A stretch of 64,000 bases of DNA, from assembly GCA_030828165.1 (NCBI GenBank), contig JAURDA010000003.1, positions 1-64,000 on the forward strand, in the 5' to 3' direction. Below the pieces are notes generated by a model. It saw nothing but the letters and a program-made list of their open reading frames with translations. It made no database searches and had not been told where the DNA came from. This stretch comes from Candidatus Poseidonia sp. (GTDB lineage Archaea > Thermoplasmatota > Poseidoniia > Poseidoniales > Poseidoniaceae). Below are positions 1 through 64,000 of this stretch, piece after piece (within the stretch, counting starts at the first letter, position 1; the number at the start of each line of letters is the position of its first letter). The translations under genes and the position numbers were made by a program.

Positions 1-616
1 ATGCAAAGAACAGGATGATGGGGAGCAGGTAGAACAGTCGGCGATGCATCCGGTGGGTCGCCTCCATGTGTTCGATGATCGAAGGCGGCATGACTTCGAT
101 GGTTGAAGAGGTTCGGCGCCGACGGTGCAATTCAACTCGCCCTTCGATGTGGGCGAGGACCTTGGGGCGGAGCGTTGGCTCACGGCTTCTTGCCTCACCC
201 CGTCCAACGATGTATTTCACGGGGACCTCTTCTGCGAAAGGCAACGTCGCAGCGACGATGGCCAAGGCTTGCGTTGAATTGTGCAGGTCGATGCGGACGT
301 TTCGTCCATCGCTGCGCACATGGCTTAACGCCCTCCATTTTCCTTGCCCTTCGTTGTACGGTTCCAGCACCGCTCGAACCGCTTCCAACGGGTCGGCGGG
401 GGGCGGTGGAGGTGCACGCCGCCACGCCAACATCGGACCGAGGAAAACAGCGCAAACCAGCGGCGTGATGCACATGAATTCAACCAACTGCATCAGTTCG
501 TCCGGTTGGGTGAGGGCCGAGACCACGGCAAGGGAGAAGCCGAGGAACAACCCGATGAAGCCCCCGGCTTGCAGGCCGGTGACCAGACCAACACGAGGGG
601 GTGGGTCGACGACCAT
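1..616 (-). CDS. Partial integral membrane protein of unknown function (3' end outside window)
   Basis: Direct translation of the minus strand gives 205 open codons running off the left edge. The ATG at 616-614 follows an in-frame TGA 7 codons upstream, with a GGAG between them. The protein begins MVVDPPPRVG and has two hydrophobic segments at about residues 9-35 and 43-67. A proline-rich linker (RRAPPPPPAD) follows, then a soluble region of about 110 residues rich in Arg and Glu, and the start of a third hydrophobic segment (LFYLLPIILFF) at the edge. I do not recognise a family. It is divergent from the DUF2085 gene, so the 81 bases between them should hold both promoters. Confidence 0.6.
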   Translation of the reverse strand, partial: MVVDPPPRVGLVTGLQAGGFIGLFLGFSLAVVSALTQPDELMQLVEFMCITPLVCAVFLGPMLAWRRAPPPPPADPLEAVRAVLEPYNEGQGKWRALSHVRSDGRNVRIDLHNSTQALAIVAATLPFAEEVPVKYIVGRGEARSREPTLRPKVLAHIEGRVELHRRRRTSSTIEVMPPSIIEHMEATHRMHRRLFYLLPIILFFA

Positions 617-697
617 GAAGCGGGGGAAGGCTCCTCAAGCATTGAAGTCTTGGCTGGTCGGGCAAAGAATCAAGTCATTCCGTACCCAAACACCGCC

Positions 698-1474
698 ATG
701 GAGCCCAACGGCTTGGACCACCGTAACGCTGAAGCAAAGGTGGGCCGATGGGTGATGGCGGTTTGCGGTTTTTTCCTGCTCTCGTTTTTTGTTGCACCCC
801 TTACCCTCGATCCGGGCACGGTTACCAGCTTGGGGGCGCGCGCCAACGCCATCGATTACTTGGGCACGGAGGGCTGGGGCTCAAGCGGGAACGAACCCGT
901 CCCTGCACACACGCATGAAGATGACAAGCAGCACGATCACGGGCAGTTGGCGTGGGGTGAAATCAATCCGTACGCTGCCCTCATCTACGGGTTTGGGGAT
1001 TTGAACTGCCACCAGAAACACGAACGTTCCTGGGAAGTAAACAACAACCAACTTCCTGTCTGCACCCGCGATATCGGGATTTTCATGGGTCTTTTTGTCG
1101 GGGGCGTGGTCTTCTCACGGAGGGGTTGGAATCGCTGGACGGTTCGCGATACGTGCCTCTCCCTCTTTCCGGATGCTTGGTTGAAAACGACCTACGAAAA
1201 AAATCGAAGGACGTTGGTTTGGTTGGCTTGCGGTTTGCTTCTTTGCATGCCGTTGATCTTCGACGGATTTCTCCAATTGCTGACCTCGTATGAATCAACG
1301 AACCTGAAACGCGTGCTCACGGGTATCCCCTTCGGCTTCGGTCTAGGGGTGTTGCTGTGCGGGATGTTCTCGGCACGAGCCCAAGCCTTCCTCGGGGCAG
1401 GGCAGGTTCTTTTGCCGGGCAATGCTACCTTTGTGCTCGCAAAACGCGAGGCCAATGATCAGGACGAGGAATGA
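698..1474 (+). CDS. DUF2085-type membrane protein
   Basis: 258 residues from the ATG at 698; the upstream extension of the frame is Arg/Glu-rich nonsense overlapping the minus-strand gene at 1-616, so I reject it. The N-terminus has a membrane segment (VMAVCGFFLLSFFV). The family signature follows: CHQKHERS and then CTRDIGIFMG, matching the conserved His/Cys motifs of DUF2085 proteins. Further membrane segments are LVWLACGLLLCMPLIF and GIPFGFGLGVLLCGMF. Function is unknown in the family; the conserved CHQ and CxRD motifs suggest metal or redox chemistry in the membrane, which is inference. Its 3' end overlaps the convergent thymidylate kinase gene by 16 bases. Confidence 0.75.
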   Translation: MEPNGLDHRNAEAKVGRWVMAVCGFFLLSFFVAPLTLDPGTVTSLGARANAIDYLGTEGWGSSGNEPVPAHTHEDDKQHDHGQLAWGEINPYAALIYGFGDLNCHQKHERSWEVNNNQLPVCTRDIGIFMGLFVGGVVFSRRGWNRWTVRDTCLSLFPDAWLKTTYEKNRRTLVWLACGLLLCMPLIFDGFLQLLTSYESTNLKRVLTGIPFGFGLGVLLCGMFSARAQAFLGAGQVLLPGNATFVLAKREANDQDEE

Positions 1475-2826
1475 GTCGGTGGTGGCATCGACCACCACAC
1501 CTCAAGTTCGGCTGGGGTGGTCGGAAGCGGGCACCCTTCGTGACCGCTTGTCAAGATGGCCAAGCGGTGGCTGATGTCGCTTGCAGCCTTGGTGAGCGCA
1601 GGAGCTATTTCCTTCCCGTCTGCGGTGGAAAACACGTCGCTTAGAGCCCCCTCCCAAGGAGCGGTGGGGTTCGCCCTCCGCCAGCTTGCAAGCGAGGAGC
1701 GCAACGGCCACATGGCGAGCGTTAAGCGGGCGAAACCAAGCCGTTCATCCCGAAGTTTGAACAGTTGTGCATCGGTAAACGGCGTGTGATTTTGCTGCTT
1801 GTGAACCCAATTTTCCACCAGAAGCCACTTGATGAGCCGTTGTGTGTGACGTTGGGTCACCATTCTCACGGGCCCGAGGGAGGCATGGAGGCGAGGAACT
1901 TCGCTCGAACCCACCATCAAGGAAAGGGTGCCGAGAATGGACCAGCAAGAATGCGCCATTGGGGTCGCCGGAACGTCGTTGTCTTGAGCGGACGCCGTGG
2001 GCCAGTTGTCCTCGGCATCCTGCATCCATTGTGCTGGCGATTTGCCCCCGAGCCATCCGATATGAATGGCGGTACGTTCTTGGGGCGCTCCGGGAAGGCG
2101 TCGTTGTTTTTTGACATCGTGTACCAATCCGTTCAGCAGATTTCGGTCAACAAGATCCAAATCGGTGTTTAACGGGGCCGGTTTTCGATTGAAGAATCGT
2201 CGCAGCTCCCTTCTCAATTTGCTCTTGAGTTCATCCAATCCCCCTTCGTTCATGATCGGGCCGACCACGGTGCACTGGTGGAAAGGAGCCGGAACCGTGC
2301 TCCCCTCGGCGAAAAGCTCGTGAAAGCCCTGACGAATCGTGGTTTGAATCTCTTCCGTCTCAAAATATTCTTGCTTCTGGCTGGTCATTCTCAGCGTTCC
2401 CGAACGGATTCGTTTCATGGCTTTCTCGGGGTCGCAATCAATCCAAAACACGAGGTCGGGAATCATGGCGGCAGCGTTCATGCTCGCCACCTGTTCAACG
2501 CCCAAGTCGCCGACAACGCCCTGGTAGATGAGCGAGGAGTGGATATTCCGGTCCGAGACCACGACCGCTCCCCGCTGAAGATGCGGTCGAATGAAGGTGT
2601 GGGAATGGTCCAATCGGTCGGCGGCAAAGAGACCCGCTTCTTCGAGCGGGGTTTTGTTACCGAGTTTGACCGATGCGAGGGCCAATTTCCCCAATTCACT
2701 GTGGCGACGAGGTTCGTGCGTCATGACGACCTCGGGAAAGGGAAACTCAGCAAGCAATTCGCCAAGGATTCGTGCGGCTTCGCCTTTTCCGGAGCCGTCT
2801 CCCCCCTCGACCGAGATCAGGTACAT
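1459..2826 (-). CDS. tmk: Thymidylate kinase with large C-terminal extension
   Basis: dTMP kinase phosphorylates dTMP to dTDP in DNA precursor synthesis. The first 210 or so residues carry the family motifs: P-loop GGDGSGKG (residues 8-15), substrate motif EPRR, the DR motif in DRNIHSSLIYQG (about 92-103), and a LID-like Arg/Lys segment near 143-152. Typical Tmk has about 200-215 residues; this one has 455. The extra 240 residues are not recognised; they are mostly helical-looking, with a segment RHTQRLIKWLLVENW that could be part of a helical bundle or wHTH. The start MYLISVEGGDG matches the family start. It lies 2 bases after the stop of the upstream membrane protein on the same strand, suggesting co-transcription. 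Confidence 0.85.
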   Translation of the reverse strand: MYLISVEGGDGSGKGEAARILGELLAEFPFPEVVMTHEPRRHSELGKLALASVKLGNKTPLEEAGLFAADRLDHSHTFIRPHLQRGAVVVSDRNIHSSLIYQGVVGDLGVEQVASMNAAAMIPDLVFWIDCDPEKAMKRIRSGTLRMTSQKQEYFETEEIQTTIRQGFHELFAEGSTVPAPFHQCTVVGPIMNEGGLDELKSKLRRELRRFFNRKPAPLNTDLDLVDRNLLNGLVHDVKKQRRLPGAPQERTAIHIGWLGGKSPAQWMQDAEDNWPTASAQDNDVPATPMAHSCWSILGTLSLMVGSSEVPRLHASLGPVRMVTQRHTQRLIKWLLVENWVHKQQNHTPFTDAQLFKLRDERLGFARLTLAMWPLRSSLASWRRANPTAPWEGALSDVFSTADGKEIAPALTKAASDISHRLAILTSGHEGCPLPTTPAELEVWWSMPPPTHSSS

Positions 2827-2828
2827 GT

Positions 2829-3689
2829 TCAGTCCTCTCGACGGTCTTCAAAGTCGTCTCTTGCGAAGACGTTGATCACCATTCCAAACAGGATGAGCGC
2901 AGGCCCTACGATGATGAGTCCACGGCTGAACAACGCCAAGCCAGCAAGGTATTGGCTTCGTCGGTAGTGCTTTCCTCGTCGTATTTCAACCGCCGATTGG
3001 ATGCCGAACAACGCAGCGATAACCGTAATGAGGCCGATGGCGCTTGAGAGCGCCACGGCGTTGTCCAAGGTCCATCCATCAACGCGTTGTTCGTTGTTCT
3101 CGTACCGAGTACCCTCTCCGGGTTTCATCGTGACGGGATCCAAACCGACGTTGTCCGGGAGGAAGGTCCTTTCCACGGTTTCGTAACCGGTTTTGGAGAA
3201 GACGATGACGTGAATATCTTGTTTTACGTTGTCCATCGTGTAATGGCCAAATTGGTCCGTCACGGCTTCCTGAAGCAAGATCCTCGAACCTTCTTCAAGC
3301 AACTGAACCGTGACGCCCTCGACGCCAGAGCCGTCAACGTCCTCAAGTGCTGTTCCCGAGATGTCAACGGATTCTTGTTCAGCAAAAAGAGAGGTGTTCA
3401 GCAATTCGCTGGGGTTGCCTTGGAGAATGAGTGCGCCGCTGATGATGCCCAAAATGCTCCCGAGAAGAATCAGCGTCGCAGCGAGGTTCCGCCAGCGGTC
3501 AGCATCCCGATCGAGCATTTCCATCCACTCGTCGTTCGCTTGTTCGGCCTCAACGAGGGTTTGAGAGACTACGAGCTCTTCTTCTCCCGCTTCGGCTTCA
3601 ACGGTGACTTGTCCGGTGAGGTTTGCTGTTTTTTTTGCCTTGACACGTTCGCGAAGGGCGAGCATGCGCTGTTCACGGTCTTCGTCCAT
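2829..3689 (-). CDS. Membrane protein with carboxypeptidase-regulatory-like (Ig-fold) domain
   Basis: 286 residues. A charged cytoplasmic N-terminus (1-70) precedes a membrane segment (LAATLILLGSILGIISGALIL). A beta-rich external domain follows: the pattern ISGTALEDVDGSGVEGVTVQL ... GHYTMDNV ... KTGYETVERTF is typical of CarboxypepD_reg/DUF2012-like modules, which present a beta-sandwich. Two C-terminal membrane segments (AIGLITVIAALFGI and RGLIIVGPALILFGMVI) end with an acidic tail. Function unknown; a cell-surface sensor or scaffold is possible. Upstream of tmk on the same strand, 2 bases apart. Confidence 0.65.
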   Translation of the reverse strand: MDEDREQRMLALRERVKAKKTANLTGQVTVEAEAGEEELVVSQTLVEAEQANDEWMEMLDRDADRWRNLAATLILLGSILGIISGALILQGNPSELLNTSLFAEQESVDISGTALEDVDGSGVEGVTVQLLEEGSRILLQEAVTDQFGHYTMDNVKQDIHVIVFSKTGYETVERTFLPDNVGLDPVTMKPGEGTRYENNEQRVDGWTLDNAVALSSAIGLITVIAALFGIQSAVEIRRGKHYRRSQYLAGLALFSRGLIIVGPALILFGMVINVFARDDFEDRRED

Positions 3690-3759
3690 GCATTCCCCTC
3701 CTAGCGCGACGATACCATGCGCGGATATGACCTCTTTCCATGTTTCCCGCGCATGTTCC

Positions 3760-4959
3760 TCATCCTTTCCTGCTGGTTTCGAGCAACAAGAGGCCGAAGC
3801 TGACGATGATCAGCGTCGCCAATCCTGCCATCGCCATCCTCGGGTTTCCGCCGCCCTCAACCTCCTCTTCGTCGCTTGGAGGGGGCGATGGCTCTTCTTG
3901 GTGAGGTTCGGTTGAATCTTCGCTCGTGACGATGCCCACGAACGCACCGGTTCGCAGACCCAATTCCACCAAGCGACCGACCTGCTCGAGTGAGGTCGCA
4001 CTGACTTTGTCGGGCGTGTCTTCCATGGTGTGCCATAGACTGCCGAATGAATAGGGCGTCGGTTCTCCGTATTCAGGGTCCATGATGTCGATGCTCGGAA
4101 TGTTGCGGACATGGGTGTGGTAATGGTCGTCAAGCACGCCGACTTCGATATCGTATTGCACGATGTCAAGTCCAGCCGCTCCGTTGCAGTCGTTCGTGTC
4201 GGCAACCAGGCCCAAGGCTTCAGCAAGGCGCACCGTTCGCTCTTTTAGGGTCTCGTTACCGGGGTTGATGTTGCGAAGTTGAAGGTGAGCATCGCCGACC
4301 ATGTCCAACAACACAAAGGCCTCGGTGTTCGCAATTTCCTCCGTGGAGAGATTTTCTGCCCACGCCTCTGCGCCCACCGTGAAGTTTTGATTTTGGTCTT
4401 CGGCGTCGTTGAGGAAGAGGACAACGTCGTACGATAAGTTCAGGCCGGGAACGATCGTCGCCAACTCGAGCAAAACCGCCACGCCGCTTGCGCCGTCGTT
4501 CGCTCCGGGCACCGGAAGACTCCGGTTTGTTTCGTTGAGGTCTTTGTCGGCGATGTTTCTGGAGTCGTAATGGGCTGCCAGGACCACTTGTCGCCCCTGT
4601 GAGCCGGGGGCCGTCCACCGAGCCTCGATGTTGGTCAGGTTCATCCCGTGTCGTTCGTGAACCGTCTGTTGGACCTGCCAACCCGCTTGGGAGAGGGTTG
4701 CGTTGACGTGTTCCCGAAAGGCCAGCGAAGCGTTTGATTCAGGCACGCGAGGTCCGAGCGAAACCTGCCATTGCACCGTGGCGTTTGCTTGGCTTCCGTT
4801 GAACAGCAGTTCGTCGACTCGTTCGCAGAGTGGATCGCTATCCGTCGGCCATGCGACGGCCGGTTCCTCGGCCCCGCTCAGCGGAGCCAAGGCTAAGGCG
4901 AGCACGAAGAGCACCGTCGCCCGCTTTCGTTGGAAACGAGGGCGGTTGCGTTGATGCAT
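3760..4959 (-). CDS. Exported M28-family zinc aminopeptidase / glutaminyl cyclase-like protein
   Basis: 399 residues with an N-terminal signal peptide (KRATVLFVLALALAPLSGA). M28 zinc ligands are visible: AHYDS (about 127-131), GANDGASG (about 150), an acidic pair in LNDAEDQ, LLDMVGD, and a late His in LWHTMEDT. The LWHTMEDTPDK segment resembles the glutaminyl-peptide cyclotransferase branch of M28. Several N-x-S/T sequons fit an external protein. The C-terminus has a Pro/Glu-rich linker and a membrane anchor (MAGLATLIIVSFGLLLLE), so the enzyme is probably tethered outside the cell to degrade or modify peptides. A TATA box (GTATTTAAG, minus strand) is centred 27 bases before the ATG, predicting a leaderless mRNA. 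Confidence 0.8.
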   Translation of the reverse strand: MHQRNRPRFQRKRATVLFVLALALAPLSGAEEPAVAWPTDSDPLCERVDELLFNGSQANATVQWQVSLGPRVPESNASLAFREHVNATLSQAGWQVQQTVHERHGMNLTNIEARWTAPGSQGRQVVLAAHYDSRNIADKDLNETNRSLPVPGANDGASGVAVLLELATIVPGLNLSYDVVLFLNDAEDQNQNFTVGAEAWAENLSTEEIANTEAFVLLDMVGDAHLQLRNINPGNETLKERTVRLAEALGLVADTNDCNGAAGLDIVQYDIEVGVLDDHYHTHVRNIPSIDIMDPEYGEPTPYSFGSLWHTMEDTPDKVSATSLEQVGRLVELGLRTGAFVGIVTSEDSTEPHQEEPSPPPSDEEEVEGGGNPRMAMAGLATLIIVSFGLLLLETSRKG

Positions 4960-4981
4960 GGTGATGCCTCCACCACGGACT

Positions 4982-4990
4982 CTTAAATAC
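4982..4990. promoter_or_regulatory. TATA box, possibly shared by divergent genes
   Basis: CTTAAATAC on plus, GTATTTAAG on minus. It lies 27 bases from the M28 ATG (4959) and 37 from the TTG at 5023 of the PKD protein, both suitable for archaeal transcription start sites about 25 bases from the box. Confidence 0.5.
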
Positions 4991-5022
4991 CTCCTTTCGC
5001 TTCGTCAAATTAGAAACCTGTC

Positions 5023-8000
5023 TTGCGTTTCTCAACGGTGATTCAATTGTCGGAACGGCGTTCTAGTCTTGCGATTTTCTTTGTGGCGATGATGGTCCTT
5101 TCCACCACCCTTCCTTTCACGCTCAGCGCCAGCGCAGAAGGCGAGCGTGAATCCGCCTCCTCGCCGACCTACGACGCCGGTGGTCTCGTCATCGGTGACC
5201 TTGACGAATTCGACCCCAGTACAGGGAGTGAGTATCTGTTTATTCACGAAGAAGAGCCCGTGGTTTCCGCCACCTCCTTCATGCGTCAAGCATGGATTGA
5301 TGCCGGCCGTCCGGGCGTCGAAGAAATGGTGGTTGAGCCCTCCTTGGGCCGTTCCGGCGGCCGGGCGTGCACGCCTCATTCGGTCGGGGACAGTTTGACG
5401 GTGAACACCGCCGGCGGACAAATCTCGGCATATGTTGCGAAAACCACCACCAGCGTGGCCTTCATCGTTCAAAGCGGGCGAACGCTCTCCTCCACGGTCC
5501 TGAACAACCTCGCAAGCACCTGGGACTCCACCATCTACCCCACGATGACGACCTATTACGGCAAGGATTACCAAGACGGTCGTGGGCTCGCTCCTCCGGA
5601 CGTTGACAACAACTGTCAGGTGCAGATCATCATCTACGACATCGACGGCGCCTACAACACCGGCGGCTACTTTGCCCCGTCGTTCGCAAGTTCCCGAGAG
5701 GCGGTGTTCGTCGACTTTGCTGACATCACCCTTAGTTGGGGGAAATCCATCCTCGCTCACGAACTTGAACACCTGTTGCACAACGCCCTCGACCCGTACG
5801 AGAATCTGTGGATTGATGAAGGAAACGCTGACGTAGCGATTTACCTCTGCTTCGGTGCCGATTCGACGCTGAGAGGTCACGTGAACGCTTGGACGGGCTC
5901 ACCCGAGCAATCGGTTCGCTGGTGGAATCAACGCATTGCGGACTACGGCGCAGGATACCTCTTCACGATGTATCTCGCAGAACATTTGGGTGGCGGACCG
6001 GCTGTTCGGCAACTGGTTCAGGATTCCGCCACGGGCGGACGGGGCGTTGAAAACCTCCTCCTCTCGCCCCAAGCAGGACAAGTCGGCCTCTTGGGCCGAA
6101 CCATGAACGAAGCCTTTGCGAACTTTAGCGTCGCCGTGACCTTGGATTCCGACCAGGGGATCTACGGTTTCCCGAACCTCGATTTGAACCCTGTCTGCAC
6201 TGGAGGGGCGTTCTGCCGTGCTCAAGCCACGGAATCCAACAGCGACTGGTCTGCCCCATGGTCGTCGACCGGCAACACGCTTGAGGGATGGGGGATTCGC
6301 TCGTTCAAATTCACCCCGGGAAGCGCCTCCCCCGCACCGCTTACGCTTCGCCTCACGGCGGACAAGAGCCAATTTGAGGGCGTTGTGGTGACGAAAGCGA
6401 CAACCGACGGACGTTGGTCGGTGAGCGAGTTGAATTTTGTCAACAACGTCGCTACTGGACTTGTTCCAGGATTTGGGAACCTCACCGACGAAGTTTGGGT
6501 CATCACCTGGTATGCGAGCACGGTGGCGGATTGCGATTACACCTCCTGTGGTCCTTCCTATCCGACGGGTATCGTCGATGTTGAGGCCGCACGAATCACC
6601 TCACCGGCCACCATCTCGCTGAACAACACCGTCCTCTCCGACCGCGACGGCGACGGGCTCGACGATACGGTGAACATCAACTACGGCGTCCTTTCCAACG
6701 CTTTCTTCGAAGACCTTGACGTTGAGATTCATGTCCGAGACAACGCCGGAAACGTCGTTGACAGCATCACGGATCGCATCGCTGCTGGTGGAGGTGTTGA
6801 TGTTCCCGGGTCCGTTTATTTCACCGCCCCACTCAACGACCAATACACCTTTTCCATGGTGATGAAAGACATGCTTGGGGACGTGGTCGATACGCTCCAG
6901 ACATCGCCTCAGGTTCTCAACAACATGAAGCCTGTCGCCAACGGCACGGTTTCGATGAACGACGTTCAAACGTGGGAAAACATCCAGTTCCTTGGTGGCG
7001 GCTTTGATGCTTGGGGCCTATCCGTGGACAACAACAGTCTCCCCTATCTCGATGCGCCAACGGCGTACGCTTGGGTGTTTGGCGATAACGGTTCGTCCAA
7101 CCTCAAATCCCCAATGCGCTCCTACACCGATGTCGGTTCGTACAACGCCACGCTGAGGGTTCAAGACCAGGGCGGTTCGTGGTCGGAAACGCAGGTTCTC
7201 TCCATCAACGTCTCTGATGACTCCCAACCCGTTCCGATCATCACGGTGAACAACGTGGTCATTGACCAGGAACTTACCCTGCTCACCGGACAACGCGTGC
7301 TCTTTTCAGCCGGCCGCACGGCAGACAACGTTCCCTTGGAGTTCCTTGATTTCCAATGGGATTGGGGCGACGGGACCAGCAGCGGCGGGCAAGGCGTCTA
7401 CGCCCAACAACACGAGTGGGACGACATCAACGGTGAGAACATCACGTTCAACCTCACGCTCACGGTCTCTGACGGCATCAATTCCGCCGTCAAAACCATC
7501 CTCGTCCACATCAACAACCGAATCCCTGTGCAGATTTATGCTGAAACGATGACAACGATGACCTACACCACGCTGGTGCTTCCCGATGTTTTCGAAGACG
7601 ACGACGGAGAAATCGTCTCCTACGACTGGACGTTCACCGACGGCGTGCGTCTCGGCACCGGCATGCCTGAACGAGGTGATGATTTCTCGACCATCTCCAG
7701 CACGTCCTCAAACCCCCTTGTCGCCTGGGATACACCCGGGAACAAAACCGTCTTCCTGACCGTTACCGATGACGATGGAAGCGATGCTACGACGATGCTC
7801 AACATCGTGGTCATGAACCAACTCCCGGTGGCGACGTTTGATGTTCGTACCCTCTCAGCGATGGGTTCTCGAGAGATCGACTTCCGTGAAGAAGACGGAG
7901 AGGTCGATACGGCGTACGTGTTCGACGGGCTTGACAGCCAAGATCCCGACGGGCTCGTTGGCGATTCAAGCGACATTGAAGTTTGGAATTGGACGTTCTC

Positions 8001-9252
8001 CGACGGTACCTTTGGCGACCGACCTCAAGTCACTCACTCCTTCACCACTCCAGGCATTCACACGGTGACGTTGGTGGTGACCGACAAGCAGGGAGAGCAG
8101 AGTTTTGCTCGAACCATGACGGTTCGCATCACCAATCCGTTGCCCATCGTCAACGTCAGGATCCTTGACGGTTGGCTGGAAGGCGAGCTGATCACGACTT
8201 CAACCGTGTTCCCCGAAGGCTCCCTTCCCGATGCTTGGTCGCACACATTCAACGAGGACGGGGCCGCCGTCACGGCACCTCATCGTTTGCTGTACTTCGA
8301 CTCCGCAGGTACTCGGGACGGTGATCGCCAATTCGAAGGAAAGTACCTTCCCTTTGAAACAGAATCTCCAGACTGGAACGGCTTGGTTGAATACACGTGG
8401 GATTTCGGTGACGCCACCCCCCTTGACCACAGCGCATCTCCTTGGCACGCCTACACCCTCCCGGGAACTTACACCGTTTCGTTAACGGTGCGGGATGCCT
8501 TCGGCACGGGCGATGTCACCCGGTCGAGTTTCACGGTGGTCGTTGACCATCCACCGAGCGTGACCGAGATTTTCGTCCCAGAAACCGTGTTTTCCGAATC
8601 ATCGGCCTCGTTTAGCGCCGAGGTTTCCGACATGGAAGCCGGGTCAACGATGGAGATTTACCGAGACCTCGATGTTGAGGACGGCTCCATTACCGAGCGG
8701 GACGAGCGAATTGTCACCGATCTTACCGTTCGTTGGGATTTCGACATCGAAACGGATGAAGACGGAAACGGCGTCTTGGATGACGACTGGGTGCTCCCCG
8801 TTGCCGGCTCAACCACCCGAGCCATCAATACTTGGGACATGACGGGATATTACACTGTTCTCGTGGAAGTTTGCGACGGCATGGGTCAATGTTCGGACCT
8901 CACTCGAGACATCGAAATCGTTCCGGAGCCCGAGGGTCCACCTTCACTCTCGGAGTTTAGCGCCGAAGAATGGAAGTCTTGGATTGCTGATGCGGGCTCC
9001 GAATTGGCCACCTTCGTGGCGCTGATCGTGGTCGCCCTTATTCTGGGATGGCTGGTCATGCGAGAACCAACCCAACTCGAGGAAGAGGCCAAGGAGGCTG
9101 CGGAGACCTATTCGGACATTGAACACGTTGAATCTCAGGGTGGATTGCTCGGGATGGATCACCACCAACCGCCTCCAGCACCGAAGATTCTCTCAAAGGA
9201 CGAACGACGCAGCGACGACAGCGGTTATGTTCGGCCGTTGCGCCGTCGTTGA
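5023..9252 (+). CDS. Giant exported gluzincin-like metalloprotease with multiple PKD domains and C-terminal membrane anchor
   Basis: 1409 residues. A signal peptide (SLAIFFVAMMVLSTTLPFTLSASA) leads to a protease-like region with zinc motif HELEHLLHN (about 246-254) and a downstream Glu in WIDEGNAD (about 266), the HExxH...E arrangement of gluzincins; it looks closest to M30 hyicolysin-like proteins. From about residue 630 to 1310 there are about six PKD-type beta-sandwich repeats (WVFGDNG, WDWGDGTS, YDWTFTDG, WNWTFSDG, YTWDFGDA, VRWDFDIE, each with a later LTVxD-like strand). A membrane helix (LATFVALIVVALILGWLVM) and a charged cytoplasmic tail close the protein. Start is TTG at 5023, with GTG at 5038 as an alternative. 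Likely a surface enzyme for particle or protein degradation. Confidence 0.75.
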   Translation: MRFSTVIQLSERRSSLAIFFVAMMVLSTTLPFTLSASAEGERESASSPTYDAGGLVIGDLDEFDPSTGSEYLFIHEEEPVVSATSFMRQAWIDAGRPGVEEMVVEPSLGRSGGRACTPHSVGDSLTVNTAGGQISAYVAKTTTSVAFIVQSGRTLSSTVLNNLASTWDSTIYPTMTTYYGKDYQDGRGLAPPDVDNNCQVQIIIYDIDGAYNTGGYFAPSFASSREAVFVDFADITLSWGKSILAHELEHLLHNALDPYENLWIDEGNADVAIYLCFGADSTLRGHVNAWTGSPEQSVRWWNQRIADYGAGYLFTMYLAEHLGGGPAVRQLVQDSATGGRGVENLLLSPQAGQVGLLGRTMNEAFANFSVAVTLDSDQGIYGFPNLDLNPVCTGGAFCRAQATESNSDWSAPWSSTGNTLEGWGIRSFKFTPGSASPAPLTLRLTADKSQFEGVVVTKATTDGRWSVSELNFVNNVATGLVPGFGNLTDEVWVITWYASTVADCDYTSCGPSYPTGIVDVEAARITSPATISLNNTVLSDRDGDGLDDTVNINYGVLSNAFFEDLDVEIHVRDNAGNVVDSITDRIAAGGGVDVPGSVYFTAPLNDQYTFSMVMKDMLGDVVDTLQTSPQVLNNMKPVANGTVSMNDVQTWENIQFLGGGFDAWGLSVDNNSLPYLDAPTAYAWVFGDNGSSNLKSPMRSYTDVGSYNATLRVQDQGGSWSETQVLSINVSDDSQPVPIITVNNVVIDQELTLLTGQRVLFSAGRTADNVPLEFLDFQWDWGDGTSSGGQGVYAQQHEWDDINGENITFNLTLTVSDGINSAVKTILVHINNRIPVQIYAETMTTMTYTTLVLPDVFEDDDGEIVSYDWTFTDGVRLGTGMPERGDDFSTISSTSSNPLVAWDTPGNKTVFLTVTDDDGSDATTMLNIVVMNQLPVATFDVRTLSAMGSREIDFREEDGEVDTAYVFDGLDSQDPDGLVGDSSDIEVWNWTFSDGTFGDRPQVTHSFTTPGIHTVTLVVTDKQGEQSFARTMTVRITNPLPIVNVRILDGWLEGELITTSTVFPEGSLPDAWSHTFNEDGAAVTAPHRLLYFDSAGTRDGDRQFEGKYLPFETESPDWNGLVEYTWDFGDATPLDHSASPWHAYTLPGTYTVSLTVRDAFGTGDVTRSSFTVVVDHPPSVTEIFVPETVFSESSASFSAEVSDMEAGSTMEIYRDLDVEDGSITERDERIVTDLTVRWDFDIETDEDGNGVLDDDWVLPVAGSTTRAINTWDMTGYYTVLVEVCDGMGQCSDLTRDIEIVPEPEGPPSLSEFSAEEWKSWIADAGSELATFVALIVVALILGWLVMREPTQLEEEAKEAAETYSDIEHVESQGGLLGMDHHQPPPAPKILSKDERRSDDSGYVRPLRRR

Positions 9253-9260
9253 GCAATCTC

Positions 9261-9288
9261 CTATAACCTCCAAGTATTCGTTGAGGTT
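9261..9288 (+). promoter_or_regulatory. TATA box and overlapping hairpin before the 9298 gene
   Basis: CTATAAC at 9261-9267 is 34 bases before the ATG at 9298. It overlaps an imperfect inverted repeat, AACCTCCAA (9265-9273) and TTGAGGTT (9281-9288), with one bulged base. The hairpin may act on read-through RNA from the PKD gene or as an operator. Confidence 0.35.
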
Positions 9289-9297
9289 GGTGAATCC

Positions 9298-10326
9298 ATG
9301 AGGTGCCTTTCGTACGTGCTTCTTGGGGTCCTCTTGCTCCCACTCTTCGCTGGAGGGGGGGGTGGCCTGCCGTCCGCCCAAGCGGCAACAGGGTGCGAGG
9401 GTTCCATCGAGAGCCCGGTTTGGAACGAAACCGTCCAACGGCATGCGCTCGTCCCCTTTTCTTCATGGAACGAACCGTACTACGAAGACGATGTTTGGAT
9501 CGAGGACGTTGAAAAACGCCCCTCAAGCGGGACCTCGGTTGCATCGAACGACGCGCTTCACCCCGAGGAATATTGGATGTACAATCCGTCGTGGCCTCTG
9601 CCCGCCCTCGACCTCTTTACCAAAGGTCATTACATCACGATGGAGGTCGGCAACGACAGCGTCGGGGCTCTGCGATTGAATCTATCCAGCTCGCACCGAA
9701 CCACGTTTTGCGTGACCCTCTCTTCCCTTGTCGGCAACGACACCCAGCCCGTGGACGCCGATGTTTATTTGATGACGGAATCGCAATACAACCGCTACGA
9801 AAACGTGTACCAAATGGTCCACGGTGGGTGGTGGATGTGGGATGCGGCCTTCAGTGACCAGGGGGATATGGATTTGAGCAACATCCCACCTGAATGGCGC
9901 AGTTTTGACCCCACGGGCTGGCAGAGTTATCGCGATGTTCACCAGTACGAAAGCCGCTCCAGCGCCACCTTCTCCGTGAGTCTTGACGGCCCTGAAGTCT
10001 ACAGTTCGTTGTTCGGTAGCGATGACTGGCAGGATTTCTACCTCGTCATCGATACGTGGAACAACACCCATGACACCGATGCGCCTGCTCCCGGGACGGT
10101 GGTTCTCGCCGAAGTTACCGTCATCGCCGAATCCCGTTCGGTGCTTTTCCCTCCTTGGACGGTGCCCTTGGTGCTGCTGGGTATTTTTGCCACGCTGATC
10201 ATCGTCCCCGTCGTGCTCAACAAGCGTTACATGGAAGCGGGTTTGGGCGGAGCGGACACATCGACGTTGTCGTCGTCAACCTCCGTCCCTCACCTCGAGC
10301 AGGTGGGCTCAGGGGACGATGGCTAA
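9298..10326 (+). CDS. Exported membrane-anchored protein of unknown function
   Basis: 342 residues with signal peptide (CLSYVLLGVLLLPLFAGGG...AQA), an external region rich in Trp, Tyr and Asp with several N-x-S/T sequons, and a C-terminal membrane helix (FPPWTVPLVLLGIFATLIIVPVVL) followed by a short Ser/Thr-rich tail. The external part looks all-beta (YLVIDTWNN, TVVLAEVTVIAES) and has few cysteines. I do not recognise a family. It follows the giant PKD protein by 45 bases on the same strand and shares its topology (type I, C-terminal anchor), so the two could act together at the surface. Confidence 0.6.
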   Translation: MRCLSYVLLGVLLLPLFAGGGGGLPSAQAATGCEGSIESPVWNETVQRHALVPFSSWNEPYYEDDVWIEDVEKRPSSGTSVASNDALHPEEYWMYNPSWPLPALDLFTKGHYITMEVGNDSVGALRLNLSSSHRTTFCVTLSSLVGNDTQPVDADVYLMTESQYNRYENVYQMVHGGWWMWDAAFSDQGDMDLSNIPPEWRSFDPTGWQSYRDVHQYESRSSATFSVSLDGPEVYSSLFGSDDWQDFYLVIDTWNNTHDTDAPAPGTVVLAEVTVIAESRSVLFPPWTVPLVLLGIFATLIIVPVVLNKRYMEAGLGGADTSTLSSSTSVPHLEQVGSGDDG

Positions 10327-10330
10327 GGAA

Positions 10331-11128
10331 TCAATACTCAAGCAGCGTCCAGGCGTTCTTCAAGTCCCGAACGTTCACAAGGCCCTTGTTGGAGAGTTTG
10401 TATTCTGAACGGAGCGTGGCATACACGAGGTCTTGGCCCAAGACCGGTGCGTGAAGGCGGGTCCAGTCGCCGCCGTTGCCGAGCGCCATCAGGGAAAAGG
10501 CGAGCTTGGAGTTTCGCAGTTCATAACTTGCTTCAATGATTTGGAGGGCGTCTTGGTGGTCGTTCACGGTGCCGCAGAATTTGAAAATCTGCCCTTCATT
10601 GGCGTTTTCTTCGACCATCTTGACCAGTTCTTCCGCAGAAGGTGTGGTCGTGGTGTTGTGAATCGACGAGATGACGCTGACGTTGCCTTCTTCGGCTTGC
10701 GAGAGCAAGGCAGAGCGTTGCTTTTCGTCGATGGAGAGTTCCAAGTCAATGCGGCTAACGCCGGAGGCAATGGCTTTCTCGAGAATAGCGATGCGTGTCT
10801 TTTCGTCACCGGGGAAGTAGCCGCCTTCTTCGCTTGGTCGGACGGTGAACACCACCGGTAGCGGGATGCTTTCCTTGAGGGCGGAAATCGCTTCGTCCAC
10901 GTCGACTTCGCTTTCTTCTCGTACCGGCCATTCCTCTTCGGGAGCCATCACTCGCTTGATCTCGCCTTCTTCGTCCTCCACCTCAACGGGTTCGGGTTTC
11001 TTGAGATAGAGGCGGTCAAAGCGCACTTCGACCATGTCGGCACCTGCAAGGTTGGCACGTGCAGCTTCGTCAGCCATCGCTTTCACGGTCGTACCGTCAA
11101 GGGAAACGCACACTTTCGGTCCAGTCAT
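10331..11128 (-). CDS. aroD: Type I 3-dehydroquinate dehydratase
   Basis: Converts 3-dehydroquinate to 3-dehydroshikimate in aromatic amino-acid synthesis. Recognisable type I features: VSLDG at the N-terminus, MVEVRFDRL with the conserved Glu and Arg, VFTVRPSEEGG, RIDLEL, the catalytic His in SSIHNTTTTP, and the Schiff-base Lys in IFKFCGT. A lineage-specific acidic insertion of about 30 residues (about 45-75, rich in Glu and Val) sits between the second and third strands. 265 residues, slightly longer than usual because of this insert. The pathway partner aroA lies 30 kb away at 41235. Its 3' end is 4 bases from the convergent gene at 9298. Confidence 0.9.
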   Translation of the reverse strand: MTGPKVCVSLDGTTVKAMADEAARANLAGADMVEVRFDRLYLKKPEPVEVEDEEGEIKRVMAPEEEWPVREESEVDVDEAISALKESIPLPVVFTVRPSEEGGYFPGDEKTRIAILEKAIASGVSRIDLELSIDEKQRSALLSQAEEGNVSVISSIHNTTTTPSAEELVKMVEENANEGQIFKFCGTVNDHQDALQIIEASYELRNSKLAFSLMALGNGGDWTRLHAPVLGQDLVYATLRSEYKLSNKGLVNVRDLKNAWTLLEY

Positions 11129-16063
<4,935 letters not shown>

Positions 16064-16162
16064 GGGCGGGCAGCGGCCTCGTTGTTTGCAAGGGCGGAGA
16101 AGCGACGCATTCAAACGGGGGGGCGTGTTCTCCAAACTTGCGAGGGGTTTCTTCTTCCGCAG

Positions 16163-17428
16163 GTGAGTTTCTTGGACGAACGGTCATTGATTTACGATTG
16201 GAACGTTGTGGATTACGACATTAACCGAAACCCCTCCAACCATCCTCACGGTGTTTGGTTTGACGATGAAACGCTGCGAGACGGTCTGCAAAGTCCAAGC
16301 GCACGCAATCCCAGCATCGAACAAAAAATCGAATTGTTGGGGTACATGGAAAAACTCGGCTTGCAAAAAGTCGACTTGGGCCTCCCAGGAGCAGGGCCTT
16401 TTCACCGAAACCACATCGATGCGATGCTGAGTCACATCAACGACAACGATTACAGCATCCGCCCTGGCGCCGCTGTTCGTACCTTGATGGGGGACATTGA
16501 ACCGCTCGTCGAAATGCAAGCCAAACACGAAATGGAAATCCAAGCTTCCGCATTCTTGGGCACCAGTCCCATTCGCCAATACACCGAAGGGTGGACGATG
16601 GAGAAGTTGATCACAACCATGGAAGCCGCCGTCTCCTACGCCGTTGATAACGATGTTCCGGTCATGTTCGTTACGGAGGACACGACCCGTTCCAACCCTG
16701 AAGATGTCAAAATGATCTACCAACGAGCAATGGAATTGGGCGTTCGCCGCCTCTGCGTTTGTGATACGTGCGGCCACGTCACTCCCAACGGGGTCAAGAA
16801 ACTCCTCTCGTTCATTGACGAAGAGGTCATCAAAGACGCTGGGTATCAACGCCAAGACATCGAGGTCAACTGGCACGGCCACCAAGACCGTGGTTTGGGC
16901 GTTGCCAACAACATCGCTGCCGTTGAGGCGGGCGCCGACGTTATTCACGGAACCGCCCTTGGTGTTGGTGAACGCGCAGGGAACGCACCTCTTGACCAAA
17001 CGCTGGTGAATCTCAAACTCATGGGCGTCATTGACAACGACCTCACCTTGCTCGACACCTACATGCAAAAGGCCAACGAATACATCGAGGTCCCTCTGCC
17101 TCGAAACTACCCCGTGTTTGGGAACGACGCCTTTGAAACCGGAACGGGCGTTCACGCCTCGGCGGTCATCAAAGCCATGCGAAAGGGCGACCACTGGCTG
17201 GCCGACCGGGTGTATTCCGGTGTTCCTGCGGGTGATTTCGGTCTCAAACAGGTCATTCGTATCGGTCACATGTCCGGGCGCTCGAACATCATTTGGTGGC
17301 TTGAACAAAACGGTATTGAGGCGAACGATGACTTGGTCGCCCATCTGTTTGAAGTGGCGAAGAGCCAAAAACGGAACATGCTGGAGAGCGAGATCCACGA
17401 GGCCGTCGCTGCCTTCTCGGGTCAATGA
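16163..17428 (+). CDS. DRE-TIM carboxyltransferase of the isopropylmalate/homocitrate synthase family
   Basis: Condenses an acyl-CoA with a 2-oxo acid in related enzymes (LeuA, citramalate or homocitrate synthases). Visible: DETLRDGLQSPS near the N-terminus, KVDLGLPGAGP, DTTRSNPEDV, the metal-binding HxH in NWHGHQDRGLG (about 235-245), and GVGERAGNAPL. At about 421 residues it lacks the LeuA C-terminal allosteric domain. DETLRDGLQ rather than DTTLRDGEQ marks it as a divergent branch, so the substrate cannot be assigned. Start uncertain: I choose GTG 16163 (VSFLDERSL) after GCAG; TTG 16082, 16172 and 16187 are in frame. A long antisense open frame over the gene is a shadow. Confidence 0.75.
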   Translation: MSFLDERSLIYDWNVVDYDINRNPSNHPHGVWFDDETLRDGLQSPSARNPSIEQKIELLGYMEKLGLQKVDLGLPGAGPFHRNHIDAMLSHINDNDYSIRPGAAVRTLMGDIEPLVEMQAKHEMEIQASAFLGTSPIRQYTEGWTMEKLITTMEAAVSYAVDNDVPVMFVTEDTTRSNPEDVKMIYQRAMELGVRRLCVCDTCGHVTPNGVKKLLSFIDEEVIKDAGYQRQDIEVNWHGHQDRGLGVANNIAAVEAGADVIHGTALGVGERAGNAPLDQTLVNLKLMGVIDNDLTLLDTYMQKANEYIEVPLPRNYPVFGNDAFETGTGVHASAVIKAMRKGDHWLADRVYSGVPAGDFGLKQVIRIGHMSGRSNIIWWLEQNGIEANDDLVAHLFEVAKSQKRNMLESEIHEAVAAFSGQ

Positions 17429-18805
17429 TCACGCTGCTTCTTCTTCCTCGAACTCTTTCTCTTCGTTGGTGATTTTTGAGGCGATCCATTCCGAATCAAC
17501 CTCGCCACCGATCCATTCGCCGTCAAGCGAAATCTCGTTGATTTCGTGCTCTTCTCGCCATACCCGTTCTTCCATTGAGCCGTTGACGATGAAGCGCCCG
17601 TTCTCGTCAATTTGCTCCTGCAAAAGCGAGAAGTGTTTGGCGATCGGCAAGAAGTGGCCAACGGGCATGCCGGCGGAAGTGAACGGGTTGGTTGCCGCCC
17701 CGATGACGAGGCCGTCCTCTGGCGCAACGATGTCCACCGTCATCCCGGGGGTTGCTGGGTCGGAAATGGTCGCTACAACCTCTCCTTCTCGCATCACGCT
17801 GCCCGCTGAGACAAACATGTCCAACAGGCCACCTTCGCCGGCTCTCAGCCACGTTGAGCCGCTCGCCAAAATCCGGAACTTAGGTCGCTGTGGGTTTCCT
17901 GGAATCATGCGCATGGAACGAAGCGCATTCAGGATGCCGTGAACTGCGACCTTGACGGATTGGTCTCCAAGAAAATCAGCCCCTCCTCCTTCGTAGGTGA
18001 TGACGGGAATGTCGAGTTTGTTGGCGGTTCGCCGCAGCGTTCCCTTTGGTGGGATGGAATCCAAGAGGATTTCAATGCCGAAGGATTTCGCAAGTAAGTA
18101 TGAACTTGTATGGGTCAAGTCGACCCGAACCTGAGGCATGTTTGTTCGGCCTTTTGCTGCGCTATGCAGGTCGATAATGGCGTCGCTGTCCTCCACGAGA
18201 TGCGACCAAACTTGGTCCGCCACGCGACGGGTGGTGGACCCTCCGGGGTCGCCGGGGAATTGACGGTTCAGGTCCCTGCCGTCTGGGAAATAGCGAGATT
18301 TCATCCGATAGCCCGGGAGATTGACGACGGGCACGATTCGGAGGGTGCCTGCCATGGTGGCGGGGTCCAGCGGTTTTCCTGAGTCGGTGAAAGCGTTGCT
18401 CAGGAGGTGGGTGCATGCTGATGGGCCGGTGAGTTCGTCGCCGTGAATGGCACCCAGTACGGTGATGCAGGGCCCCGGTCGTGCGCCGTGCAAAACGGTG
18501 ACCGGGACCGGCCAGCGGTCGCCAAGGTTGACATCCAACAACGGAAGGTGGACGGTTCGAAGCGTCCCGGGCTTGATCCGCTTGCGGTAAAACCGAATGT
18601 CGCCCCATGTTGATGTGCGGTCCCATTCGGGTCGGTCTTCGGTTTGATGAGCTTTCATGGCTTCTTCAATCGCTACCTTTCGCCGTTTGGGCAACTCGTG
18701 AGCGACACGCACTTTGCGGACGGTTTTCTTCCGTCGCTCGCCCATGGCCTTTCGACGGTTGTCGTCCTCATCAACGCTCCGCTCTTCAGCCGCAACAAAC
18801 TCCAT
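17429..18805 (-). CDS. Succinylglutamate desuccinylase/aspartoacylase-family zinc hydrolase
   Basis: M14-like amidohydrolase. Zinc motif GAIHGDELTG (about 118-127, HxxE), the substrate-binding DLNRQFPG, and the third ligand in IIDLHSAA (about 208-215) are intact. The C-terminal part has a barrel-like segment (MREGEVVATISDP...IVAPEDGLVIG) as in related AstE-like proteins of many archaea and bacteria. N-terminal 60 residues are highly basic, possibly nucleic-acid binding or disordered. I place the start at ATG 18805 (MEFVAAEERS), because the in-frame ATG at 18832 would overlap the start codon of the divergent thioesterase. Substrate unknown; family members hydrolyse N-acyl amino acids or ligate amino acids to side chains. 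Confidence 0.7.
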   Translation of the reverse strand: MEFVAAEERSVDEDDNRRKAMGERRKKTVRKVRVAHELPKRRKVAIEEAMKAHQTEDRPEWDRTSTWGDIRFYRKRIKPGTLRTVHLPLLDVNLGDRWPVPVTVLHGARPGPCITVLGAIHGDELTGPSACTHLLSNAFTDSGKPLDPATMAGTLRIVPVVNLPGYRMKSRYFPDGRDLNRQFPGDPGGSTTRRVADQVWSHLVEDSDAIIDLHSAAKGRTNMPQVRVDLTHTSSYLLAKSFGIEILLDSIPPKGTLRRTANKLDIPVITYEGGGADFLGDQSVKVAVHGILNALRSMRMIPGNPQRPKFRILASGSTWLRAGEGGLLDMFVSAGSVMREGEVVATISDPATPGMTVDIVAPEDGLVIGAATNPFTSAGMPVGHFLPIAKHFSLLQEQIDENGRFIVNGSMEERVWREEHEINEISLDGEWIGGEVDSEWIASKITNEEKEFEEEEAA

Positions 18806-18830
18806 GAAGCGTCCTTGCCCGTGGGTGGAC

Positions 18831-19298
18831 ATGAGCGAGCAAGGTGTCCAGCGAACCTATGCGCCCAACTCCATCTGTTTTGGATGTGGCCCGGCGAATG
18901 AACACGGTTTGCAAATCGATTCGTACAGAACCGAAGACGGTCTCGTGATGACCTTTCAACCTCAACCAGAACACCAAGCCTTCCCAGGCATGGTGAACGG
19001 CGGAATCATCGGCACGTTGCTCGACTGTCACGGCAACTGGGCAGCCGCCATGGCCCTTATGGACGCCGGCAACTTGGACGAACCTCCCTGCACCGTGACG
19101 GCAACGTACGAAGTGAAACTTCGCCGCCCCACGCCGGTCGACACCGAGTTAACCGTGGTTGCCCGTGTGGTCGAACTCATGGAGGACCGGGCCAACGTCG
19201 AACTCTCGCTTGAAGCAAACGGGAAAACCTGCGCTACCGGAAGTGGGCTCTTTGTCGCCGTCAAGGAAGGCCACCCTGCATACCATCGCTGGTCGTGA
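18831..19298 (+). CDS. PaaI-like hotdog-fold thioesterase
   Basis: 155 residues. The N-terminal CFGCGPANEHGLQI is the signature of a common PaaI/DUF4442-like hotdog subgroup. The hotdog helix follows: HQAFPGMVNGGIIGTLLDCHG, with the catalytic-type Gly-Gly-Ile and Asp. The beta sheet ends VELSLEANGKTCATGSGLFVAV. Probably hydrolyses acyl-CoA thioesters; substrate unknown. ATG 18831 is the only suitable start before the signature. It overlaps in part the alternative ATG of the divergent AstE-like gene. Ten bases separate its stop from the SprT-like gene. Confidence 0.75.
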   Translation: MSEQGVQRTYAPNSICFGCGPANEHGLQIDSYRTEDGLVMTFQPQPEHQAFPGMVNGGIIGTLLDCHGNWAAAMALMDAGNLDEPPCTVTATYEVKLRRPTPVDTELTVVARVVELMEDRANVELSLEANGKTCATGSGLFVAVKEGHPAYHRWS

Positions 19299-19308
19299 GG
19301 CGAACGGC

Positions 19309-19839
19309 ATGGCCAGAGCGAACCCTCAGCAAAAGGTCGCTCTTGAACAGCTCCGTGAAGACGTCCTCGGGACCATGCAAGACCTGTCGTTGGTCGGCGT
19401 TCAAGTCATATCGGCGTTGGAAGACCTGCCTCTTGGTGTCCTGCGGCGAAGCGCCACGCAGCGGCACGGCGTGACGCGTTGGAGGCGGGGAGCCGACGGT
19501 ACCCTCGTCGTTGAAACGGTGGATTTGCATCCAAACTTGTTGTGCGAGGCTTGGAATTCATATGCGAAGTTTGTCTTGTACCACGAATTTCTTCATGCAC
19601 TCGGGTGGCGAGCCCACGACATGCACTTCCGAGGGCTTGAAGCCCTGTGGCCCGATGCTGCTGCCCGCAGACTCGGACCTTCGTTTACGCAGGCGATGCG
19701 AACGAATCGGGCCACGTGGATGTGGTCGTGCTCCACGTGCGATCAGCGTTTTCCTCGCCAAAAGCGAGGAAACGGCAGATATATCTGCCGAACGTGTCGA
19801 ACTCCCCTGCTTGATGTTCCCGTGCATGACGCTCAATGA
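19309..19839 (+). CDS. SprT-like zinc metalloprotease
   Basis: 176 residues. The zinc protease motif HEFLHALGWRAHDMHF (about 92-107) carries HExxH and a downstream third His, and the C-terminus has a CxxC...CxxC zinc ribbon (SCSTCDQRF...YICRTCRTPL). This matches SprT-like proteins, the family of the DNA-protein crosslink protease Spartan. A role in cleaving crosslinked proteins is inference. The start MARANPQQK gives a compact domain. It overlaps the next gene by the 4-base ATGA, a sign of translational coupling with a membrane protein. Confidence 0.75.
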   Translation: MARANPQQKVALEQLREDVLGTMQDLSLVGVQVISALEDLPLGVLRRSATQRHGVTRWRRGADGTLVVETVDLHPNLLCEAWNSYAKFVLYHEFLHALGWRAHDMHFRGLEALWPDAAARRLGPSFTQAMRTNRATWMWSCSTCDQRFPRQKRGNGRYICRTCRTPLLDVPVHDAQ

Positions 19840-21911
19840 TATACCAGTTCACTGTGGTCGTCGTGTTGAGCATGGCCAACTTCACGCGTCCGCTCCTGGT
19901 GCTCGGGGTGCTGATGGTGTCGTTCTACCAGCCGTGGACGCTGGTTCATGCATCCGCTGGCCTCACCTCCGAAGAGAACGGCGGCGACCTCTTCTTGTCG
20001 TGCAGAGAGGACAACGACTGCGTCCTCACGCCAACGCCGATCGGCGAAGAGGTTGTGACGGGCCAGAGTTCAGCCAACGCTTTTCAGTCGGAAACGTTGA
20101 CGTTTGAATTTCAAGCCGACCCTCCCCAACACCACGTGGCATTGCTTCCAGACCTGATGGCGCTGATGGAAATTGATTTCAAACACCAAACCGAAGCGGG
20201 GAGTTTGTTCCGGCCCGCTCTCAATGCCCGTTTGATTTTGGGTCAAAGCGTCAACGAGTGGTCCTTCGAAGCGGATCAACTTCCGCAAACGAACCCGGCC
20301 CCCTACGTGTTGGAGGATGAACCCCTCTCGCTCACCGGTGGGCGGGTCCTGTGGGAGGATGAACCTCTTCGTTTGGTGCTCACGTTCACGTTGGACCGGC
20401 CGGGTACGTGGGCCTTGAACATGCGTGGGGCTTCCGTGGTCAAACTCGATGTCCCTTGGTCCATCGATGCTGAGGCCGTTGACCGAGACGAACCCACTTC
20501 CACCACCCAGCCCCGCTCAACCCAGTTTGAGGACCTCAACGTTGGGGCGTTGGTGGGCGCAGACCACGACTGTTGGGCCTTTGAGGTGGAAACCCACGAA
20601 GTCTTGAGGCTCTTGGTCGAATGGGAGCAAGTGCCCATTGAATTGGAACAACCGCATCCCGTTCCCGATTTCATCACCGCCGCAGGCCGCCGAGCACCTG
20701 CGCCGGAGGTTCTGGTTGATGATGACGGCTCGTCGGTCAAAATGACGTACCGATGGCGCGCCTTATCCACGGGCGATTACACGATGTGCATGCACGGCTC
20801 GCCGGGGAAGGTTCAGCCCTACACGTGGTCAGGGGCGTTTGGCTACGAAGGATTGGGTCCCACCGACCCCACGGGTTTTGGTTCGGCAAGTTACTATCCT
20901 CAAGGCGCCGCTTTGCTCGGAGACCTCGACGACCCATACCGACTCCACGGCCAGGGTCTTGCGCTTCTTCTCCTCTCCATGGTGATGCTCGGGGTCTTTC
21001 TCTTGGTGGCGATGCGACCAACAACCTCCTACAAGCTTCGGTTGGGCCTCTTCGTCCCCGGCGCGGTTCTCCTTCTCGTCGGTGGGGTTCTGCATCCGTT
21101 GTGGGCCATGGCCGATGAAGTCCAGCATGAAGACGAAATCACGCTCGACACGCTCATTGAAATGCGCTTGCAACAACTCTGGGACGTTTCAGCCGACGGC
21201 GTTCCCGACCAGACCCTCTCCACGCACACAGGGGCCACTTGGGGCATGCTCGACGGCGAGAAATTGAAACTGAAACTGACCGTTGAAGAAGCGATCCCGC
21301 TCGAAGACGGCCGATGGCAGTTGTTGGTTCCTGAACTTGCTTCGCTTCGTCTTGACCAAGCCATTTTCGGGCAAGTCGCCAAAGGGCAAACGTACCAGTC
21401 CGACGATGGCATGTTGGAAAGCCAGACCGTTCGCTTCGTGTTGCTCGCTGGACGTTCCCTCTTGCTCGACCTCTTGATGTTGGAAGCCTTGTTGGTGGTT
21501 GATGACGTTCCCGACTCATCGGTCTTCCACATTGAAACCACGATGGTCGCTACCCATGCCGCCGGGTCCATCGCTGCGCCTGCATGGGGCACTCGGCCCG
21601 AGGGAATTTCTACAGCGGAATGGGTCCGCTTGCAAGGCTCCCTGTTCCCCGATCGTATTTCCATCAGTTTGTGCGATTGCGACTTGGATCTCTTGGACGT
21701 CACCTTCCTCCCCTCCAGCGGTTTTGACTTGGCGGACTTGCCTCAACAGTGGGGCCTGCGAAACGCCGTGGGTCTCCTCCCCTACGGTTCGGTGTTGATG
21801 TGGTTGGGCCTCATTTTGGGTGCGAGCGCCACCACGATGGAGGTTCAACGAGCATCAAGAGCCCAAAAACTCGCAGAGGCTTACCGCTCAGAGGGCGGCC
21901 AATGGGCGTGA
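19836..21911 (+). CDS. Large multi-segment membrane protein of unknown function
   Basis: 691 residues. A signal/anchor region at the N-terminus (RPLLVLGVLMVSFYQPW) precedes a 340-residue external beta-rich region with Trp and acidic residues. Two closely spaced membrane helices follow (LALLLLSMVMLGVFLLVAM and LGLFVPGAVLLLVGGVL), then a second external region of about 230 residues and a final helix (LPYGSVLMWLGLILGASA) with a basic tail. No family recognised. The ATG at 19836 overlaps the stop of the SprT-like gene (ATGA); ATG 19872 (MANFTRPLL) is an equally good start for a signal peptide. Convergent with the TerB-like gene, one base apart. Confidence 0.55.
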   Translation: MIYQFTVVVVLSMANFTRPLLVLGVLMVSFYQPWTLVHASAGLTSEENGGDLFLSCREDNDCVLTPTPIGEEVVTGQSSANAFQSETLTFEFQADPPQHHVALLPDLMALMEIDFKHQTEAGSLFRPALNARLILGQSVNEWSFEADQLPQTNPAPYVLEDEPLSLTGGRVLWEDEPLRLVLTFTLDRPGTWALNMRGASVVKLDVPWSIDAEAVDRDEPTSTTQPRSTQFEDLNVGALVGADHDCWAFEVETHEVLRLLVEWEQVPIELEQPHPVPDFITAAGRRAPAPEVLVDDDGSSVKMTYRWRALSTGDYTMCMHGSPGKVQPYTWSGAFGYEGLGPTDPTGFGSASYYPQGAALLGDLDDPYRLHGQGLALLLLSMVMLGVFLLVAMRPTTSYKLRLGLFVPGAVLLLVGGVLHPLWAMADEVQHEDEITLDTLIEMRLQQLWDVSADGVPDQTLSTHTGATWGMLDGEKLKLKLTVEEAIPLEDGRWQLLVPELASLRLDQAIFGQVAKGQTYQSDDGMLESQTVRFVLLAGRSLLLDLLMLEALLVVDDVPDSSVFHIETTMVATHAAGSIAAPAWGTRPEGISTAEWVRLQGSLFPDRISISLCDCDLDLLDVTFLPSSGFDLADLPQQWGLRNAVGLLPYGSVLMWLGLILGASATTMEVQRASRAQKLAEAYRSEGGQWA

Positions 21912-21912
21912 A

Positions 21913-22530
21913 TCATTCCTTGTTTTTCTTTTCCAATTCATCGGAAACAGCAGCCGAGACTTCCTCTTTTGACATGTTTGCAGCTTTGGCTGCTTCATCG
22001 ATGGATTCGGCTTCGGCTTCGGTGATCTTGCCATCCGCTGCTGCGGACTTAATGGCGGCCTTGACGTTGATGTCAGCCGCTTCGGAATCGGTAATGCCTA
22101 GTGCCTCCTGGAATGATTTCAATTCCACGAGTTCCTCTTTGGTGATGACGCCGTCCTGCCATGCGGATTCGTAAGCGTGAACCAAAAAGTCACGGTAGGC
22201 GTCTTGGTTGAGCAAAACGTCTCGAATCAAGCCGGTGTCGACCCCGGAGGGGCCGTCCGCCATGTCGAGCAGAGCGATGGAGCGGCGGACTTCCTTGACG
22301 GCCATGTCTTTCAGTCCGTGGCCTGCCCAGACCGCACCGGCCGCGACGACGGCAGCGGAGAACCAGCGCATCACGTTGGCGTCCACGATTTCACCGGGTT
22401 CAATGAGGTGGAAGATGCCCAAAACGACCATCGCTGCACCGCACATGACCTCCACCCAATCGTTCAAATCGGGTTCATCGTCAAACACCGAGAGCCGTTC
22501 TTCAACCATGGACTCAACGTCGTCGCTCAT
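21913..22530 (-). CDS. Membrane protein with C-terminal TerB-like helical domain
   Basis: 205 residues. An acidic N-terminus precedes two membrane helices (VMCGAAMVVLGIFHLI and RWFSAAVVAAGAVWAGHGL). The C-terminal half has two acidic helical repeats, AWQDGVITKEELVELKSF and AAADGKITEAEAESIDEA, the D-G-x-I-T/S-x-x-E pattern of TerB/DjlA-like domains, which often bind metals or sit at the membrane in stress-response systems. No tellurite-resistance partners are nearby. The gene is divergent from hel308 across an 88-base spacer. Confidence 0.55.
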   Translation of the reverse strand: MSDDVESMVEERLSVFDDEPDLNDWVEVMCGAAMVVLGIFHLIEPGEIVDANVMRWFSAAVVAAGAVWAGHGLKDMAVKEVRRSIALLDMADGPSGVDTGLIRDVLLNQDAYRDFLVHAYESAWQDGVITKEELVELKSFQEALGITDSEAADINVKAAIKSAAADGKITEAEAESIDEAAKAANMSKEEVSAAVSDELEKKNKE

Positions 22531-22618
22531 GAACTGACCATCCCTCGGTGGGACTTAGGGATGTCGGCCTGCACCCCCCTCCGTCGTCCTTTTGAACCGC
22601 TGCCTCAACTCTGGGTGC

Positions 22619-25222
22619 ATGGAGGGGTTTGAGCGTGATGTTGCAGCGCTTGACCTGCCCTCCAAATTCGTCAAGTTTCTTCAGCGAGAATGGGGAATTG
22701 AACAACTTCACCCGCCGCAAGCCGAAGCCGTTCCCTCGGTGGTCGAGGGTCGGAATACCCTGATCGCCATACCCACGGCATCCGGTAAGTCGCTTCTTGC
22801 TTACATTGCCATGGTGAAGCGCTTGAGCGAAGGTCACGACCGTTCAAAAGCCATCTACATCGTCCCGCTCAAGGCGTTGGCGATGGAGAAATACGAGGAG
22901 TTGACCGAAGTGGGTCGAGCCATGGGATTCTCGGTGGGCTTGGGCATCGGGGACGCGACGTCTGAAGCGAAGAACATCAAGGAGTGCAACATCTTGGTAT
23001 GCACCTCCGAAAAACTCGATTCGTTGATGCGTCACAACGCCGAACTTCTTGCTGATGTTTGCTGCGTGGTGGCCGATGAATTCCATTTGATGAACGACGC
23101 TACTCGGGGCCCGACCCTTGAGATCAACCTCACCCGTCTCCGGCACATCAAACCGGATGCTCAACTCGTCGCCCTCTCTGCAACCGTGGGGAACGCCGAG
23201 GCGTTGGCGACGTGGCTGGATGCCACGCTCATCCAGTCCGATTGGCGGCCCGTCGCCCTTGAATACGCCACGTTCCACGACTTTCACGTCGAGCCTCGGA
23301 AATTGCAATCGCCTGGAGAGGGGGGGGACGTTCCTCCATTGGGGCCGCCCCGCCATCTCGAGGGGCTCAAAAGCCACCCCGTTTGGAGTGTGGTGAGCGA
23401 CGGTATGGATTCGGAAAGCCAAGTCCTGATGTTTGTCGGCACCCGAAGAAGCGCCCAATCGGAGGCGAAAAACCTCGCAAAGCGCGTCACGAAACGACTT
23501 TCTAAGGAACAGCCTGACCGATTGCTCAAACTCAATGAACTCGCTGAACGGCTTTCAGGACGGAATCAGTCAAACCTCGCAGAACAACTTGCTTCTTGCC
23601 TCGCAGGTGGTGTCGGATTCCATCATGCGGGACTCACCCATGCCCAGCGAAAGGAGGTCGAAGCCGCCTTCAAGTCCGGTCTTTTGGTGGCGCTCACCGC
23701 CACGCCCACCCTCGCAGCGGGGGTCAATCTTCCTGCACGCCGCGTTTTGGTGCGTGACCTCAAACGATGGGACGACGGCATGAGTCGTCCCCTACCGGTG
23801 ATGGAGGTGCGCCAAATGCTTGGGCGGGCAGGACGGCCAAAATACGACACGCAAGGCGAAGCATGGGTGTACTGTAAAGGGACGGACGGTTGGGAGGTGG
23901 CCGACGCCGTGGCGGATCGGTATTTCTTCGGTCCCGTTGAGGACGTGACGTCGAAATTGGCTTCTGAACCCGCCTTGAGAATGCACCTCCTGGCAAGCGT
24001 CGCCACCGGAGGCTTGGTCCACCGAGGGGACATTGAGCACTTTTTCTTCTCAACGTTCCTCGGTTCAACCATGCCGGCGAGCCAACTCAAGGAGCGCCTG
24101 TCAACCATGCTCGGGTGGTTGGTTGAGGAACGCTTTCTGCGAAAATGCGGCGATGACCCGCACTTCACCCCCCGTTCAACCGAGGCCAACAACGCTGATG
24201 GCGAGGAGGAGGCTTGGGACGACACGGTTCCAGCGTGGGCATCGAGCGCTGTGGAAACCGCTGGTGTGGCGTGGTCCCCCCAGGCATCAGGGTCGCCTGT
24301 GCTACGCTCCCCCTCCGTACACACCTCGCCGGTGTTCGGGTTTTCGCCGGCTTCCTCCTTTGGGCACGGTTCAACCCCCGCTTTGAATCCGGTGGAGGAC
24401 GGGCCCGGTATGCGTTACGAAGCCACGGCGATGGGTGAGCGGGTGACGCAGCTCTACCTTGACCCTCTTTCCGCTTCCATTTTGCGGACGGGCTTGCGGA
24501 GAGCGGTGAGGCGATTGGTTCGCCAAGATGCACCGGTGAGTGATTTCGGGTTGCTCCACCTTGCCGTTGCAACGCCGGATTTTGCGTCGTTGTGGGCGAA
24601 GACGGCGGACATGGAGGCCAATTCGGCGACGTGGCTCAAAGCCAACGCCACCGAGAACGAGCTCCTGATCGAACCGGGCTATGCAGAAGCCATGCTGAGC
24701 GACATCAAAAGCGCATGGATGGTTGAAGAGTGGACCGAAGAAACCACGCTGCGAGAACTGGAGAAATCGTTGGACGTTCTCCCGGGCGATGTTCACCATC
24801 GCGTGGATTTGATGGGTTGGCTTCTTTCGGGTGCTCAACACGTTGTCCTCACCGACGACGTGTTTGCTGAGGAGCACATGGGCATCGTTTCGCAACTGGT
24901 ACAACAAGTGAGCGTCCTCCAACAACGCGTACGGCACGGTTGCAAAGCCGATTTGCTTCAACTCGTCAACATTCGTCACGTTGGGCGACAACGAGCCCGT
25001 GACCTCGCCGCCTTGGGGTTGCGGGAGCCCGGCGATGTCCTGAACATGAGCCCGAGCATGCGGCAAAAGGTGCTCTCGTTGCGGGGTTGGGGTCCTTTGC
25101 TGCTCGACAACATCGAAGCAGAAATCCAGCGCATTCTCAAACGCTCAAAGCAACAACCACCTCAAGACAAGCCAAGAGTTGACGATGCCCCGCTCGCCGG
25201 TGAACGCCAAGACCATCATTGA
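22619..25222 (+). CDS. hel308: Hel308 family ATP-dependent DNA helicase
   Basis: Ski2-like superfamily 2 helicase that unwinds lagging-strand DNA at stalled forks. Motifs: I in PTASGKS (about 52), II as DEFH (about 152), III SATVGN (about 186), VI QMLGRAGRP (about 397-405). The winged helix and ratchet domains follow, and a C-terminal helix-hairpin-helix (VNIRHVGRQRARDLAALG). An insertion of about 75 residues rich in Ser, Pro, Ala and Trp (about 520-597) separates the winged helix from the ratchet. ATG 22619 (MEGFERDVAAL) is preferred to TTG 22592. The last 38 bases overlap cgi121; the pairing of hel308 with cgi121 is seen in other archaea. Confidence 0.9.
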   Translation: MEGFERDVAALDLPSKFVKFLQREWGIEQLHPPQAEAVPSVVEGRNTLIAIPTASGKSLLAYIAMVKRLSEGHDRSKAIYIVPLKALAMEKYEELTEVGRAMGFSVGLGIGDATSEAKNIKECNILVCTSEKLDSLMRHNAELLADVCCVVADEFHLMNDATRGPTLEINLTRLRHIKPDAQLVALSATVGNAEALATWLDATLIQSDWRPVALEYATFHDFHVEPRKLQSPGEGGDVPPLGPPRHLEGLKSHPVWSVVSDGMDSESQVLMFVGTRRSAQSEAKNLAKRVTKRLSKEQPDRLLKLNELAERLSGRNQSNLAEQLASCLAGGVGFHHAGLTHAQRKEVEAAFKSGLLVALTATPTLAAGVNLPARRVLVRDLKRWDDGMSRPLPVMEVRQMLGRAGRPKYDTQGEAWVYCKGTDGWEVADAVADRYFFGPVEDVTSKLASEPALRMHLLASVATGGLVHRGDIEHFFFSTFLGSTMPASQLKERLSTMLGWLVEERFLRKCGDDPHFTPRSTEANNADGEEEAWDDTVPAWASSAVETAGVAWSPQASGSPVLRSPSVHTSPVFGFSPASSFGHGSTPALNPVEDGPGMRYEATAMGERVTQLYLDPLSASILRTGLRRAVRRLVRQDAPVSDFGLLHLAVATPDFASLWAKTADMEANSATWLKANATENELLIEPGYAEAMLSDIKSAWMVEEWTEETTLRELEKSLDVLPGDVHHRVDLMGWLLSGAQHVVLTDDVFAEEHMGIVSQLVQQVSVLQQRVRHGCKADLLQLVNIRHVGRQRARDLAALGLREPGDVLNMSPSMRQKVLSLRGWGPLLLDNIEAEIQRILKRSKQQPPQDKPRVDDAPLAGERQDHH

Positions 25223-25814
25223 AATGCGATTGAACCTTCGCCAAACCATGTCGGGCGAGCCGTTTCCGTGTTCTCTCGTAGCCATGGCAGCGAGTGAGGA
25301 GGGAACCCCGGTTGACCGGTTTTTACAACACCGGAGCGACGCACGCTGGGTTTTGATCGGTCAGCACGCCGTTCACTCGCATGTTCAACTTTGGACAGCA
25401 TGGATTCAAGCTGCTCGTAACGAACTGCGCAACACCATGGTTGCCCGTTCGGTCGACGCAGAGTTCCTTCGCTACCTCGCCGGCACGCATCACATCTCGG
25501 AGGCCTTCTCCAGAGCAGGAGTAGGTGCTGACGATGCCTTGGCTTGGGTTGTTTGGCTCCCTCGAGCAGAAGGGGAGGCGAACGATTTGGGGCACCTTCA
25601 GCCCAAAGCCGTTCTCGAGGGTACGTTTGATGACGGACTGGCCTCGCTTCTTTCCTCGTTGTCATGGTCGAAGGGCGAATCCGAAGCCTCTCCATCTATA
25701 GAGGGGATGAAACGTTTGGGCATCGACGTGGAGGGGTGGGCAGAGGAACGCCTTGAGGAAGCGATTCTCGCTCATGTTTTGATGGCCGACGACCAAAGTT
25801 CCTCCCACCGGTAG
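25185..25814 (+). CDS. cgi121: KEOPS complex subunit Cgi121
   Basis: 209 residues. The core HVQLWTAWIQAARNEL ... EFLRYLAGTHHISEAF ... GVGADDALAWVVW matches the Cgi121/TPRKB fold: a helix used to bind Bud32, the LxxLxGxxxIxxA motif, and the Gly-rich strand. KEOPS makes t6A37 on tRNAs reading ANN codons; Cgi121 binds the tRNA 3' end and activates Bud32. The remaining subunits are not in the window. Start ATG 25185 is chosen over TTG 25179. It overlaps the end of hel308, so the two are co-expressed. Confidence 0.8.
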   Translation: MPRSPVNAKTIIEMRLNLRQTMSGEPFPCSLVAMAASEEGTPVDRFLQHRSDARWVLIGQHAVHSHVQLWTAWIQAARNELRNTMVARSVDAEFLRYLAGTHHISEAFSRAGVGADDALAWVVWLPRAEGEANDLGHLQPKAVLEGTFDDGLASLLSSLSWSKGESEASPSIEGMKRLGIDVEGWAEERLEEAILAHVLMADDQSSSHR

Positions 25815-25820
25815 GGGGAG

Positions 25821-25852
25821 GGTTCAAAGGCTACCACTGCCTACTTTGAACC
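25821..25852 (+). promoter_or_regulatory. Perfect 9-bp inverted repeat abutting the tldD start codon
   Basis: GGTTCAAAG (25821-25829) and CTTTGAACC (25844-25852) are perfect arms with a 14-base spacer; the right arm ends at the base before ATG 25853. It fills most of the gap after cgi121. It may be an operator or an RNA hairpin that hides the start codon. The purine-rich AGGGGGAGGG just before could serve as SD when the hairpin is open. Confidence 0.5.
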
Positions 25853-27295
25853 ATGGTGATGGCGGCCACTCCCGGAACAAACCACATGCCTTCCACGGGC
25901 CGATATTTGGACCAAGAACGGGTGCGTAAAGCCCTCGGTCATGCCCAAGAACTCGGCGCCGAGTATGCAGAAGTTCGGGTGATGTCGCTCACCGAGTCGA
26001 CCGTCGCCATGCGGGATGGCGTCCTCGAGAGAGCCATTCCCGGCCAAGAACTCGGGATGACCCTACGCGTCCTCGCCGACGGGGCTTGGGGCGTGCATTC
26101 GACCACCGATCTCGCTTCGTTGAACGACCAAATCGAATCGACCACCCGACTGGCCAAAGCCGTCGCTGCCCGCCGGTCGGCCAAGGACCGGCCCGTGGGG
26201 CTCGCTGAGGTTCCGATCATCGAAGACGAACAACATTGGCGCTCCGTTTTGGACGTCCGCCACACCGAACTGGACGTTAAGATGGAACTCATGAACGACC
26301 TGTACAGGGGGGCAACCGGGCACGACGACGTTGTCTCGGTCAGAACCGGATGGAGCGACGAACACCTTCACACCGAACTCATGACTACCGAGGGAATGGA
26401 TCGAGTCTGGTCCTTCCAGCGTTCCTTGATTCACGGGATGGTCACGGCTCGCCGAGACGGCGAAGTGGTCTCCTACCGAACCCGGCACGGGGGGCAAGGG
26501 GGCCTCGAAGTGATTCAGGCCTGCGACCTTGTCGAACTTGGAGAACAGGCCCAGCGCGCGGCCTTGCGCCTGCTCACCGCAGAGCGGGCCCCGTCAGGCA
26601 AGATGCCGCTGATCGCCGACCGCGACCTCACCGGCGTCTACATTCACGAAGCCCTCGGCCATCCCTGTGAAGCCGATTTGGTGGCTGCTGGAGATTCATG
26701 CCTTGATGGAAAACTCGGCCATCAAATCGGCAACGAAATCGTGACCGTGGTTGACGACCCCACCATGATGGGCGGATACGGCGCCTATCCCGTCGATGAC
26801 GAAGGCGTTGACACGCGAGAAAAGGTTCTCATCAAGAACGGCGTGTTGACGGAGTACCTCAATCATCGGGAGACGGCTCACCATTTTGGCGTCGACCCCA
26901 ACGGAGGCGCACGAGCGCAGGACGGCTTGCACCATCCTCTGGTTCGGATGTCCAACACGATGATTCAAGGCGGTCACCATGCGGACATGGACGAATTGAT
27001 GGAAGACATCGAATACGGCGTTTATGCGTGCGGAACCCGAGGCGGTCAAGTCGATACAGGTCGCGGGTCCTTCCAATTCGCTGCACAGGAGGCATGGCTG
27101 ATCGAGAACGGTGAACTCACCCGCCCCCTCAAAGACGTCAGCGTGAGCGGCCTCACGCTTCAGATTTTGAAGAACGTGGACGGCCTAACCCGAGATGCGA
27201 TGCTGGCTTCGCCTGGATTTTGCGGCAAGGGGCAAACCGTTCCTGTTGGCGACGGCGGCCCCGTGATGCGAATCCGTGAAGCCTTGGTGGGATGA
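25853..27295 (+). CDS. tldD: TldD-family metalloprotease subunit
   Basis: 480 residues. TldD and TldE (PmbA) form a heterodimeric zinc protease that degrades unfolded peptides and in bacteria processes microcin B17. The zinc motif HEALGHPCEADL (HExxxH, about 264-275) is intact in this subunit, with GGYGAYPVDDEG and YLNHRETAHHFG downstream; the C-terminal ...CGTRGGQVDTGRGSFQF resembles the family's Cys region. Start is ATG 25853. Its stop overlaps the tldE start (ATGA), indicating tight coupling. Confidence 0.9.
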   Translation: MVMAATPGTNHMPSTGRYLDQERVRKALGHAQELGAEYAEVRVMSLTESTVAMRDGVLERAIPGQELGMTLRVLADGAWGVHSTTDLASLNDQIESTTRLAKAVAARRSAKDRPVGLAEVPIIEDEQHWRSVLDVRHTELDVKMELMNDLYRGATGHDDVVSVRTGWSDEHLHTELMTTEGMDRVWSFQRSLIHGMVTARRDGEVVSYRTRHGGQGGLEVIQACDLVELGEQAQRAALRLLTAERAPSGKMPLIADRDLTGVYIHEALGHPCEADLVAAGDSCLDGKLGHQIGNEIVTVVDDPTMMGGYGAYPVDDEGVDTREKVLIKNGVLTEYLNHRETAHHFGVDPNGGARAQDGLHHPLVRMSNTMIQGGHHADMDELMEDIEYGVYACGTRGGQVDTGRGSFQFAAQEAWLIENGELTRPLKDVSVSGLTLQILKNVDGLTRDAMLASPGFCGKGQTVPVGDGGPVMRIREALVG

Positions 27296-28701
27296 GCATG
27301 CTCCCAAGCGATGCGGAAGACCGCTTGTTGGCCAACGCCAAACGGCTCGCAGATGCTTGTCGAGCCAGCGGCGTCGAGCAATGGGACCTCGTTGGCTTCC
27401 AATCCTACGGTCATGAATTGGACATTGAAGCCGGAAAAATCACGATGGCAAGCGGTGGTGGCGAAGGCGGATTCGGTTTGCGCTTGGTTGACCGGGGCCG
27501 ATTTGGCTTCGCCCATCTGGTCGACGTGACCGGTGCAGAGCGAGCGGTCAAGCAAGCCTTGGACATCGCCAACAAGTCGCCCTCGGTGAACGGATTTGTG
27601 CTTCCTTCGGCTCAACCTGCTGAAACGGTCGGCGGCCGATACGATCCTTCGTTGCTTGACGTTTCTCCCGAGGATTTGCTTGAGCAAGCGGACGGTGTCC
27701 TCTCCGAGGTTGCAAGTTTAGACGAGCGAGCCGTCGTCACGGGGGGCGGCGTTGGCATTTCCGCAACCGCCTCGTGTTTCATGAGCAGCGAAGGGATTCT
27801 CTCCTCGGGCATCACGACGTCTCACGGCATCGGCTTGCAAGTCACGATCGACGCCAACGGGGAACTGACGAGCTCGTATCAAGGAGATTCAAGCCGAGCA
27901 AAACTGCCTGAAATTCCCGCTTGCGTCGGCAGGGCCGTTCATTGGGCTCAAGTCACGCAAAACCCTCTCGAGGTGGAAAGCGAACCCGTTGACGCACCGG
28001 TTTTGATGACCAGCGAAGGCTTCTCTCCCCTCTTTTCCATGGTGGTTCCACCGGCGCTCACGGGAGAAAAAATGGTTCGCAAAGAATCGTTTTGGTCCGA
28101 TCGCATGGAGCAGCAAGTGCTCAACGAGACCTTGACCGTCGTTGACGACGGTTTGCTTGAGGGCGGCCTGTCCTCGGGGTCCAGAGACGCTGAAGGTGTC
28201 CCACGACAGCGAAGAACGCTGATTGAAAACGGTCGTCTTTGCTCGATGCTCTGGTCGACACGAGATGCTGCTCAACAGGTGGCGGAAGGGCGCATCGACG
28301 TCGCAGCATCCACCGGTTCGGCTTCCAGCGGTGGCCACCAAGCCCCGCCTTCAACCGGATGCACAGAACTGTTCTTGACCTCCTCCAAGCCAGGGCGTTC
28401 TCAACACGATCTTTTGGAAGCCATGCAAGAGGGCTACATCATCAACAGCGTCATGGGTGCGCACACAGCCAACCCGAGTAGCGGAGATTTTTCCGTCACC
28501 ACCAGCGCCATTCTCAAGGTCGAAAACGGCGAAGTCGTCGGCGCACTCAAGCAAGCGGGACTTTCGGGAAATTTGGCGAAGGCGCTCAACGGAGAAGTGC
28601 TGCTCGGCGACGAGGTGAGGCGGCAAGGTTCGTACTCTTCGGGAAGCATGCACTTGCCCGATGTCCTCCTCATGAACGGCCTTCGTGTGAACCCGGCTTG
28701 A
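27292..28701 (+). CDS. tldE: TldE/PmbA-family protease partner subunit
   Basis: 469 residues, homologous to TldD in fold but without the HExxxH motif, as expected for the non-catalytic TldE/PmbA subunit. Recognisable: a leading region with GFQSYGHELDIEAGK, the strand pair GVGISATASCFMSSEG, and near the C-terminus MQEGYIINSVMGAHTANPSSGDFSV, which is strongly typical of PmbA. Start ATG 27292 overlaps the tldD stop; ATG 27298 is an alternative. A short hairpin with a T-rich tail follows the stop. Confidence 0.88.
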   Translation: MSMLPSDAEDRLLANAKRLADACRASGVEQWDLVGFQSYGHELDIEAGKITMASGGGEGGFGLRLVDRGRFGFAHLVDVTGAERAVKQALDIANKSPSVNGFVLPSAQPAETVGGRYDPSLLDVSPEDLLEQADGVLSEVASLDERAVVTGGGVGISATASCFMSSEGILSSGITTSHGIGLQVTIDANGELTSSYQGDSSRAKLPEIPACVGRAVHWAQVTQNPLEVESEPVDAPVLMTSEGFSPLFSMVVPPALTGEKMVRKESFWSDRMEQQVLNETLTVVDDGLLEGGLSSGSRDAEGVPRQRRTLIENGRLCSMLWSTRDAAQQVAEGRIDVAASTGSASSGGHQAPPSTGCTELFLTSSKPGRSQHDLLEAMQEGYIINSVMGAHTANPSSGDFSVTTSAILKVENGEVVGALKQAGLSGNLAKALNGEVLLGDEVRRQGSYSSGSMHLPDVLLMNGLRVNPA

Positions 28702-28708
28702 ACCGTCC

Positions 28709-28730
28709 ATCCCGCCTCACGGGATTCTTT
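28709..28730 (+). terminator. Putative hairpin terminator after tldE
   Basis: ATCCCG and CGGGAT pair as a 6-bp stem with a CCTCA loop (28709-28725), followed by TCTTT. It lies 8 bases after the tldE stop. Confidence 0.4.
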
Positions 28731-28810
28731 ATGACCTGTCGTCAGTGGTGAGCCTTCCCATGGAGGTAATGGGAGTGTCCAATCTTAACCAACCCGCACG
28801 AAAGCCCGCC

Positions 28811-28862
28811 GCCTGTCCTCCGCACAGGCTACGAAGAACAACGCCTTGCGGAGGTTTGCTGC
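28811..28862 (+). promoter_or_regulatory. rpa leader hairpin whose loop is complementary to the Shine-Dalgarno site
   Basis: GCCTGT (28811-28816) and ACAGGC (28824-28829) form a 6-bp stem around the 7-base loop CCTCCGC. That loop is the exact complement of GCGGAGG (28848-28854), the rpa ribosome-binding site, 8 bases before ATG 28863. Including A28824-T28847 the long-range pairing is 8 bp. The RNA can form an H-type pseudoknot if one pair frays, or switch between two exclusive stems, one hiding and one exposing the SD. It is a candidate translational control element. Confidence 0.55.
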
Positions 28863-30551
28863 ATGGCTGAAGACAAGTATGCCGACTACATTGAGGCGAT
28901 CTTGAAGGAATGCCCCGACGCCGATGCGGCTCAAATCTCGGAAGCCTTCGCCAAGTACGAGGAAGAATTCTACATCCCTCCTCAGGACGCCATGCGTTCC
29001 GTCTTGCGTCGGTTCAAAAGCGGAACATCTCCCGCTACCGCCACCCACGGCGGGACCCGAGAGGCCAAGGCCACCAAGAAGGTGGCTTCCTTGAGCGAAT
29101 TGAACGGTTCGGATCGAGACGTTGAACTTGAAGTGGCGATCATCACCCACAACATTCGGGACCAGACCATCCGAGGCGAGGACAAGCAAATCGCGTTCGG
29201 CATGCTCGAGGACAACCCGTGGGAAGAAAACGGCACCCGTGTACGCTGGGATTACAAAGACTGGGGCCCGCATGCGAACCTGGCGGCAGGCAGCATCGTT
29301 CGGCTTGAAGGTGCGAGCGTGAACGAATACAACGGCAAAATGTCGCTGAACATCAACCAGTCCACTCGCGTTGTGGTGTTGAAAGAAGGCGTGGCGACGG
29401 TCCCGGCTTCCAACGACCCCATCGACATCGCCGATGTTCCTGCAGAAGGCTACATCTGCGTTGTTGGTCGTGTCCTTGCTTCAAGGCCCGACCAAATTCA
29501 CCGAAAGGACGGCTCAGGTTCCATCGATGTCGTTCGTGGTCGAATTGCGGACGGAACCGGAACGATTGGCTTCCTCTCTTGGGAACCTTTCGAACACGAA
29601 GTTGGCACGTTGCTCAAATTCGATGGCGCCCAAGTGCGAAGTTTCCGAAACACACCGGAACTCAATTTGGGGCGCACAACGAGGGTTGAGGTGTACCACG
29701 ATGCATCCTTTGCCGACCTCGACACGCTTTCCGACAGCGCCAACACTTCCATCTCGGGATTCACCGACGGTGCTCGAGACGTCGACGCTGTGGTGCAAAT
29801 CACGGAGCTCACGCAACGAACCTTTGAGCGGGACGGCGAAGAGAAATTCCTCTGGTCGGGTCAAATCGTTGACCCGACGGGGCGATGCCGAATGAGCATC
29901 TGGGATGAATTGCCCTTTGACCCCGCTTCCTTGCCCGTGACGGTGAGCGTAAAGGGTGCTCGGGTACGTGCATGGCAGGGCATTCCCGACATCACCGTGG
30001 ACCGAACCGAACAACTGGAAGTCCTCGAGGCCCCTCCCTGGGACGATTCCCTTGACCTCGCCAACCATTCGGTGGTCGTTCCACTCGCTGAACTCGCTGC
30101 AGGCCCCAGCCGGGTCGGTATTGAAACGAGCGGGATGGTCGTCAGCGTCCGAGAAGACTCGGGTTTCATCATGCGCTGCACGGAATGCCGCCGGGTGCTT
30201 CGTGACGGTGCATGTTACGATCACGGGGCGAACGAAGGCAACGAGGACGTCCGCTTGCGCCTCGTCGTTGATGATGACGGCGCGACCACGGCCGTTTTGG
30301 TCAACAAAGAGGCTTCCTTGGCTGCCCTCTCGATGGCCGACGATGAAATGAGGGCGAGCGTGGAGGAGCACGGTGACCTCGGTTTCGTTCAACAGGTCCG
30401 AGAGCATCTTCTCGGCCGAGCGGTCTCGGTTCGAGGTCGCACCATCGTGGACGAGCAAGGAGCGATGATCCTCGCTGAAGGTCTGAACGTCGAATCCAGA
30501 GACGCCCAGATGAGGGCGACGGAACTGCGTGCTCAATGGGGGTGGAGTTGA
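28863..30551 (+). CDS. rpa: Replication protein A (single-stranded DNA-binding, multiple OB folds, zinc finger)
   Basis: 562 residues. Euryarchaeal RPA coats single-stranded DNA in replication and repair. The N-terminus is a helical segment (ADYIEAILKECPDADAAQISEAFAKYEEEFYI). OB-fold units follow, for example VELEVAIITHNIRDQTIRGED...NLAAGSIVRLEGASVNEYNGKMSLNI, YICVVGRVLASRPDQIHRKDG and DVDAVVQITELTQRTFERDG. A zinc finger CTECRRVLRDGACYDH (about 438-453) sits in the last OB fold. Start ATG 28863 has a good SD (GCGGAGG). Its stop overlaps the next start (TGATG), giving the usual rpa and rpa-associated pair. Confidence 0.92.
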   Translation: MAEDKYADYIEAILKECPDADAAQISEAFAKYEEEFYIPPQDAMRSVLRRFKSGTSPATATHGGTREAKATKKVASLSELNGSDRDVELEVAIITHNIRDQTIRGEDKQIAFGMLEDNPWEENGTRVRWDYKDWGPHANLAAGSIVRLEGASVNEYNGKMSLNINQSTRVVVLKEGVATVPASNDPIDIADVPAEGYICVVGRVLASRPDQIHRKDGSGSIDVVRGRIADGTGTIGFLSWEPFEHEVGTLLKFDGAQVRSFRNTPELNLGRTTRVEVYHDASFADLDTLSDSANTSISGFTDGARDVDAVVQITELTQRTFERDGEEKFLWSGQIVDPTGRCRMSIWDELPFDPASLPVTVSVKGARVRAWQGIPDITVDRTEQLEVLEAPPWDDSLDLANHSVVVPLAELAAGPSRVGIETSGMVVSVREDSGFIMRCTECRRVLRDGACYDHGANEGNEDVRLRLVVDDDGATTAVLVNKEASLAALSMADDEMRASVEEHGDLGFVQQVREHLLGRAVSVRGRTIVDEQGAMILAEGLNVESRDAQMRATELRAQWGWS

Positions 30552-31468
30552 TGGAGCGTGCACGCATCTCCCGCCAACCGGCTCATTTGCTCCTCGCCTC
30601 AGAATTTGGAAGCGCAACCCTGCATGAGAAGGGCTCGGGCGAGTACGACCCATCGTTCGTTATCACAAAGCTTGGTGCAAAGGTCAATCGCGTTGTTGCA
30701 GCAGGTCTCTTGGAGCGGTTGGAGGAACGTGAAACCTCCAACGGTTCAACGCTCTACCAAGGGCAACTGCGAGACCCAACGGGACTGCATTATTTCTCGG
30801 TGGGTGACTACAACTCCGAGATGATGCGAGAACTCTCGCACCAATGGGTCGAGCGCTTGAACGACGGCGAACCTCTTCTCGTGATGATGACGGCGAAAAC
30901 GCGCTGGTATCAAACCGATGAGGGGGCCGTTTACACCTCGCTACGTCCCGAAGAAGCCTGCGTTGTTTCCCGTGACGTTTACGCAAACTGGCTTTTGGAT
31001 GCCTGTCAAAGCACGATGGTGCGAATGAACGAACACACCGCCTCGTTGGAAGTTGAACCCACGGCGGACGCTTACAACCGTGCCGGCTTGGCCAGCAGTC
31101 TCTTGGTGGCTCGCAACCATTACGGCGAGGTTGATCTCGAACCGTTCAAACTCAACCTCATGCAAGCCCTTGACATTGCCGAGGGCCGTCTTGAGGCGGC
31201 GACGACCCCCCCGCCGATGATGTCATTGCCCTCCGATCAGGGAGAAGTCAACGGTGATGGCGGTGGTGAAGGCAGCGCTGATCTTGAGGCGTTCCTCGTG
31301 CAGGTCGTGGGCCACCTCGACCAGGGAGAAGGCGTTGACTTTGACACCGTGCTGAAAAACGCTGTCGCCAGAGGGCACGTCAGGGAAAAAGCCGAATCGG
31401 TCCTCGATGAACTGCTCGAAAGCGGTCGTCTTGATGAGCCAAGGTTTGGATGGTTCAAGGTTGCCTAA
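30551..31468 (+). CDS. RPA-associated OB-fold protein (COG3390-like)
   Basis: 305 residues from ATG 30551, which overlaps the rpa stop by one base (TGATG). The start MERARISRQPAHLLLASEFG with a following OB-type domain (NRVVAAGLLERLEERE ... YQGQLRDPTGLHYFSVGDY) is typical of the protein encoded beside RPA in euryarchaea, which binds RPA and modulates its DNA affinity. The C-terminal 80 residues after an acidic Gly-rich linker look like a winged helix (ARGHVREKAESVLDELLESGRLDEPRFGWFKV), as in the C-terminus of RPA32. ATG 30536 is a less likely start. Confidence 0.85.
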   Translation: MERARISRQPAHLLLASEFGSATLHEKGSGEYDPSFVITKLGAKVNRVVAAGLLERLEERETSNGSTLYQGQLRDPTGLHYFSVGDYNSEMMRELSHQWVERLNDGEPLLVMMTAKTRWYQTDEGAVYTSLRPEEACVVSRDVYANWLLDACQSTMVRMNEHTASLEVEPTADAYNRAGLASSLLVARNHYGEVDLEPFKLNLMQALDIAEGRLEAATTPPPMMSLPSDQGEVNGDGGGEGSADLEAFLVQVVGHLDQGEGVDFDTVLKNAVARGHVREKAESVLDELLESGRLDEPRFGWFKVA

Positions 31469-31532
31469 AGCGATTGAATCACTCCAACACATTGAAGTCC
31501 TTCTCATGGCGTGGAAGTCATGAGGGTCAAAC

Positions 31533-31886
31533 ATGGCTGGAATGGATTTCTTCATACGCCCCGCAACGGGGACATCAAGTTCCGATTGGGTCCGAATTGC
31601 AAACGCTGACATGAAGGTCCGCATGACCCGACGTCTAACACGCACCGTGATCCGCGGTCAAGAGGGCGATGACCTTCACGACGAGGGTTCAGAATCAACC
31701 CTGTACACGGTTCGAGGAGAACTCTCGCTGGACGAATACAAGCGCATCGTGGCCATGTTCCGAACAGGGCAGCCCTACATCCACGACCCCTTTGAGGAGC
31801 GAGATGTCAAGGTGATTTTCGCCGTCATGGAATACGACAGTTCCAACGAATCGTTCCATTTTGAGTTGCTCGAAGACGTCATTTGA
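31533..31886 (+). CDS. Small beta-rich protein at the head of the pilus operon
   Basis: 117 residues without membrane segments or signal peptide. It is predicted mostly beta with one helix: DFFIRPATG, RIANADMKVRMTRRL, STLYTVRGELSLDEYKRIVAMF, YIHDPFEERDVKVIFAVMEY and FHFELLEDVI. The helix followed by a strand with a D-P-F turn and a final x-F-x-L-L-E strand recalls small phage-tail and baseplate proteins (gpU/LysM-like), but this is a weak resemblance by eye. It lies 10 bases before the first T2SF gene, so it is probably an assembly component or cytoplasmic partner of the pilus. ATG 31542 is an alternative start. Confidence 0.5.
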   Translation: MAGMDFFIRPATGTSSSDWVRIANADMKVRMTRRLTRTVIRGQEGDDLHDEGSESTLYTVRGELSLDEYKRIVAMFRTGQPYIHDPFEERDVKVIFAVMEYDSSNESFHFELLEDVI

Positions 31887-31896
31887 GGTGCAGTAG

Positions 31897-32478
31897 ATGC
31901 GAAAACTAGAGGAAAAGCGAGAACTCCTCTACGTTATTCGTACCCTCGATGTTTTGATGTCCTCTGGCGTGGGTCTTGAAGCAGCCCTTCACACCATTGG
32001 CCGGGGCGGTTACGGCATTATTTCAGCCGACTTTTCTGCGATGATGAAGCGCCTGCAAAAAGGGAACTCAAAGGGCCTTGATCGTGAACTCAAAGACATG
32101 ATGAAACTCGCTGAATCCGCCGGGTACAAGCGATTGCTCAACACGCTCTACACGAACGTCACGCAGAACACCGACCTTGTTGAGACCTTGAAAAAACAGG
32201 GTACTCGGATGGAGGAAGAGCGCACCGAGGAGGTTGAGAAATACATCGAAGAGTTGGGCGGCGTTCCTGAAACGCTGTTGTCAATCGGTATGATCGGCCC
32301 GATTATTCTCGCCATCGTCGGCTTGGTCCCGCAATTGATGTCGGGGGACTTGGGTGCGTTCATGTCCCTTCCCGATCCGGCCGTCATCAACAGCGTGGTC
32401 AACATTGGCTTGCTCATCACGCTCGTTGGAATGGCGCTTATCGGGCTTAAGGCGCACACAAAAGACCCGGGATTGTGA
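31897..32478 (+). CDS. Type II secretion F-like (TadC-like) pilus membrane protein, first copy
   Basis: 193 residues. The helical cytoplasmic domain starts YVIRTLDVLMSSGVGLEAALHTIGRGGYG, the T2SF pattern of paired helices with a small-residue core, then two membrane helices (SIGMIGPIILAIVGLVPQL and VVNIGLLITLVGMALIGL). T2SF proteins form the membrane platform that couples the assembly ATPase to the growing pilus. Only one cytoplasmic domain is present, so it probably pairs with the next gene, as TadB does with TadC. Ten bases follow the upstream stop and nine precede the next gene. Confidence 0.7.
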   Translation: MRKLEEKRELLYVIRTLDVLMSSGVGLEAALHTIGRGGYGIISADFSAMMKRLQKGNSKGLDRELKDMMKLAESAGYKRLLNTLYTNVTQNTDLVETLKKQGTRMEEERTEEVEKYIEELGGVPETLLSIGMIGPIILAIVGLVPQLMSGDLGAFMSLPDPAVINSVVNIGLLITLVGMALIGLKAHTKDPGL

Positions 32479-32487
32479 GGTGGAGAG

Positions 32488-33219
32488 ATGATTTTTGGCC
32501 TTCTCGAATCCTTCAACGATACCCCCATTTTGTTGTATTTGATCGTCGTGGCCGTTGCCTGCATGGGCGGCGGTATTCCGCCGATGCTTGAACGCCGCCG
32601 CCGCCGAGCGATCGAGAACGAGCTCCCCTCGTTCCTTGAAGCCCTTGCGGATTCGGTGGGTGCAGGCCGGGGCCTCCAGGAAGCGATGAAGGAGCAATCC
32701 GAAGCCAGCGATTCACCCCTCGCCCTCCTGCTTCGCGAAACGCTTCAGGAAGGTCACGCCTCTTCGTTTGAAGCGAGCCTTTCCGCCTTTGCTGCGAAGA
32801 CCCGGTCCAGCCAAGTCCAACGCGTCATGATGTTGGTAGAAACAGCGCTTCAGCAGAACTCCTCGCTGCGCGAAATCCTCAACGATTTGAGCCGCGATTA
32901 CGAGCGCCTGAACGACCTCATGAATCGAAGGGAGAGCGAATTGCAAGGCCGAGGCATGCTCATCATCATCTTTGTAAGCGTAGGCTTACCTGTTCTTATC
33001 GCCTTTATCGTCGGTTTGTTTGCCCCTGCGAGCAAGGGCTTCCAAATCGCTTCCTTTAACCAGACCTTCTCCTTCTTCTTTGCCGCCGCTTCCGCCGTGG
33101 GCGTGAGCGTGTCGGGGAGGATGATGGGTCGGTTCCGAGACACCCTCTGGTGGCTTCCGCTTTGGATGGCCGTTTCGATGGGCTTGTACCTTGGAGCCGT
33201 GAAAGCAGTAGGAGGCTAA
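32488..33219 (+). CDS. Type II secretion F-like (TadB-like) pilus membrane protein, second copy
   Basis: 243 residues. An N-terminal membrane helix (ILLYLIVVAVACMGGGIPPML) with a basic patch, the T2SF domain (ELPSFLEALADSVGAGRGLQEAMKEQ ... SSQVQRVMMLVETALQQNSSLREIL) and three more hydrophobic segments (MLIIIFVSVGLPVLIAFIVGLF, FNQTFSFFFAAASAVGVSVSG, LWWLPLWMAVSMGLYLGAV). This is the layout of archaeal TadB/FlaJ-type platform proteins. Three bases separate it from the ATPase gene. Confidence 0.75.
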   Translation: MIFGLLESFNDTPILLYLIVVAVACMGGGIPPMLERRRRRAIENELPSFLEALADSVGAGRGLQEAMKEQSEASDSPLALLLRETLQEGHASSFEASLSAFAAKTRSSQVQRVMMLVETALQQNSSLREILNDLSRDYERLNDLMNRRESELQGRGMLIIIFVSVGLPVLIAFIVGLFAPASKGFQIASFNQTFSFFFAAASAVGVSVSGRMMGRFRDTLWWLPLWMAVSMGLYLGAVKAVGG

Positions 33220-33222
33220 ACC

Positions 33223-34464
33223 ATGTCTGAACAAATTTTGGAACAATACGGGCGCGTAACGATTTACACCGAGGCCAACCACCCCTCGCCGATTTATCAT
33301 GTCGAAGGGGACATTGAAGCGAACCCGTACGGGGATTTGGCGGCGTTGTTTGAGGACGATGCTCTTGAAGAAGTGATGTACAACGGAGGCACGCAATGCG
33401 TCAAGGTCGCCCATCGCAACCACGGCATGTGCCGAACCAACATCTGGATCGACGACGAATCGGGCTTGCAAATCGCCAAGAACATCGCTTCCTTCACCAA
33501 CGTGCCGCTCGGCGACGGGCCCGGACTTGTCCCAATTTTTGACGGACGACTGCCCGACGGCTCTCGTGTGAACGGAACCATCCCTCCGGTCTCTCCCGAC
33601 GGCCCCACCCTTACCATTCGTAAGTTCAAGGAAGACCCGCTCACGATGATCGACCTCGTGAATTTTGGAACCGTCAATTCCCGCCTTGCTGCCATGATGT
33701 GGGTGTGGATTGAAGGACTTGACAGCCGGCCAGCGAACTTTGTCATCGCTGGCGGTACGGGGTCCGGTAAGACCACGACGTTGAATTGTCTCGGCATGTA
33801 CATTCCCTGGTCCCGTCGCCTCTTGACGGTGGAAGACACCGCCGAATTGCAGGTCTATCACGACCATTGGCTTCGGATGGAAACCCGCCGCGAGCGACCC
33901 GACGGAACATCGGAGGTGGACATGAACGACTGTCTCAAATCCAGCCTTCGTATGCGTCCTGACCGCATTATCGTCGGTGAGGTCCGTGGCCCGGAGTGCG
34001 CTACGCTGTTGACCGCGATGAACACCGGACACGACGGTTCCTTTGGCTCACTCCACGCCAACACTGCCCAGGAGACCGTCACGAGAATGATCAACCCACC
34101 CATGAACGTCCCGCCCATCATGTTGAGCGGACTCGATTTGATCATCATTCAGGCTCGTCTCCACGTCAACGGTAGGACGGCCCGTAAAATCACGGAAGTT
34201 GCGGAAGTCGCCGGCATGGAAGGCGACAAGCCTCGCCTCAACGCCATTTGGAAATACAACGCAGCGACCGACCAGATCGAAGAAACGGGGATTCCATCCA
34301 AACTCCGCGAAACCATTTGCAACGCCGCAGGCGTCACGCCGGATGTGTTTGAACGGCACGTCGCTCAACGCCAAGCCATCATCGAGGATTTGTGTTCTCG
34401 GGGCATCTCGGACATCCAAACGGTGACGTCCGTCGTGCAGAACTTCTACGCCCAGCAACATTGA
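33223..34464 (+). CDS. Type II/IV secretion (TadA/FlaI-like) pilus assembly ATPase
   Basis: 413 residues. Walker A GGTGSGKTT (about 176-184), an Asp box VEDTAELQV, Walker B-like RPDRIIVGEVRGPE (about 245-258) and a His box with TGHDGSFGSLHANT are all present. The N-terminal domain has IRKFKEDPLTMIDLV, typical of the family. These hexameric ATPases power pilus or archaellum assembly. With two T2SF proteins beside it and no archaellum genes (flaB, flaG, flaH), a Tad-like adhesion pilus is most likely. The predicted pilin lies at 39660. Confidence 0.85.
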   Translation: MSEQILEQYGRVTIYTEANHPSPIYHVEGDIEANPYGDLAALFEDDALEEVMYNGGTQCVKVAHRNHGMCRTNIWIDDESGLQIAKNIASFTNVPLGDGPGLVPIFDGRLPDGSRVNGTIPPVSPDGPTLTIRKFKEDPLTMIDLVNFGTVNSRLAAMMWVWIEGLDSRPANFVIAGGTGSGKTTTLNCLGMYIPWSRRLLTVEDTAELQVYHDHWLRMETRRERPDGTSEVDMNDCLKSSLRMRPDRIIVGEVRGPECATLLTAMNTGHDGSFGSLHANTAQETVTRMINPPMNVPPIMLSGLDLIIIQARLHVNGRTARKITEVAEVAGMEGDKPRLNAIWKYNAATDQIEETGIPSKLRETICNAAGVTPDVFERHVAQRQAIIEDLCSRGISDIQTVTSVVQNFYAQQH

Positions 34465-34470
34465 GTCTGA

Positions 34471-36147
34471 TCAGCCGTTCAAACGGTTGAGCAATTCATC
34501 GATTTTGTCGATTTTACCTCGGACACGCTGGACGTTTTGCGAGGCATCGGACACCGATTCGGCGACCTCGATTTCCTCTTCTTCCACGGCATCCGCTTGG
34601 GGCTTGAAACTCGAGGCCAATGCACGGAGTTCGGTCACGATCGCATCAACTTCGGTTTCTGAAACAAGAACGCCGGGGGCAATTTTCGGGATGTCCGCCG
34701 GTGAGAGGTAACCCAATTCTGCACCCAAGACGCCTGCACATGCGAGGATTCTCGGCCGCAGGTTGCTGGTGTTCACCTCGTACCCTTTGGACTCGAGGAA
34801 CCTGATGACCAAGGCTTGGTGGTGTTCTTCGAAACCGTCTTCAGATGATTCGAGCACCGTTTGAACCAGTTCTTCGAACGCCACCAGGTTGCGTTCAAGT
34901 CGGTTCACGGTCAATTTCTCCGATTCGGACATGTGAACAGCGCCTCGGTGAAGGATTCGGAGCATGCGTTGGCGACGCTGAACCACCGGGTCGTGCAGCG
35001 CCTGCGACTCTGCGATTTCAACGTGGAGGTCGAACAGCGCATGCAATCGTCCTGAAACGCTCGGCACCCGCAAATCCAAGCCGAGCGTTCGCCCTTCTTC
35101 TTCGAAGGCCATCCGAGCTTTGACGAGGTCACCCTTGTGAAGGGCGAGGAGATTCTCCAATTGGTCTCGAAGGTGACTCCGGACTTCCTCGAACAACCGA
35201 AGCGCCTCTCGTTCGCTCCATGATTGGGGGAGTGACGTTGCGGCCGCCGACTCGTGTTGCGTTCTATAGTCCAATTCCATGACGATGTTGGCGATCTTTT
35301 GGTGGACCAGTGCATAGTCCGTGGCGAAGCCTTGGTCCCGGAGGGAGGCGATGAAGGCATTCATGTCGTCCACGTCGGTGGTCGAGCTCACGGTCAAGAA
35401 ATCACGAGCAAAGGCCTGCACCTCAGCGGTTCGTTCGTCGACTTCCATCAGCGCCGTTTCGATTTCCAAACTGTAGACCTCGCCGGCCTCGACGTGTTGA
35501 ATCATCGGCGGAGCAACGCTCGCTTCTTCCTCGAACGTGCTTTGAAGGTCATCGTGAGACGATACAACCTCCGTCACCTCTTCATGGACTTCGTTCATCG
35601 GTTCTGCCCAAACGTTCGCCTCCACCTCATCGGTTGCGGAGGGGGTTGGCACCGGAAGACTTGGTTGTGGAACAGGCGCTGCTTCTCTCGGTCGGCGAAG
35701 GCTTTTCTTGACCTTGCCCCATGCATTTTCTTGAGAAGCGAGGACGCCGGCCACCCTTGCGAGCAAACTCTGTTTATTGCCCGAAAGCGGGAGTTCCAAT
35801 TCTTTGCAAAGAGCGTGCAACTCGTCACGCGTCATCTGGTCAAGGTTATCGGTGGTAAGCGTCTTCGGGTCGTGGTTCAGATGAAGGTAGAGGCGTTGCC
35901 TTCGGGCTTTGATGGAACCGGATTTCTTGATTCCAAACAATCCCAACAATTCGCCGAGATCGTTGTTTGAAATGGCCCGCATGCCGGCGGTCGAGAGGTC
36001 CCAGTCGTCCAACACCAAGGCCCGAATAAGCCGTGCTCGTAAGGACTCAACGGGACCCGTTTTCGGCAGGTTGTGTTCGCCAGCAATGTCCTTTAGGTCA
36101 TCGAAGCGTGCTTGGTAAAGCGTGGCCAACATGTCGGACGCTGCCAT
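34471..36147 (-). CDS. Protein with three SAP-like helix-extension-helix repeats and long coiled region
   Basis: 558 residues. Three N-terminal repeats resemble SAP DNA-binding motifs: ARFDDLKDIAGEHNLPKTG, SNNDLGELLGLFGIKKSG and TRDELHALCKELELPLSG, each followed by a basic helix. A Pro/Glu/Val-rich linker (about 155-225) leads to a 300-residue helical C-terminal region, acidic with a few Arg runs. No enzymatic motif. It could tether chromatin or replication proteins; function unknown. ATG 36147 has GAGGTG 9 bases upstream; GTG 36159 is an alternative. The gene is convergent with the pilus operon (6 bases). Confidence 0.6.
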   Translation of the reverse strand: MAASDMLATLYQARFDDLKDIAGEHNLPKTGPVESLRARLIRALVLDDWDLSTAGMRAISNNDLGELLGLFGIKKSGSIKARRQRLYLHLNHDPKTLTTDNLDQMTRDELHALCKELELPLSGNKQSLLARVAGVLASQENAWGKVKKSLRRPREAAPVPQPSLPVPTPSATDEVEANVWAEPMNEVHEEVTEVVSSHDDLQSTFEEEASVAPPMIQHVEAGEVYSLEIETALMEVDERTAEVQAFARDFLTVSSTTDVDDMNAFIASLRDQGFATDYALVHQKIANIVMELDYRTQHESAAATSLPQSWSEREALRLFEEVRSHLRDQLENLLALHKGDLVKARMAFEEEGRTLGLDLRVPSVSGRLHALFDLHVEIAESQALHDPVVQRRQRMLRILHRGAVHMSESEKLTVNRLERNLVAFEELVQTVLESSEDGFEEHHQALVIRFLESKGYEVNTSNLRPRILACAGVLGAELGYLSPADIPKIAPGVLVSETEVDAIVTELRALASSFKPQADAVEEEEIEVAESVSDASQNVQRVRGKIDKIDELLNRLNG

Positions 36148-36184
36148 GATTCGCTTCACCTCTTGGCGGTTTGCCGCATTGAAA

Positions 36185-36194
36185 GCATATATGT
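36185..36194 (-). promoter_or_regulatory. TATA box of the triple-SAP gene
   Basis: ACATATATGC on the minus strand, about 43 bases before ATG 36147, placing the transcription start next to the GAGGTG ribosome site. Confidence 0.5.
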
Positions 36195-36251
36195 CTTCGC
36201 CGTCGGACGGAGGCGAGATGCAGGGTTCGTGGCCTTGTTTGGCCGAGCCGC

Positions 36252-37361
36252 CTACTCTTCTTCGCTCAGGCTCATCATGGCGGGGCGGGGCTCTGAGAAG
36301 GATGCGGGAAAGCCGGGTATGTTCCGTTTCGTGCTCTCATGCTCGCTGGTCATCAAGTTCACCAACTCCATGAATTCTCGCAACAGGTTCACCATGCCTA
36401 CATGGCTGTCTTCGGGCAGAACAATCCGTTCACATGCAGCGGTGACCGTACCGCTCGGGTTGAGGGTCTCGATCAGCAGTTCAACCCTCGGACCCGCTTT
36501 GTAGACGCCCTTCTTCTTGTTGGGGTCAACCAAGGTGTTGAGCAAGGTTTCGTCGCCTTCGTTGGTCGCTTTTTTCAAGAAGGTCGAGATTTTTCGCTGT
36601 TCAACGTACATGCCGGTGATGGGGTGGTACACGGGGTCCAGGCTTTCCAGCATGGCTGATTCAAGTCGGTAAGCGAGTTCTGCACTGGGGTCCACCATCT
36701 CCCGCAGACTGCCTTTTGGGAAACCATGGCGGGCCACGAGCAGGGTAAATCCGTGAAGCGGTGGTGGGACGAACCGTTCTCGCTCGCTCTCGGATTGGTC
36801 CCGTTGAAGACCCAGCGTGTGCCTTCGACTCTTCATTCGGTGGCCTGCATGGATTGAACGTGGGACGATGAAACCAGCAAACTCCCCTTGCTTCATGCGC
36901 TCTTCGATCCAGGGCCACTGCTCGTCAACATCAAGGGACGCAAACGTTTCTTGATGGCCGAGGTGAGCGATGAGTTCCTCCTTGGACATCAACACCAGGT
37001 CGGATCGCATTCGCCGCGTTTGGCGTCGAAGCAGTTCGTGGTCGCACATCACCACCGATTCGGGAAGAAGATACTCCGGTTTGTCCGGACCAACAAGGAC
37101 CCAGGTTGGCTCCTTTCTCGGCAAGACTCCAGCGATGATCAGGCCGTCGACCGCATGATTCTCCCAATCGAAAGCGCTCATGGCCACGATGTCGCCGTGT
37201 CCCTCTCGAAGGGCCTCAATCGCCGTTTCAAGATGGGGCAGTTGCTTCATTCGCATGTCTCTGAGACGCCCATGGGTGTGGACGGTGCGCTCAATTTGGT
37301 TACGAACGCCGTCGTCACGGTTGGAGGTGGTGAGGACGACAAGTCGCTCTTGTTCTTCCAT
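36252..37361 (-). CDS. Divergent hydroxymethylbilane synthase (HemC)-like protein without canonical active site
   Basis: 369 residues from ATG 37361 with GGTG upstream; the reading frame continues another 283 codons over the divergent prenyl synthase gene, which I reject. The middle matches the porphobilinogen deaminase fold: ALREGHGDIVAMSAFDWEN aligns with the DIAVHSLKDVP region, GLIIAGVLPRKEPTWVLV with the GLxIAAVxxREDPRDAL region, and LPESVV...ELLRRQTRRMRSDL with the LPxGAVVGTSSLRRxAQLxxxRPDL region. The Lys of SLKD is Phe, the GTSS of GTSSLRR is gone, and the domain-3 Cys that holds the dipyrromethane cofactor is not recognisable. So it is probably not a working deaminase; a binding or other enzymatic role is open. 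Confidence 0.5.
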   Translation of the reverse strand: MEEQERLVVLTTSNRDDGVRNQIERTVHTHGRLRDMRMKQLPHLETAIEALREGHGDIVAMSAFDWENHAVDGLIIAGVLPRKEPTWVLVGPDKPEYLLPESVVMCDHELLRRQTRRMRSDLVLMSKEELIAHLGHQETFASLDVDEQWPWIEERMKQGEFAGFIVPRSIHAGHRMKSRRHTLGLQRDQSESERERFVPPPLHGFTLLVARHGFPKGSLREMVDPSAELAYRLESAMLESLDPVYHPITGMYVEQRKISTFLKKATNEGDETLLNTLVDPNKKKGVYKAGPRVELLIETLNPSGTVTAACERIVLPEDSHVGMVNLLREFMELVNLMTSEHESTKRNIPGFPASFSEPRPAMMSLSEEE

Positions 37362-37411
37362 CCGTTCACCTCGGCGGAGGTCTCCCCCCACGGCTTGTGG
37401 GCGTGGACGAT

Positions 37412-37420
37412 TGGTTAAGA
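37412..37420 (+). promoter_or_regulatory. TATA box of the prenyl diphosphate synthase gene
   Basis: TGGTTAAGA is centred about 26 bases before GTG 37443, predicting a leaderless mRNA and supporting that GTG start. Six-base arms GTGGGC (37397-37402) and GCCCAC (37422-37427) flank it. Confidence 0.4.
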
Positions 37421-37442
37421 AGCCCACCGTCGTCAACCGAGT

Positions 37443-38426
37443 GTGCGCAGCGATGTCGAAGTCCTCTCCGCCGCGCTCCAAAGCATGCGCGAAGAAGTGA
37501 ACAACGAACTCCAACGGCTCATCGACGAAGAGGTCAAAGGAGGGGCGGGCGAAGTTGCTCTTGAAGCAGGTCGCGTTCTCAATGCGGGAGGAAAACGCCT
37601 CCGCCCCCTGTTGTTTCTTCTCGCTTACAAACTCGCTGGAGGGACGAAGCAAGAAGAGGTCATGCCCCTCGCTTTGGCGTTTGAACTCATCCACACGGCC
37701 ACCTTGGTGCATGACGATATCAACGACGACGCTCGTCATCGCCGGGGCATTCCCACCATCCACGCCCAAGCCGGTCAAGCCAAGGCCGTTATTGCGGGCG
37801 ACTGGTTGTTCGTGCACGGTTTCGCTCTGGGAGGCCGATACAGCGAACAAATCGTCACGGTGATCGCTCGATGCTGTGCCGACATCGCCGTCTCGGAGTT
37901 TCATCAACTCGACCACGTGTTGAATTTGGCCACATCGCCAGAGGATTACCTCGCCATCGTCCGTGGAAAGACCGCAGGACCTTTTGCAGCCGGATGCTAC
38001 ACCGCCGGCCTCGTCGCCGGCCTTTCCAAAGAACAAGCCGAAGCCTTGCGAGTTTTTGGGATGGAACTTGGCATCGCTTTTCAACTCGTGGACGACCTTT
38101 TGGATTTGCGAGGCGATGAACGGATGGGGAAACCACGAGGGGCTGATGTCTACGAAGGAAAGATGACGCTGCCCCTCATTCATGCGCTGACGCTTTCTCA
38201 CGGCCAGCACCGTACCCGTTTGTCAGAACTCATCGAGACCTTCACCGACGATGATTTTGATGAACTGATGGCGCTGCTTGACCGGTCCGACAGCATGGTG
38301 TATGCCGAGTTGTTGGTCCGAACCCACCTTGAACGGGCCCAAGCCGCCTTGGACACCTTCCCCGACTCCGAAGCGAAATCCATGATGCTGCACATCACTG
38401 AATTTGTCAAAATCAGGCACACTTGA
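37443..38426 (+). CDS. idsA: Polyprenyl (farnesyl/geranylgeranyl) diphosphate synthase
   Basis: 327 residues. Builds C15-C20 isoprenoid chains for archaeal ether lipids. First Asp-rich motif LVHDDINDDARHRRG (DDxxD), GGKRLRP before it, QLVDDLLD as the second Asp-rich motif, and KTAGPFAAG with the Lys-Thr pair. Chain length cannot be read with certainty, but the residues before the first motif (FELIHTATLVHDD) have no bulky Phe/Tyr pair directly before it, so a GGPP product fits. GTG 37443 lies at the predicted leaderless position; ATG 37485 is an alternative. Nine bases before the geranylgeranyl reductase gene, so the two form a lipid operon. Confidence 0.9.
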   Translation: MRSDVEVLSAALQSMREEVNNELQRLIDEEVKGGAGEVALEAGRVLNAGGKRLRPLLFLLAYKLAGGTKQEEVMPLALAFELIHTATLVHDDINDDARHRRGIPTIHAQAGQAKAVIAGDWLFVHGFALGGRYSEQIVTVIARCCADIAVSEFHQLDHVLNLATSPEDYLAIVRGKTAGPFAAGCYTAGLVAGLSKEQAEALRVFGMELGIAFQLVDDLLDLRGDERMGKPRGADVYEGKMTLPLIHALTLSHGQHRTRLSELIETFTDDDFDELMALLDRSDSMVYAELLVRTHLERAQAALDTFPDSEAKSMMLHITEFVKIRHT

Positions 38427-38435
38427 GGCGATCGT

Positions 38436-39581
38436 TTGGCCGTGAAGGACGTTCAACATCGCTCGGTCATCGTGGTCGGAGCCGGTCCTGCAGGAAGTGC
38501 TGCCGCCCAGCGTCTGGCCGAAGAGGGCATCGATGTTCTTGTCCTTGAACGACGAACGGTGGTCGGCAATCCTGCCCAGTGCGGCGAGTGCATACCAAAT
38601 TGGGGGGAAGTCGTAGGGACGTTTTGCCATATCGGCGACAATCAATGGCTGAAATCCTATTTTGACTTTCCACAACGGCTCCGCCTGCACCGTCTTGACA
38701 ACATGCGCGTGTTCCTTCCATCGGGGAAATCCTACGAGTTCGAACTGGATGCCTTTGCAGGTCATCGCTTGCAGTTCGACGGTTATCTCGCCGATAAGGC
38801 TGTCCGAGCAGGTGCAGAGATTTTGACCAACACCTCGCTCAAGCGTTTGCAACGGCAAAGAAAAGCCAACCGAGAGATTCTCGTCACCAGCGAAGGGCGG
38901 TTCACTTGCGATGTGCTCATTGACGCCTCCGGGAGCCTCGCGCACGTCGCAAGGTTGCGTCATGGCCAAGACCGATCCGTTCGACCCGAAGACCAAGTTC
39001 CCACCATTTACGCCCAAGTCAAGGGCGACGTTCCTGAAACCTTTGATGTGTTTTTGGGCTCGGTGGCTCCCTCTGGATATGCTTGGATCATCCCCAAAGG
39101 GCCGGGCTTCGCCAACGTCGGTCTGGGGGTGCGTGCTGGCAAACTCAAAGGCTCGCTCAAAGACCATCTCGAGCAATTTTGTAAGGATTTGAACCTCGAA
39201 ATCTTGTCGATAGGCGGCGGCTGGATTCCGATGGGTGGTCCCGTGAAGCGAATGGTGGACGGGAACACGCTTGCCGTTGGCGATGCTGCGGGTTTGGTGA
39301 TGCCGAGCAACGGTGGCGGAATCAGTCAAGCCATCATTTCGGGTTGCTTTGCTGCGGAAGCCATCATTGACCACTTCCAAACCGGTGCCCCCCTCGTAGC
39401 GTATGAAAAGCGATTGCGTGCGTGCTTGGGGCCCGCCCTGAAAAATTCGCTACGAACGAAGAACATGGGCTATGCTTTCCTGCGAGGCGACCTCATCACC
39501 GAAGCCGTGCTTCGCATTCTTGGGCCGATTGGCGGCATCAAACGAGCGATGGAGTGCGAGAAACCGTTGTGGTTGCTTTGA
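38436..39581 (+). CDS. Geranylgeranyl reductase family flavoprotein (ether-lipid saturation)
   Basis: 381 residues. FAD-binding Rossmann motif VVGAGPAGSAAAQRLAEEG with ERR at the end of the second strand; PAQCGECI near 45-55 carries the conserved Cys of archaeal digeranylgeranyl-glycerophospholipid reductases. The second FAD motif VGDAAGLVMPSNGGGIS is present. The enzyme reduces double bonds in geranylgeranyl chains of archaeal lipids or quinones. Genetic linkage to the prenyl synthase supports the lipid role. Start TTG 38436 after GAGGCGA, or GTG 38442 (MKDVQHRS). Confidence 0.85.
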   Translation: MAVKDVQHRSVIVVGAGPAGSAAAQRLAEEGIDVLVLERRTVVGNPAQCGECIPNWGEVVGTFCHIGDNQWLKSYFDFPQRLRLHRLDNMRVFLPSGKSYEFELDAFAGHRLQFDGYLADKAVRAGAEILTNTSLKRLQRQRKANREILVTSEGRFTCDVLIDASGSLAHVARLRHGQDRSVRPEDQVPTIYAQVKGDVPETFDVFLGSVAPSGYAWIIPKGPGFANVGLGVRAGKLKGSLKDHLEQFCKDLNLEILSIGGGWIPMGGPVKRMVDGNTLAVGDAAGLVMPSNGGGISQAIISGCFAAEAIIDHFQTGAPLVAYEKRLRACLGPALKNSLRTKNMGYAFLRGDLITEAVLRILGPIGGIKRAMECEKPLWLL

Positions 39582-39659
39582 GAACATCGGCGCTGAATCA
39601 AGCCTCCAAAGCCGCCTTTCATCGGTTGGTTCAAGTGATTTGACGGTGTGGTAACCTCC

Positions 39660-40151
39660 ATGCGAGTGCACCTGCGACGCAACGATGAGGCGGTCAGCCC
39701 CGTCATCGCAACCGTCCTGCTTCTCGCCATCACGGTGATGTTGTCCAGCATGGTTTTCGTCTTGATGCAAGGAGCCTTGACCTCGGTCGAAAAAGCACCG
39801 CCCCAAGCCTCCGTTAGCGTCCGAGCACTGGACAACGGTTTCCATGTCGTTCGCATCACCAGTCTGGACCAATCCATCGACCCCGCACGCTTGGAGTTCA
39901 CCCTTCAACCCGGAAACCTGAGCTCGGCGTTCATGCTCGGAGGCCATGTGGCGGACGCCGATGTCTACGGTGTGATCGGGTCAAATCTCTCCTTCCACGA
40001 TAGGGACGCCGGGTATTCCGTGACTCAAGGCGATTATTTTGTCATCGATTCAGCTACCGTTGGCTCGGACGACGGGACGTGGCGTTTCAAACTGGTCGAG
40101 GAAACCGCAGGCGTCTTGCTCATCGATGTCCTGCTCCCGCCGGTCCTCTAA
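39660..40151 (+). CDS. Archaeal type IV pilin with class III signal peptide
   Basis: 163 residues. The N-terminus is basic (MRVHLRRNDEAV) and followed by SPVIATVLLLAITVMLSS, the near-invariant Euryarchaeota pilin start (DUF1628/Pilin_N). Cleavage by the prepilin peptidase before the hydrophobic stretch would release a pilin whose helix forms the filament core. The C-terminal part is a beta-rich head (ASVSVRALDNGFHVVRITSLD ... GTWRFKLVEETAGVLLIDVLL). It is the likely substrate of the Tad-like machine at 31897-34464, though no pilin is found in that operon. Its stop lies 3 bases from the stop of the convergent moaA gene. Confidence 0.8.
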   Translation: MRVHLRRNDEAVSPVIATVLLLAITVMLSSMVFVLMQGALTSVEKAPPQASVSVRALDNGFHVVRITSLDQSIDPARLEFTLQPGNLSSAFMLGGHVADADVYGVIGSNLSFHDRDAGYSVTQGDYFVIDSATVGSDDGTWRFKLVEETAGVLLIDVLLPPVL

Positions 40152-40154
40152 GGG

Positions 40155-41162
40155 TCATCCGCCGATGAACGACATCTCCACTTTTTGGGTTGAACCTTGA
40201 TGTTCTTGCCGCTCCATCGAGTATCGGTCGTTTCGGTCGGTCCAAACGCGCTTGATGGCGGCACGAATGTCGTCGGTGGTCGCTTGCATCCGGAGCATCG
40301 CCTTCAGGTCGTTGCCGCTTGATGAGAACAGACAGGTGTACAACGAGCCGTTTGCAGAGAGCCGTGCTCTTGAACAATCGCCGCAGAAGGGTTGGGTGAC
40401 CGAATTGATGAAGCCAAATTCTTGTCCGTCAGCGGTCGTGAACCTTCGAGCAACCTCGTGCAAACCTTGCCCTTGATGCGGCGTGAGCGGCCCAAACCGC
40501 TGTTCAATCAGCGTTCGAACTTCCGCACCACTAACGACCTCCGCCATCTCCCAGGCGTTGGTGTTCCCAACGTCCATGAATTCAACGAAACGAAGAGGAA
40601 CGCCCCGCTGTGCACAAGCCTCTGCAAGCGGGAGGATCTCGGATTCGTTCACGCCACGCCGGACCACGGTGTTGACCTTCACGCCCAATCCTGCTTTCAT
40701 GGCAGTATCAATTCCGTCAAGCACATCGCTTGGTGTGGTTTTGGTCGTGTCCGCCATGGCCGCAAAGGTGGTTGGATTCAAGGCGTCCAAACTTACAGTT
40801 ACACGGTTCAAACCGGCATCAGCGAGTTCTTTTGCATGTTTTGAGAGCAAGGCACCGTTGGTGGTCAGGGCAAGGTCAAGGTGAGGGCCCGTTGCCTTGA
40901 GGAGGCGTACGAGTACGGTGACATCGCTGCGCAACAAAGGCTCACCTCCTGTCAGCCTGACTTTTTCCAAGCCAGCCGGCAGCAGGGATTCAACCACCGT
41001 AACGATTTCTTCGTACGTCAGCAGGTCGGAACGAGGCAGGAAGACGTGGTCGCTTCCAAAATGTTCTCTCGGCATGCAGTACGTGCATCGGAAATTGCAT
41101 CGGTCCGTGATGGAGATTCGCAAATCACGCAGCGGCCGTGCCTGTCGGTCCAGCAGCGTCAT
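40155..41162 (-). CDS. moaA: GTP 3',8-cyclase MoaA (molybdenum cofactor synthesis)
   Basis: 335 residues. Radical SAM enzyme that converts GTP to 3',8-cyclo-7,8-dihydro-GTP, the first step of molybdopterin synthesis. N-terminal cluster motif TDRCNFRCTYCMP (CxxxCxxC), SAM-binding RLTGGEPLL, and the C-terminal cluster FCGDCSRARLSANGSLYTCLF, giving the third ligand set that binds GTP. The C-terminal Gly-Gly (SFIGG) that is essential in bacterial MoaA is present. A small ThiS/MoaD-like carrier is encoded at 54855. Start ATG 41162 is about 35 bases from a TATA box shared with aroA. Confidence 0.93.
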   Translation of the reverse strand: MTLLDRQARPLRDLRISITDRCNFRCTYCMPREHFGSDHVFLPRSDLLTYEEIVTVVESLLPAGLEKVRLTGGEPLLRSDVTVLVRLLKATGPHLDLALTTNGALLSKHAKELADAGLNRVTVSLDALNPTTFAAMADTTKTTPSDVLDGIDTAMKAGLGVKVNTVVRRGVNESEILPLAEACAQRGVPLRFVEFMDVGNTNAWEMAEVVSGAEVRTLIEQRFGPLTPHQGQGLHEVARRFTTADGQEFGFINSVTQPFCGDCSRARLSANGSLYTCLFSSSGNDLKAMLRMQATTDDIRAAIKRVWTDRNDRYSMERQEHQGSTQKVEMSFIGG

Positions 41163-41181
41163 GTTCTTTGGAACGGTTTCG

Positions 41182-41201
41182 GGTTCTTGAACCTATAAGC
41201 A
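41182..41201. promoter_or_regulatory. Shared TATA box with adjacent GGTTC/GAACC palindrome (moaA / aroA)
   Basis: CCTATAAGC (41192-41200; GCTTATAGG on minus) lies 35 bases from the moaA ATG and 38 from the aroA ATG, suitable for both. Next to it is the perfect palindrome GGTTCTTGAACC (41182-41193), where TFB or a regulator could bind. Confidence 0.45.
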
Positions 41202-41234
41202 AGGGTTCATGGCTGGAGCATCGCACCTTCGAGC

Positions 41235-42653
41235 ATGGCGAAGCGTTGGGTGAGCCGGTGGAAGCCCACGCAAGCCGGTGAGAAAGGAAGTCTCGTCCCC
41301 GTGCTTTCCGTCGAAGGAAAATCCTCTATAGAAGCAATTCAATGGAGGCTCCCTTGTTCCAAAAGTCACGCTATTCGATGGCTGGCCCTCGCCGCACAAT
41401 CAAAGCAAAACATCGTTCTGCAAAACATGGCCTTTGCTGGACAAGATGCGGTTTCCATGCGCCGTTGCCTGTCCCAAATGGGTGTCAACATCACCGACCT
41501 CGACGGCAAAGGGCAGGACCTCCTCATCCCGCCCAACGACGACGATCAGCCTCCTCCTTCCTCGGTCGCTTGGAGAATCAAAGGCCTTGGTGCTGGCGGT
41601 TTAACGCCGCCTGTAAGCGTTCTTCACGCAGGAAACTCCGGCACAGCACTGAGAATTTTGATGGCGCTCGCTGCTCAGCACGACGTCCCGGTCATGCTCG
41701 ACGGCGATGCCTCGCTTCGTTCCCGCTCGTACGAAACCATGTTTGCCTGCCTCGCCCAATTGGGGGTGGCTTGCTCCTACGGCACGGAGCACGAAGGTTT
41801 GCCCGTCTTGTTGCAAGGCCCGGTGGTTGAGGGAGCTTCGCTGTCCATCGATGCTCAACGCTCAAGTCAGCCGACTTCGGCTTGGCTTCTCGCTGCCCCT
41901 TCGTTTCCACACCCCGTTCCTTGGTCCATTCAGGGTGAAGCGGTTTCCCAACGGCATGCGATGCTTACTCGAAGGTTGTGCGAAGAAACCGGTGCGCCCT
42001 CCTCCGATGATGGCCTGCTTGAGCCGTGGCAACCCGTTTTCCAAGAAACAACCGTCATCGTTCCTCCCGATGCCTCCATGCTCGCGTTTGCGTTTTTGGC
42101 TGCGCAGACCTTCGGCTGTCGAGTTGAAGTTGAACTGCTGCCCGATGCCTCTGAAAGTCTCGGGCACGAAATTCTCGTTGATGGTGCCGATGCCCTCGGG
42201 ATCTCGGTCCAGGGCAACGTCCTCGCTCCCTCATCAACGCCCCAATACACCGAAATTGACCTTCGTGATGCGAACGATCTCATCACGCCGCTCGCTGCTT
42301 TGATGGCGATGGGCGGTGGAGGAACCATCACGGGAGCACCTCATGCGGCTCACAAAGAGACCAATCGCTTGACGGGGACGGTTGCCTTCCTCGCTCAATT
42401 CGGTCTCGTCACCGAAGCCATACCGGACGGACTGTCGGTTGCAGGTGGGCAAAAACTCACTTGCCCAACAAGCGTCGTGAGGACCTACGGTGACCATCGC
42501 ATGGCGCTCACGGCTCTGGTCTTGGCGGCGGGAACGGAGGAGGAAGTTCTCATCGAAGGTCACGACCTTCACGCCGTCGCCGACCCCGAGGCCTTGGAGA
42601 GGCTGCGGCGAGCCGGTGTCACGATCAACGCCCAACTCCATCGGCCGTGGTAA
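41235..42653 (+). CDS. aroA: 3-phosphoshikimate 1-carboxyvinyltransferase (EPSP synthase)
   Basis: 472 residues, longer than the usual 430. Condenses shikimate-3-phosphate with PEP. Substrate motifs: PCSKSHAIRWLALA (Lys-Ser near the N-terminus), AGNSGTALRILMAL (PEP-binding), LRSRSYE, SSQPTSAWLLA, KETNRL, and YGDHRMALTALVLA near the C-terminus. The NSGTA-type loop with Thr-Ala-Leu-Arg resembles class I rather than the class II EPSP synthases, so glyphosate sensitivity would be expected; this is inference. Start ATG 41235 follows a TATA box by 38 bases. It is convergent with mutL, one base apart. Confidence 0.92.
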   Translation: MAKRWVSRWKPTQAGEKGSLVPVLSVEGKSSIEAIQWRLPCSKSHAIRWLALAAQSKQNIVLQNMAFAGQDAVSMRRCLSQMGVNITDLDGKGQDLLIPPNDDDQPPPSSVAWRIKGLGAGGLTPPVSVLHAGNSGTALRILMALAAQHDVPVMLDGDASLRSRSYETMFACLAQLGVACSYGTEHEGLPVLLQGPVVEGASLSIDAQRSSQPTSAWLLAAPSFPHPVPWSIQGEAVSQRHAMLTRRLCEETGAPSSDDGLLEPWQPVFQETTVIVPPDASMLAFAFLAAQTFGCRVEVELLPDASESLGHEILVDGADALGISVQGNVLAPSSTPQYTEIDLRDANDLITPLAALMAMGGGGTITGAPHAAHKETNRLTGTVAFLAQFGLVTEAIPDGLSVAGGQKLTCPTSVVRTYGDHRMALTALVLAAGTEEEVLIEGHDLHAVADPEALERLRRAGVTINAQLHRPW

Positions 42654-42654
42654 C

Positions 42655-44688
42655 TCAACCGTGACGCCCGAAGTGGTGGTCAAGGCTGTCCAACGAGATC
42701 CGCAAGGAGGTTGGTCGTCCGTGGACACACGCCCACGGGTTTGGAATTCGGCGCATGTCGTCCAGCAGGCGACGCATCTCAGCGAGCGAGAGCGGCTCGT
42801 TGGCTTTCACGGCTCCTCTGCACGCGTTCATGAAGGCGATGTGGTCTTTTTTCGCTTCGATGGTCTCGAGCGGCCCACCGTCAAGCGCAAGATCTTGGAG
42901 CAGGTCAAGGAAAAACGGCTTGACTTCCTCGCCCGCCAGCAGCTGAGGCGAGGCGTTGAGCACCCATTCTCCTTCTTGGTGTTCCAAATGGAACCCGAGG
43001 GCTTTGAGCCGTTCGTGGTGGGCATCGACCACCGCCGACTGCCGAGCATCCAGTTCAAGTTGGAGCGGTGCAAGTCGCTTTTGCGGTTCCCATGCTTGTC
43101 CGCTGTTGCGAAGCCGCTCGTATCGAACGCGTTCGTGAAGGGCGTGCTGGTCCACCAAGAGCAATTCGCCCTCTGCCTGAACCAAGATGTACGAGTCGGC
43201 AAACTGAGCCAGAGGTTCCATGGTCGGCAGATCGTTGAGCACGCCATCAAGCGGGGCTTCTGTTGCCGGGGATTGCGTCTCGCTTGCACCAGCGTAGCGG
43301 TGGAGATGACGTTCTGCGGAGGACAGGTGTTGCGCGATGGGTTCACGCTCAAGATTCGGGAGAACGGCTTGACCCAGTGGCGAGGCCGAAACCGGGCGCG
43401 CTGAGGTGGTGCGTTCCACTTCCTCGGCCTCTTGTCCTACGAGATTGAGTTGTTTTCCCGCTGCAACGGCCCAGGCAGGAGGTGCGGCAGCGGGACGCCT
43501 TTGCTTCGCTTCACCGGCGTCAAGTCCGGCTGCAGAAGCCAATCCGTGGTTCGGTGTAGCTGCGCCTTGCGGAGGTTCCCCGGGCGCTTCGGGAGCAAAA
43601 AAGGACTCCACTTTAGCGGTGGTTTCTCGGGCTGCGAATCCTTGGAGTTCGGGTATGCCGCCGGTTGCATCGGGTTCGGTCGGCACGGCTTCAAGCGTGT
43701 GGGCAATGGCTCGCTCAAGCCGTTCGAGCACGCGCCATGAATGGCGCAGTCGGACCTCCCGTTTTGTGGGATGGACGTTGACGTCGACCTCGGTGGGCGG
43801 GCATGTTAGGTTGATGACGGCCAAGGGATGACGGCCCTGCATCAATCGTGTCCGATACCCACGGCGGATGGCCTGCAGGAACGGGCCGGCGGCGACGGGG
43901 CGTCGGTTGATGAGCACGTGAATGTCATCCCCTTTCCCGCGAGTGATGTCGGGGGTGCTGATCCAACCTTCCCAACGCTCCTCGCCGGGGGCTTCTTCAT
44001 CACCGGGCGGCTGCTGAAGCGGGACGAGTTCGGTGGCTTGCGCGCCCATCACGTCGTAGAGCCGGTCAAGCATGTCGTCGGTTGCAGGCACGTTGAGCAA
44101 GGTTCGCGCTTCGGATTTCAAGTGAAATCCGCACTCGGGATGGGCGAGGGCATGGTTTACCACCACGTCGACAATTCGTGCCGTTTCGGTTTCGGGTCGT
44201 CGTTGAAAGGCCAGTCGTGCAGGCGTGTTGGCGAAGAGATGCTCCACCGAGATTCGGGTACCGTCCGACATGCCTTCGGGAACGGCGTCGGCTTTGACCC
44301 CGTCTTCCATTACCACGCTTGCGCCTTGGGTCCCCGCAGGTTGGCTTGAGACGGTGAGTTTCGAGACCATGCCGATGCTCGCAAGCGCTTCGCCACGGAA
44401 ACCCAACGAGGCGATGGAGGCCAAGTCCTCCTTGGTCGTGAGTTTCGAGGTGGCGTGCCGGTCCAACGCCAACGGCAGGTCTTCTCGTTCGATGCCGCTG
44501 CCGTTGTCCTCAACGACCATCCGCTCGAAACCGCCGCTTTCAACGGTGACGGTGATGGACGTGGCGCCAGCATCCAAACTGTTTTCGATGAGCTCTTTGA
44601 TGACCTGTGCCGGACGCTCGACCACCTCGCCTGCCGCGATGTGACCGATGGTCGCATCGTCCAACTGTTTGATTCGGCGCGGATTCAT
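42655..44688 (-). CDS. mutL: DNA mismatch repair protein MutL (endonuclease type)
   Basis: 677 residues. GHKL ATPase N-terminus: IKELIENSLDAGA, DNGSGIEREDL, ATSKL and GFRGEALASI. After a low-complexity Pro/Ala/Glu linker, the C-terminal dimerisation domain has the metal-binding endonuclease motif DQHALHERVRYE (about 507-518), so the protein probably nicks DNA itself, and an AC-x-HGRP motif near 649. The start matches bacterial MutL (IRQLDD-like). It overlaps the stop of mutS by 4 bases (ATGA), so mutS and mutL form one operon. Bacterial MutS/MutL are rare in archaea; most use NucS or other routes. Confidence 0.95.
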   Translation of the reverse strand: MNPRRIKQLDDATIGHIAAGEVVERPAQVIKELIENSLDAGATSITVTVESGGFERMVVEDNGSGIEREDLPLALDRHATSKLTTKEDLASIASLGFRGEALASIGMVSKLTVSSQPAGTQGASVVMEDGVKADAVPEGMSDGTRISVEHLFANTPARLAFQRRPETETARIVDVVVNHALAHPECGFHLKSEARTLLNVPATDDMLDRLYDVMGAQATELVPLQQPPGDEEAPGEERWEGWISTPDITRGKGDDIHVLINRRPVAAGPFLQAIRRGYRTRLMQGRHPLAVINLTCPPTEVDVNVHPTKREVRLRHSWRVLERLERAIAHTLEAVPTEPDATGGIPELQGFAARETTAKVESFFAPEAPGEPPQGAATPNHGLASAAGLDAGEAKQRRPAAAPPAWAVAAGKQLNLVGQEAEEVERTTSARPVSASPLGQAVLPNLEREPIAQHLSSAERHLHRYAGASETQSPATEAPLDGVLNDLPTMEPLAQFADSYILVQAEGELLLVDQHALHERVRYERLRNSGQAWEPQKRLAPLQLELDARQSAVVDAHHERLKALGFHLEHQEGEWVLNASPQLLAGEEVKPFFLDLLQDLALDGGPLETIEAKKDHIAFMNACRGAVKANEPLSLAEMRRLLDDMRRIPNPWACVHGRPTSLRISLDSLDHHFGRHG

Positions 44689-47336
44689 TCGCCGTCCTCC
44701 AACATCGATTTCAGTCCGTAGAGGACGTCCAGCGCTTCCCTCGGCGTGAGGTCGTCCACGTTGGTCGCTTGCAGGGCGTCAAGGACCGGCTGGTTTGGAG
44801 GGGGAGTGGTTTCGGGAACAGGGGAGGTTGTCATGGCTGCAGCGGCAAAATACCCCATCAAACTGGCTTGGCCAGCATCTCTCGATTTTGGTGTTCCCTG
44901 TTCTCCGGCTTTTGCGCCTCCAGCCTGTTGTTCGAGAAACGCAAGAAGGTCCGTCGCTCGTTCAACCACGCTGCGGGGAAGCCCGGCGAGGGCAGCCACT
45001 TGGACACCGTAGGAATCATCGCAAGGGCCGTCAGCCACCGTGTGGAGAAACTTGAGTTGGCCATCGATATGAGCGACTTGGACATGGACGTTGCAGAGGC
45101 CTTTGACCTCTCCCTCCAGGCCGATGAGTTGGTGGTAATGCGTGGCAAAGAGTGTTCTTGAGCCGAGTCGATTGCAGATATCTTCCGTGACCGACCACGC
45201 GATGGAAAGCCCATCGAAGGTGGACGTTCCTCGACCGATTTCATCCAAGAGGATCAGGGATTGCGAAGTGGCGCGCTTGAGGATGTGGGCGACCTCGATC
45301 ATCTCCATCATGAAGGTCGACCTTCCACGTTTGAGGTCGTCGCTTGCGCCCACTCGAGTGAAAATTCGGTCCACAAGGCCAACGGTGGCTGCGTTCGCAG
45401 GGACAAAGCACCCTGTCTGGGCGAGCACGGTGATGAGGGCGACGGTACGTAGATGGGTCGACTTCCCGCCCATGTTGGGTCCGGTGATGAGGTGGAAGGA
45501 CCGTTTCTGGTTGAGATTCACGTCGTTGGGCACGTAACCCTGTTGTGTCTCAAGAACAGCGTGGCGGGCTCCGTCGAGTTTGAGCACGGGTTTTTCGGTG
45601 ATGGTGGGTTTGACCCATTGGCGTTCTCTTGACACCGATGCGAAGCACTGCAGAACGTCGATGGTGGCGACGCGCCGTGCGATTTCCGTCAAGGTCCCGG
45701 CGTGTTCGCCGCAGTAGGATCGCAGTTCCAAGAAGCGGCGGTATTCGAGCTCCTTCAGTTTTGAATCCGCTGAGAGCAAGAGGTCGTCTCGTTCGATGAG
45801 TTCGGGGGTGGTGTAGCGCGACCCGTTGGTGAGTTGTTGCTTGCGTGTCCACGATTCGGGTACCTTGTCGGCGTTGGCTTGGGTGACTTCGATGAACCAA
45901 CCCACCTGCCGATTGTTCTTCACTTTGAGCGAGGAGACGCCGAGTTCATCCCGTAACCTCACCTCAAGATTCGAGAACCAAGCCTTGCCTTCGGTGGTGA
46001 TTTCTCGCAACCGGTCAACCTCTTCATCAACCCCGGTTTTCAACAACCCTCCGTCGCGAAGGCCGAGCGGCGGGGTTTCGTTCAAGGTTGCCGAGATCAT
46101 CGTTGCCATTTCGGACAGGACCTCGAGTTCAGAACTGAGGTGCTGAAGCAAGGGGTCGTTGCTCTCCGTGCACCACGCAACCAACGCTGGCATGCGTTCC
46201 AGAGCATGCGCTGTCGCCACGAGGTCACGTGCGTTGCTTCGCTGGTACGCCAGTTGCGTGGCGAGGCGTTCCATGTCCCGTATACCCTTCAACGAGGTGC
46301 GCAGGCCGTCCAGTCTCCGCGCTGATTTTGCAAGGTTCCCAACCGCTTTGTGACGTGTCTCGATGGCTTCTGCATCGGCAAGCGGGTTGAGCAACCAGGT
46401 TTTGAGAACACGGCGGCCCATGGCGGTTCGGCAACGGTTCAGGGTGGAGAGAAGGCTCCCCTCGTGTTCCCCAGCGAGCGTTGAGGTCAGTTCCAAGTTC
46501 CGAAGCGTGGTTTGGTCGAGCAGCAGGCGTCCGTTTTCCTCAACCACTTCGACGTCTTGCAGGGGGATTTCACCTCGCATGTGGACGGTCGAGAGATAGT
46601 CCGCCGCCAAACCCGTCGCTGAAAGAGCGAGGGGCGCGCTGTCCAAGTCGAGGTGGCCCAGGTCGGCAACATCGAGCATGGTCTTCAGACGTTCTTTGGC
46701 TTTCTTTTGGGTGAGCCCGTGCTGGCTGATCATGGTGCGGTCGAGCACCAGAAATAAACGTCCCATCGCCTCGTTTTCTGCATCCTGTGGCGAGAGGACG
46801 AGTTCGTTCGGCTGCCATCGCTGGAGGTCGTCTTCCAAACGAACGAATCGGTCGGCGCCTTGGTGCGTGCTGGCCCATGCTTTGCCGGTCGAGGCATCCA
46901 AGACGGCTACGCCCAACGCATCGCTTCCGAGGGATACGGCAGCGAGGAGGGATTGTTCGTCCATTTCAAGCAAGCTTTCCTCGAACAAACTGCCTGGCGT
47001 GTAAACACGCGTCACCACACGTTCGAGCAGTTTTGCCCCCTCTCGAAGTTCTTCCTCTTGCTCGGCAACGGTGACCTTGTATCCTGCACGAAGCATGGTT
47101 CGGAGGTGCTCCTCCAGCCCGTGCCACGGGAATCCCGCCATGGGGATGGGCTGGTCGGCGTTTTTGTCTCGGGAGGTCAACGAGAGCCCGAGGACTTCGG
47201 CCGCTACCTCAGCGTCGTCGTGAAAGAGTTCGTAGAAATCGCCCATCCGGAAGAAGAGAATCGTGTCGGGATGTTGTTCTTTGATGTCAAAGAACTGATC
47301 CATCATCCCTCGCTTGGCTATCTCGGTCACCTCCAT
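44685..47336 (-). CDS. mutS: DNA mismatch repair protein MutS
   Basis: 883 residues. MutS1 type: the mismatch-wedging FxE motif is present in FFRMGDFYELF (about 28-38), the connector and lever domains follow, then Walker A GPNMGGKST (about 617-625), ILLDEIGRGTSTFDG (Walker B and signature) and ATHYHQL. The C-terminal tail has a helix-turn-helix for dimerisation (LQATNVDDLTPREALDVLYGL). It recognises base mismatches and recruits MutL. Size and domains match bacterial MutS1, not the archaeal MutS5-like proteins. Starts at ATG 47336 and is followed directly by mutL. Confidence 0.96.
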   Translation of the reverse strand: MEVTEIAKRGMMDQFFDIKEQHPDTILFFRMGDFYELFHDDAEVAAEVLGLSLTSRDKNADQPIPMAGFPWHGLEEHLRTMLRAGYKVTVAEQEEELREGAKLLERVVTRVYTPGSLFEESLLEMDEQSLLAAVSLGSDALGVAVLDASTGKAWASTHQGADRFVRLEDDLQRWQPNELVLSPQDAENEAMGRLFLVLDRTMISQHGLTQKKAKERLKTMLDVADLGHLDLDSAPLALSATGLAADYLSTVHMRGEIPLQDVEVVEENGRLLLDQTTLRNLELTSTLAGEHEGSLLSTLNRCRTAMGRRVLKTWLLNPLADAEAIETRHKAVGNLAKSARRLDGLRTSLKGIRDMERLATQLAYQRSNARDLVATAHALERMPALVAWCTESNDPLLQHLSSELEVLSEMATMISATLNETPPLGLRDGGLLKTGVDEEVDRLREITTEGKAWFSNLEVRLRDELGVSSLKVKNNRQVGWFIEVTQANADKVPESWTRKQQLTNGSRYTTPELIERDDLLLSADSKLKELEYRRFLELRSYCGEHAGTLTEIARRVATIDVLQCFASVSRERQWVKPTITEKPVLKLDGARHAVLETQQGYVPNDVNLNQKRSFHLITGPNMGGKSTHLRTVALITVLAQTGCFVPANAATVGLVDRIFTRVGASDDLKRGRSTFMMEMIEVAHILKRATSQSLILLDEIGRGTSTFDGLSIAWSVTEDICNRLGSRTLFATHYHQLIGLEGEVKGLCNVHVQVAHIDGQLKFLHTVADGPCDDSYGVQVAALAGLPRSVVERATDLLAFLEQQAGGAKAGEQGTPKSRDAGQASLMGYFAAAAMTTSPVPETTPPPNQPVLDALQATNVDDLTPREALDVLYGLKSMLEDGE

Positions 47337-47432
47337 GGCTTACGCTGGAGTTTGAGGAAGTTGACGAGGGCACATGAAGGTTCTCGCACCCTTCGTCTTC
47401 ATCGCCGGATTCGGGCTGAAATCGCTCGGGAT

Positions 47433-48641
47433 TTAGGCAGGCCGTCGGAGTTCAACCAGGGCGTAACGAAGCATGAAGGCCAAGACCACGCCGCCGACGA
47501 GCACATAGAGCAGGTTCAGGAATCCTCGACCACTCTCTATAGAGCCGTTGGCTTTGATGTCAATGCTCCACTGGACCGGGTCCCCGCTTTCATCCACGCC
47601 GTGAACGTGAATGAAATCACCCGATTCGCCGACGGAGCTCAGGTCGACGGGGACGGGTCGTCCGAGGACGTGCGTTGAAAGGCCGGTGTCATCAAGACTC
47701 TGAAGCGTGGTGCTGCCCAAGGCTCCGAGGAACCAAACGGTCCCCTCGCTGTCCCCGATAACCTGCACCGTGGGCGCTTCCAAGATTTCCACGTTCTCAG
47801 CGCCGTGGACCAACAAACTCAGGGTTGTTCCACCGATGACGTGTTCGCCGTTGGCGGTGGAGGCGATGCTGTGGAACACGCCGCTGTCGTAGGTGTTCAC
47901 TTTCTGAATCACCGGCGTAGCGTCGGAACCGTCCCAAGCAATCCATCCCAAAACAGGGCGTGCCTGGGGCGTTGCGGGGCTTGAGCCGTCGGCGCCCGAG
48001 GTGCTGTGATGGCTGCCCAGAGCGATCCAGAGCCCTTCGCTGTGGGCTTCAATCGTGTGCCACTGCACCCCCGTCGAGGTTGACATGGCGTGGGTGGGGT
48101 TCATCCCGACAATGCCTCGAAACGAGGTGTTGACTCCTTCCTGGGTGAGCAAGAGGCGCTGCGTCCCGGTTTCGCTTTGATGTTCGGCAACGTCAAGCAC
48201 GGCAAACACCCCGTTGTCCGTCGGGTATTCGTATTTCACCATCTCGCCGTCCATCAAACCAACCACCTGGTTGTTTTGAATCGAGAAAAGGACTTCGCCA
48301 CTGGGCATCGTCTTCAAAAAGCGTACATCGGCACCTTTGTCCTCGGTTTGCGGACTGTAAACGGGCATTACGGTGTTGGTGGCCGGGTCTTCCGTGAACA
48401 GGTGATATCCTGCTTCGGGGGTGAAGACCAGAGCGGTGTAGGCTCCGTCGTGGTGATAGGCGATGTCCACAACCAGTCCGCCTGCATAGCCTGCGTCGTC
48501 GTTGGTGAGTTCAGCTCCGACAAAATGTTCGGTTGCGCCGATGGCGAAAGCACCGGCGATGACAAAAACAAGAAAAGCAGCCATGGAAAGCCATTGATGC
48601 TCGGATTCCTCTTCGAGGAGCCTCCGCCAACCTCCAGCCAT
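47433..48641 (-). CDS. Membrane-anchored beta-propeller-like protein
   Basis: 402 residues from ATG 48641 (MAGGWRRLLEEESE). A short cytoplasmic N-terminus, a membrane helix (WLSMAAFLVFVIAGAFAIG), then about 340 residues of repeated beta motifs with Asp and Gly turns (VVDIAYHHDGAYTALVFTPEAGYHLF, FLKTMPSGEVLFSIQNNQ, SIASTANGEHVIGGTTLSLLVHG) that look like a seven-bladed propeller, and a C-terminal helix (LLYVLVGGVVLAFMLRY). No family assigned. The longer in-frame start at 48761 would reach into the promoter of the L10e gene, so I reject it. Confidence 0.6.
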   Translation of the reverse strand: MAGGWRRLLEEESEHQWLSMAAFLVFVIAGAFAIGATEHFVGAELTNDDAGYAGGLVVDIAYHHDGAYTALVFTPEAGYHLFTEDPATNTVMPVYSPQTEDKGADVRFLKTMPSGEVLFSIQNNQVVGLMDGEMVKYEYPTDNGVFAVLDVAEHQSETGTQRLLLTQEGVNTSFRGIVGMNPTHAMSTSTGVQWHTIEAHSEGLWIALGSHHSTSGADGSSPATPQARPVLGWIAWDGSDATPVIQKVNTYDSGVFHSIASTANGEHVIGGTTLSLLVHGAENVEILEAPTVQVIGDSEGTVWFLGALGSTTLQSLDDTGLSTHVLGRPVPVDLSSVGESGDFIHVHGVDESGDPVQWSIDIKANGSIESGRGFLNLLYVLVGGVVLAFMLRYALVELRRPA

Positions 48642-48777
48642 GAACCACGGTGCAGGCAAGCCATCATGAAGACTTTGCCCGAACCGAAGGCTTGGCGGCC
48701 ATGGAGGTGCTTGGAAAGCGTCTAGCGGAGATATGATAAAGGGAGCATCGGTCGCAGGCATGCTTGGAGGGATATCT

Positions 48778-49317
48778 ATGGCACGAAAACCAGCAGTGAT
48801 GTACCGTCGCTTGAAAGGCCCCGCCTACACCCGCCGAAAGTACATCGGCGGTGTGCCCAACAACCGTATTCACCAGTTCCACGTCGGAAACCGCCGTGCT
48901 GCAGAGACGGGCCAGTTCCCCGTTCGCATCGAACTTCGAGCCGACAACGATGTCCAAATCCGACACACGGCTCTTGAAGCCGCCCGTGTGGTGTCCAACT
49001 CCACCATCCGTAAGGAGGCCGGTGCCCAAGGCTACGCTCTTCGAGTCCACACCTTCCCTCACCACGTGCTGCGTGAAAACAAGCAAGCGACCGGAGCCGG
49101 TGCTGACCGTGTCTCCCAAGGCATGCGATGCGCCTTCGGCAAGAACGTCGGCACGGCCGCTCGTGTCAAGCGAGGTCAGCGCGTTCTCTCCATTCAAGTG
49201 CACCCTCAGCACTACCTCACGGCCCGAGATGCGCTTCGAAAGGCCAGCATGAAGTTCCCCACTCCATGCACCATCCGCCTGATCAGCGGACACGAGCACC
49301 TTAAGGGACTCATTTGA
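48778..49317 (+). CDS. rpl10e: Ribosomal protein uL16 (archaeal L10e)
   Basis: 179 residues. Universal large-subunit protein near the peptidyl-transferase centre and the A-site tRNA. The start MARKPAVMYRRLKGPAYTRR is diagnostic of L10e; GAQGYALRVHTFPHHVLREN and GADRVSQGMRCAFGKNVGTAARV are the conserved loops that reach the catalytic centre. GGAGG stands 6 bases before the ATG at 48778, deciding the start over the in-frame ATG at 48733. A TATA-like ATATGATAAA lies about 40 bases upstream. Confidence 0.95.
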   Translation: MARKPAVMYRRLKGPAYTRRKYIGGVPNNRIHQFHVGNRRAAETGQFPVRIELRADNDVQIRHTALEAARVVSNSTIRKEAGAQGYALRVHTFPHHVLRENKQATGAGADRVSQGMRCAFGKNVGTAARVKRGQRVLSIQVHPQHYLTARDALRKASMKFPTPCTIRLISGHEHLKGLI

Positions 49318-49409
49318 GAGCAGCATCCAACCGGTGCATCGGCGGGTTTGGCCTGCCGTTTCGCAGGTGAAACAAAATAGCACAGACGAGAGGACGGTTC
49401 GGTGATATC

Positions 49410-51188
49410 ATGCGTGTTGCGGTTCTGAAGGAAGACAATTGTCAACCCAAGAAGTGCAACGACGAGTGTCACGATTTTTGCCCTCCCGTTCGCAACGGGC
49501 AAGAATGCATCATCATGGACGATCACACGGGTAAGCCTCACATTTCGGAGAGCCTCTGCATCGGGTGCGGAATTTGCATCAACAAGTGCCCTCACGATGC
49601 GTTGATCATCGAGAACTTGCCCAGCGAACTGGAAACCGACATGGTCCACCGCTATTCGATGAACGGCTTCCGGTTGTTCCGGCTTCCAACGCCCTCAAAA
49701 GAGAGCGTCGTGGGCATCCTGGGGCCCAACGGGATGGGGAAATCAACCGCCATCAGCGCCCTCTCGGGTCGTCTCATCCCCAACCTCGGTGATTGGCTTA
49801 ATCAGGAGCCCGTTTGGGAGGACATCATTGCCTCGGTCCCCAAGGGGGAGCTTCGCGACTTCTTCATCGCTGTTCAGGAAGGTGAAATCAGCGTCGCCGT
49901 CAAACCGCAAAACGTTGACCGCCTGCCCAAGCGGGTCAAGGGGACGGTTCGCAATCTGCTCCAGCGCGTTGACGAACGGCATCTGTTTGACGAACTTACG
50001 GCGGCCCTCGGAATCGACCATCTCTTGGACCGAGAGGTGCACCAATTGTCGGGAGGTGAATTGCAGCGCATGGCGATGTGCGCCACCATTCTTCGGGATG
50101 TTGACGTCTACTTCTTTGACGAACCCTCGTCCTATCTTGACATTCACGAGCGAATGCGCATCGTCCGCATCATCCAAAACCTCGCTGAGACCAAACGGGT
50201 CATCGTTATCGAGCACGATTTGGCGGTGCTTGACGTGCTCGCCGACCTCGTGCACATCGTTTACGGAAAGAAAGGCGCTTTCGGTATTTTCACACCTGCC
50301 CGCTCCACTCGCCAAGCCATCAACAGTTACCTCGACGGGTTCTTACCCGAGGAAAACGTTCGCATCCGAGACAAACCCATCAAGTTCCAGCGCCATCGAG
50401 ATCGTGTTGCCGAATTGGGTTCACAGGTCGTAAGTTGGGGGGAACTCACAAAGAAATTGGGCGACTTCCAACTCACCGCCGGCGAAGGCGCTGTCCACCG
50501 TTCCGAAGTGGTTGGCGTGGTCGGTGCGAACGGGACGGGAAAGTCCACCATGATCAAAATCCTTGCAGGCGAACACGAATACGACGACGGCTGGGTGACC
50601 GCCGACGCCACCATTTCGTACAAACCTCAACACATCGATGTTGACATCGACGGGTCGGTGCAACTGTGGCTTGACAGCGAGTTGGGGCCACGTTGGCGAA
50701 GCGGTGAATTCAACGTGAACGTCATCAAGGCCCTCGGCGTTGACCAATTACTGCCCAAACGCGTCAAAAAGTTGTCCGGTGGTGAGCGACAAGCCGTCTC
50801 CATCGCCCTCTGCCTCGGGCGTGACGCCGACCTGTACCTGCTCGACGAACCCTCTGCTCACCTTGACGCCAACGCTCGCATGGAAGCGGCGAAGGCGATT
50901 CGGCGAACGATGGAAGCCAACGAAAAGTCGGCCTTCGTTATCGACCACGATGTGTATTTCATCGACATCGTATCGGATTCCCTCCTCGTGTTCGAAGGCG
51001 AGGGCGGCGTGAAAGGCAAGGCAACCGGGCCGTTCAATTTGCGAACTGGAATGAACCGTTTCCTCTCAGGCGTGAACGTCACGTTCCGTAGGGATCACGA
51101 TTCACGGCGGCCGAGAATCAACAAAAACGAGAGCCGGAAGGACCGTGAACAACGAAACAGTGGTGACTATTATTCCTACGATGCGTGA
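49410..51188 (+). CDS. abce1: Ribosome-recycling ATPase ABCE1 (RLI)
   Basis: 592 residues. Splits ribosomes into subunits after termination, in archaea and eukaryotes only. Two N-terminal 4Fe-4S clusters with cysteines in CQPKKCNDECHDFC and CIGCGICINKCP, then two ABC domains: Walker A GPNGMGKST (about 113) and GANGTGKST (about 372), signatures LSGGELQR and LSGGERQA, and Walker B motifs VYFFDEPSSYLD and LYLLDEPSAHLD. The hinge and helix-loop-helix insert are present. Gene order with L10e upstream joins two translation genes. T-tract TTTTT follows the stop and may end transcription. Confidence 0.97.
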   Translation: MRVAVLKEDNCQPKKCNDECHDFCPPVRNGQECIIMDDHTGKPHISESLCIGCGICINKCPHDALIIENLPSELETDMVHRYSMNGFRLFRLPTPSKESVVGILGPNGMGKSTAISALSGRLIPNLGDWLNQEPVWEDIIASVPKGELRDFFIAVQEGEISVAVKPQNVDRLPKRVKGTVRNLLQRVDERHLFDELTAALGIDHLLDREVHQLSGGELQRMAMCATILRDVDVYFFDEPSSYLDIHERMRIVRIIQNLAETKRVIVIEHDLAVLDVLADLVHIVYGKKGAFGIFTPARSTRQAINSYLDGFLPEENVRIRDKPIKFQRHRDRVAELGSQVVSWGELTKKLGDFQLTAGEGAVHRSEVVGVVGANGTGKSTMIKILAGEHEYDDGWVTADATISYKPQHIDVDIDGSVQLWLDSELGPRWRSGEFNVNVIKALGVDQLLPKRVKKLSGGERQAVSIALCLGRDADLYLLDEPSAHLDANARMEAAKAIRRTMEANEKSAFVIDHDVYFIDIVSDSLLVFEGEGGVKGKATGPFNLRTGMNRFLSGVNVTFRRDHDSRRPRINKNESRKDREQRNSGDYYSYDA

Positions 51189-51254
51189 TTTTTGGTCCGT
51201 GAACGTCCTCGGGGTGATTCGGTGCCCGTAGGACTTCCACCACGTGGGGGGCCC

Positions 51255-52964
51255 ATGGGTCGCTCTCGGGGCCGCCTTTCCGCGAGTTCCTTGACCACCT
51301 ACTTGCGATGCCCGCGCCAATGGCTCCTTGCGTACCAAGCCGGCCTTTCCGGTCCAAAACGCCCCTCACAAATCCTTGGTGTGGTTCTTGAAGATGCGGT
51401 GTGCGCTTTGATGATGCATCATCCGCCTTCGGAGGTCGACGGGCTTGAGGGTTTGCGCCACTGGGCACAACCCATGGTCGATGACCTCGCACAAAAGGCA
51501 TGGGAGAGCGGTCGTTCCGCTTGGGAAGCGACCTTGTGGAAAGCCGAAGGCACGGCCTGGGACGACGTCACGGTCGCCTCCATCAAAGACCGCATCAACG
51601 GAGGTCTTGCACTTTTTCTCGAAGAGGTAGAGGCTTGTTTTGACAAGAACGGCGGCCCCTACCTCGAAACCCTGCGACAAGGGAATTCTCCCTTCCGGGT
51701 GCCGTCGCCTGCATGGGGAAACGAGCCGGCCTTCCCGCTCCCTGACAAAGTCCCCGATGCCTCCTTGCGACGTTGGTCTTCTACCGAATCCGCCACTTGG
51801 CAGTCAGAAAACGAACCGTGCCGGTGGAACGAGGCGTGGGAATGCGCCCGACCGTGGTTCAAGGACCCGAGGGTGCATCAACCCCAGAGGTTGTACCATC
51901 CTGACGGGTGGGCATCGGGCGAACTCGACCTCGTTTTGCGCTGGGACGGACGAACCCGAATCGTTGATATCAAATCCGGACGATCCTCGTCCTTGTTTGC
52001 ACCGTCCCTTGAACATCAATTGCGCTTTTATGCGTGGCTCTGGTATGAAACCCACGAGCACCAACACGTTGACGGGATGGAAGGGTGGTACCTTGCAGAC
52101 CCTGAACGGGTGGCTTACGCCCCGCCAACAGCCGACGACATGGAGGAACTCTCTGCATCGTATCGGGCCTCGCATGAAGCGATGCAAACCGCAGCAGAGG
52201 GCGTCTTGACCTTCCCCGGGTCCTTCGGCGATGCTTGCACGGGAGAGCAAGCAGGTTGTGGGTGGTGCTCGGTGTCCAAAGATGAAAACGGGGCTTGGTC
52301 CGGACCTGAATTTTCAAAGTGGTTAGGTTCAGCACCTCAAGTAAGTCTTTCTTCACCTTATGAGAAACTCGATTCGGTTCAAGGCCGCGTAACGGTTCGC
52401 GGTCGGCTCACCGGCGCGTGGGGTCCGATGCCGAACCACTTTGGTGAACCCGTTTTGGGGGCGCTTCTGGTCGTCGGCGATCAACACATCACCGTTGAGG
52501 AAAGCGAACCCGGTGCCTTTCAACATCTTCACGGATTTGCAGAGCAGGACGTGGTGCTCAAAGACGCGCTCCCAGGGGTCTGGCGGGACCAGGCCCGCCT
52601 TTACCTCGATGACCGCACCGTCGCTTCTTTGCACAGCGAATCCTCGGAAGAGGGTGAGCCATACACCCGCCTCGGTCTGTTGAGAACAAGGGCCAACGTC
52701 GCCGGCCGCGTGCTTTCCATCGGTCAACGCTCGGGGACTCGTCTCGACGGGAAACCATGGTCCATGCTTTCCTTGATCCTCTGGGACGGTACGCACCTCG
52801 CTGAGGTCGTGGCGTTCGGGCAGAGCATTTCACAACGCCTGCTTGCGCTTCAACCCGGTGATGCTGTGGCGATGACGGGCGTTGAGCTCGGTTGGCGAGG
52901 TGGGATTTTGCAACTGCGAATCGACAACCGCAAGACCCGGATTGAGACGCCTCGCACGCATTGA
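51255..52964 (+). CDS. Cas4/AddB-like PD-(D/E)XK nuclease with C-terminal OB-like domain, copy 1
   Basis: 569 residues from ATG 51255 (MGRSRGRLSASS). N-terminus has LTTYLRCPRQWLLAYQAG, the YxxCPRxW motif of Cas4/AddB/RecB nucleases with the first cluster Cys (about residue 17). The nuclease core shows ELDLVLRWDG (about 221-230) with the metal Asp and IVDIKSG (about 235) with DxK, then QLRFYAWLWYE. A Cys group CTGEQAGCGWC (about 327-337) could complete an iron-sulfur cluster, though the spacing differs from Cas4. The last 200 residues look like an OB fold (RVTVRGRLTGAWG ... VLSIGQRSGTRLDGKPWSMLSLILWDG ... LQPGDAVAMTGVELGWRGGILQLRI). Probably a DNA-repair or processing enzyme. No CRISPR array is near. 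Confidence 0.65.
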   Translation: MGRSRGRLSASSLTTYLRCPRQWLLAYQAGLSGPKRPSQILGVVLEDAVCALMMHHPPSEVDGLEGLRHWAQPMVDDLAQKAWESGRSAWEATLWKAEGTAWDDVTVASIKDRINGGLALFLEEVEACFDKNGGPYLETLRQGNSPFRVPSPAWGNEPAFPLPDKVPDASLRRWSSTESATWQSENEPCRWNEAWECARPWFKDPRVHQPQRLYHPDGWASGELDLVLRWDGRTRIVDIKSGRSSSLFAPSLEHQLRFYAWLWYETHEHQHVDGMEGWYLADPERVAYAPPTADDMEELSASYRASHEAMQTAAEGVLTFPGSFGDACTGEQAGCGWCSVSKDENGAWSGPEFSKWLGSAPQVSLSSPYEKLDSVQGRVTVRGRLTGAWGPMPNHFGEPVLGALLVVGDQHITVEESEPGAFQHLHGFAEQDVVLKDALPGVWRDQARLYLDDRTVASLHSESSEEGEPYTRLGLLRTRANVAGRVLSIGQRSGTRLDGKPWSMLSLILWDGTHLAEVVAFGQSISQRLLALQPGDAVAMTGVELGWRGGILQLRIDNRKTRIETPRTH

Positions 52965-53012
52965 AACAAGCGTCACTTAGCCTTCAAAAGGGGTGGACGG
53001 CGTCCCTCCTTC

Positions 53013-54866
53013 ATGCCCGTCCACCGCGCCGTCTCGAAACGCGATTCGGTCGGCCAATACAACCGCCTTTCCGCCAGCCAGGCCAACACCTACCTCGCCT
53101 GCCCGAGGTTGTGGTTTTACGAAAAGGTGTACCGATTCAAAATGCCTCAAATTCCGGTGTTGTTCATCGGACGCGCCGTTGAAGAAGCGTTGTGTCGTGT
53201 GTTAAGGGATTCACCGGGTTTGGTTTCTGAAGCAGCACCGACCAACGCACTGGGGCCAAGCCCCTACTTGGAAGACGGGCAACCCGAGGCTGAAACTCAC
53301 CCCGCATGGCCTGCTCGTAACCTGATGCCGCTGTTTCCAAACGAACGCCCATCGAGCAAGGAAGCCTTGAGGGACTGGGCTCATGCTCGATGTCGCATCC
53401 ATCTCCCGCCCGCTCTTGAGCGCATGAAGGAAGCCTGGCAGAAGGACGAGCGGCGTGCAGGCGATTGGAGCGAGGTCGACGAGCAGGCTTGCCTTGAGAT
53501 GGTTCTTCACGGCGTCAATTTTCACCTCGACGAAGTTGAACGTTGTTACCAAGCCGAGGGAGGACCTGCTCTCCAACCTTGGCGAGAAGGGCAGCGTCCG
53601 CTCCACCCTGCTCCAGACGGTTTTCCCTACCCATCGTTTTCAGGCGCTCATCCTTTGGCCACCAAGGGTGCGTTCACGTGGTCGGAAGCGTGGGAGGTGG
53701 CTCGGCCGTGGTTCGTTGACCCCGATGCTCCGGGTTTCACAATGAACGCCGTCCATCCTGACCATTGGTTTCAGGGCGAATACGACCTCGTGTACCGGTG
53801 GACAGGATCGCCTCGAATCGTTGACATCAAAGCCAGTCTGGGTGCGAACGACCGGTCAGGAGATTATGTGGAGCAAATGCGCGATTATGCGATGCTTTGG
53901 TACGTCACGCACGAACGGAAGGAATCGGTTTCCGGTTTGGAAATTTGGTACTTGAAACATCCGAGCATCAAATCCGTGCCCGTCCCGTCAACCGAGGAGC
54001 TGGAAGCGATAGAAACCGACCTCGAGCGGCTCTGGCAGCGGTTGCGTGAACGAACGCCCACCATGGACGAGTGTCCCCCGGACCCGAGGCCTGTCCGCGG
54101 ATTTTCGGCTGGCGGCGTCCCCGCCGATGCTCCGGATGAGCGTCGATGCGACCGTTGCGATTGGCGAGCGGTTTGCCCGGGAGGCGAGGGCCCGGAACAA
54201 CCGTCGGTGCCCTCTTCCTATCAGCTTCCAGGAACCAGCGCCGTAACCCAGTTCGAACCCATCGGGACCTTGGATCCACGGGTCACGGTGCGTGGAGAGG
54301 TGTTCACGGTGGGCTCCCAAATCGGCACACGCCCCCAAATCGTCCACATCAAGCAAGACACCTACGATGCTCAGATTCAAATCGTCGCCAAGGAAGACAG
54401 CGACGGTCAACCCACGGTTGCGCTGGAATTGGAACGAGGGGCCTCCCTCTTGGTCAGAGACGCCGTTTTCTCGGTCAATTGGAAGGGCGAAATCGTGCTC
54501 AAGATCGATCCGCTGGCCAGGGTTGAGCTCGACACCGACCCGACCGAAGCTTCGAGCAGCCTCTTTGACAAACAAGCCAAACACAACATCGCCGGCGTGG
54601 TGGTCTACACGTACGAAAAAAGCGGGGTTGGGAAAACCGGCAAACGCTGGTCGCGAAAAGGCATGATGGTGATGGATGCTTCCGGTGCGACGAAAGTTGA
54701 GGGTTGGGCCGACGATTGGAACCCTCAATACGACCTCGTGGGCGTGGGAGACACCGTTGCTCTTGCGAACCTCGGTTTGGATGCGTGGGCAAGCGATGTT
54801 CGGGGCGACTACACCCGGCAGTCAACCTTGCAAATCGTTTCGCGTGCGGACCGTTCAACCGCCTGA
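53013..54866 (+). CDS. Cas4/AddB-like PD-(D/E)XK nuclease with C-terminal OB-like domains, copy 2
   Basis: 617 residues, a tandem paralogue of the preceding gene. N-terminus RLSASQANTYLACPRLWFYE with first Cys at about 30; nuclease core GEYDLVYRWTG (about 254) and RIVDIKAS (about 268-275) with D-x-K; MRDYAMLWYVTHERK; and CDRCDWRAVCPG (about 380-391), the CxxCx5C trio that with the N-terminal Cys makes a Cas4/AddB-type 4Fe-4S site. The last 220 residues look like one or two OB folds (RVTVRGEVFTVGSQIGTRPQIVHIKQ ... HNIAGVVVYTYEKSGVGKTGKRWSRKGMMVMDASG ... LVGVGDTVALANLG). Copy 2 has the canonical Cys spacing, copy 1 does not. The 48-base spacer suggests one operon; the 3' end overlaps the sulfur carrier gene by 12 bases. 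Confidence 0.7.
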   Translation: MPVHRAVSKRDSVGQYNRLSASQANTYLACPRLWFYEKVYRFKMPQIPVLFIGRAVEEALCRVLRDSPGLVSEAAPTNALGPSPYLEDGQPEAETHPAWPARNLMPLFPNERPSSKEALRDWAHARCRIHLPPALERMKEAWQKDERRAGDWSEVDEQACLEMVLHGVNFHLDEVERCYQAEGGPALQPWREGQRPLHPAPDGFPYPSFSGAHPLATKGAFTWSEAWEVARPWFVDPDAPGFTMNAVHPDHWFQGEYDLVYRWTGSPRIVDIKASLGANDRSGDYVEQMRDYAMLWYVTHERKESVSGLEIWYLKHPSIKSVPVPSTEELEAIETDLERLWQRLRERTPTMDECPPDPRPVRGFSAGGVPADAPDERRCDRCDWRAVCPGGEGPEQPSVPSSYQLPGTSAVTQFEPIGTLDPRVTVRGEVFTVGSQIGTRPQIVHIKQDTYDAQIQIVAKEDSDGQPTVALELERGASLLVRDAVFSVNWKGEIVLKIDPLARVELDTDPTEASSSLFDKQAKHNIAGVVVYTYEKSGVGKTGKRWSRKGMMVMDASGATKVEGWADDWNPQYDLVGVGDTVALANLGLDAWASDVRGDYTRQSTLQIVSRADRSTA

Positions 54867-55055
54867 TGAAATCGTCGTGACGAGTAAACTCACGGGGGAT
54901 GTCAGTGGTGTCGAATGGGGCAACACCGTTCCTTCGTAACTCACGATGACCATTGAGGGAAGCCAGTCCGTCAGTTGAAGGGCCTCTCGCACACTGGTTC
55001 CGGGTTCAACCGACACCACCTTTTCCCCTTCCCGACCGTGAAAGCGGACATCCAT
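54855..55055 (-). CDS. Small ubiquitin-like sulfur carrier / modifier (ThiS/MoaD/SAMP type)
   Basis: 66 residues, beta-grasp fold: MDVRFHG strand, EKVVSVEPGTSVREAL helix, VIVSYEGTVLPHS strand, TSPVSLLVTTISSGG ending. The C-terminal Gly-Gly is the mark of carriers activated by an E1-like enzyme and used for sulfur transfer (MoaD, ThiS, tRNA thiolation) or protein conjugation (SAMP). MoaA is encoded at 40155, so a MoaD role is possible. ATG 55055 sits about 25 bases after a TATA box (leaderless); ATG 55073 and 55076 are upstream in frame and less likely. Convergent with and overlapping the end of the second nuclease. Confidence 0.75.
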   Translation of the reverse strand: MDVRFHGREGEKVVSVEPGTSVREALQLTDWLPSMVIVSYEGTVLPHSTPLTSPVSLLVTTISSGG

Positions 55056-55074
55056 GGCACAACCGTGAATCATC

Positions 55075-55085
55075 ATGCTTATGAC
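55075..55085. promoter_or_regulatory. TATA box shared by the sulfur carrier gene and tRNA-Ser
   Basis: TGCTTATGACC on plus, GGTCATAAGCA on minus. The centre is about 25 bases from ATG 55055 and about 31 from the tRNA start at 55111. Confidence 0.4.
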
Positions 55086-55110
55086 CGTCGCGCAAAAGCC
55101 CCATGACAGA

Positions 55111-55193
55111 GCCGAGGTCGCATAGCCCGGTATTGCGGTGGATTCGAAATCCACTGTCCCTTGGACGCGGGGGTTCAAATCCCTCTCTCGGCG
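55111..55193 (+). tRNA. tRNA-Ser (anticodon CGA)
   Basis: Folded by eye. The acceptor stem GCCGAGG (55111-55117) pairs with TCTCGGC (55186-55192), discriminator G. The anticodon stem 55138-55142 pairs with 55150-55154 around the loop TTCGAAA, giving anticodon CGA at 55145-55147 for UCG codons. A long variable arm (55155 to about 55168) fits a class II serine tRNA. The T arm is GGGGG/CCCTC with loop TTCAAAT. No CCA is encoded and no intron is seen. Confidence 0.93.
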
Positions 55194-55229
55194 CTCTGAA
55201 GTGTCCTCTGTGCGTGGAACCCATGCGAC

Positions 55230-55985
55230 CTACATGTAGGATGCATCGTGGTTCGCTGTGAGTTCTTTCACCAGATCTTCCGTCGTCTCTGGGGCCATCA
55301 CTGCCAGACGTTCACGCAGCCACGACCCTCCGTTCTCGGGAAGTTTGAGGCGGAGGTCAAACCACCGGTCGAGATGTTCGATGATTCGCTGCGTGGCCAT
55401 GATGTCTTGGCTGGAGCCGATGGTTGTGCCGATCACGCAAGCGGAATTGATGTCGTAAAGCGGCCCGGTTGAGGCGAGCATCGCTCCCAGTCCGAGCGCC
55501 CCGGTTTTTGGCTCGTCCCTTCGAACGTCAACGCCTGCGCTTTCGAGGTCCACTCTGTAGGCCGACGAACTGGCGACCGCAAAGGTCTCCTTGCGGTCAG
55601 CCGCTGTTTTGTAACCAGCCAGCACGACGAGGGAATCGACATCTTGGCTTTTGAGGAAGGTCATGATTTGGCGAGCGATGCCACCGTGGAGGGACATGTC
55701 GACAGGTTGAACAGCACCGGTGAGGGTGAGGAAGCGCCTTCCTCCTTGCGTTTGGGTTTCGCTGAGCGAGATGTGAGGAGGTGCGAGAAGACCGTCTTCA
55801 TCGAGATTTGCTTGGGGAGGAAGTGCATCGACGTGCAAGCGAGCCACCTCAACGGTTTCGTTCAGTTCTCTCATCGTTTTGACGGCGACCTTGCCGAGAT
55901 TTCCAACGCCGGGAAAGGCAGCAAACACGAGGGCGCCGGCCGGCAGGGACTCATGGCCGTTGCGCCATTCAACATGAAGGGTCAT
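55230..55985 (-). CDS. PAC2-family proteasome-assembly chaperone-like protein
   Basis: 251 residues from ATG 55985 (MTLHVEWRNG). The region FAAFPGVGNLGKVAVKTM with the GxGN pattern, VVLAGYKTAADRKET, and YDINSACVIGTTIGSSQD match the archaeal PAC2 family, whose eukaryotic members help assemble the 20S proteasome. The C-terminal helix (IIEHLDRWFDLRLKLPE) is charged. In many archaea PAC2 follows nop10, as here. TATA AACATTATAA is 29 bases before the ATG, so it has its own leaderless promoter in addition to any read-through from nop10. Confidence 0.8.
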   Translation of the reverse strand: MTLHVEWRNGHESLPAGALVFAAFPGVGNLGKVAVKTMRELNETVEVARLHVDALPPQANLDEDGLLAPPHISLSETQTQGGRRFLTLTGAVQPVDMSLHGGIARQIMTFLKSQDVDSLVVLAGYKTAADRKETFAVASSSAYRVDLESAGVDVRRDEPKTGALGLGAMLASTGPLYDINSACVIGTTIGSSQDIMATQRIIEHLDRWFDLRLKLPENGGSWLRERLAVMAPETTEDLVKELTANHDASYM

Positions 55986-56010
55986 GAAGTCGTAAACCCC
56001 GCAAATCGCG

Positions 56011-56020
56011 TTATAATGTT
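56011..56020 (-). promoter_or_regulatory. TATA box of the PAC2 gene
   Basis: AACATTATAA on minus, centre about 29 bases before ATG 55985; predicts a leaderless or nearly leaderless mRNA. Confidence 0.55.
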
Positions 56021-56073
56021 TGACATCAACGTGTTCCTCAGGAACCTGTTTTGACGGCAGGGTGCGTGAGCGG

Positions 56074-56313
56074 TTACTCCTCTTCTTCCACGTGCTCGCT
56101 TTCCATTTTAGCAAGACTTGGCAGGGTGGGAATGGTCGAAGGCCATGCCTCGGATTCGACGCCGTTCATCTTTCGTCGAAGCGCAGCGCGGTGGTCCTCA
56201 GGCGACCACTTGAGGGGGGCGGCGGCTTGTGCGGTTTCCCCGCATTGCGGGCAGGTGGTCTTGAGTGAGAACGCCTTGCAGGTGAGGCATTGTTGCATGC
56301 GTTGGCGAGCCAC
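56074..56313 (-). CDS. nop10: H/ACA RNP protein Nop10
   Basis: 79 residues. Nop10 stabilises the pseudouridine synthase Cbf5 in H/ACA guide RNPs. The zinc ribbon CLTCKAFSLKTTCPQCG (four Cys) is intact, followed by the family's APLKWSPEDHRAALRRKMN. A C-terminal extension of about 20 residues ending in an acidic EEEE tail is not in the core family. Four bases separate it from the stop of aIF2-alpha upstream, an operon order kept across archaea. The 88-base gap to PAC2 contains a promoter. Confidence 0.9.
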   Translation of the reverse strand: MARQRMQQCLTCKAFSLKTTCPQCGETAQAAAPLKWSPEDHRAALRRKMNGVESEAWPSTIPTLPSLAKMESEHVEEEE

Positions 56314-56317
56314 GGTC

Positions 56318-57106
56318 TCACTCCCTCGTGGCGACAGCCTCGCCGCCCGCTGCTCTCATGTGGGTCAGGATGGCGGACGTCGCTTGTTCCCACATGGATT
56401 CAGCAACCTTGAAATCGGGAGCCTTCAGTTCCAAGCGGTAGTTGGGTGCGCCGTCATAGAAGCATTTCACATCGATTTCTTCTTCTTCGTTTGACAAGGC
56501 CTCGGCGGCTTCAAGCGCCTCTTGGATCACCTTGATGCCGTTGATGTCGTTGATGCTCAAGTTGAGCGTACCTCGGACCTCAACGAAAGGCGGAATGATG
56601 TTTTCGACGGCCAACTCAATGAAGGGAGCCAACCAGTCACCTTCAAATCCGGCGTTTTGCAAAGCACCTTCCTGAAGCGCAGCCTCTTCAAAGGCCGTGT
56701 ACAGGGTTCCAAAGGCTTCGGAAAGTTCGCTCGCTTGTTCACTGACGGTGTTTTCGTCCCATTCGACCTTATCGCCGAGCACCTTCAACAATTGATTGGC
56801 CCGTTGTTCGTTTTTCCATTCCTGGAGGCGGTCTCGCCGTCGCTCCTCGGAAACCGATTTGAGCGAGAGTTCAAGCGAAGTCCCGTCGCGACGAGTTTTC
56901 ATCACCTTGCAAATAACACGCTGTCCCTCCCGAACGAAGGCTCGGATGTTTTTGACCCAGCCAGAGGCGATTTCACCGATGAAGATGAAACCCTCGATGC
57001 CGGGGTATTCGTCAAGCGTGACGTAGGCTCCGTTTTGTTTCACGGTGGTGATGCTCGCAACGACCAGTTCCCCTTCTTCGGGGGTCGAGGTGGTTTCGTT
57101 GGACAC
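56318..57106 (-). CDS. eif2a: Translation initiation factor aIF2 subunit alpha
   Basis: 262 residues. Part of the aIF2 heterotrimer that brings initiator tRNA to the ribosome. N-terminal S1/OB domain: GELVVASITTVKQNGAYVTLDEYPGIEGFI ... GQRVICKVMKTRRDGTSLELSLKSV; then the helical domain (RLQEWKNEQRANQLL) and the C-terminal alpha-beta domain (KVIQEALEAAEAL...YDGAPNYRLELKAPDFKVAE), all typical. The residue equivalent to eukaryotic Ser51 is not a clear kinase site. Length is typical. It lies 15 bases after eS27. Confidence 0.95.
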   Translation of the reverse strand: MSNETTSTPEEGELVVASITTVKQNGAYVTLDEYPGIEGFIFIGEIASGWVKNIRAFVREGQRVICKVMKTRRDGTSLELSLKSVSEERRRDRLQEWKNEQRANQLLKVLGDKVEWDENTVSEQASELSEAFGTLYTAFEEAALQEGALQNAGFEGDWLAPFIELAVENIIPPFVEVRGTLNLSINDINGIKVIQEALEAAEALSNEEEEIDVKCFYDGAPNYRLELKAPDFKVAESMWEQATSAILTHMRAAGGEAVATRE

Positions 57107-57121
57107 GGAGGCTCAGCCTCC

Positions 57122-57292
57122 TCATTCCAGTGTTTCAACAACGGTGCAGCCGACGAGTTGCGCCTTGCCACCGGAGGGTTTGGTCAACGTGGCACTGCAG
57201 ACATCGCAGGCGATGGAGGTGGTTGCGCGGGAAAAGATGGTGGATTCGTTTCCGCAGTCGCGGCAACTCACTTTCAGGAATTGATTGGTCAT
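57122..57292 (-). CDS. rps27e: Ribosomal protein eS27
   Basis: 56 residues, found by translation. Small-subunit zinc ribbon protein: the start MTNQFLKVSCRDCGNES and CDVCSATLTKPSGG provide two CxxC pairs, all four Cys kept. The end TVVETLE is the family end. It lies between L44e (10 bases upstream) and aIF2-alpha (15 bases downstream) in the expected archaeal operon order. Confidence 0.95.
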   Translation of the reverse strand: MTNQFLKVSCRDCGNESTIFSRATTSIACDVCSATLTKPSGGKAQLVGCTVVETLE

Positions 57293-57302
57293 TCATTTCA
57301 CC

Positions 57303-57587
57303 TCAACGGTCGATCAGTTCGAACTTCTTCGCACGCTTGCAGGGGGCATAGTGTGCCTTGCCCGTTTCCGTGCAGCGGTAGAGAATGTTGACGCGCTTGG
57401 TGGGTTTTTCCCGGCCGTCGGGTTTTGGACGTGGGAAACCACGGTAACCGGCCATCACACGACGGAACCGTCGCTGACCCCAGCGCAACTCGGAAGCCCG
57501 CCTTTTCTTGACGCGCTCCACGGTGTGGAGGGTGTGCTTGCCAGCCGAAGGGCTGTATCGCTTGACTTGACGGGGTCGCTTCACCAT
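57303..57587 (-). CDS. rpl44e: Ribosomal protein eL42 (L44e) with degenerate zinc ribbon
   Basis: 94 residues from ATG 57587 (MVKRPRQVKRYSPSAGKHTLH) with GGTG before it. The core HTVERVKKRRAS...WGQRRFRRVMAGYRGFPRP...KPTKRVN...KAHYAPCKRAKKFEL is strongly eL42. The first zinc pair, CPxC in most archaea, is SPSA here, and the second, CxxC, is CTET, leaving one Cys at that site and a shifted one in APCK, so no four-Cys zinc site can form. The upstream open frame extending this protein by 210 residues is antisense to a membrane gene and is not part of it. First gene of the operon, with a TATA box at 57622-57630. Confidence 0.92.
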   Translation of the reverse strand: MVKRPRQVKRYSPSAGKHTLHTVERVKKRRASELRWGQRRFRRVMAGYRGFPRPKPDGREKPTKRVNILYRCTETGKAHYAPCKRAKKFELIDR

Positions 57588-57621
57588 AAGAACACCTAAG
57601 CGTTCAGCCCACAGAGGTCGG

Positions 57622-57630
57622 GTATTTATG
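57622..57630 (-). promoter_or_regulatory. TATA box of the eL42-eS27-aIF2alpha-nop10 operon
   Basis: CATAAATAC on minus, centre about 38 bases before the eL42 ATG, giving a leader of about 13 bases that includes GGTG. Confidence 0.5.
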
Positions 57631-57687
57631 CCCTCCGCCATGCGATTTGCCCCTCTTTGAACGACGGCGTGGACCTGAACGGGATTC

Positions 57688-57696
57688 TCTATAAAT
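57688..57696 (+). promoter_or_regulatory. TATA box of the membrane protein gene at 57717
   Basis: TCTATAAAT, centre about 25 bases before ATG 57717; predicts a leaderless mRNA. Confidence 0.6.
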
Positions 57697-57716
57697 CCCT
57701 CTAACTTCCACACACC

Positions 57717-58508
57717 ATGGAAGAAGCGACGCAGGCCTTCGTTTTCTTCTGGTGTGCAGGATTGTTGTTTTTGACAGGTTCCTTGTTGTCCTTCTTCTCG
57801 AAGGGTGCCCTCCAGCGGAAAATCGGCATGGGCTTCGTGGTCGTCGGTCTTCTTTCCCTGCTCACCACGCCCTGGACGGCGAGTGCTTCCCCATCGAGTG
57901 CCTTTGGACACCTTCTCGGGAGCATTTTGGGCCCCTCGGTGTTGCTGGGCGTTGGTTTCTACCAAATCGGCTTCTCCGGCCACGTCCCGGTGGGGCGTCT
58001 TTCGACAAGCGACCGCCGAATCGGTGTTCTCATGGTCGTTGCAGGCGTCGTTTGGTTCGAAGCCATGCATTGGTGGACGCTTACGCCCACTTATCCCGAC
58101 GAAGTCAACCGTTCCTGGTTGATCTTCTGGCCCACGATGCTTCTTTTCGGATTCACGCTTGCTTGCGGCATGTACGCTGTGATCGGCCAAATTGGAGACC
58201 GACGTGTGCGTGAGCAACGTTTGATGGTCGTGGTGGCTTTGTTTTTGATGGCCTTGATGGTGATGGGATTGACGATGGACGGACCGAGTCTGGCCAAGGA
58301 GCGCTTTGCAGCAGAATTGTTGCTCGCAGCGGCGGATTTGTTTGGTGTCCTCGTCGGAGCAGCGATGGCCGTGCTTTTCTTCGCCGTGGTCCTCTATTTC
58401 TACGAATCAACCCATGTCCCTGTCCATCTCCCTGCACCCACCGAAGAACAGCTTCAGCATGCCGAACGCATCATCGCCGACAACGTCTTGGGAGGTGAGG
58501 AAGCGTGA
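57717..58508 (+). CDS. Polytopic membrane protein of unknown function
   Basis: 263 residues with about seven hydrophobic segments (AFVFFWCAGLLFLTGSLLSFF, MGFVVVGLLSLLTTPWT, HLLGSILGPSVLLGVGFYQIGF, GVLMVVAGVVWFEAMHW, WLIFWPTMLLFGFTLACGMY, LMVVVALFLMALMVMGLTM, LFGVLVGAAMAVLFFAVVLYFY). It ends with a short acidic, probably cytoplasmic tail. No motif recognised. Its stop overlaps the next gene's start (GTGA), so the two membrane proteins are translated together. Confidence 0.65.
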   Translation: MEEATQAFVFFWCAGLLFLTGSLLSFFSKGALQRKIGMGFVVVGLLSLLTTPWTASASPSSAFGHLLGSILGPSVLLGVGFYQIGFSGHVPVGRLSTSDRRIGVLMVVAGVVWFEAMHWWTLTPTYPDEVNRSWLIFWPTMLLFGFTLACGMYAVIGQIGDRRVREQRLMVVVALFLMALMVMGLTMDGPSLAKERFAAELLLAAADLFGVLVGAAMAVLFFAVVLYFYESTHVPVHLPAPTEEQLQHAERIIADNVLGGEEA

Positions 58509-58966
58509 ATACGCCAAAACAGAGCAGTGGTTTCGTTCGCACAGCGCTTTGGTTCACGATACCGAGCCTGCTTCTCGTGCTGAGCGTTTGGTGGTCGACG
58601 TCCGCTTCGGTCGAGAGCGGCGTTGTCCGATTTGTGAACGCCATGCTCACGTCGTTTACCTTGGTGTCCTTTATGCTCCTTGTCACGCTCTTCGCCTATG
58701 GAGATGCACGCAGGCGTCCGATCGCTCCGCTAGCAGGGATGATCTTCCTCGTTTTGGCCGGTGTTGCCTTAACGATGTTTTTCCTCTCCCAAGGGGACCT
58801 CTTGATGGAAGAAAACGCCTCGGTTCGGGCGCAATTCCTTTCCAACATCGTGCGTTTCGCCACCACCTCAGCCGCCCTCGTCGTGGCGACGGTCGTGGTT
58901 GGTGGCACCTTGCTGGCCTCTCTTCTCAACACCCCTCCACGAGCGATCGTTTTCGAGGAGGAGTGA
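58505..58966 (+). CDS. Small membrane protein of unknown function
   Basis: 153 residues starting at GTG 58505, which overlaps the previous stop (GTGA). Four hydrophobic segments: LWFTIPSLLLVLSVWWSTSA, MLTSFTLVSFMLLVTLFAY, LAGMIFLVLAGVALTMFFL and TTSAALVVATVVVGGTLLASLL. No motif recognised. Probably forms a complex with the preceding membrane protein. An 8-bp hairpin spans its stop codon and is followed by T and C residues. Confidence 0.65.
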   Translation: MNTPKQSSGFVRTALWFTIPSLLLVLSVWWSTSASVESGVVRFVNAMLTSFTLVSFMLLVTLFAYGDARRRPIAPLAGMIFLVLAGVALTMFFLSQGDLLMEENASVRAQFLSNIVRFATTSAALVVATVVVGGTLLASLLNTPPRAIVFEEE

Positions 58967-58980
58967 TTTTTCCTCCTCTC
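58955..58980 (+). terminator. Putative hairpin terminator spanning the stop codon at 58966
   Basis: GAGGAGGA (58955-58962) pairs with TCCTCCTC (58971-58978) around a loop that holds the stop codon and a T-tract TTTTT. Confidence 0.35.
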
Positions 58981-59039
58981 CTTGCATGCCGTTGATTTCA
59001 TAAGGGGGAGGTCGGTGGCCGAAGCGTTCAGGTGAGCGT

Positions 59040-59219
59040 ATGTCCAAAGGTACACCGTCCATGGGTCGCCGTCAAAAGACCACTCACATCCGATGCCGCC
59101 GCTGCGGCCGCAACGCTTACCACAAGCAAAAGTCGGTCTGTGCCTCGTGTGGCTACGGAGAAACGGCTCGCATTCGCAAGTTCAGTTGGTCCAAGAAAAC
59201 GCACCGGCCCAAGGCTTGA
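59040..59219 (+). CDS. rpl37e: Ribosomal protein eL37
   Basis: 59 residues, found by translation. [23 protein letters not shown] ... [21 protein letters not shown] is a textbook archaeal eL37, with all four zinc Cys (CRRC and CASC). Followed after 57 bases by purF; the eL37-purF neighbourhood occurs in other archaea. The LSm gene that usually precedes eL37 in euryarchaea is absent; two unknown membrane proteins lie there. Confidence 0.96.
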
Positions 59220-59276
59220 ACACCACCATCGCAACGATAAGAAGCGTTCATCCGCTGGTTGAGTTGAGGCGAACGA

Positions 59277-60821
59277 ATGTGTGGGATACTCGGCATCGTC
59301 GGTCGTCAAGGTGTTCATGTCAACCAACTGCTGTATGACGGCCTTACGGTTTTGCAACATCGGGGACAAGATGCCGCTGGCATTCTCACCGACCAGGATG
59401 GAAATTTCCGTCTTCGAAAGTCAAACGGGCTCGTGGCGGATGTTTTCTTCAAGCGGCACATGCTTCGTTTGGAGGGCAACGTCGGCATCGGCCATGTTCG
59501 ATACCCAACGGCCGGTTCGTCCTCTCGGGCGGAAGCTCAGCCTTTCTACGTCAATTCACCCTACGGCATCGCCCTCGCCCACAACGGGAATCTGACCAAC
59601 GCCGACGAACTTGGGGTTTACCTGCGGGACGAGTGCATGCGTCACATCAACACGTCAAGCGATTCGGAATTGTTGCTGAACATCCTCGCCGTCGAATTGG
59701 GCCATCGTTCACGAGCCCTACGCATCGAGGGGACGCCTCACATCAACGTCGACACGATCTTTGGCGCTGTTACCGCCGTCAACGACCGGGTTCGCGGGGG
59801 ATACGCCTGTGTTTCCGTGGTTTCGGGATACGGCTTGCTCGCTTTCCGCGACCCGAACGGTATTCGCCCGCTCATCTTCGGAAAGCGGAGCACCGACGGA
59901 GGCGACGAGTACATCGTTGGCAGCGAGTCGGTTGCCATCACGGCGCTGGGTTTTGAGGTGGTCAGGGACGTCGCTCCCGGCGAGGCAATCTTCATCAGTT
60001 CCTCCGGCCATCTTTTCTCCCGGCACTGTGCTCCAGAGGTCCCGTACACGCCGTGCATCTTTGAGCACGTCTACTTCGCTCGTCCGGATTCGGTGATCGA
60101 CGGCATGTCCGTGTATCAGTCGCGCCTCAACCAAGGTCGACGTTTGGCTGAACGCCTGCTGGAATCTTGGGCCGATCACGACATCGACGTGGTGATTCCT
60201 ATTCCCGATTCAGGGCGCATTGCGGCCCTCCAAATGGCCAAGACCCTGAACCTGCCCTATCGGGAAGGCTTCGTGAAGAATCGCTACGTTGGCCGCACGT
60301 TCATCATGCCCGGTCAAGCGCTCCGAGAGAAATCCGTGCGCAGGAAGTTAAACGCTATAGAACATGAGTTTCGAGGGAAAAACGTCCTTCTCGTGGACGA
60401 TTCAATCGTTCGGGGCACCACCAGTGCCCAGATCATTGAGATGGCCCGAGATGTGGGGGCGAACAAGGTCTACTTCGCCTCAGCAGCGCCCCCGGTTCGC
60501 CATCCAAACGTGTACGGAATCGATATGCCGGCCGTCAACGAATTCATTGCAAACGGCCGCACCGTGGAAGAAATCAACTCGACCATCGGCAGCGACCGTC
60601 TGTTTTACCAGAGCCTTGAGGACTTGATCGAGACAACTCAACAAGAGAACTCTGAGGTCAAAGCCTTCGATGCCAGTTGTTTCAACGGTGAATACATCAC
60701 CGGTGACATTGACGATGCCTACCTGCAACGTTTGTACGAGGCTCGAAACGACGGTGCCAAAAACAAGGCGCATCTCGACGATGCGGTGTTGGAACTTCAC
60801 AACGACGAAGAAGAAGCCTGA
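59277..60821 (+). CDS. purF: Amidophosphoribosyltransferase (purine synthesis)
   Basis: 514 residues. Makes phosphoribosylamine from PRPP and glutamine, the first committed purine step. N-terminal nucleophile Cys2 in MCGILGIVG (no propeptide, so no processing needed), [18 protein letters not shown] and AHNGNLTN of the glutaminase. The PRTase loop is [17 protein letters not shown] (about 370-386). The Cys that hold a 4Fe-4S cluster in Bacillus-type enzymes are partly visible ([23 protein letters not shown]), so a cluster is possible. Start is fixed by MCG. Confidence 0.96.
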
Positions 60822-60850
60822 TCTCGGCGTTGCTCACCGTGTGCGAGTGC

Positions 60851-60868
60851 TTTTGTAGCCCGGTTTTT
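60851..60868 (+). terminator. T-rich putative terminator after purF
   Basis: TTTT at 60851 and TTTTT at 60864-60868 lie 30-47 bases after the purF stop; archaeal RNA polymerase often stops at such tracts. Confidence 0.3.
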
Positions 60869-60878
60869 ACGGTTCACC

Positions 60879-62510
60879 ATGGTTCGGACGCCCGAGGTTG
60901 AGGTCTTGCTCCGGCCGGAAGCCAAGGTCCGATGCATGGCCATGAGCCAAGAAGGGACGTTGGCGTGGGTTGAGGGTCAACGGAAGGTTTTCTTCGCCTC
61001 TTTGGACGAATTGGGAGCGCTGACTCCCCTCGGCTCTGCGGAACATCAACATCCTGTCACCTACATCGGTTTCTTTGAAGGGAACCTCATTGTGGGTGAC
61101 GACCTCGACGGGTTCACGCTTTACGCTGATACGGGGGACATTCTCGAGGTCGTCGATGTTGACGGTGGCATCGTGGATGCTTGTCTTCTTCACGATGAGG
61201 TCTGTTTTCTCGGCGGCATGGGCAGCCTCTTGACTTGGAAGCCCCATCAACCTCCCAACAACCTGAGCGAAGCACTCGGTTTGAAGGAGGTCATGTCGCT
61301 GGTTGCCCATCATCATCGCCTGTACGTCGCAATGCAAGACGGTGAAGTTCTGAGCATTGAAGACGAGATCGTGTCATGGCGACGACCGCCACGAGGCGTC
61401 CATGGAGAGCGGATTACTGCCCTTGGTGTCACGCAATTAGGAGGCTTGTTTCTCACACGGGAAGGACACGCCTTGGTCGCAGGTGACGAGGAAGCCATTG
61501 AATTCGAGTTTTGGATCGACGAAACCCTCGTGGCTCGAACGGACATAAGTGGGCGAATGCTTACTTCAACGCCTTGTGCCGAAGGTGCCGTTGTTGGATT
61601 TGATGACGGTTCGGTCATGCACCTCGCTGAAGACGGCACCATGAAGCAGGTATTGGACATCCAACACCCGGTTGCTACGTGCCTTGCCATTAGGGAACAC
61701 ACGCTGGCGAGTTCGTGGTTTTACATCCACGGGACAAACGGCGAGCAGAGTTGGACGGTTGAACACCAAGGCATGCCGGCGTTGATGGTGGTTCGACCAA
61801 GCTCAACCGGCGTTGTCTTTGCAGGCGACGACCAAAACGACTACACGTCTGCCGAACCGATCGGCTACTTTTCGCTGGAAGGACCGTACAGCGAGGTGGA
61901 CCGGGCGGAACTCAATCTTTGGTTTCAGGTCAGCGATGAGCGAGAACTTCCGTCGGCTGAGGCCATCTACGGCACCGATGATGACGTGCTTGTGCACTTG
62001 ACGGCGGACGAACGGGAGGTCTATTTGTCGACTTCCGAAAACGAAGGCAACGTGGACGTCTTGCTCGATGCGATGGGCACTCCAGAGGCAGACTCGAAGG
62101 TCACTGCGGAGGCGGGAACACTTGCCGATGAAGAAGCGCTCATGGAGCAGTTGAGCGGTTTGGGCGATATGGCCATGGAAGAGCAGAACGACTTGTTCGA
62201 AGCGTTGAACGAAACGCTTCACGCCGTTCACCGTCCTCAAGCCGTTGCAGGCGAGGACCGGCAATTGACCGCTGATGCAGACGGGACCGCCGTTGTTCAC
62301 CTCGACGGACGCAGCACCCATGACCCCCACGGCATGATCCTTCGTTGGACATGGCACAACGAGCGAGGAGAGGAATTGGCCCAAGGGCCTCAATTGAAAC
62401 TCCGCCTTCCGCTTGGAAACCACCGGTTTGAATTACGGGTGGTCGACCAAAACGGTTCTTGGACCACGGACAGCGTGGCCATTGAGGTGATTGAGACCTC
62501 AACCTCATGA
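60879..62510 (+). CDS. Cytoplasmic beta-propeller protein with C-terminal PKD-like domain
   Basis: 543 residues without signal peptide or membrane helix. The first 330 residues are repeated beta blades (GNLIVGDDLDGFTLYADTGDILEVVD, HHRLYVAMQDGEVLSIEDEIVSWRRP, GAVVGFDDGSVMHLAEDGTMKQVLD), similar to WD40/PQQ-like propellers. An acidic linker (about 370-440) follows, then a PKD-type domain (AVAGEDRQLTADADGTAVVHLDGRSTHDPHGMILRWTWHNERG ... LRLPLGNHRFELRVVDQNGSW). PKD domains are usually external, so a cytoplasmic one is odd. I do not recognise the family. It lies 57 bases after purF, with T-tracts between. Confidence 0.6.
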   Translation: MVRTPEVEVLLRPEAKVRCMAMSQEGTLAWVEGQRKVFFASLDELGALTPLGSAEHQHPVTYIGFFEGNLIVGDDLDGFTLYADTGDILEVVDVDGGIVDACLLHDEVCFLGGMGSLLTWKPHQPPNNLSEALGLKEVMSLVAHHHRLYVAMQDGEVLSIEDEIVSWRRPPRGVHGERITALGVTQLGGLFLTREGHALVAGDEEAIEFEFWIDETLVARTDISGRMLTSTPCAEGAVVGFDDGSVMHLAEDGTMKQVLDIQHPVATCLAIREHTLASSWFYIHGTNGEQSWTVEHQGMPALMVVRPSSTGVVFAGDDQNDYTSAEPIGYFSLEGPYSEVDRAELNLWFQVSDERELPSAEAIYGTDDDVLVHLTADEREVYLSTSENEGNVDVLLDAMGTPEADSKVTAEAGTLADEEALMEQLSGLGDMAMEEQNDLFEALNETLHAVHRPQAVAGEDRQLTADADGTAVVHLDGRSTHDPHGMILRWTWHNERGEELAQGPQLKLRLPLGNHRFELRVVDQNGSWTTDSVAIEVIETSTS

Positions 62511-62532
62511 AGGTCATCCGCTTCCCGGTGTC

Positions 62533-63297
62533 ATGGGCCTCACCCGACCTTGGATTGAGCATTTTTTCGTCGGCCCCCTGCAAATGCGTTGTTCGGTCGT
62601 CACGGATATCGCCACCGGCGACACCATCATCATCGACGGTGGGGATGAGCCTGAGCGACTCATCGCTTGGATCGATGCCTACGAAGGACGAGGGCCCGAT
62701 TGGACCACCGGACCGGAAGACGGCCATGAGGGAAACGGCCTGCCATCACGCAACGTCATCGCCTTGGTGAACACCCATGCACACTTCGATCACAGCGGCT
62801 TCATCCCCGCGCTCAAAGCCCACTACGGAGTTGACTGGTACCTGCATCCAGACGACACGTTTCTCCAGACGTTGGCCCAACAATCGGGACGAAGGTACGG
62901 ATTGACGTTGCCCGAGCCGGCCGAAGCCGATCAAGCCTTCGAGGCCGGGCAAACCTATCGTTTTGGGAGCATTGACCTGCAGGTGCTCCACACTCCCGGA
63001 CACACCTTGGGAGGGTGTTGCTTGGTCTTGCCAGTGGACGACGGGCCCGACCATGTCTTTGTTGGTGACACGCTCTTTGCGGGGTCCGTGGGCAGGACCG
63101 ATATTGCAAACTCAGGCGGTGACTTTGAATTGCTTGCTCGTTCCATTCACACGCAACTTTGGCCGCTTGACGACGATACCGTGGTTCATCCCGGGCACGG
63201 TCCGTTGACGACCATTGGCCACGAAAAGCGAACGAACCCGTTCGTCGGTGATGCGGCGGGTCCCGGCGGGACCTTCGGGTTCGGCAAGTATGCTTGA
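62533..63297 (+). CDS. Metallo-beta-lactamase-fold hydrolase (glyoxalase II-like)
   Basis: 254 residues from ATG 62533 (MGLTRPWIEHFFVG). Zinc ligands: NTHAHFDHSG (HxHxDH), LHTPGHTLGG (His), VFVGDTLFAGSVGRTD (Asp) and VVHPGHGPLTTIGHE (His). This is the glyoxalase II/persulfide dioxygenase-type subfamily, which hydrolyses thioesters such as S-lactoylglutathione or acts on related small molecules. The true substrate is unknown. Convergent with etfA, 2 bases apart. Confidence 0.8.
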   Translation: MGLTRPWIEHFFVGPLQMRCSVVTDIATGDTIIIDGGDEPERLIAWIDAYEGRGPDWTTGPEDGHEGNGLPSRNVIALVNTHAHFDHSGFIPALKAHYGVDWYLHPDDTFLQTLAQQSGRRYGLTLPEPAEADQAFEAGQTYRFGSIDLQVLHTPGHTLGGCCLVLPVDDGPDHVFVGDTLFAGSVGRTDIANSGGDFELLARSIHTQLWPLDDDTVVHPGHGPLTTIGHEKRTNPFVGDAAGPGGTFGFGKYA

Positions 63298-63299
63298 AC

Positions 63300-64000
63300 T
63301 CAATCGAGCATCGATTTGAGCGCAGTGTGAAGAACGGGCAGGGCTTCTTCCCATGTGGCGACGATGCCGTAATCTGCGTGCTGGAAGATGGGCGCATCGG
63401 CGTCTTTGTTGATCGCTACGATGTATTTTGATGAACGCATCCCGGCCAGGTGCTGAATGGCGCCAGAAATCCCAACCGCAATGTAGAGGCTTGGGTTCAC
63501 GGTTTTCCCGGTTTGGCCAACTTGCATGGCGTGCGGAATGGCCTCCCACGTGTCGACGGCGGCACGTGAGGCGCCGACGGCCGCACCGAGGGTGTCGGCA
63601 ATGGACTCAAGGTGCACGAAGTTGTCCGGTGAGCCCATGCCGCGACCTCCAGAGATCACGATGTTGGCTTCACCAACGTCCAATCGTTCGGAGGCTCGAG
63701 CCATGAACTCGGCCACGGACGTGGCCACGTTGCCGTCGGTATCAATAACGCTCGCTTCGGTGGCCCCGCCGCTTGAGGCAGCGAACACGTTGGAGCGAAC
63801 GGAGACGACCGCAGGTCCGCTGATGCTGACCGTTTGCATGGCCTTTCCAGAATACACAGGCGACGTGATGCTGTTCCCGTCGATGGCAACAGCGTCCTGA
63901 ATCACGGCAAGGTTGCGTCGGGCAGCAATGCGTGCAGCGAGGTCTTTGGATTGAGGACTCGCTCCGGTGATGACGGTGCCTGGGGGCGCCACAGCGTCAA
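63300..64000 (-). CDS. etfA: Electron transfer flavoprotein alpha subunit, partial (N-terminus outside window)
   Basis: C-terminal 233 codons. FAD-binding domain: VISGGRGMGSPDNFVHLESIADTLGAAVGASRAAVD, VGQTGKTVNPSLYIAVGISGAIQHLAGM and VAINKDADAPIFQHADYGIV are the diagnostic EtfA motifs. EtfA with EtfB carries electrons from acyl-CoA dehydrogenases to the quinone pool. The frame is open to the right edge; the N-terminal domain and etfB lie outside. Confidence 0.93.
   Translation of the reverse strand, partial: DAVAPPGTVITGASPQSKDLAARIAARRNLAVIQDAVAIDGNSITSPVYSGKAMQTVSISGPAVVSVRSNVFAASSGGATEASVIDTDGNVATSVAEFMARASERLDVGEANIVISGGRGMGSPDNFVHLESIADTLGAAVGASRAAVDTWEAIPHAMQVGQTGKTVNPSLYIAVGISGAIQHLAGMRSSKYIVAINKDADAPIFQHADYGIVATWEEALPVLHTALKSMLD

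Follow-up and report, generated by a model that had tools for sequence, protein, structure and literature searches.

A class of translational coupling has been documented in which the initiation region of a downstream gene pairs with the upstream open reading frame and is opened by translation of that frame (PMC6728339). In this UTNI type of coupling, the two frames overlap by 4 or 1 nt. In Haloferax and E. coli, re-initiation by a terminating ribosome was nearly abolished once the distance reached about 20 nt (PMC10666635). In bacterial translational attenuators with leader peptides, such as the erm leaders (PMC5118997), a leader ORF precedes a main gene whose SD is held in a stem-loop, and an alternative pairing exists. 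The operator of phage T4 gene 32 is defined by a pseudoknot, UUAAA/UAAA repeats and an unstructured SD region (PMC535899). A limited literature search turned up no account of archaeal rpa leaders or of any control of archaeal rpa after transcription.

Here, the rpa leader of a Candidatus Poseidonia sp. was analyzed by computational comparison with its relatives. The window is the whole stretch of DNA considered, 64,000 nt of contig JAURDA010000003.1 (positions 1 to 64,000). The rpa product matched the NCBIfam model PRK07218 (single-stranded DNA binding protein) at an E-value of 7e-74, under the curated cut-off; replication factor A models of NCBIfam also matched, and the profile search gave no Pfam match. 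An rpa homologue is present in 234 of the 244 genomes of Poseidoniales. Directly 5' of the leader are two metallopeptidase genes of the TldD/PmbA type (25853-28701), the stop of one overlapping the start of the other. At the other end of rpa, an ORF without a family match (30536-31468) overlaps the end of the gene by 16 nt with its start, and possibly encodes a partner of RPA. Our comparison makes it likely that a short leader ORF (uORF) precedes rpa on its mRNA and houses a three-strand RNA switch, and that the translation of rpa is controlled by that of the uORF.

The homologues compared were drawn from 77 public loci and from genomes of Poseidoniales. The usable set comprised 128 distinct leaders, representing 21 genera and two families: f1, which is Poseidoniaceae, and f2, which we infer to be Thalassarchaeaceae. 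Two contigs of one genome bin (leaders L040 and L041; G007 contigs C13 and C14) carry an identical rpa leader, probably through assembly redundancy.

The rpa leader resembles UTNI-type coupling in that the rpa initiation region pairs inside the upstream ORF, except in some sub-lineages of f1, and in that the ORFs overlap in f1. Its upstream ORF is putatively translated, judging from a conserved open frame equipped with an SD and a start. It differs in that the upstream gene is a leader ORF of only about 30 codons, that the overlap is mostly 8-11 nt, that a second, mutually exclusive hairpin is conserved, and that in f2 a gap replaces the overlap and the pairing involves the uORF's own start. 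A stop and start that overlap or lie a few nucleotides apart, as in termination-reinitiation, are present in f1 and not in f2. With the erm leaders (PMC5118997), the locus shares the leader ORF, the main-gene SD in a stem-loop and the alternative pairing, and in the rpa leader, too, the pairings that involve the main-gene SD are mutually exclusive. Unlike those leaders, it is archaeal with no antibiotic or other inducer known, it would regulate a core replication protein, and its uORF runs into the main start codon.

An earlier note on this DNA had likened the leader to that of T4 gene 32. In both cases a single-stranded DNA-binding protein has an mRNA with a structured leader, but the analogy fails structurally when set against the T4 operator (PMC535899). 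The rpa leader has no conserved pseudoknot, UUAAA/UAAA repeats were not found in 28757-28862, and the rpa SD is predicted to be paired, inside a helix; a uORF is also present.

Results

The features of the leader and gene, all on the forward strand of the window, are as follows.

28728-28740, +, conserved promoter- or operator-like box TTTATGACCTGTC; a similar box occurs in most genera
28762-28767, +, uORF SD, GGAGGT; GGAGG or a close variant stands 5' of the GTG in nearly all relatives
28775-28870, +, conserved uORF VSNLNQPARKPAACPPHRLRRTTPCGGLLHG, GTG start, 31 codons, stop TGA at 28868-28870; open frame in relatives
28784-28801, +, most conserved block of the uORF, CTTAACCAACCCGCACGA, codons 4-9, L-N-Q-P-A-R
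28811-28816, +, strand 1, the 5' arm of the hairpin, GCCTGT
28817-28829, +, strand 2, the anti-SD loop CCTCCGC (28817-28823) and the 3' arm ACAGGC (28824-28829); its alternative partners are strand 1 or strand 3
28843-28854, +, strand 3, GCCT followed by TGCGGAGG, including the rpa SD; partner of strand 2 over 12 bp with one bulge
28848-28854, +, rpa SD, GCGGAGG; 8 bases separate it from the ATG at 28863
28863-28870, +, overlap of uORF end and rpa start, ATGGCTGA, 8 nt
28863-30551, +, rpa, RPA-like single-stranded DNA-binding protein, 562 aa, ATG at 28863

The uORF stop TGA sits within ATGGCTGA, which gives an 8-nt overlap with the rpa start. The entire switch (strands 1-3) falls inside this frame, which was absent from the earlier note. 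A frame that encloses all three strands and terminates on the rpa start points to its own translation as the switching force.

Conservation of the frame was evident across the sample. None of the 128 distinct leaders from the 21 genera has a stop in the first 78 nt of the frame, and the other two frames contain stops over the same 78 nt in 63 and 71 leaders. In 124 of 128 leaders the uORF stop lies between -25 and +20 nt relative to the rpa start, compared with 23 and 32 for the other frames. Beyond codon 9, the pattern used to search for leaders has no effect on the stop counts. Amongst single-base codon differences, the synonymous share is 0.42 in the uORF frame versus 0.11 and 0.23 in the other two. 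The SD stands 8 nt upstream, and a 3-nt insertion in one genus preserves the frame. Eight further leaders lie outside the search pattern, and those inspected by eye carry variants of the uORF frame. The peptide begins V-x-x-L-[NPT]-[QH]-x-[AT]-[RQH] in relatives. Column shuffles gave 14/400 for the synonymous share and 69/400 for BLOSUM, figures to be read with caution since the search pattern fixed several codons; support for selection at the peptide level is modest.

The pattern of the core block (28784-28801) was found only 5' of rpa in this and related genomes, and conservation is higher in the block than in the sequence on either side. A role for the leader in front of genes in general was considered and rejected, the core block being confined to rpa.

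The upstream box lies 44-49 nt 5' of the uORF GTG in most genera and reads TTTATGACC in f1 and TTCAAAGACC or TTCAAAGACCGCC in f2. Its position is kept although the upstream gene appears different between the two families. This genome contains a single copy, none of the eight f2 genomes searched has more than one, and the box may represent an rpa-specific promoter or operator element. If the box is a promoter, the transcript would start near 28755 and include the whole switch. In leaders L143, L147 and L175, from several f2 genera, a GGTC...GACC inverted repeat surrounds the upstream box 5' of the uORF.

The hairpin that the earlier note had reported, a GCCTGT/ACAGGC stem closing a loop exactly complementary to the rpa SD, was confirmed in every letter and coordinate. 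The 8-bp long-range stem using A28824, proposed alongside it, had been understated. CCUCCGCA (28817-28824) pairs with UGCGGAGG (28847-28854), and AGGC (28826-28829) then pairs with GCCU (28843-28846), for a total of 12 bp with a single bulge at C28825. Among the predicted folds of the leader, the one with this SD-hiding helix has the lowest energy.

A hairpin loop matching its own gene's SD by at least 6 bases was found for rpa alone among 82 genes of this genome, taken from the window and two further contigs. In dinucleotide shuffles of the upstream part, the loop/SD match was reached by 2 of 5,000, and the duplex energy was matched by 49 of 5,000 shuffles. The complementarity between loop and SD is beyond chance. 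The overall folding energy of the leader is unremarkable (z of -1.64 and -1.05), and the case therefore rests on comparative evidence. A search of Rfam with region 28650-28950 returned no curated RNA family at E-values up to 1.

Coevolution of the strands was assessed by a swap test, in which the summed duplex energy of true partners is compared with that of partners randomly reassigned between genomes, so that additive composition effects cancel. With 12 sequence classes of f1, none of 100,000 reassignments was as good as the true partners, for hairpin 1:2 and helix 2:3 alike; with 7 very different classes, p was about 2e-4, near the floor. The test with strand 2 alone had the same outcome, and five sham pairs of leader regions gave no signal. 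In column counts over 14 aligned leaders, 98.8% of cells were paired in 1:2 and 91.6% in 2:3, and each helix had three pairs in which both sides had changed. The same SD-hiding fold is formed from different sequences in g4, g5, g7, g9 and g11, including independent solutions in g7 (CCAUUGUGC/GCACGAUGG) and g5 (UCCACC/GGUGGA).

The compensatory change in both stems that the earlier note had suggested looking for among Poseidoniales was thus found in f1, in the majority of the family. A weak SD-hiding helix, or none at all, is seen in the AT-rich part of g2 (with hairpins, e.g., in L066 and L091), in L065-type leaders, in L089 and in L058. The helix is therefore a majority feature of f1 and not a universal one, and some f1 lineages have lost it. 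In f1 the uORF and rpa overlap by 1-20 nt, most often by 8 or 11; g9, g10 and g11 include a few exceptions.

The earlier note had raised both a pseudoknot and a two-state switch, and had taken the switch as the more robust reading. Since hairpin and SD-hiding helix change in concert and the sham pairs do not, a two-state switch is strongly supported by the compared leaders, in which the SD would be free with the hairpin and hidden with the long-range helix. Both pairings need the 3' arm in strand 2 and are therefore mutually exclusive; a pseudoknot as the conserved form was rejected, the long-range helix consuming that arm.

Family f2 retains a homologous uORF with a different pairing, in which the uORF SD, GTG and first codons pair with the uORF end just 5' of the rpa SD. 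The swap test on this start/end pairing over 10 genera gave p of about 1e-5 to 6e-5, and sham region pairs in f2 gave no signal. The uORF stop in f2 lies 5-27 nt before the rpa start, leaving a gap and no overlap. In the sister order f3, a comparable uORF was not seen in 16 leaders. These f3 leaders (L197-L212) show a clear TATA-like AAGTTTATAACCC, and in place of the uORF they have a short hairpin just before the SD, with a stem sequence that differs between genomes.

Discussion

The effect of a ribosome on the leader was modelled by placing its footprint along the uORF. A footprint over strand 1 alone left the unpaired probability of the rpa SD near 0.05; with a footprint over strand 2 it rose from 0.00 to roughly 0.5, and positions farther along gave 0.9-1.0. 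We therefore propose that uORF translation would open the rpa SD, by the logic of upstream-translation-dependent initiation (PMC6728339), and that hairpin 1:2 would then hold it open. In RNA that is not being read, the stronger 2:3 helix would conceal the SD. A ribosome traversing the uORF would melt this helix and terminate on the rpa start, and hairpin 1:2 would re-form first behind it, because strands 1 and 2 emerge ahead of strand 3, acting as a latch that keeps the SD open. Either a fresh subunit landing on the opened SD or the terminating ribosome, through re-initiation, could then start on rpa.

Family f2 may work differently from f1. Given the steep fall in re-initiation by 20 nt (PMC10666635), f2 probably relies on opening and not on re-initiation. 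In f1, re-initiation perhaps operates in addition to SD opening.

A second explanation is that the uORF acts through its peptide, the N-terminal V-x-x-L-[NPT]-Q-x-A-R stalling the ribosome on a signal so that the stall position picks the helix, as in erm leaders. This would agree with a conserved motif placed just 5' of the switch, with the use of all four wobble bases at Leu codon 4 and of several Arg codons at position 9, and with the three-strand arrangement itself. We nevertheless consider it unlikely, as no stalling motif or inducer is known for it, the evidence for peptide-level selection is modest, and the modelled footprint on strand 1 alone keeps the SD hidden, so that a stall would need to sit over strand 2. 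A broader proposal is that such an attenuator sets RPA's own level, with RPA or a replication-stress signal acting on the uORF block to shift the RNA between the two exclusive, coevolving folds, the sister families having solved the same task with two RNA architectures around a homologous uORF. That proposal is speculative and, in our judgement, also improbable at present.

Autogenous repression, in which free RPA would bind the leader at the single-stranded block 28784-28801 or at the hairpin and lower its own synthesis by stabilizing the SD-hidden state or blocking the uORF start, seems quite unlikely. In its favour are the nucleic-acid-binding nature of RPA, a leader block that is found with rpa only and is better conserved than the sequence around it, and a phage precedent for an Ssb protein (PMC535899). 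Against this, the T4 operator features (pseudoknot, UUAAA repeats and unstructured SD region) are missing, and the block reads as conserved codons of an open frame.

It is very unlikely that the uORF is simply the gene of a small functional protein of the rpa operon, with RNA pairing merely setting expression ratios. The open frame is kept across the order and the overlaps are operon-like, the next gene also overlapping rpa, but conservation is limited to roughly the first 11 codons, the C-terminal half changes along with the RNA pairing, and the uORF peptides have no Pfam family match. That GC-rich leaders yield such complementarity as a by-product without function is hardly credible, even with fold z-scores of merely -1.05 to -1.6 and an SD-hiding helix missing in some lineages, given that both helices change in concert with null shams, that the swap tests contradict it and that the loop/SD match is unique among the 82 genes.

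Translational coupling or attenuation of rpa through the uORF and its switch thus remains our preferred reading, and in Poseidoniales uORF translation probably decides the amount of RPA. The leader offers defined compensatory mutants for reporter tests, the organisms themselves being uncultured. The RPA level is important for replication and repair. If the proposal is true, an abundant marine archaeal order would carry a conserved uORF-based switch whose architectures have diverged between two families.
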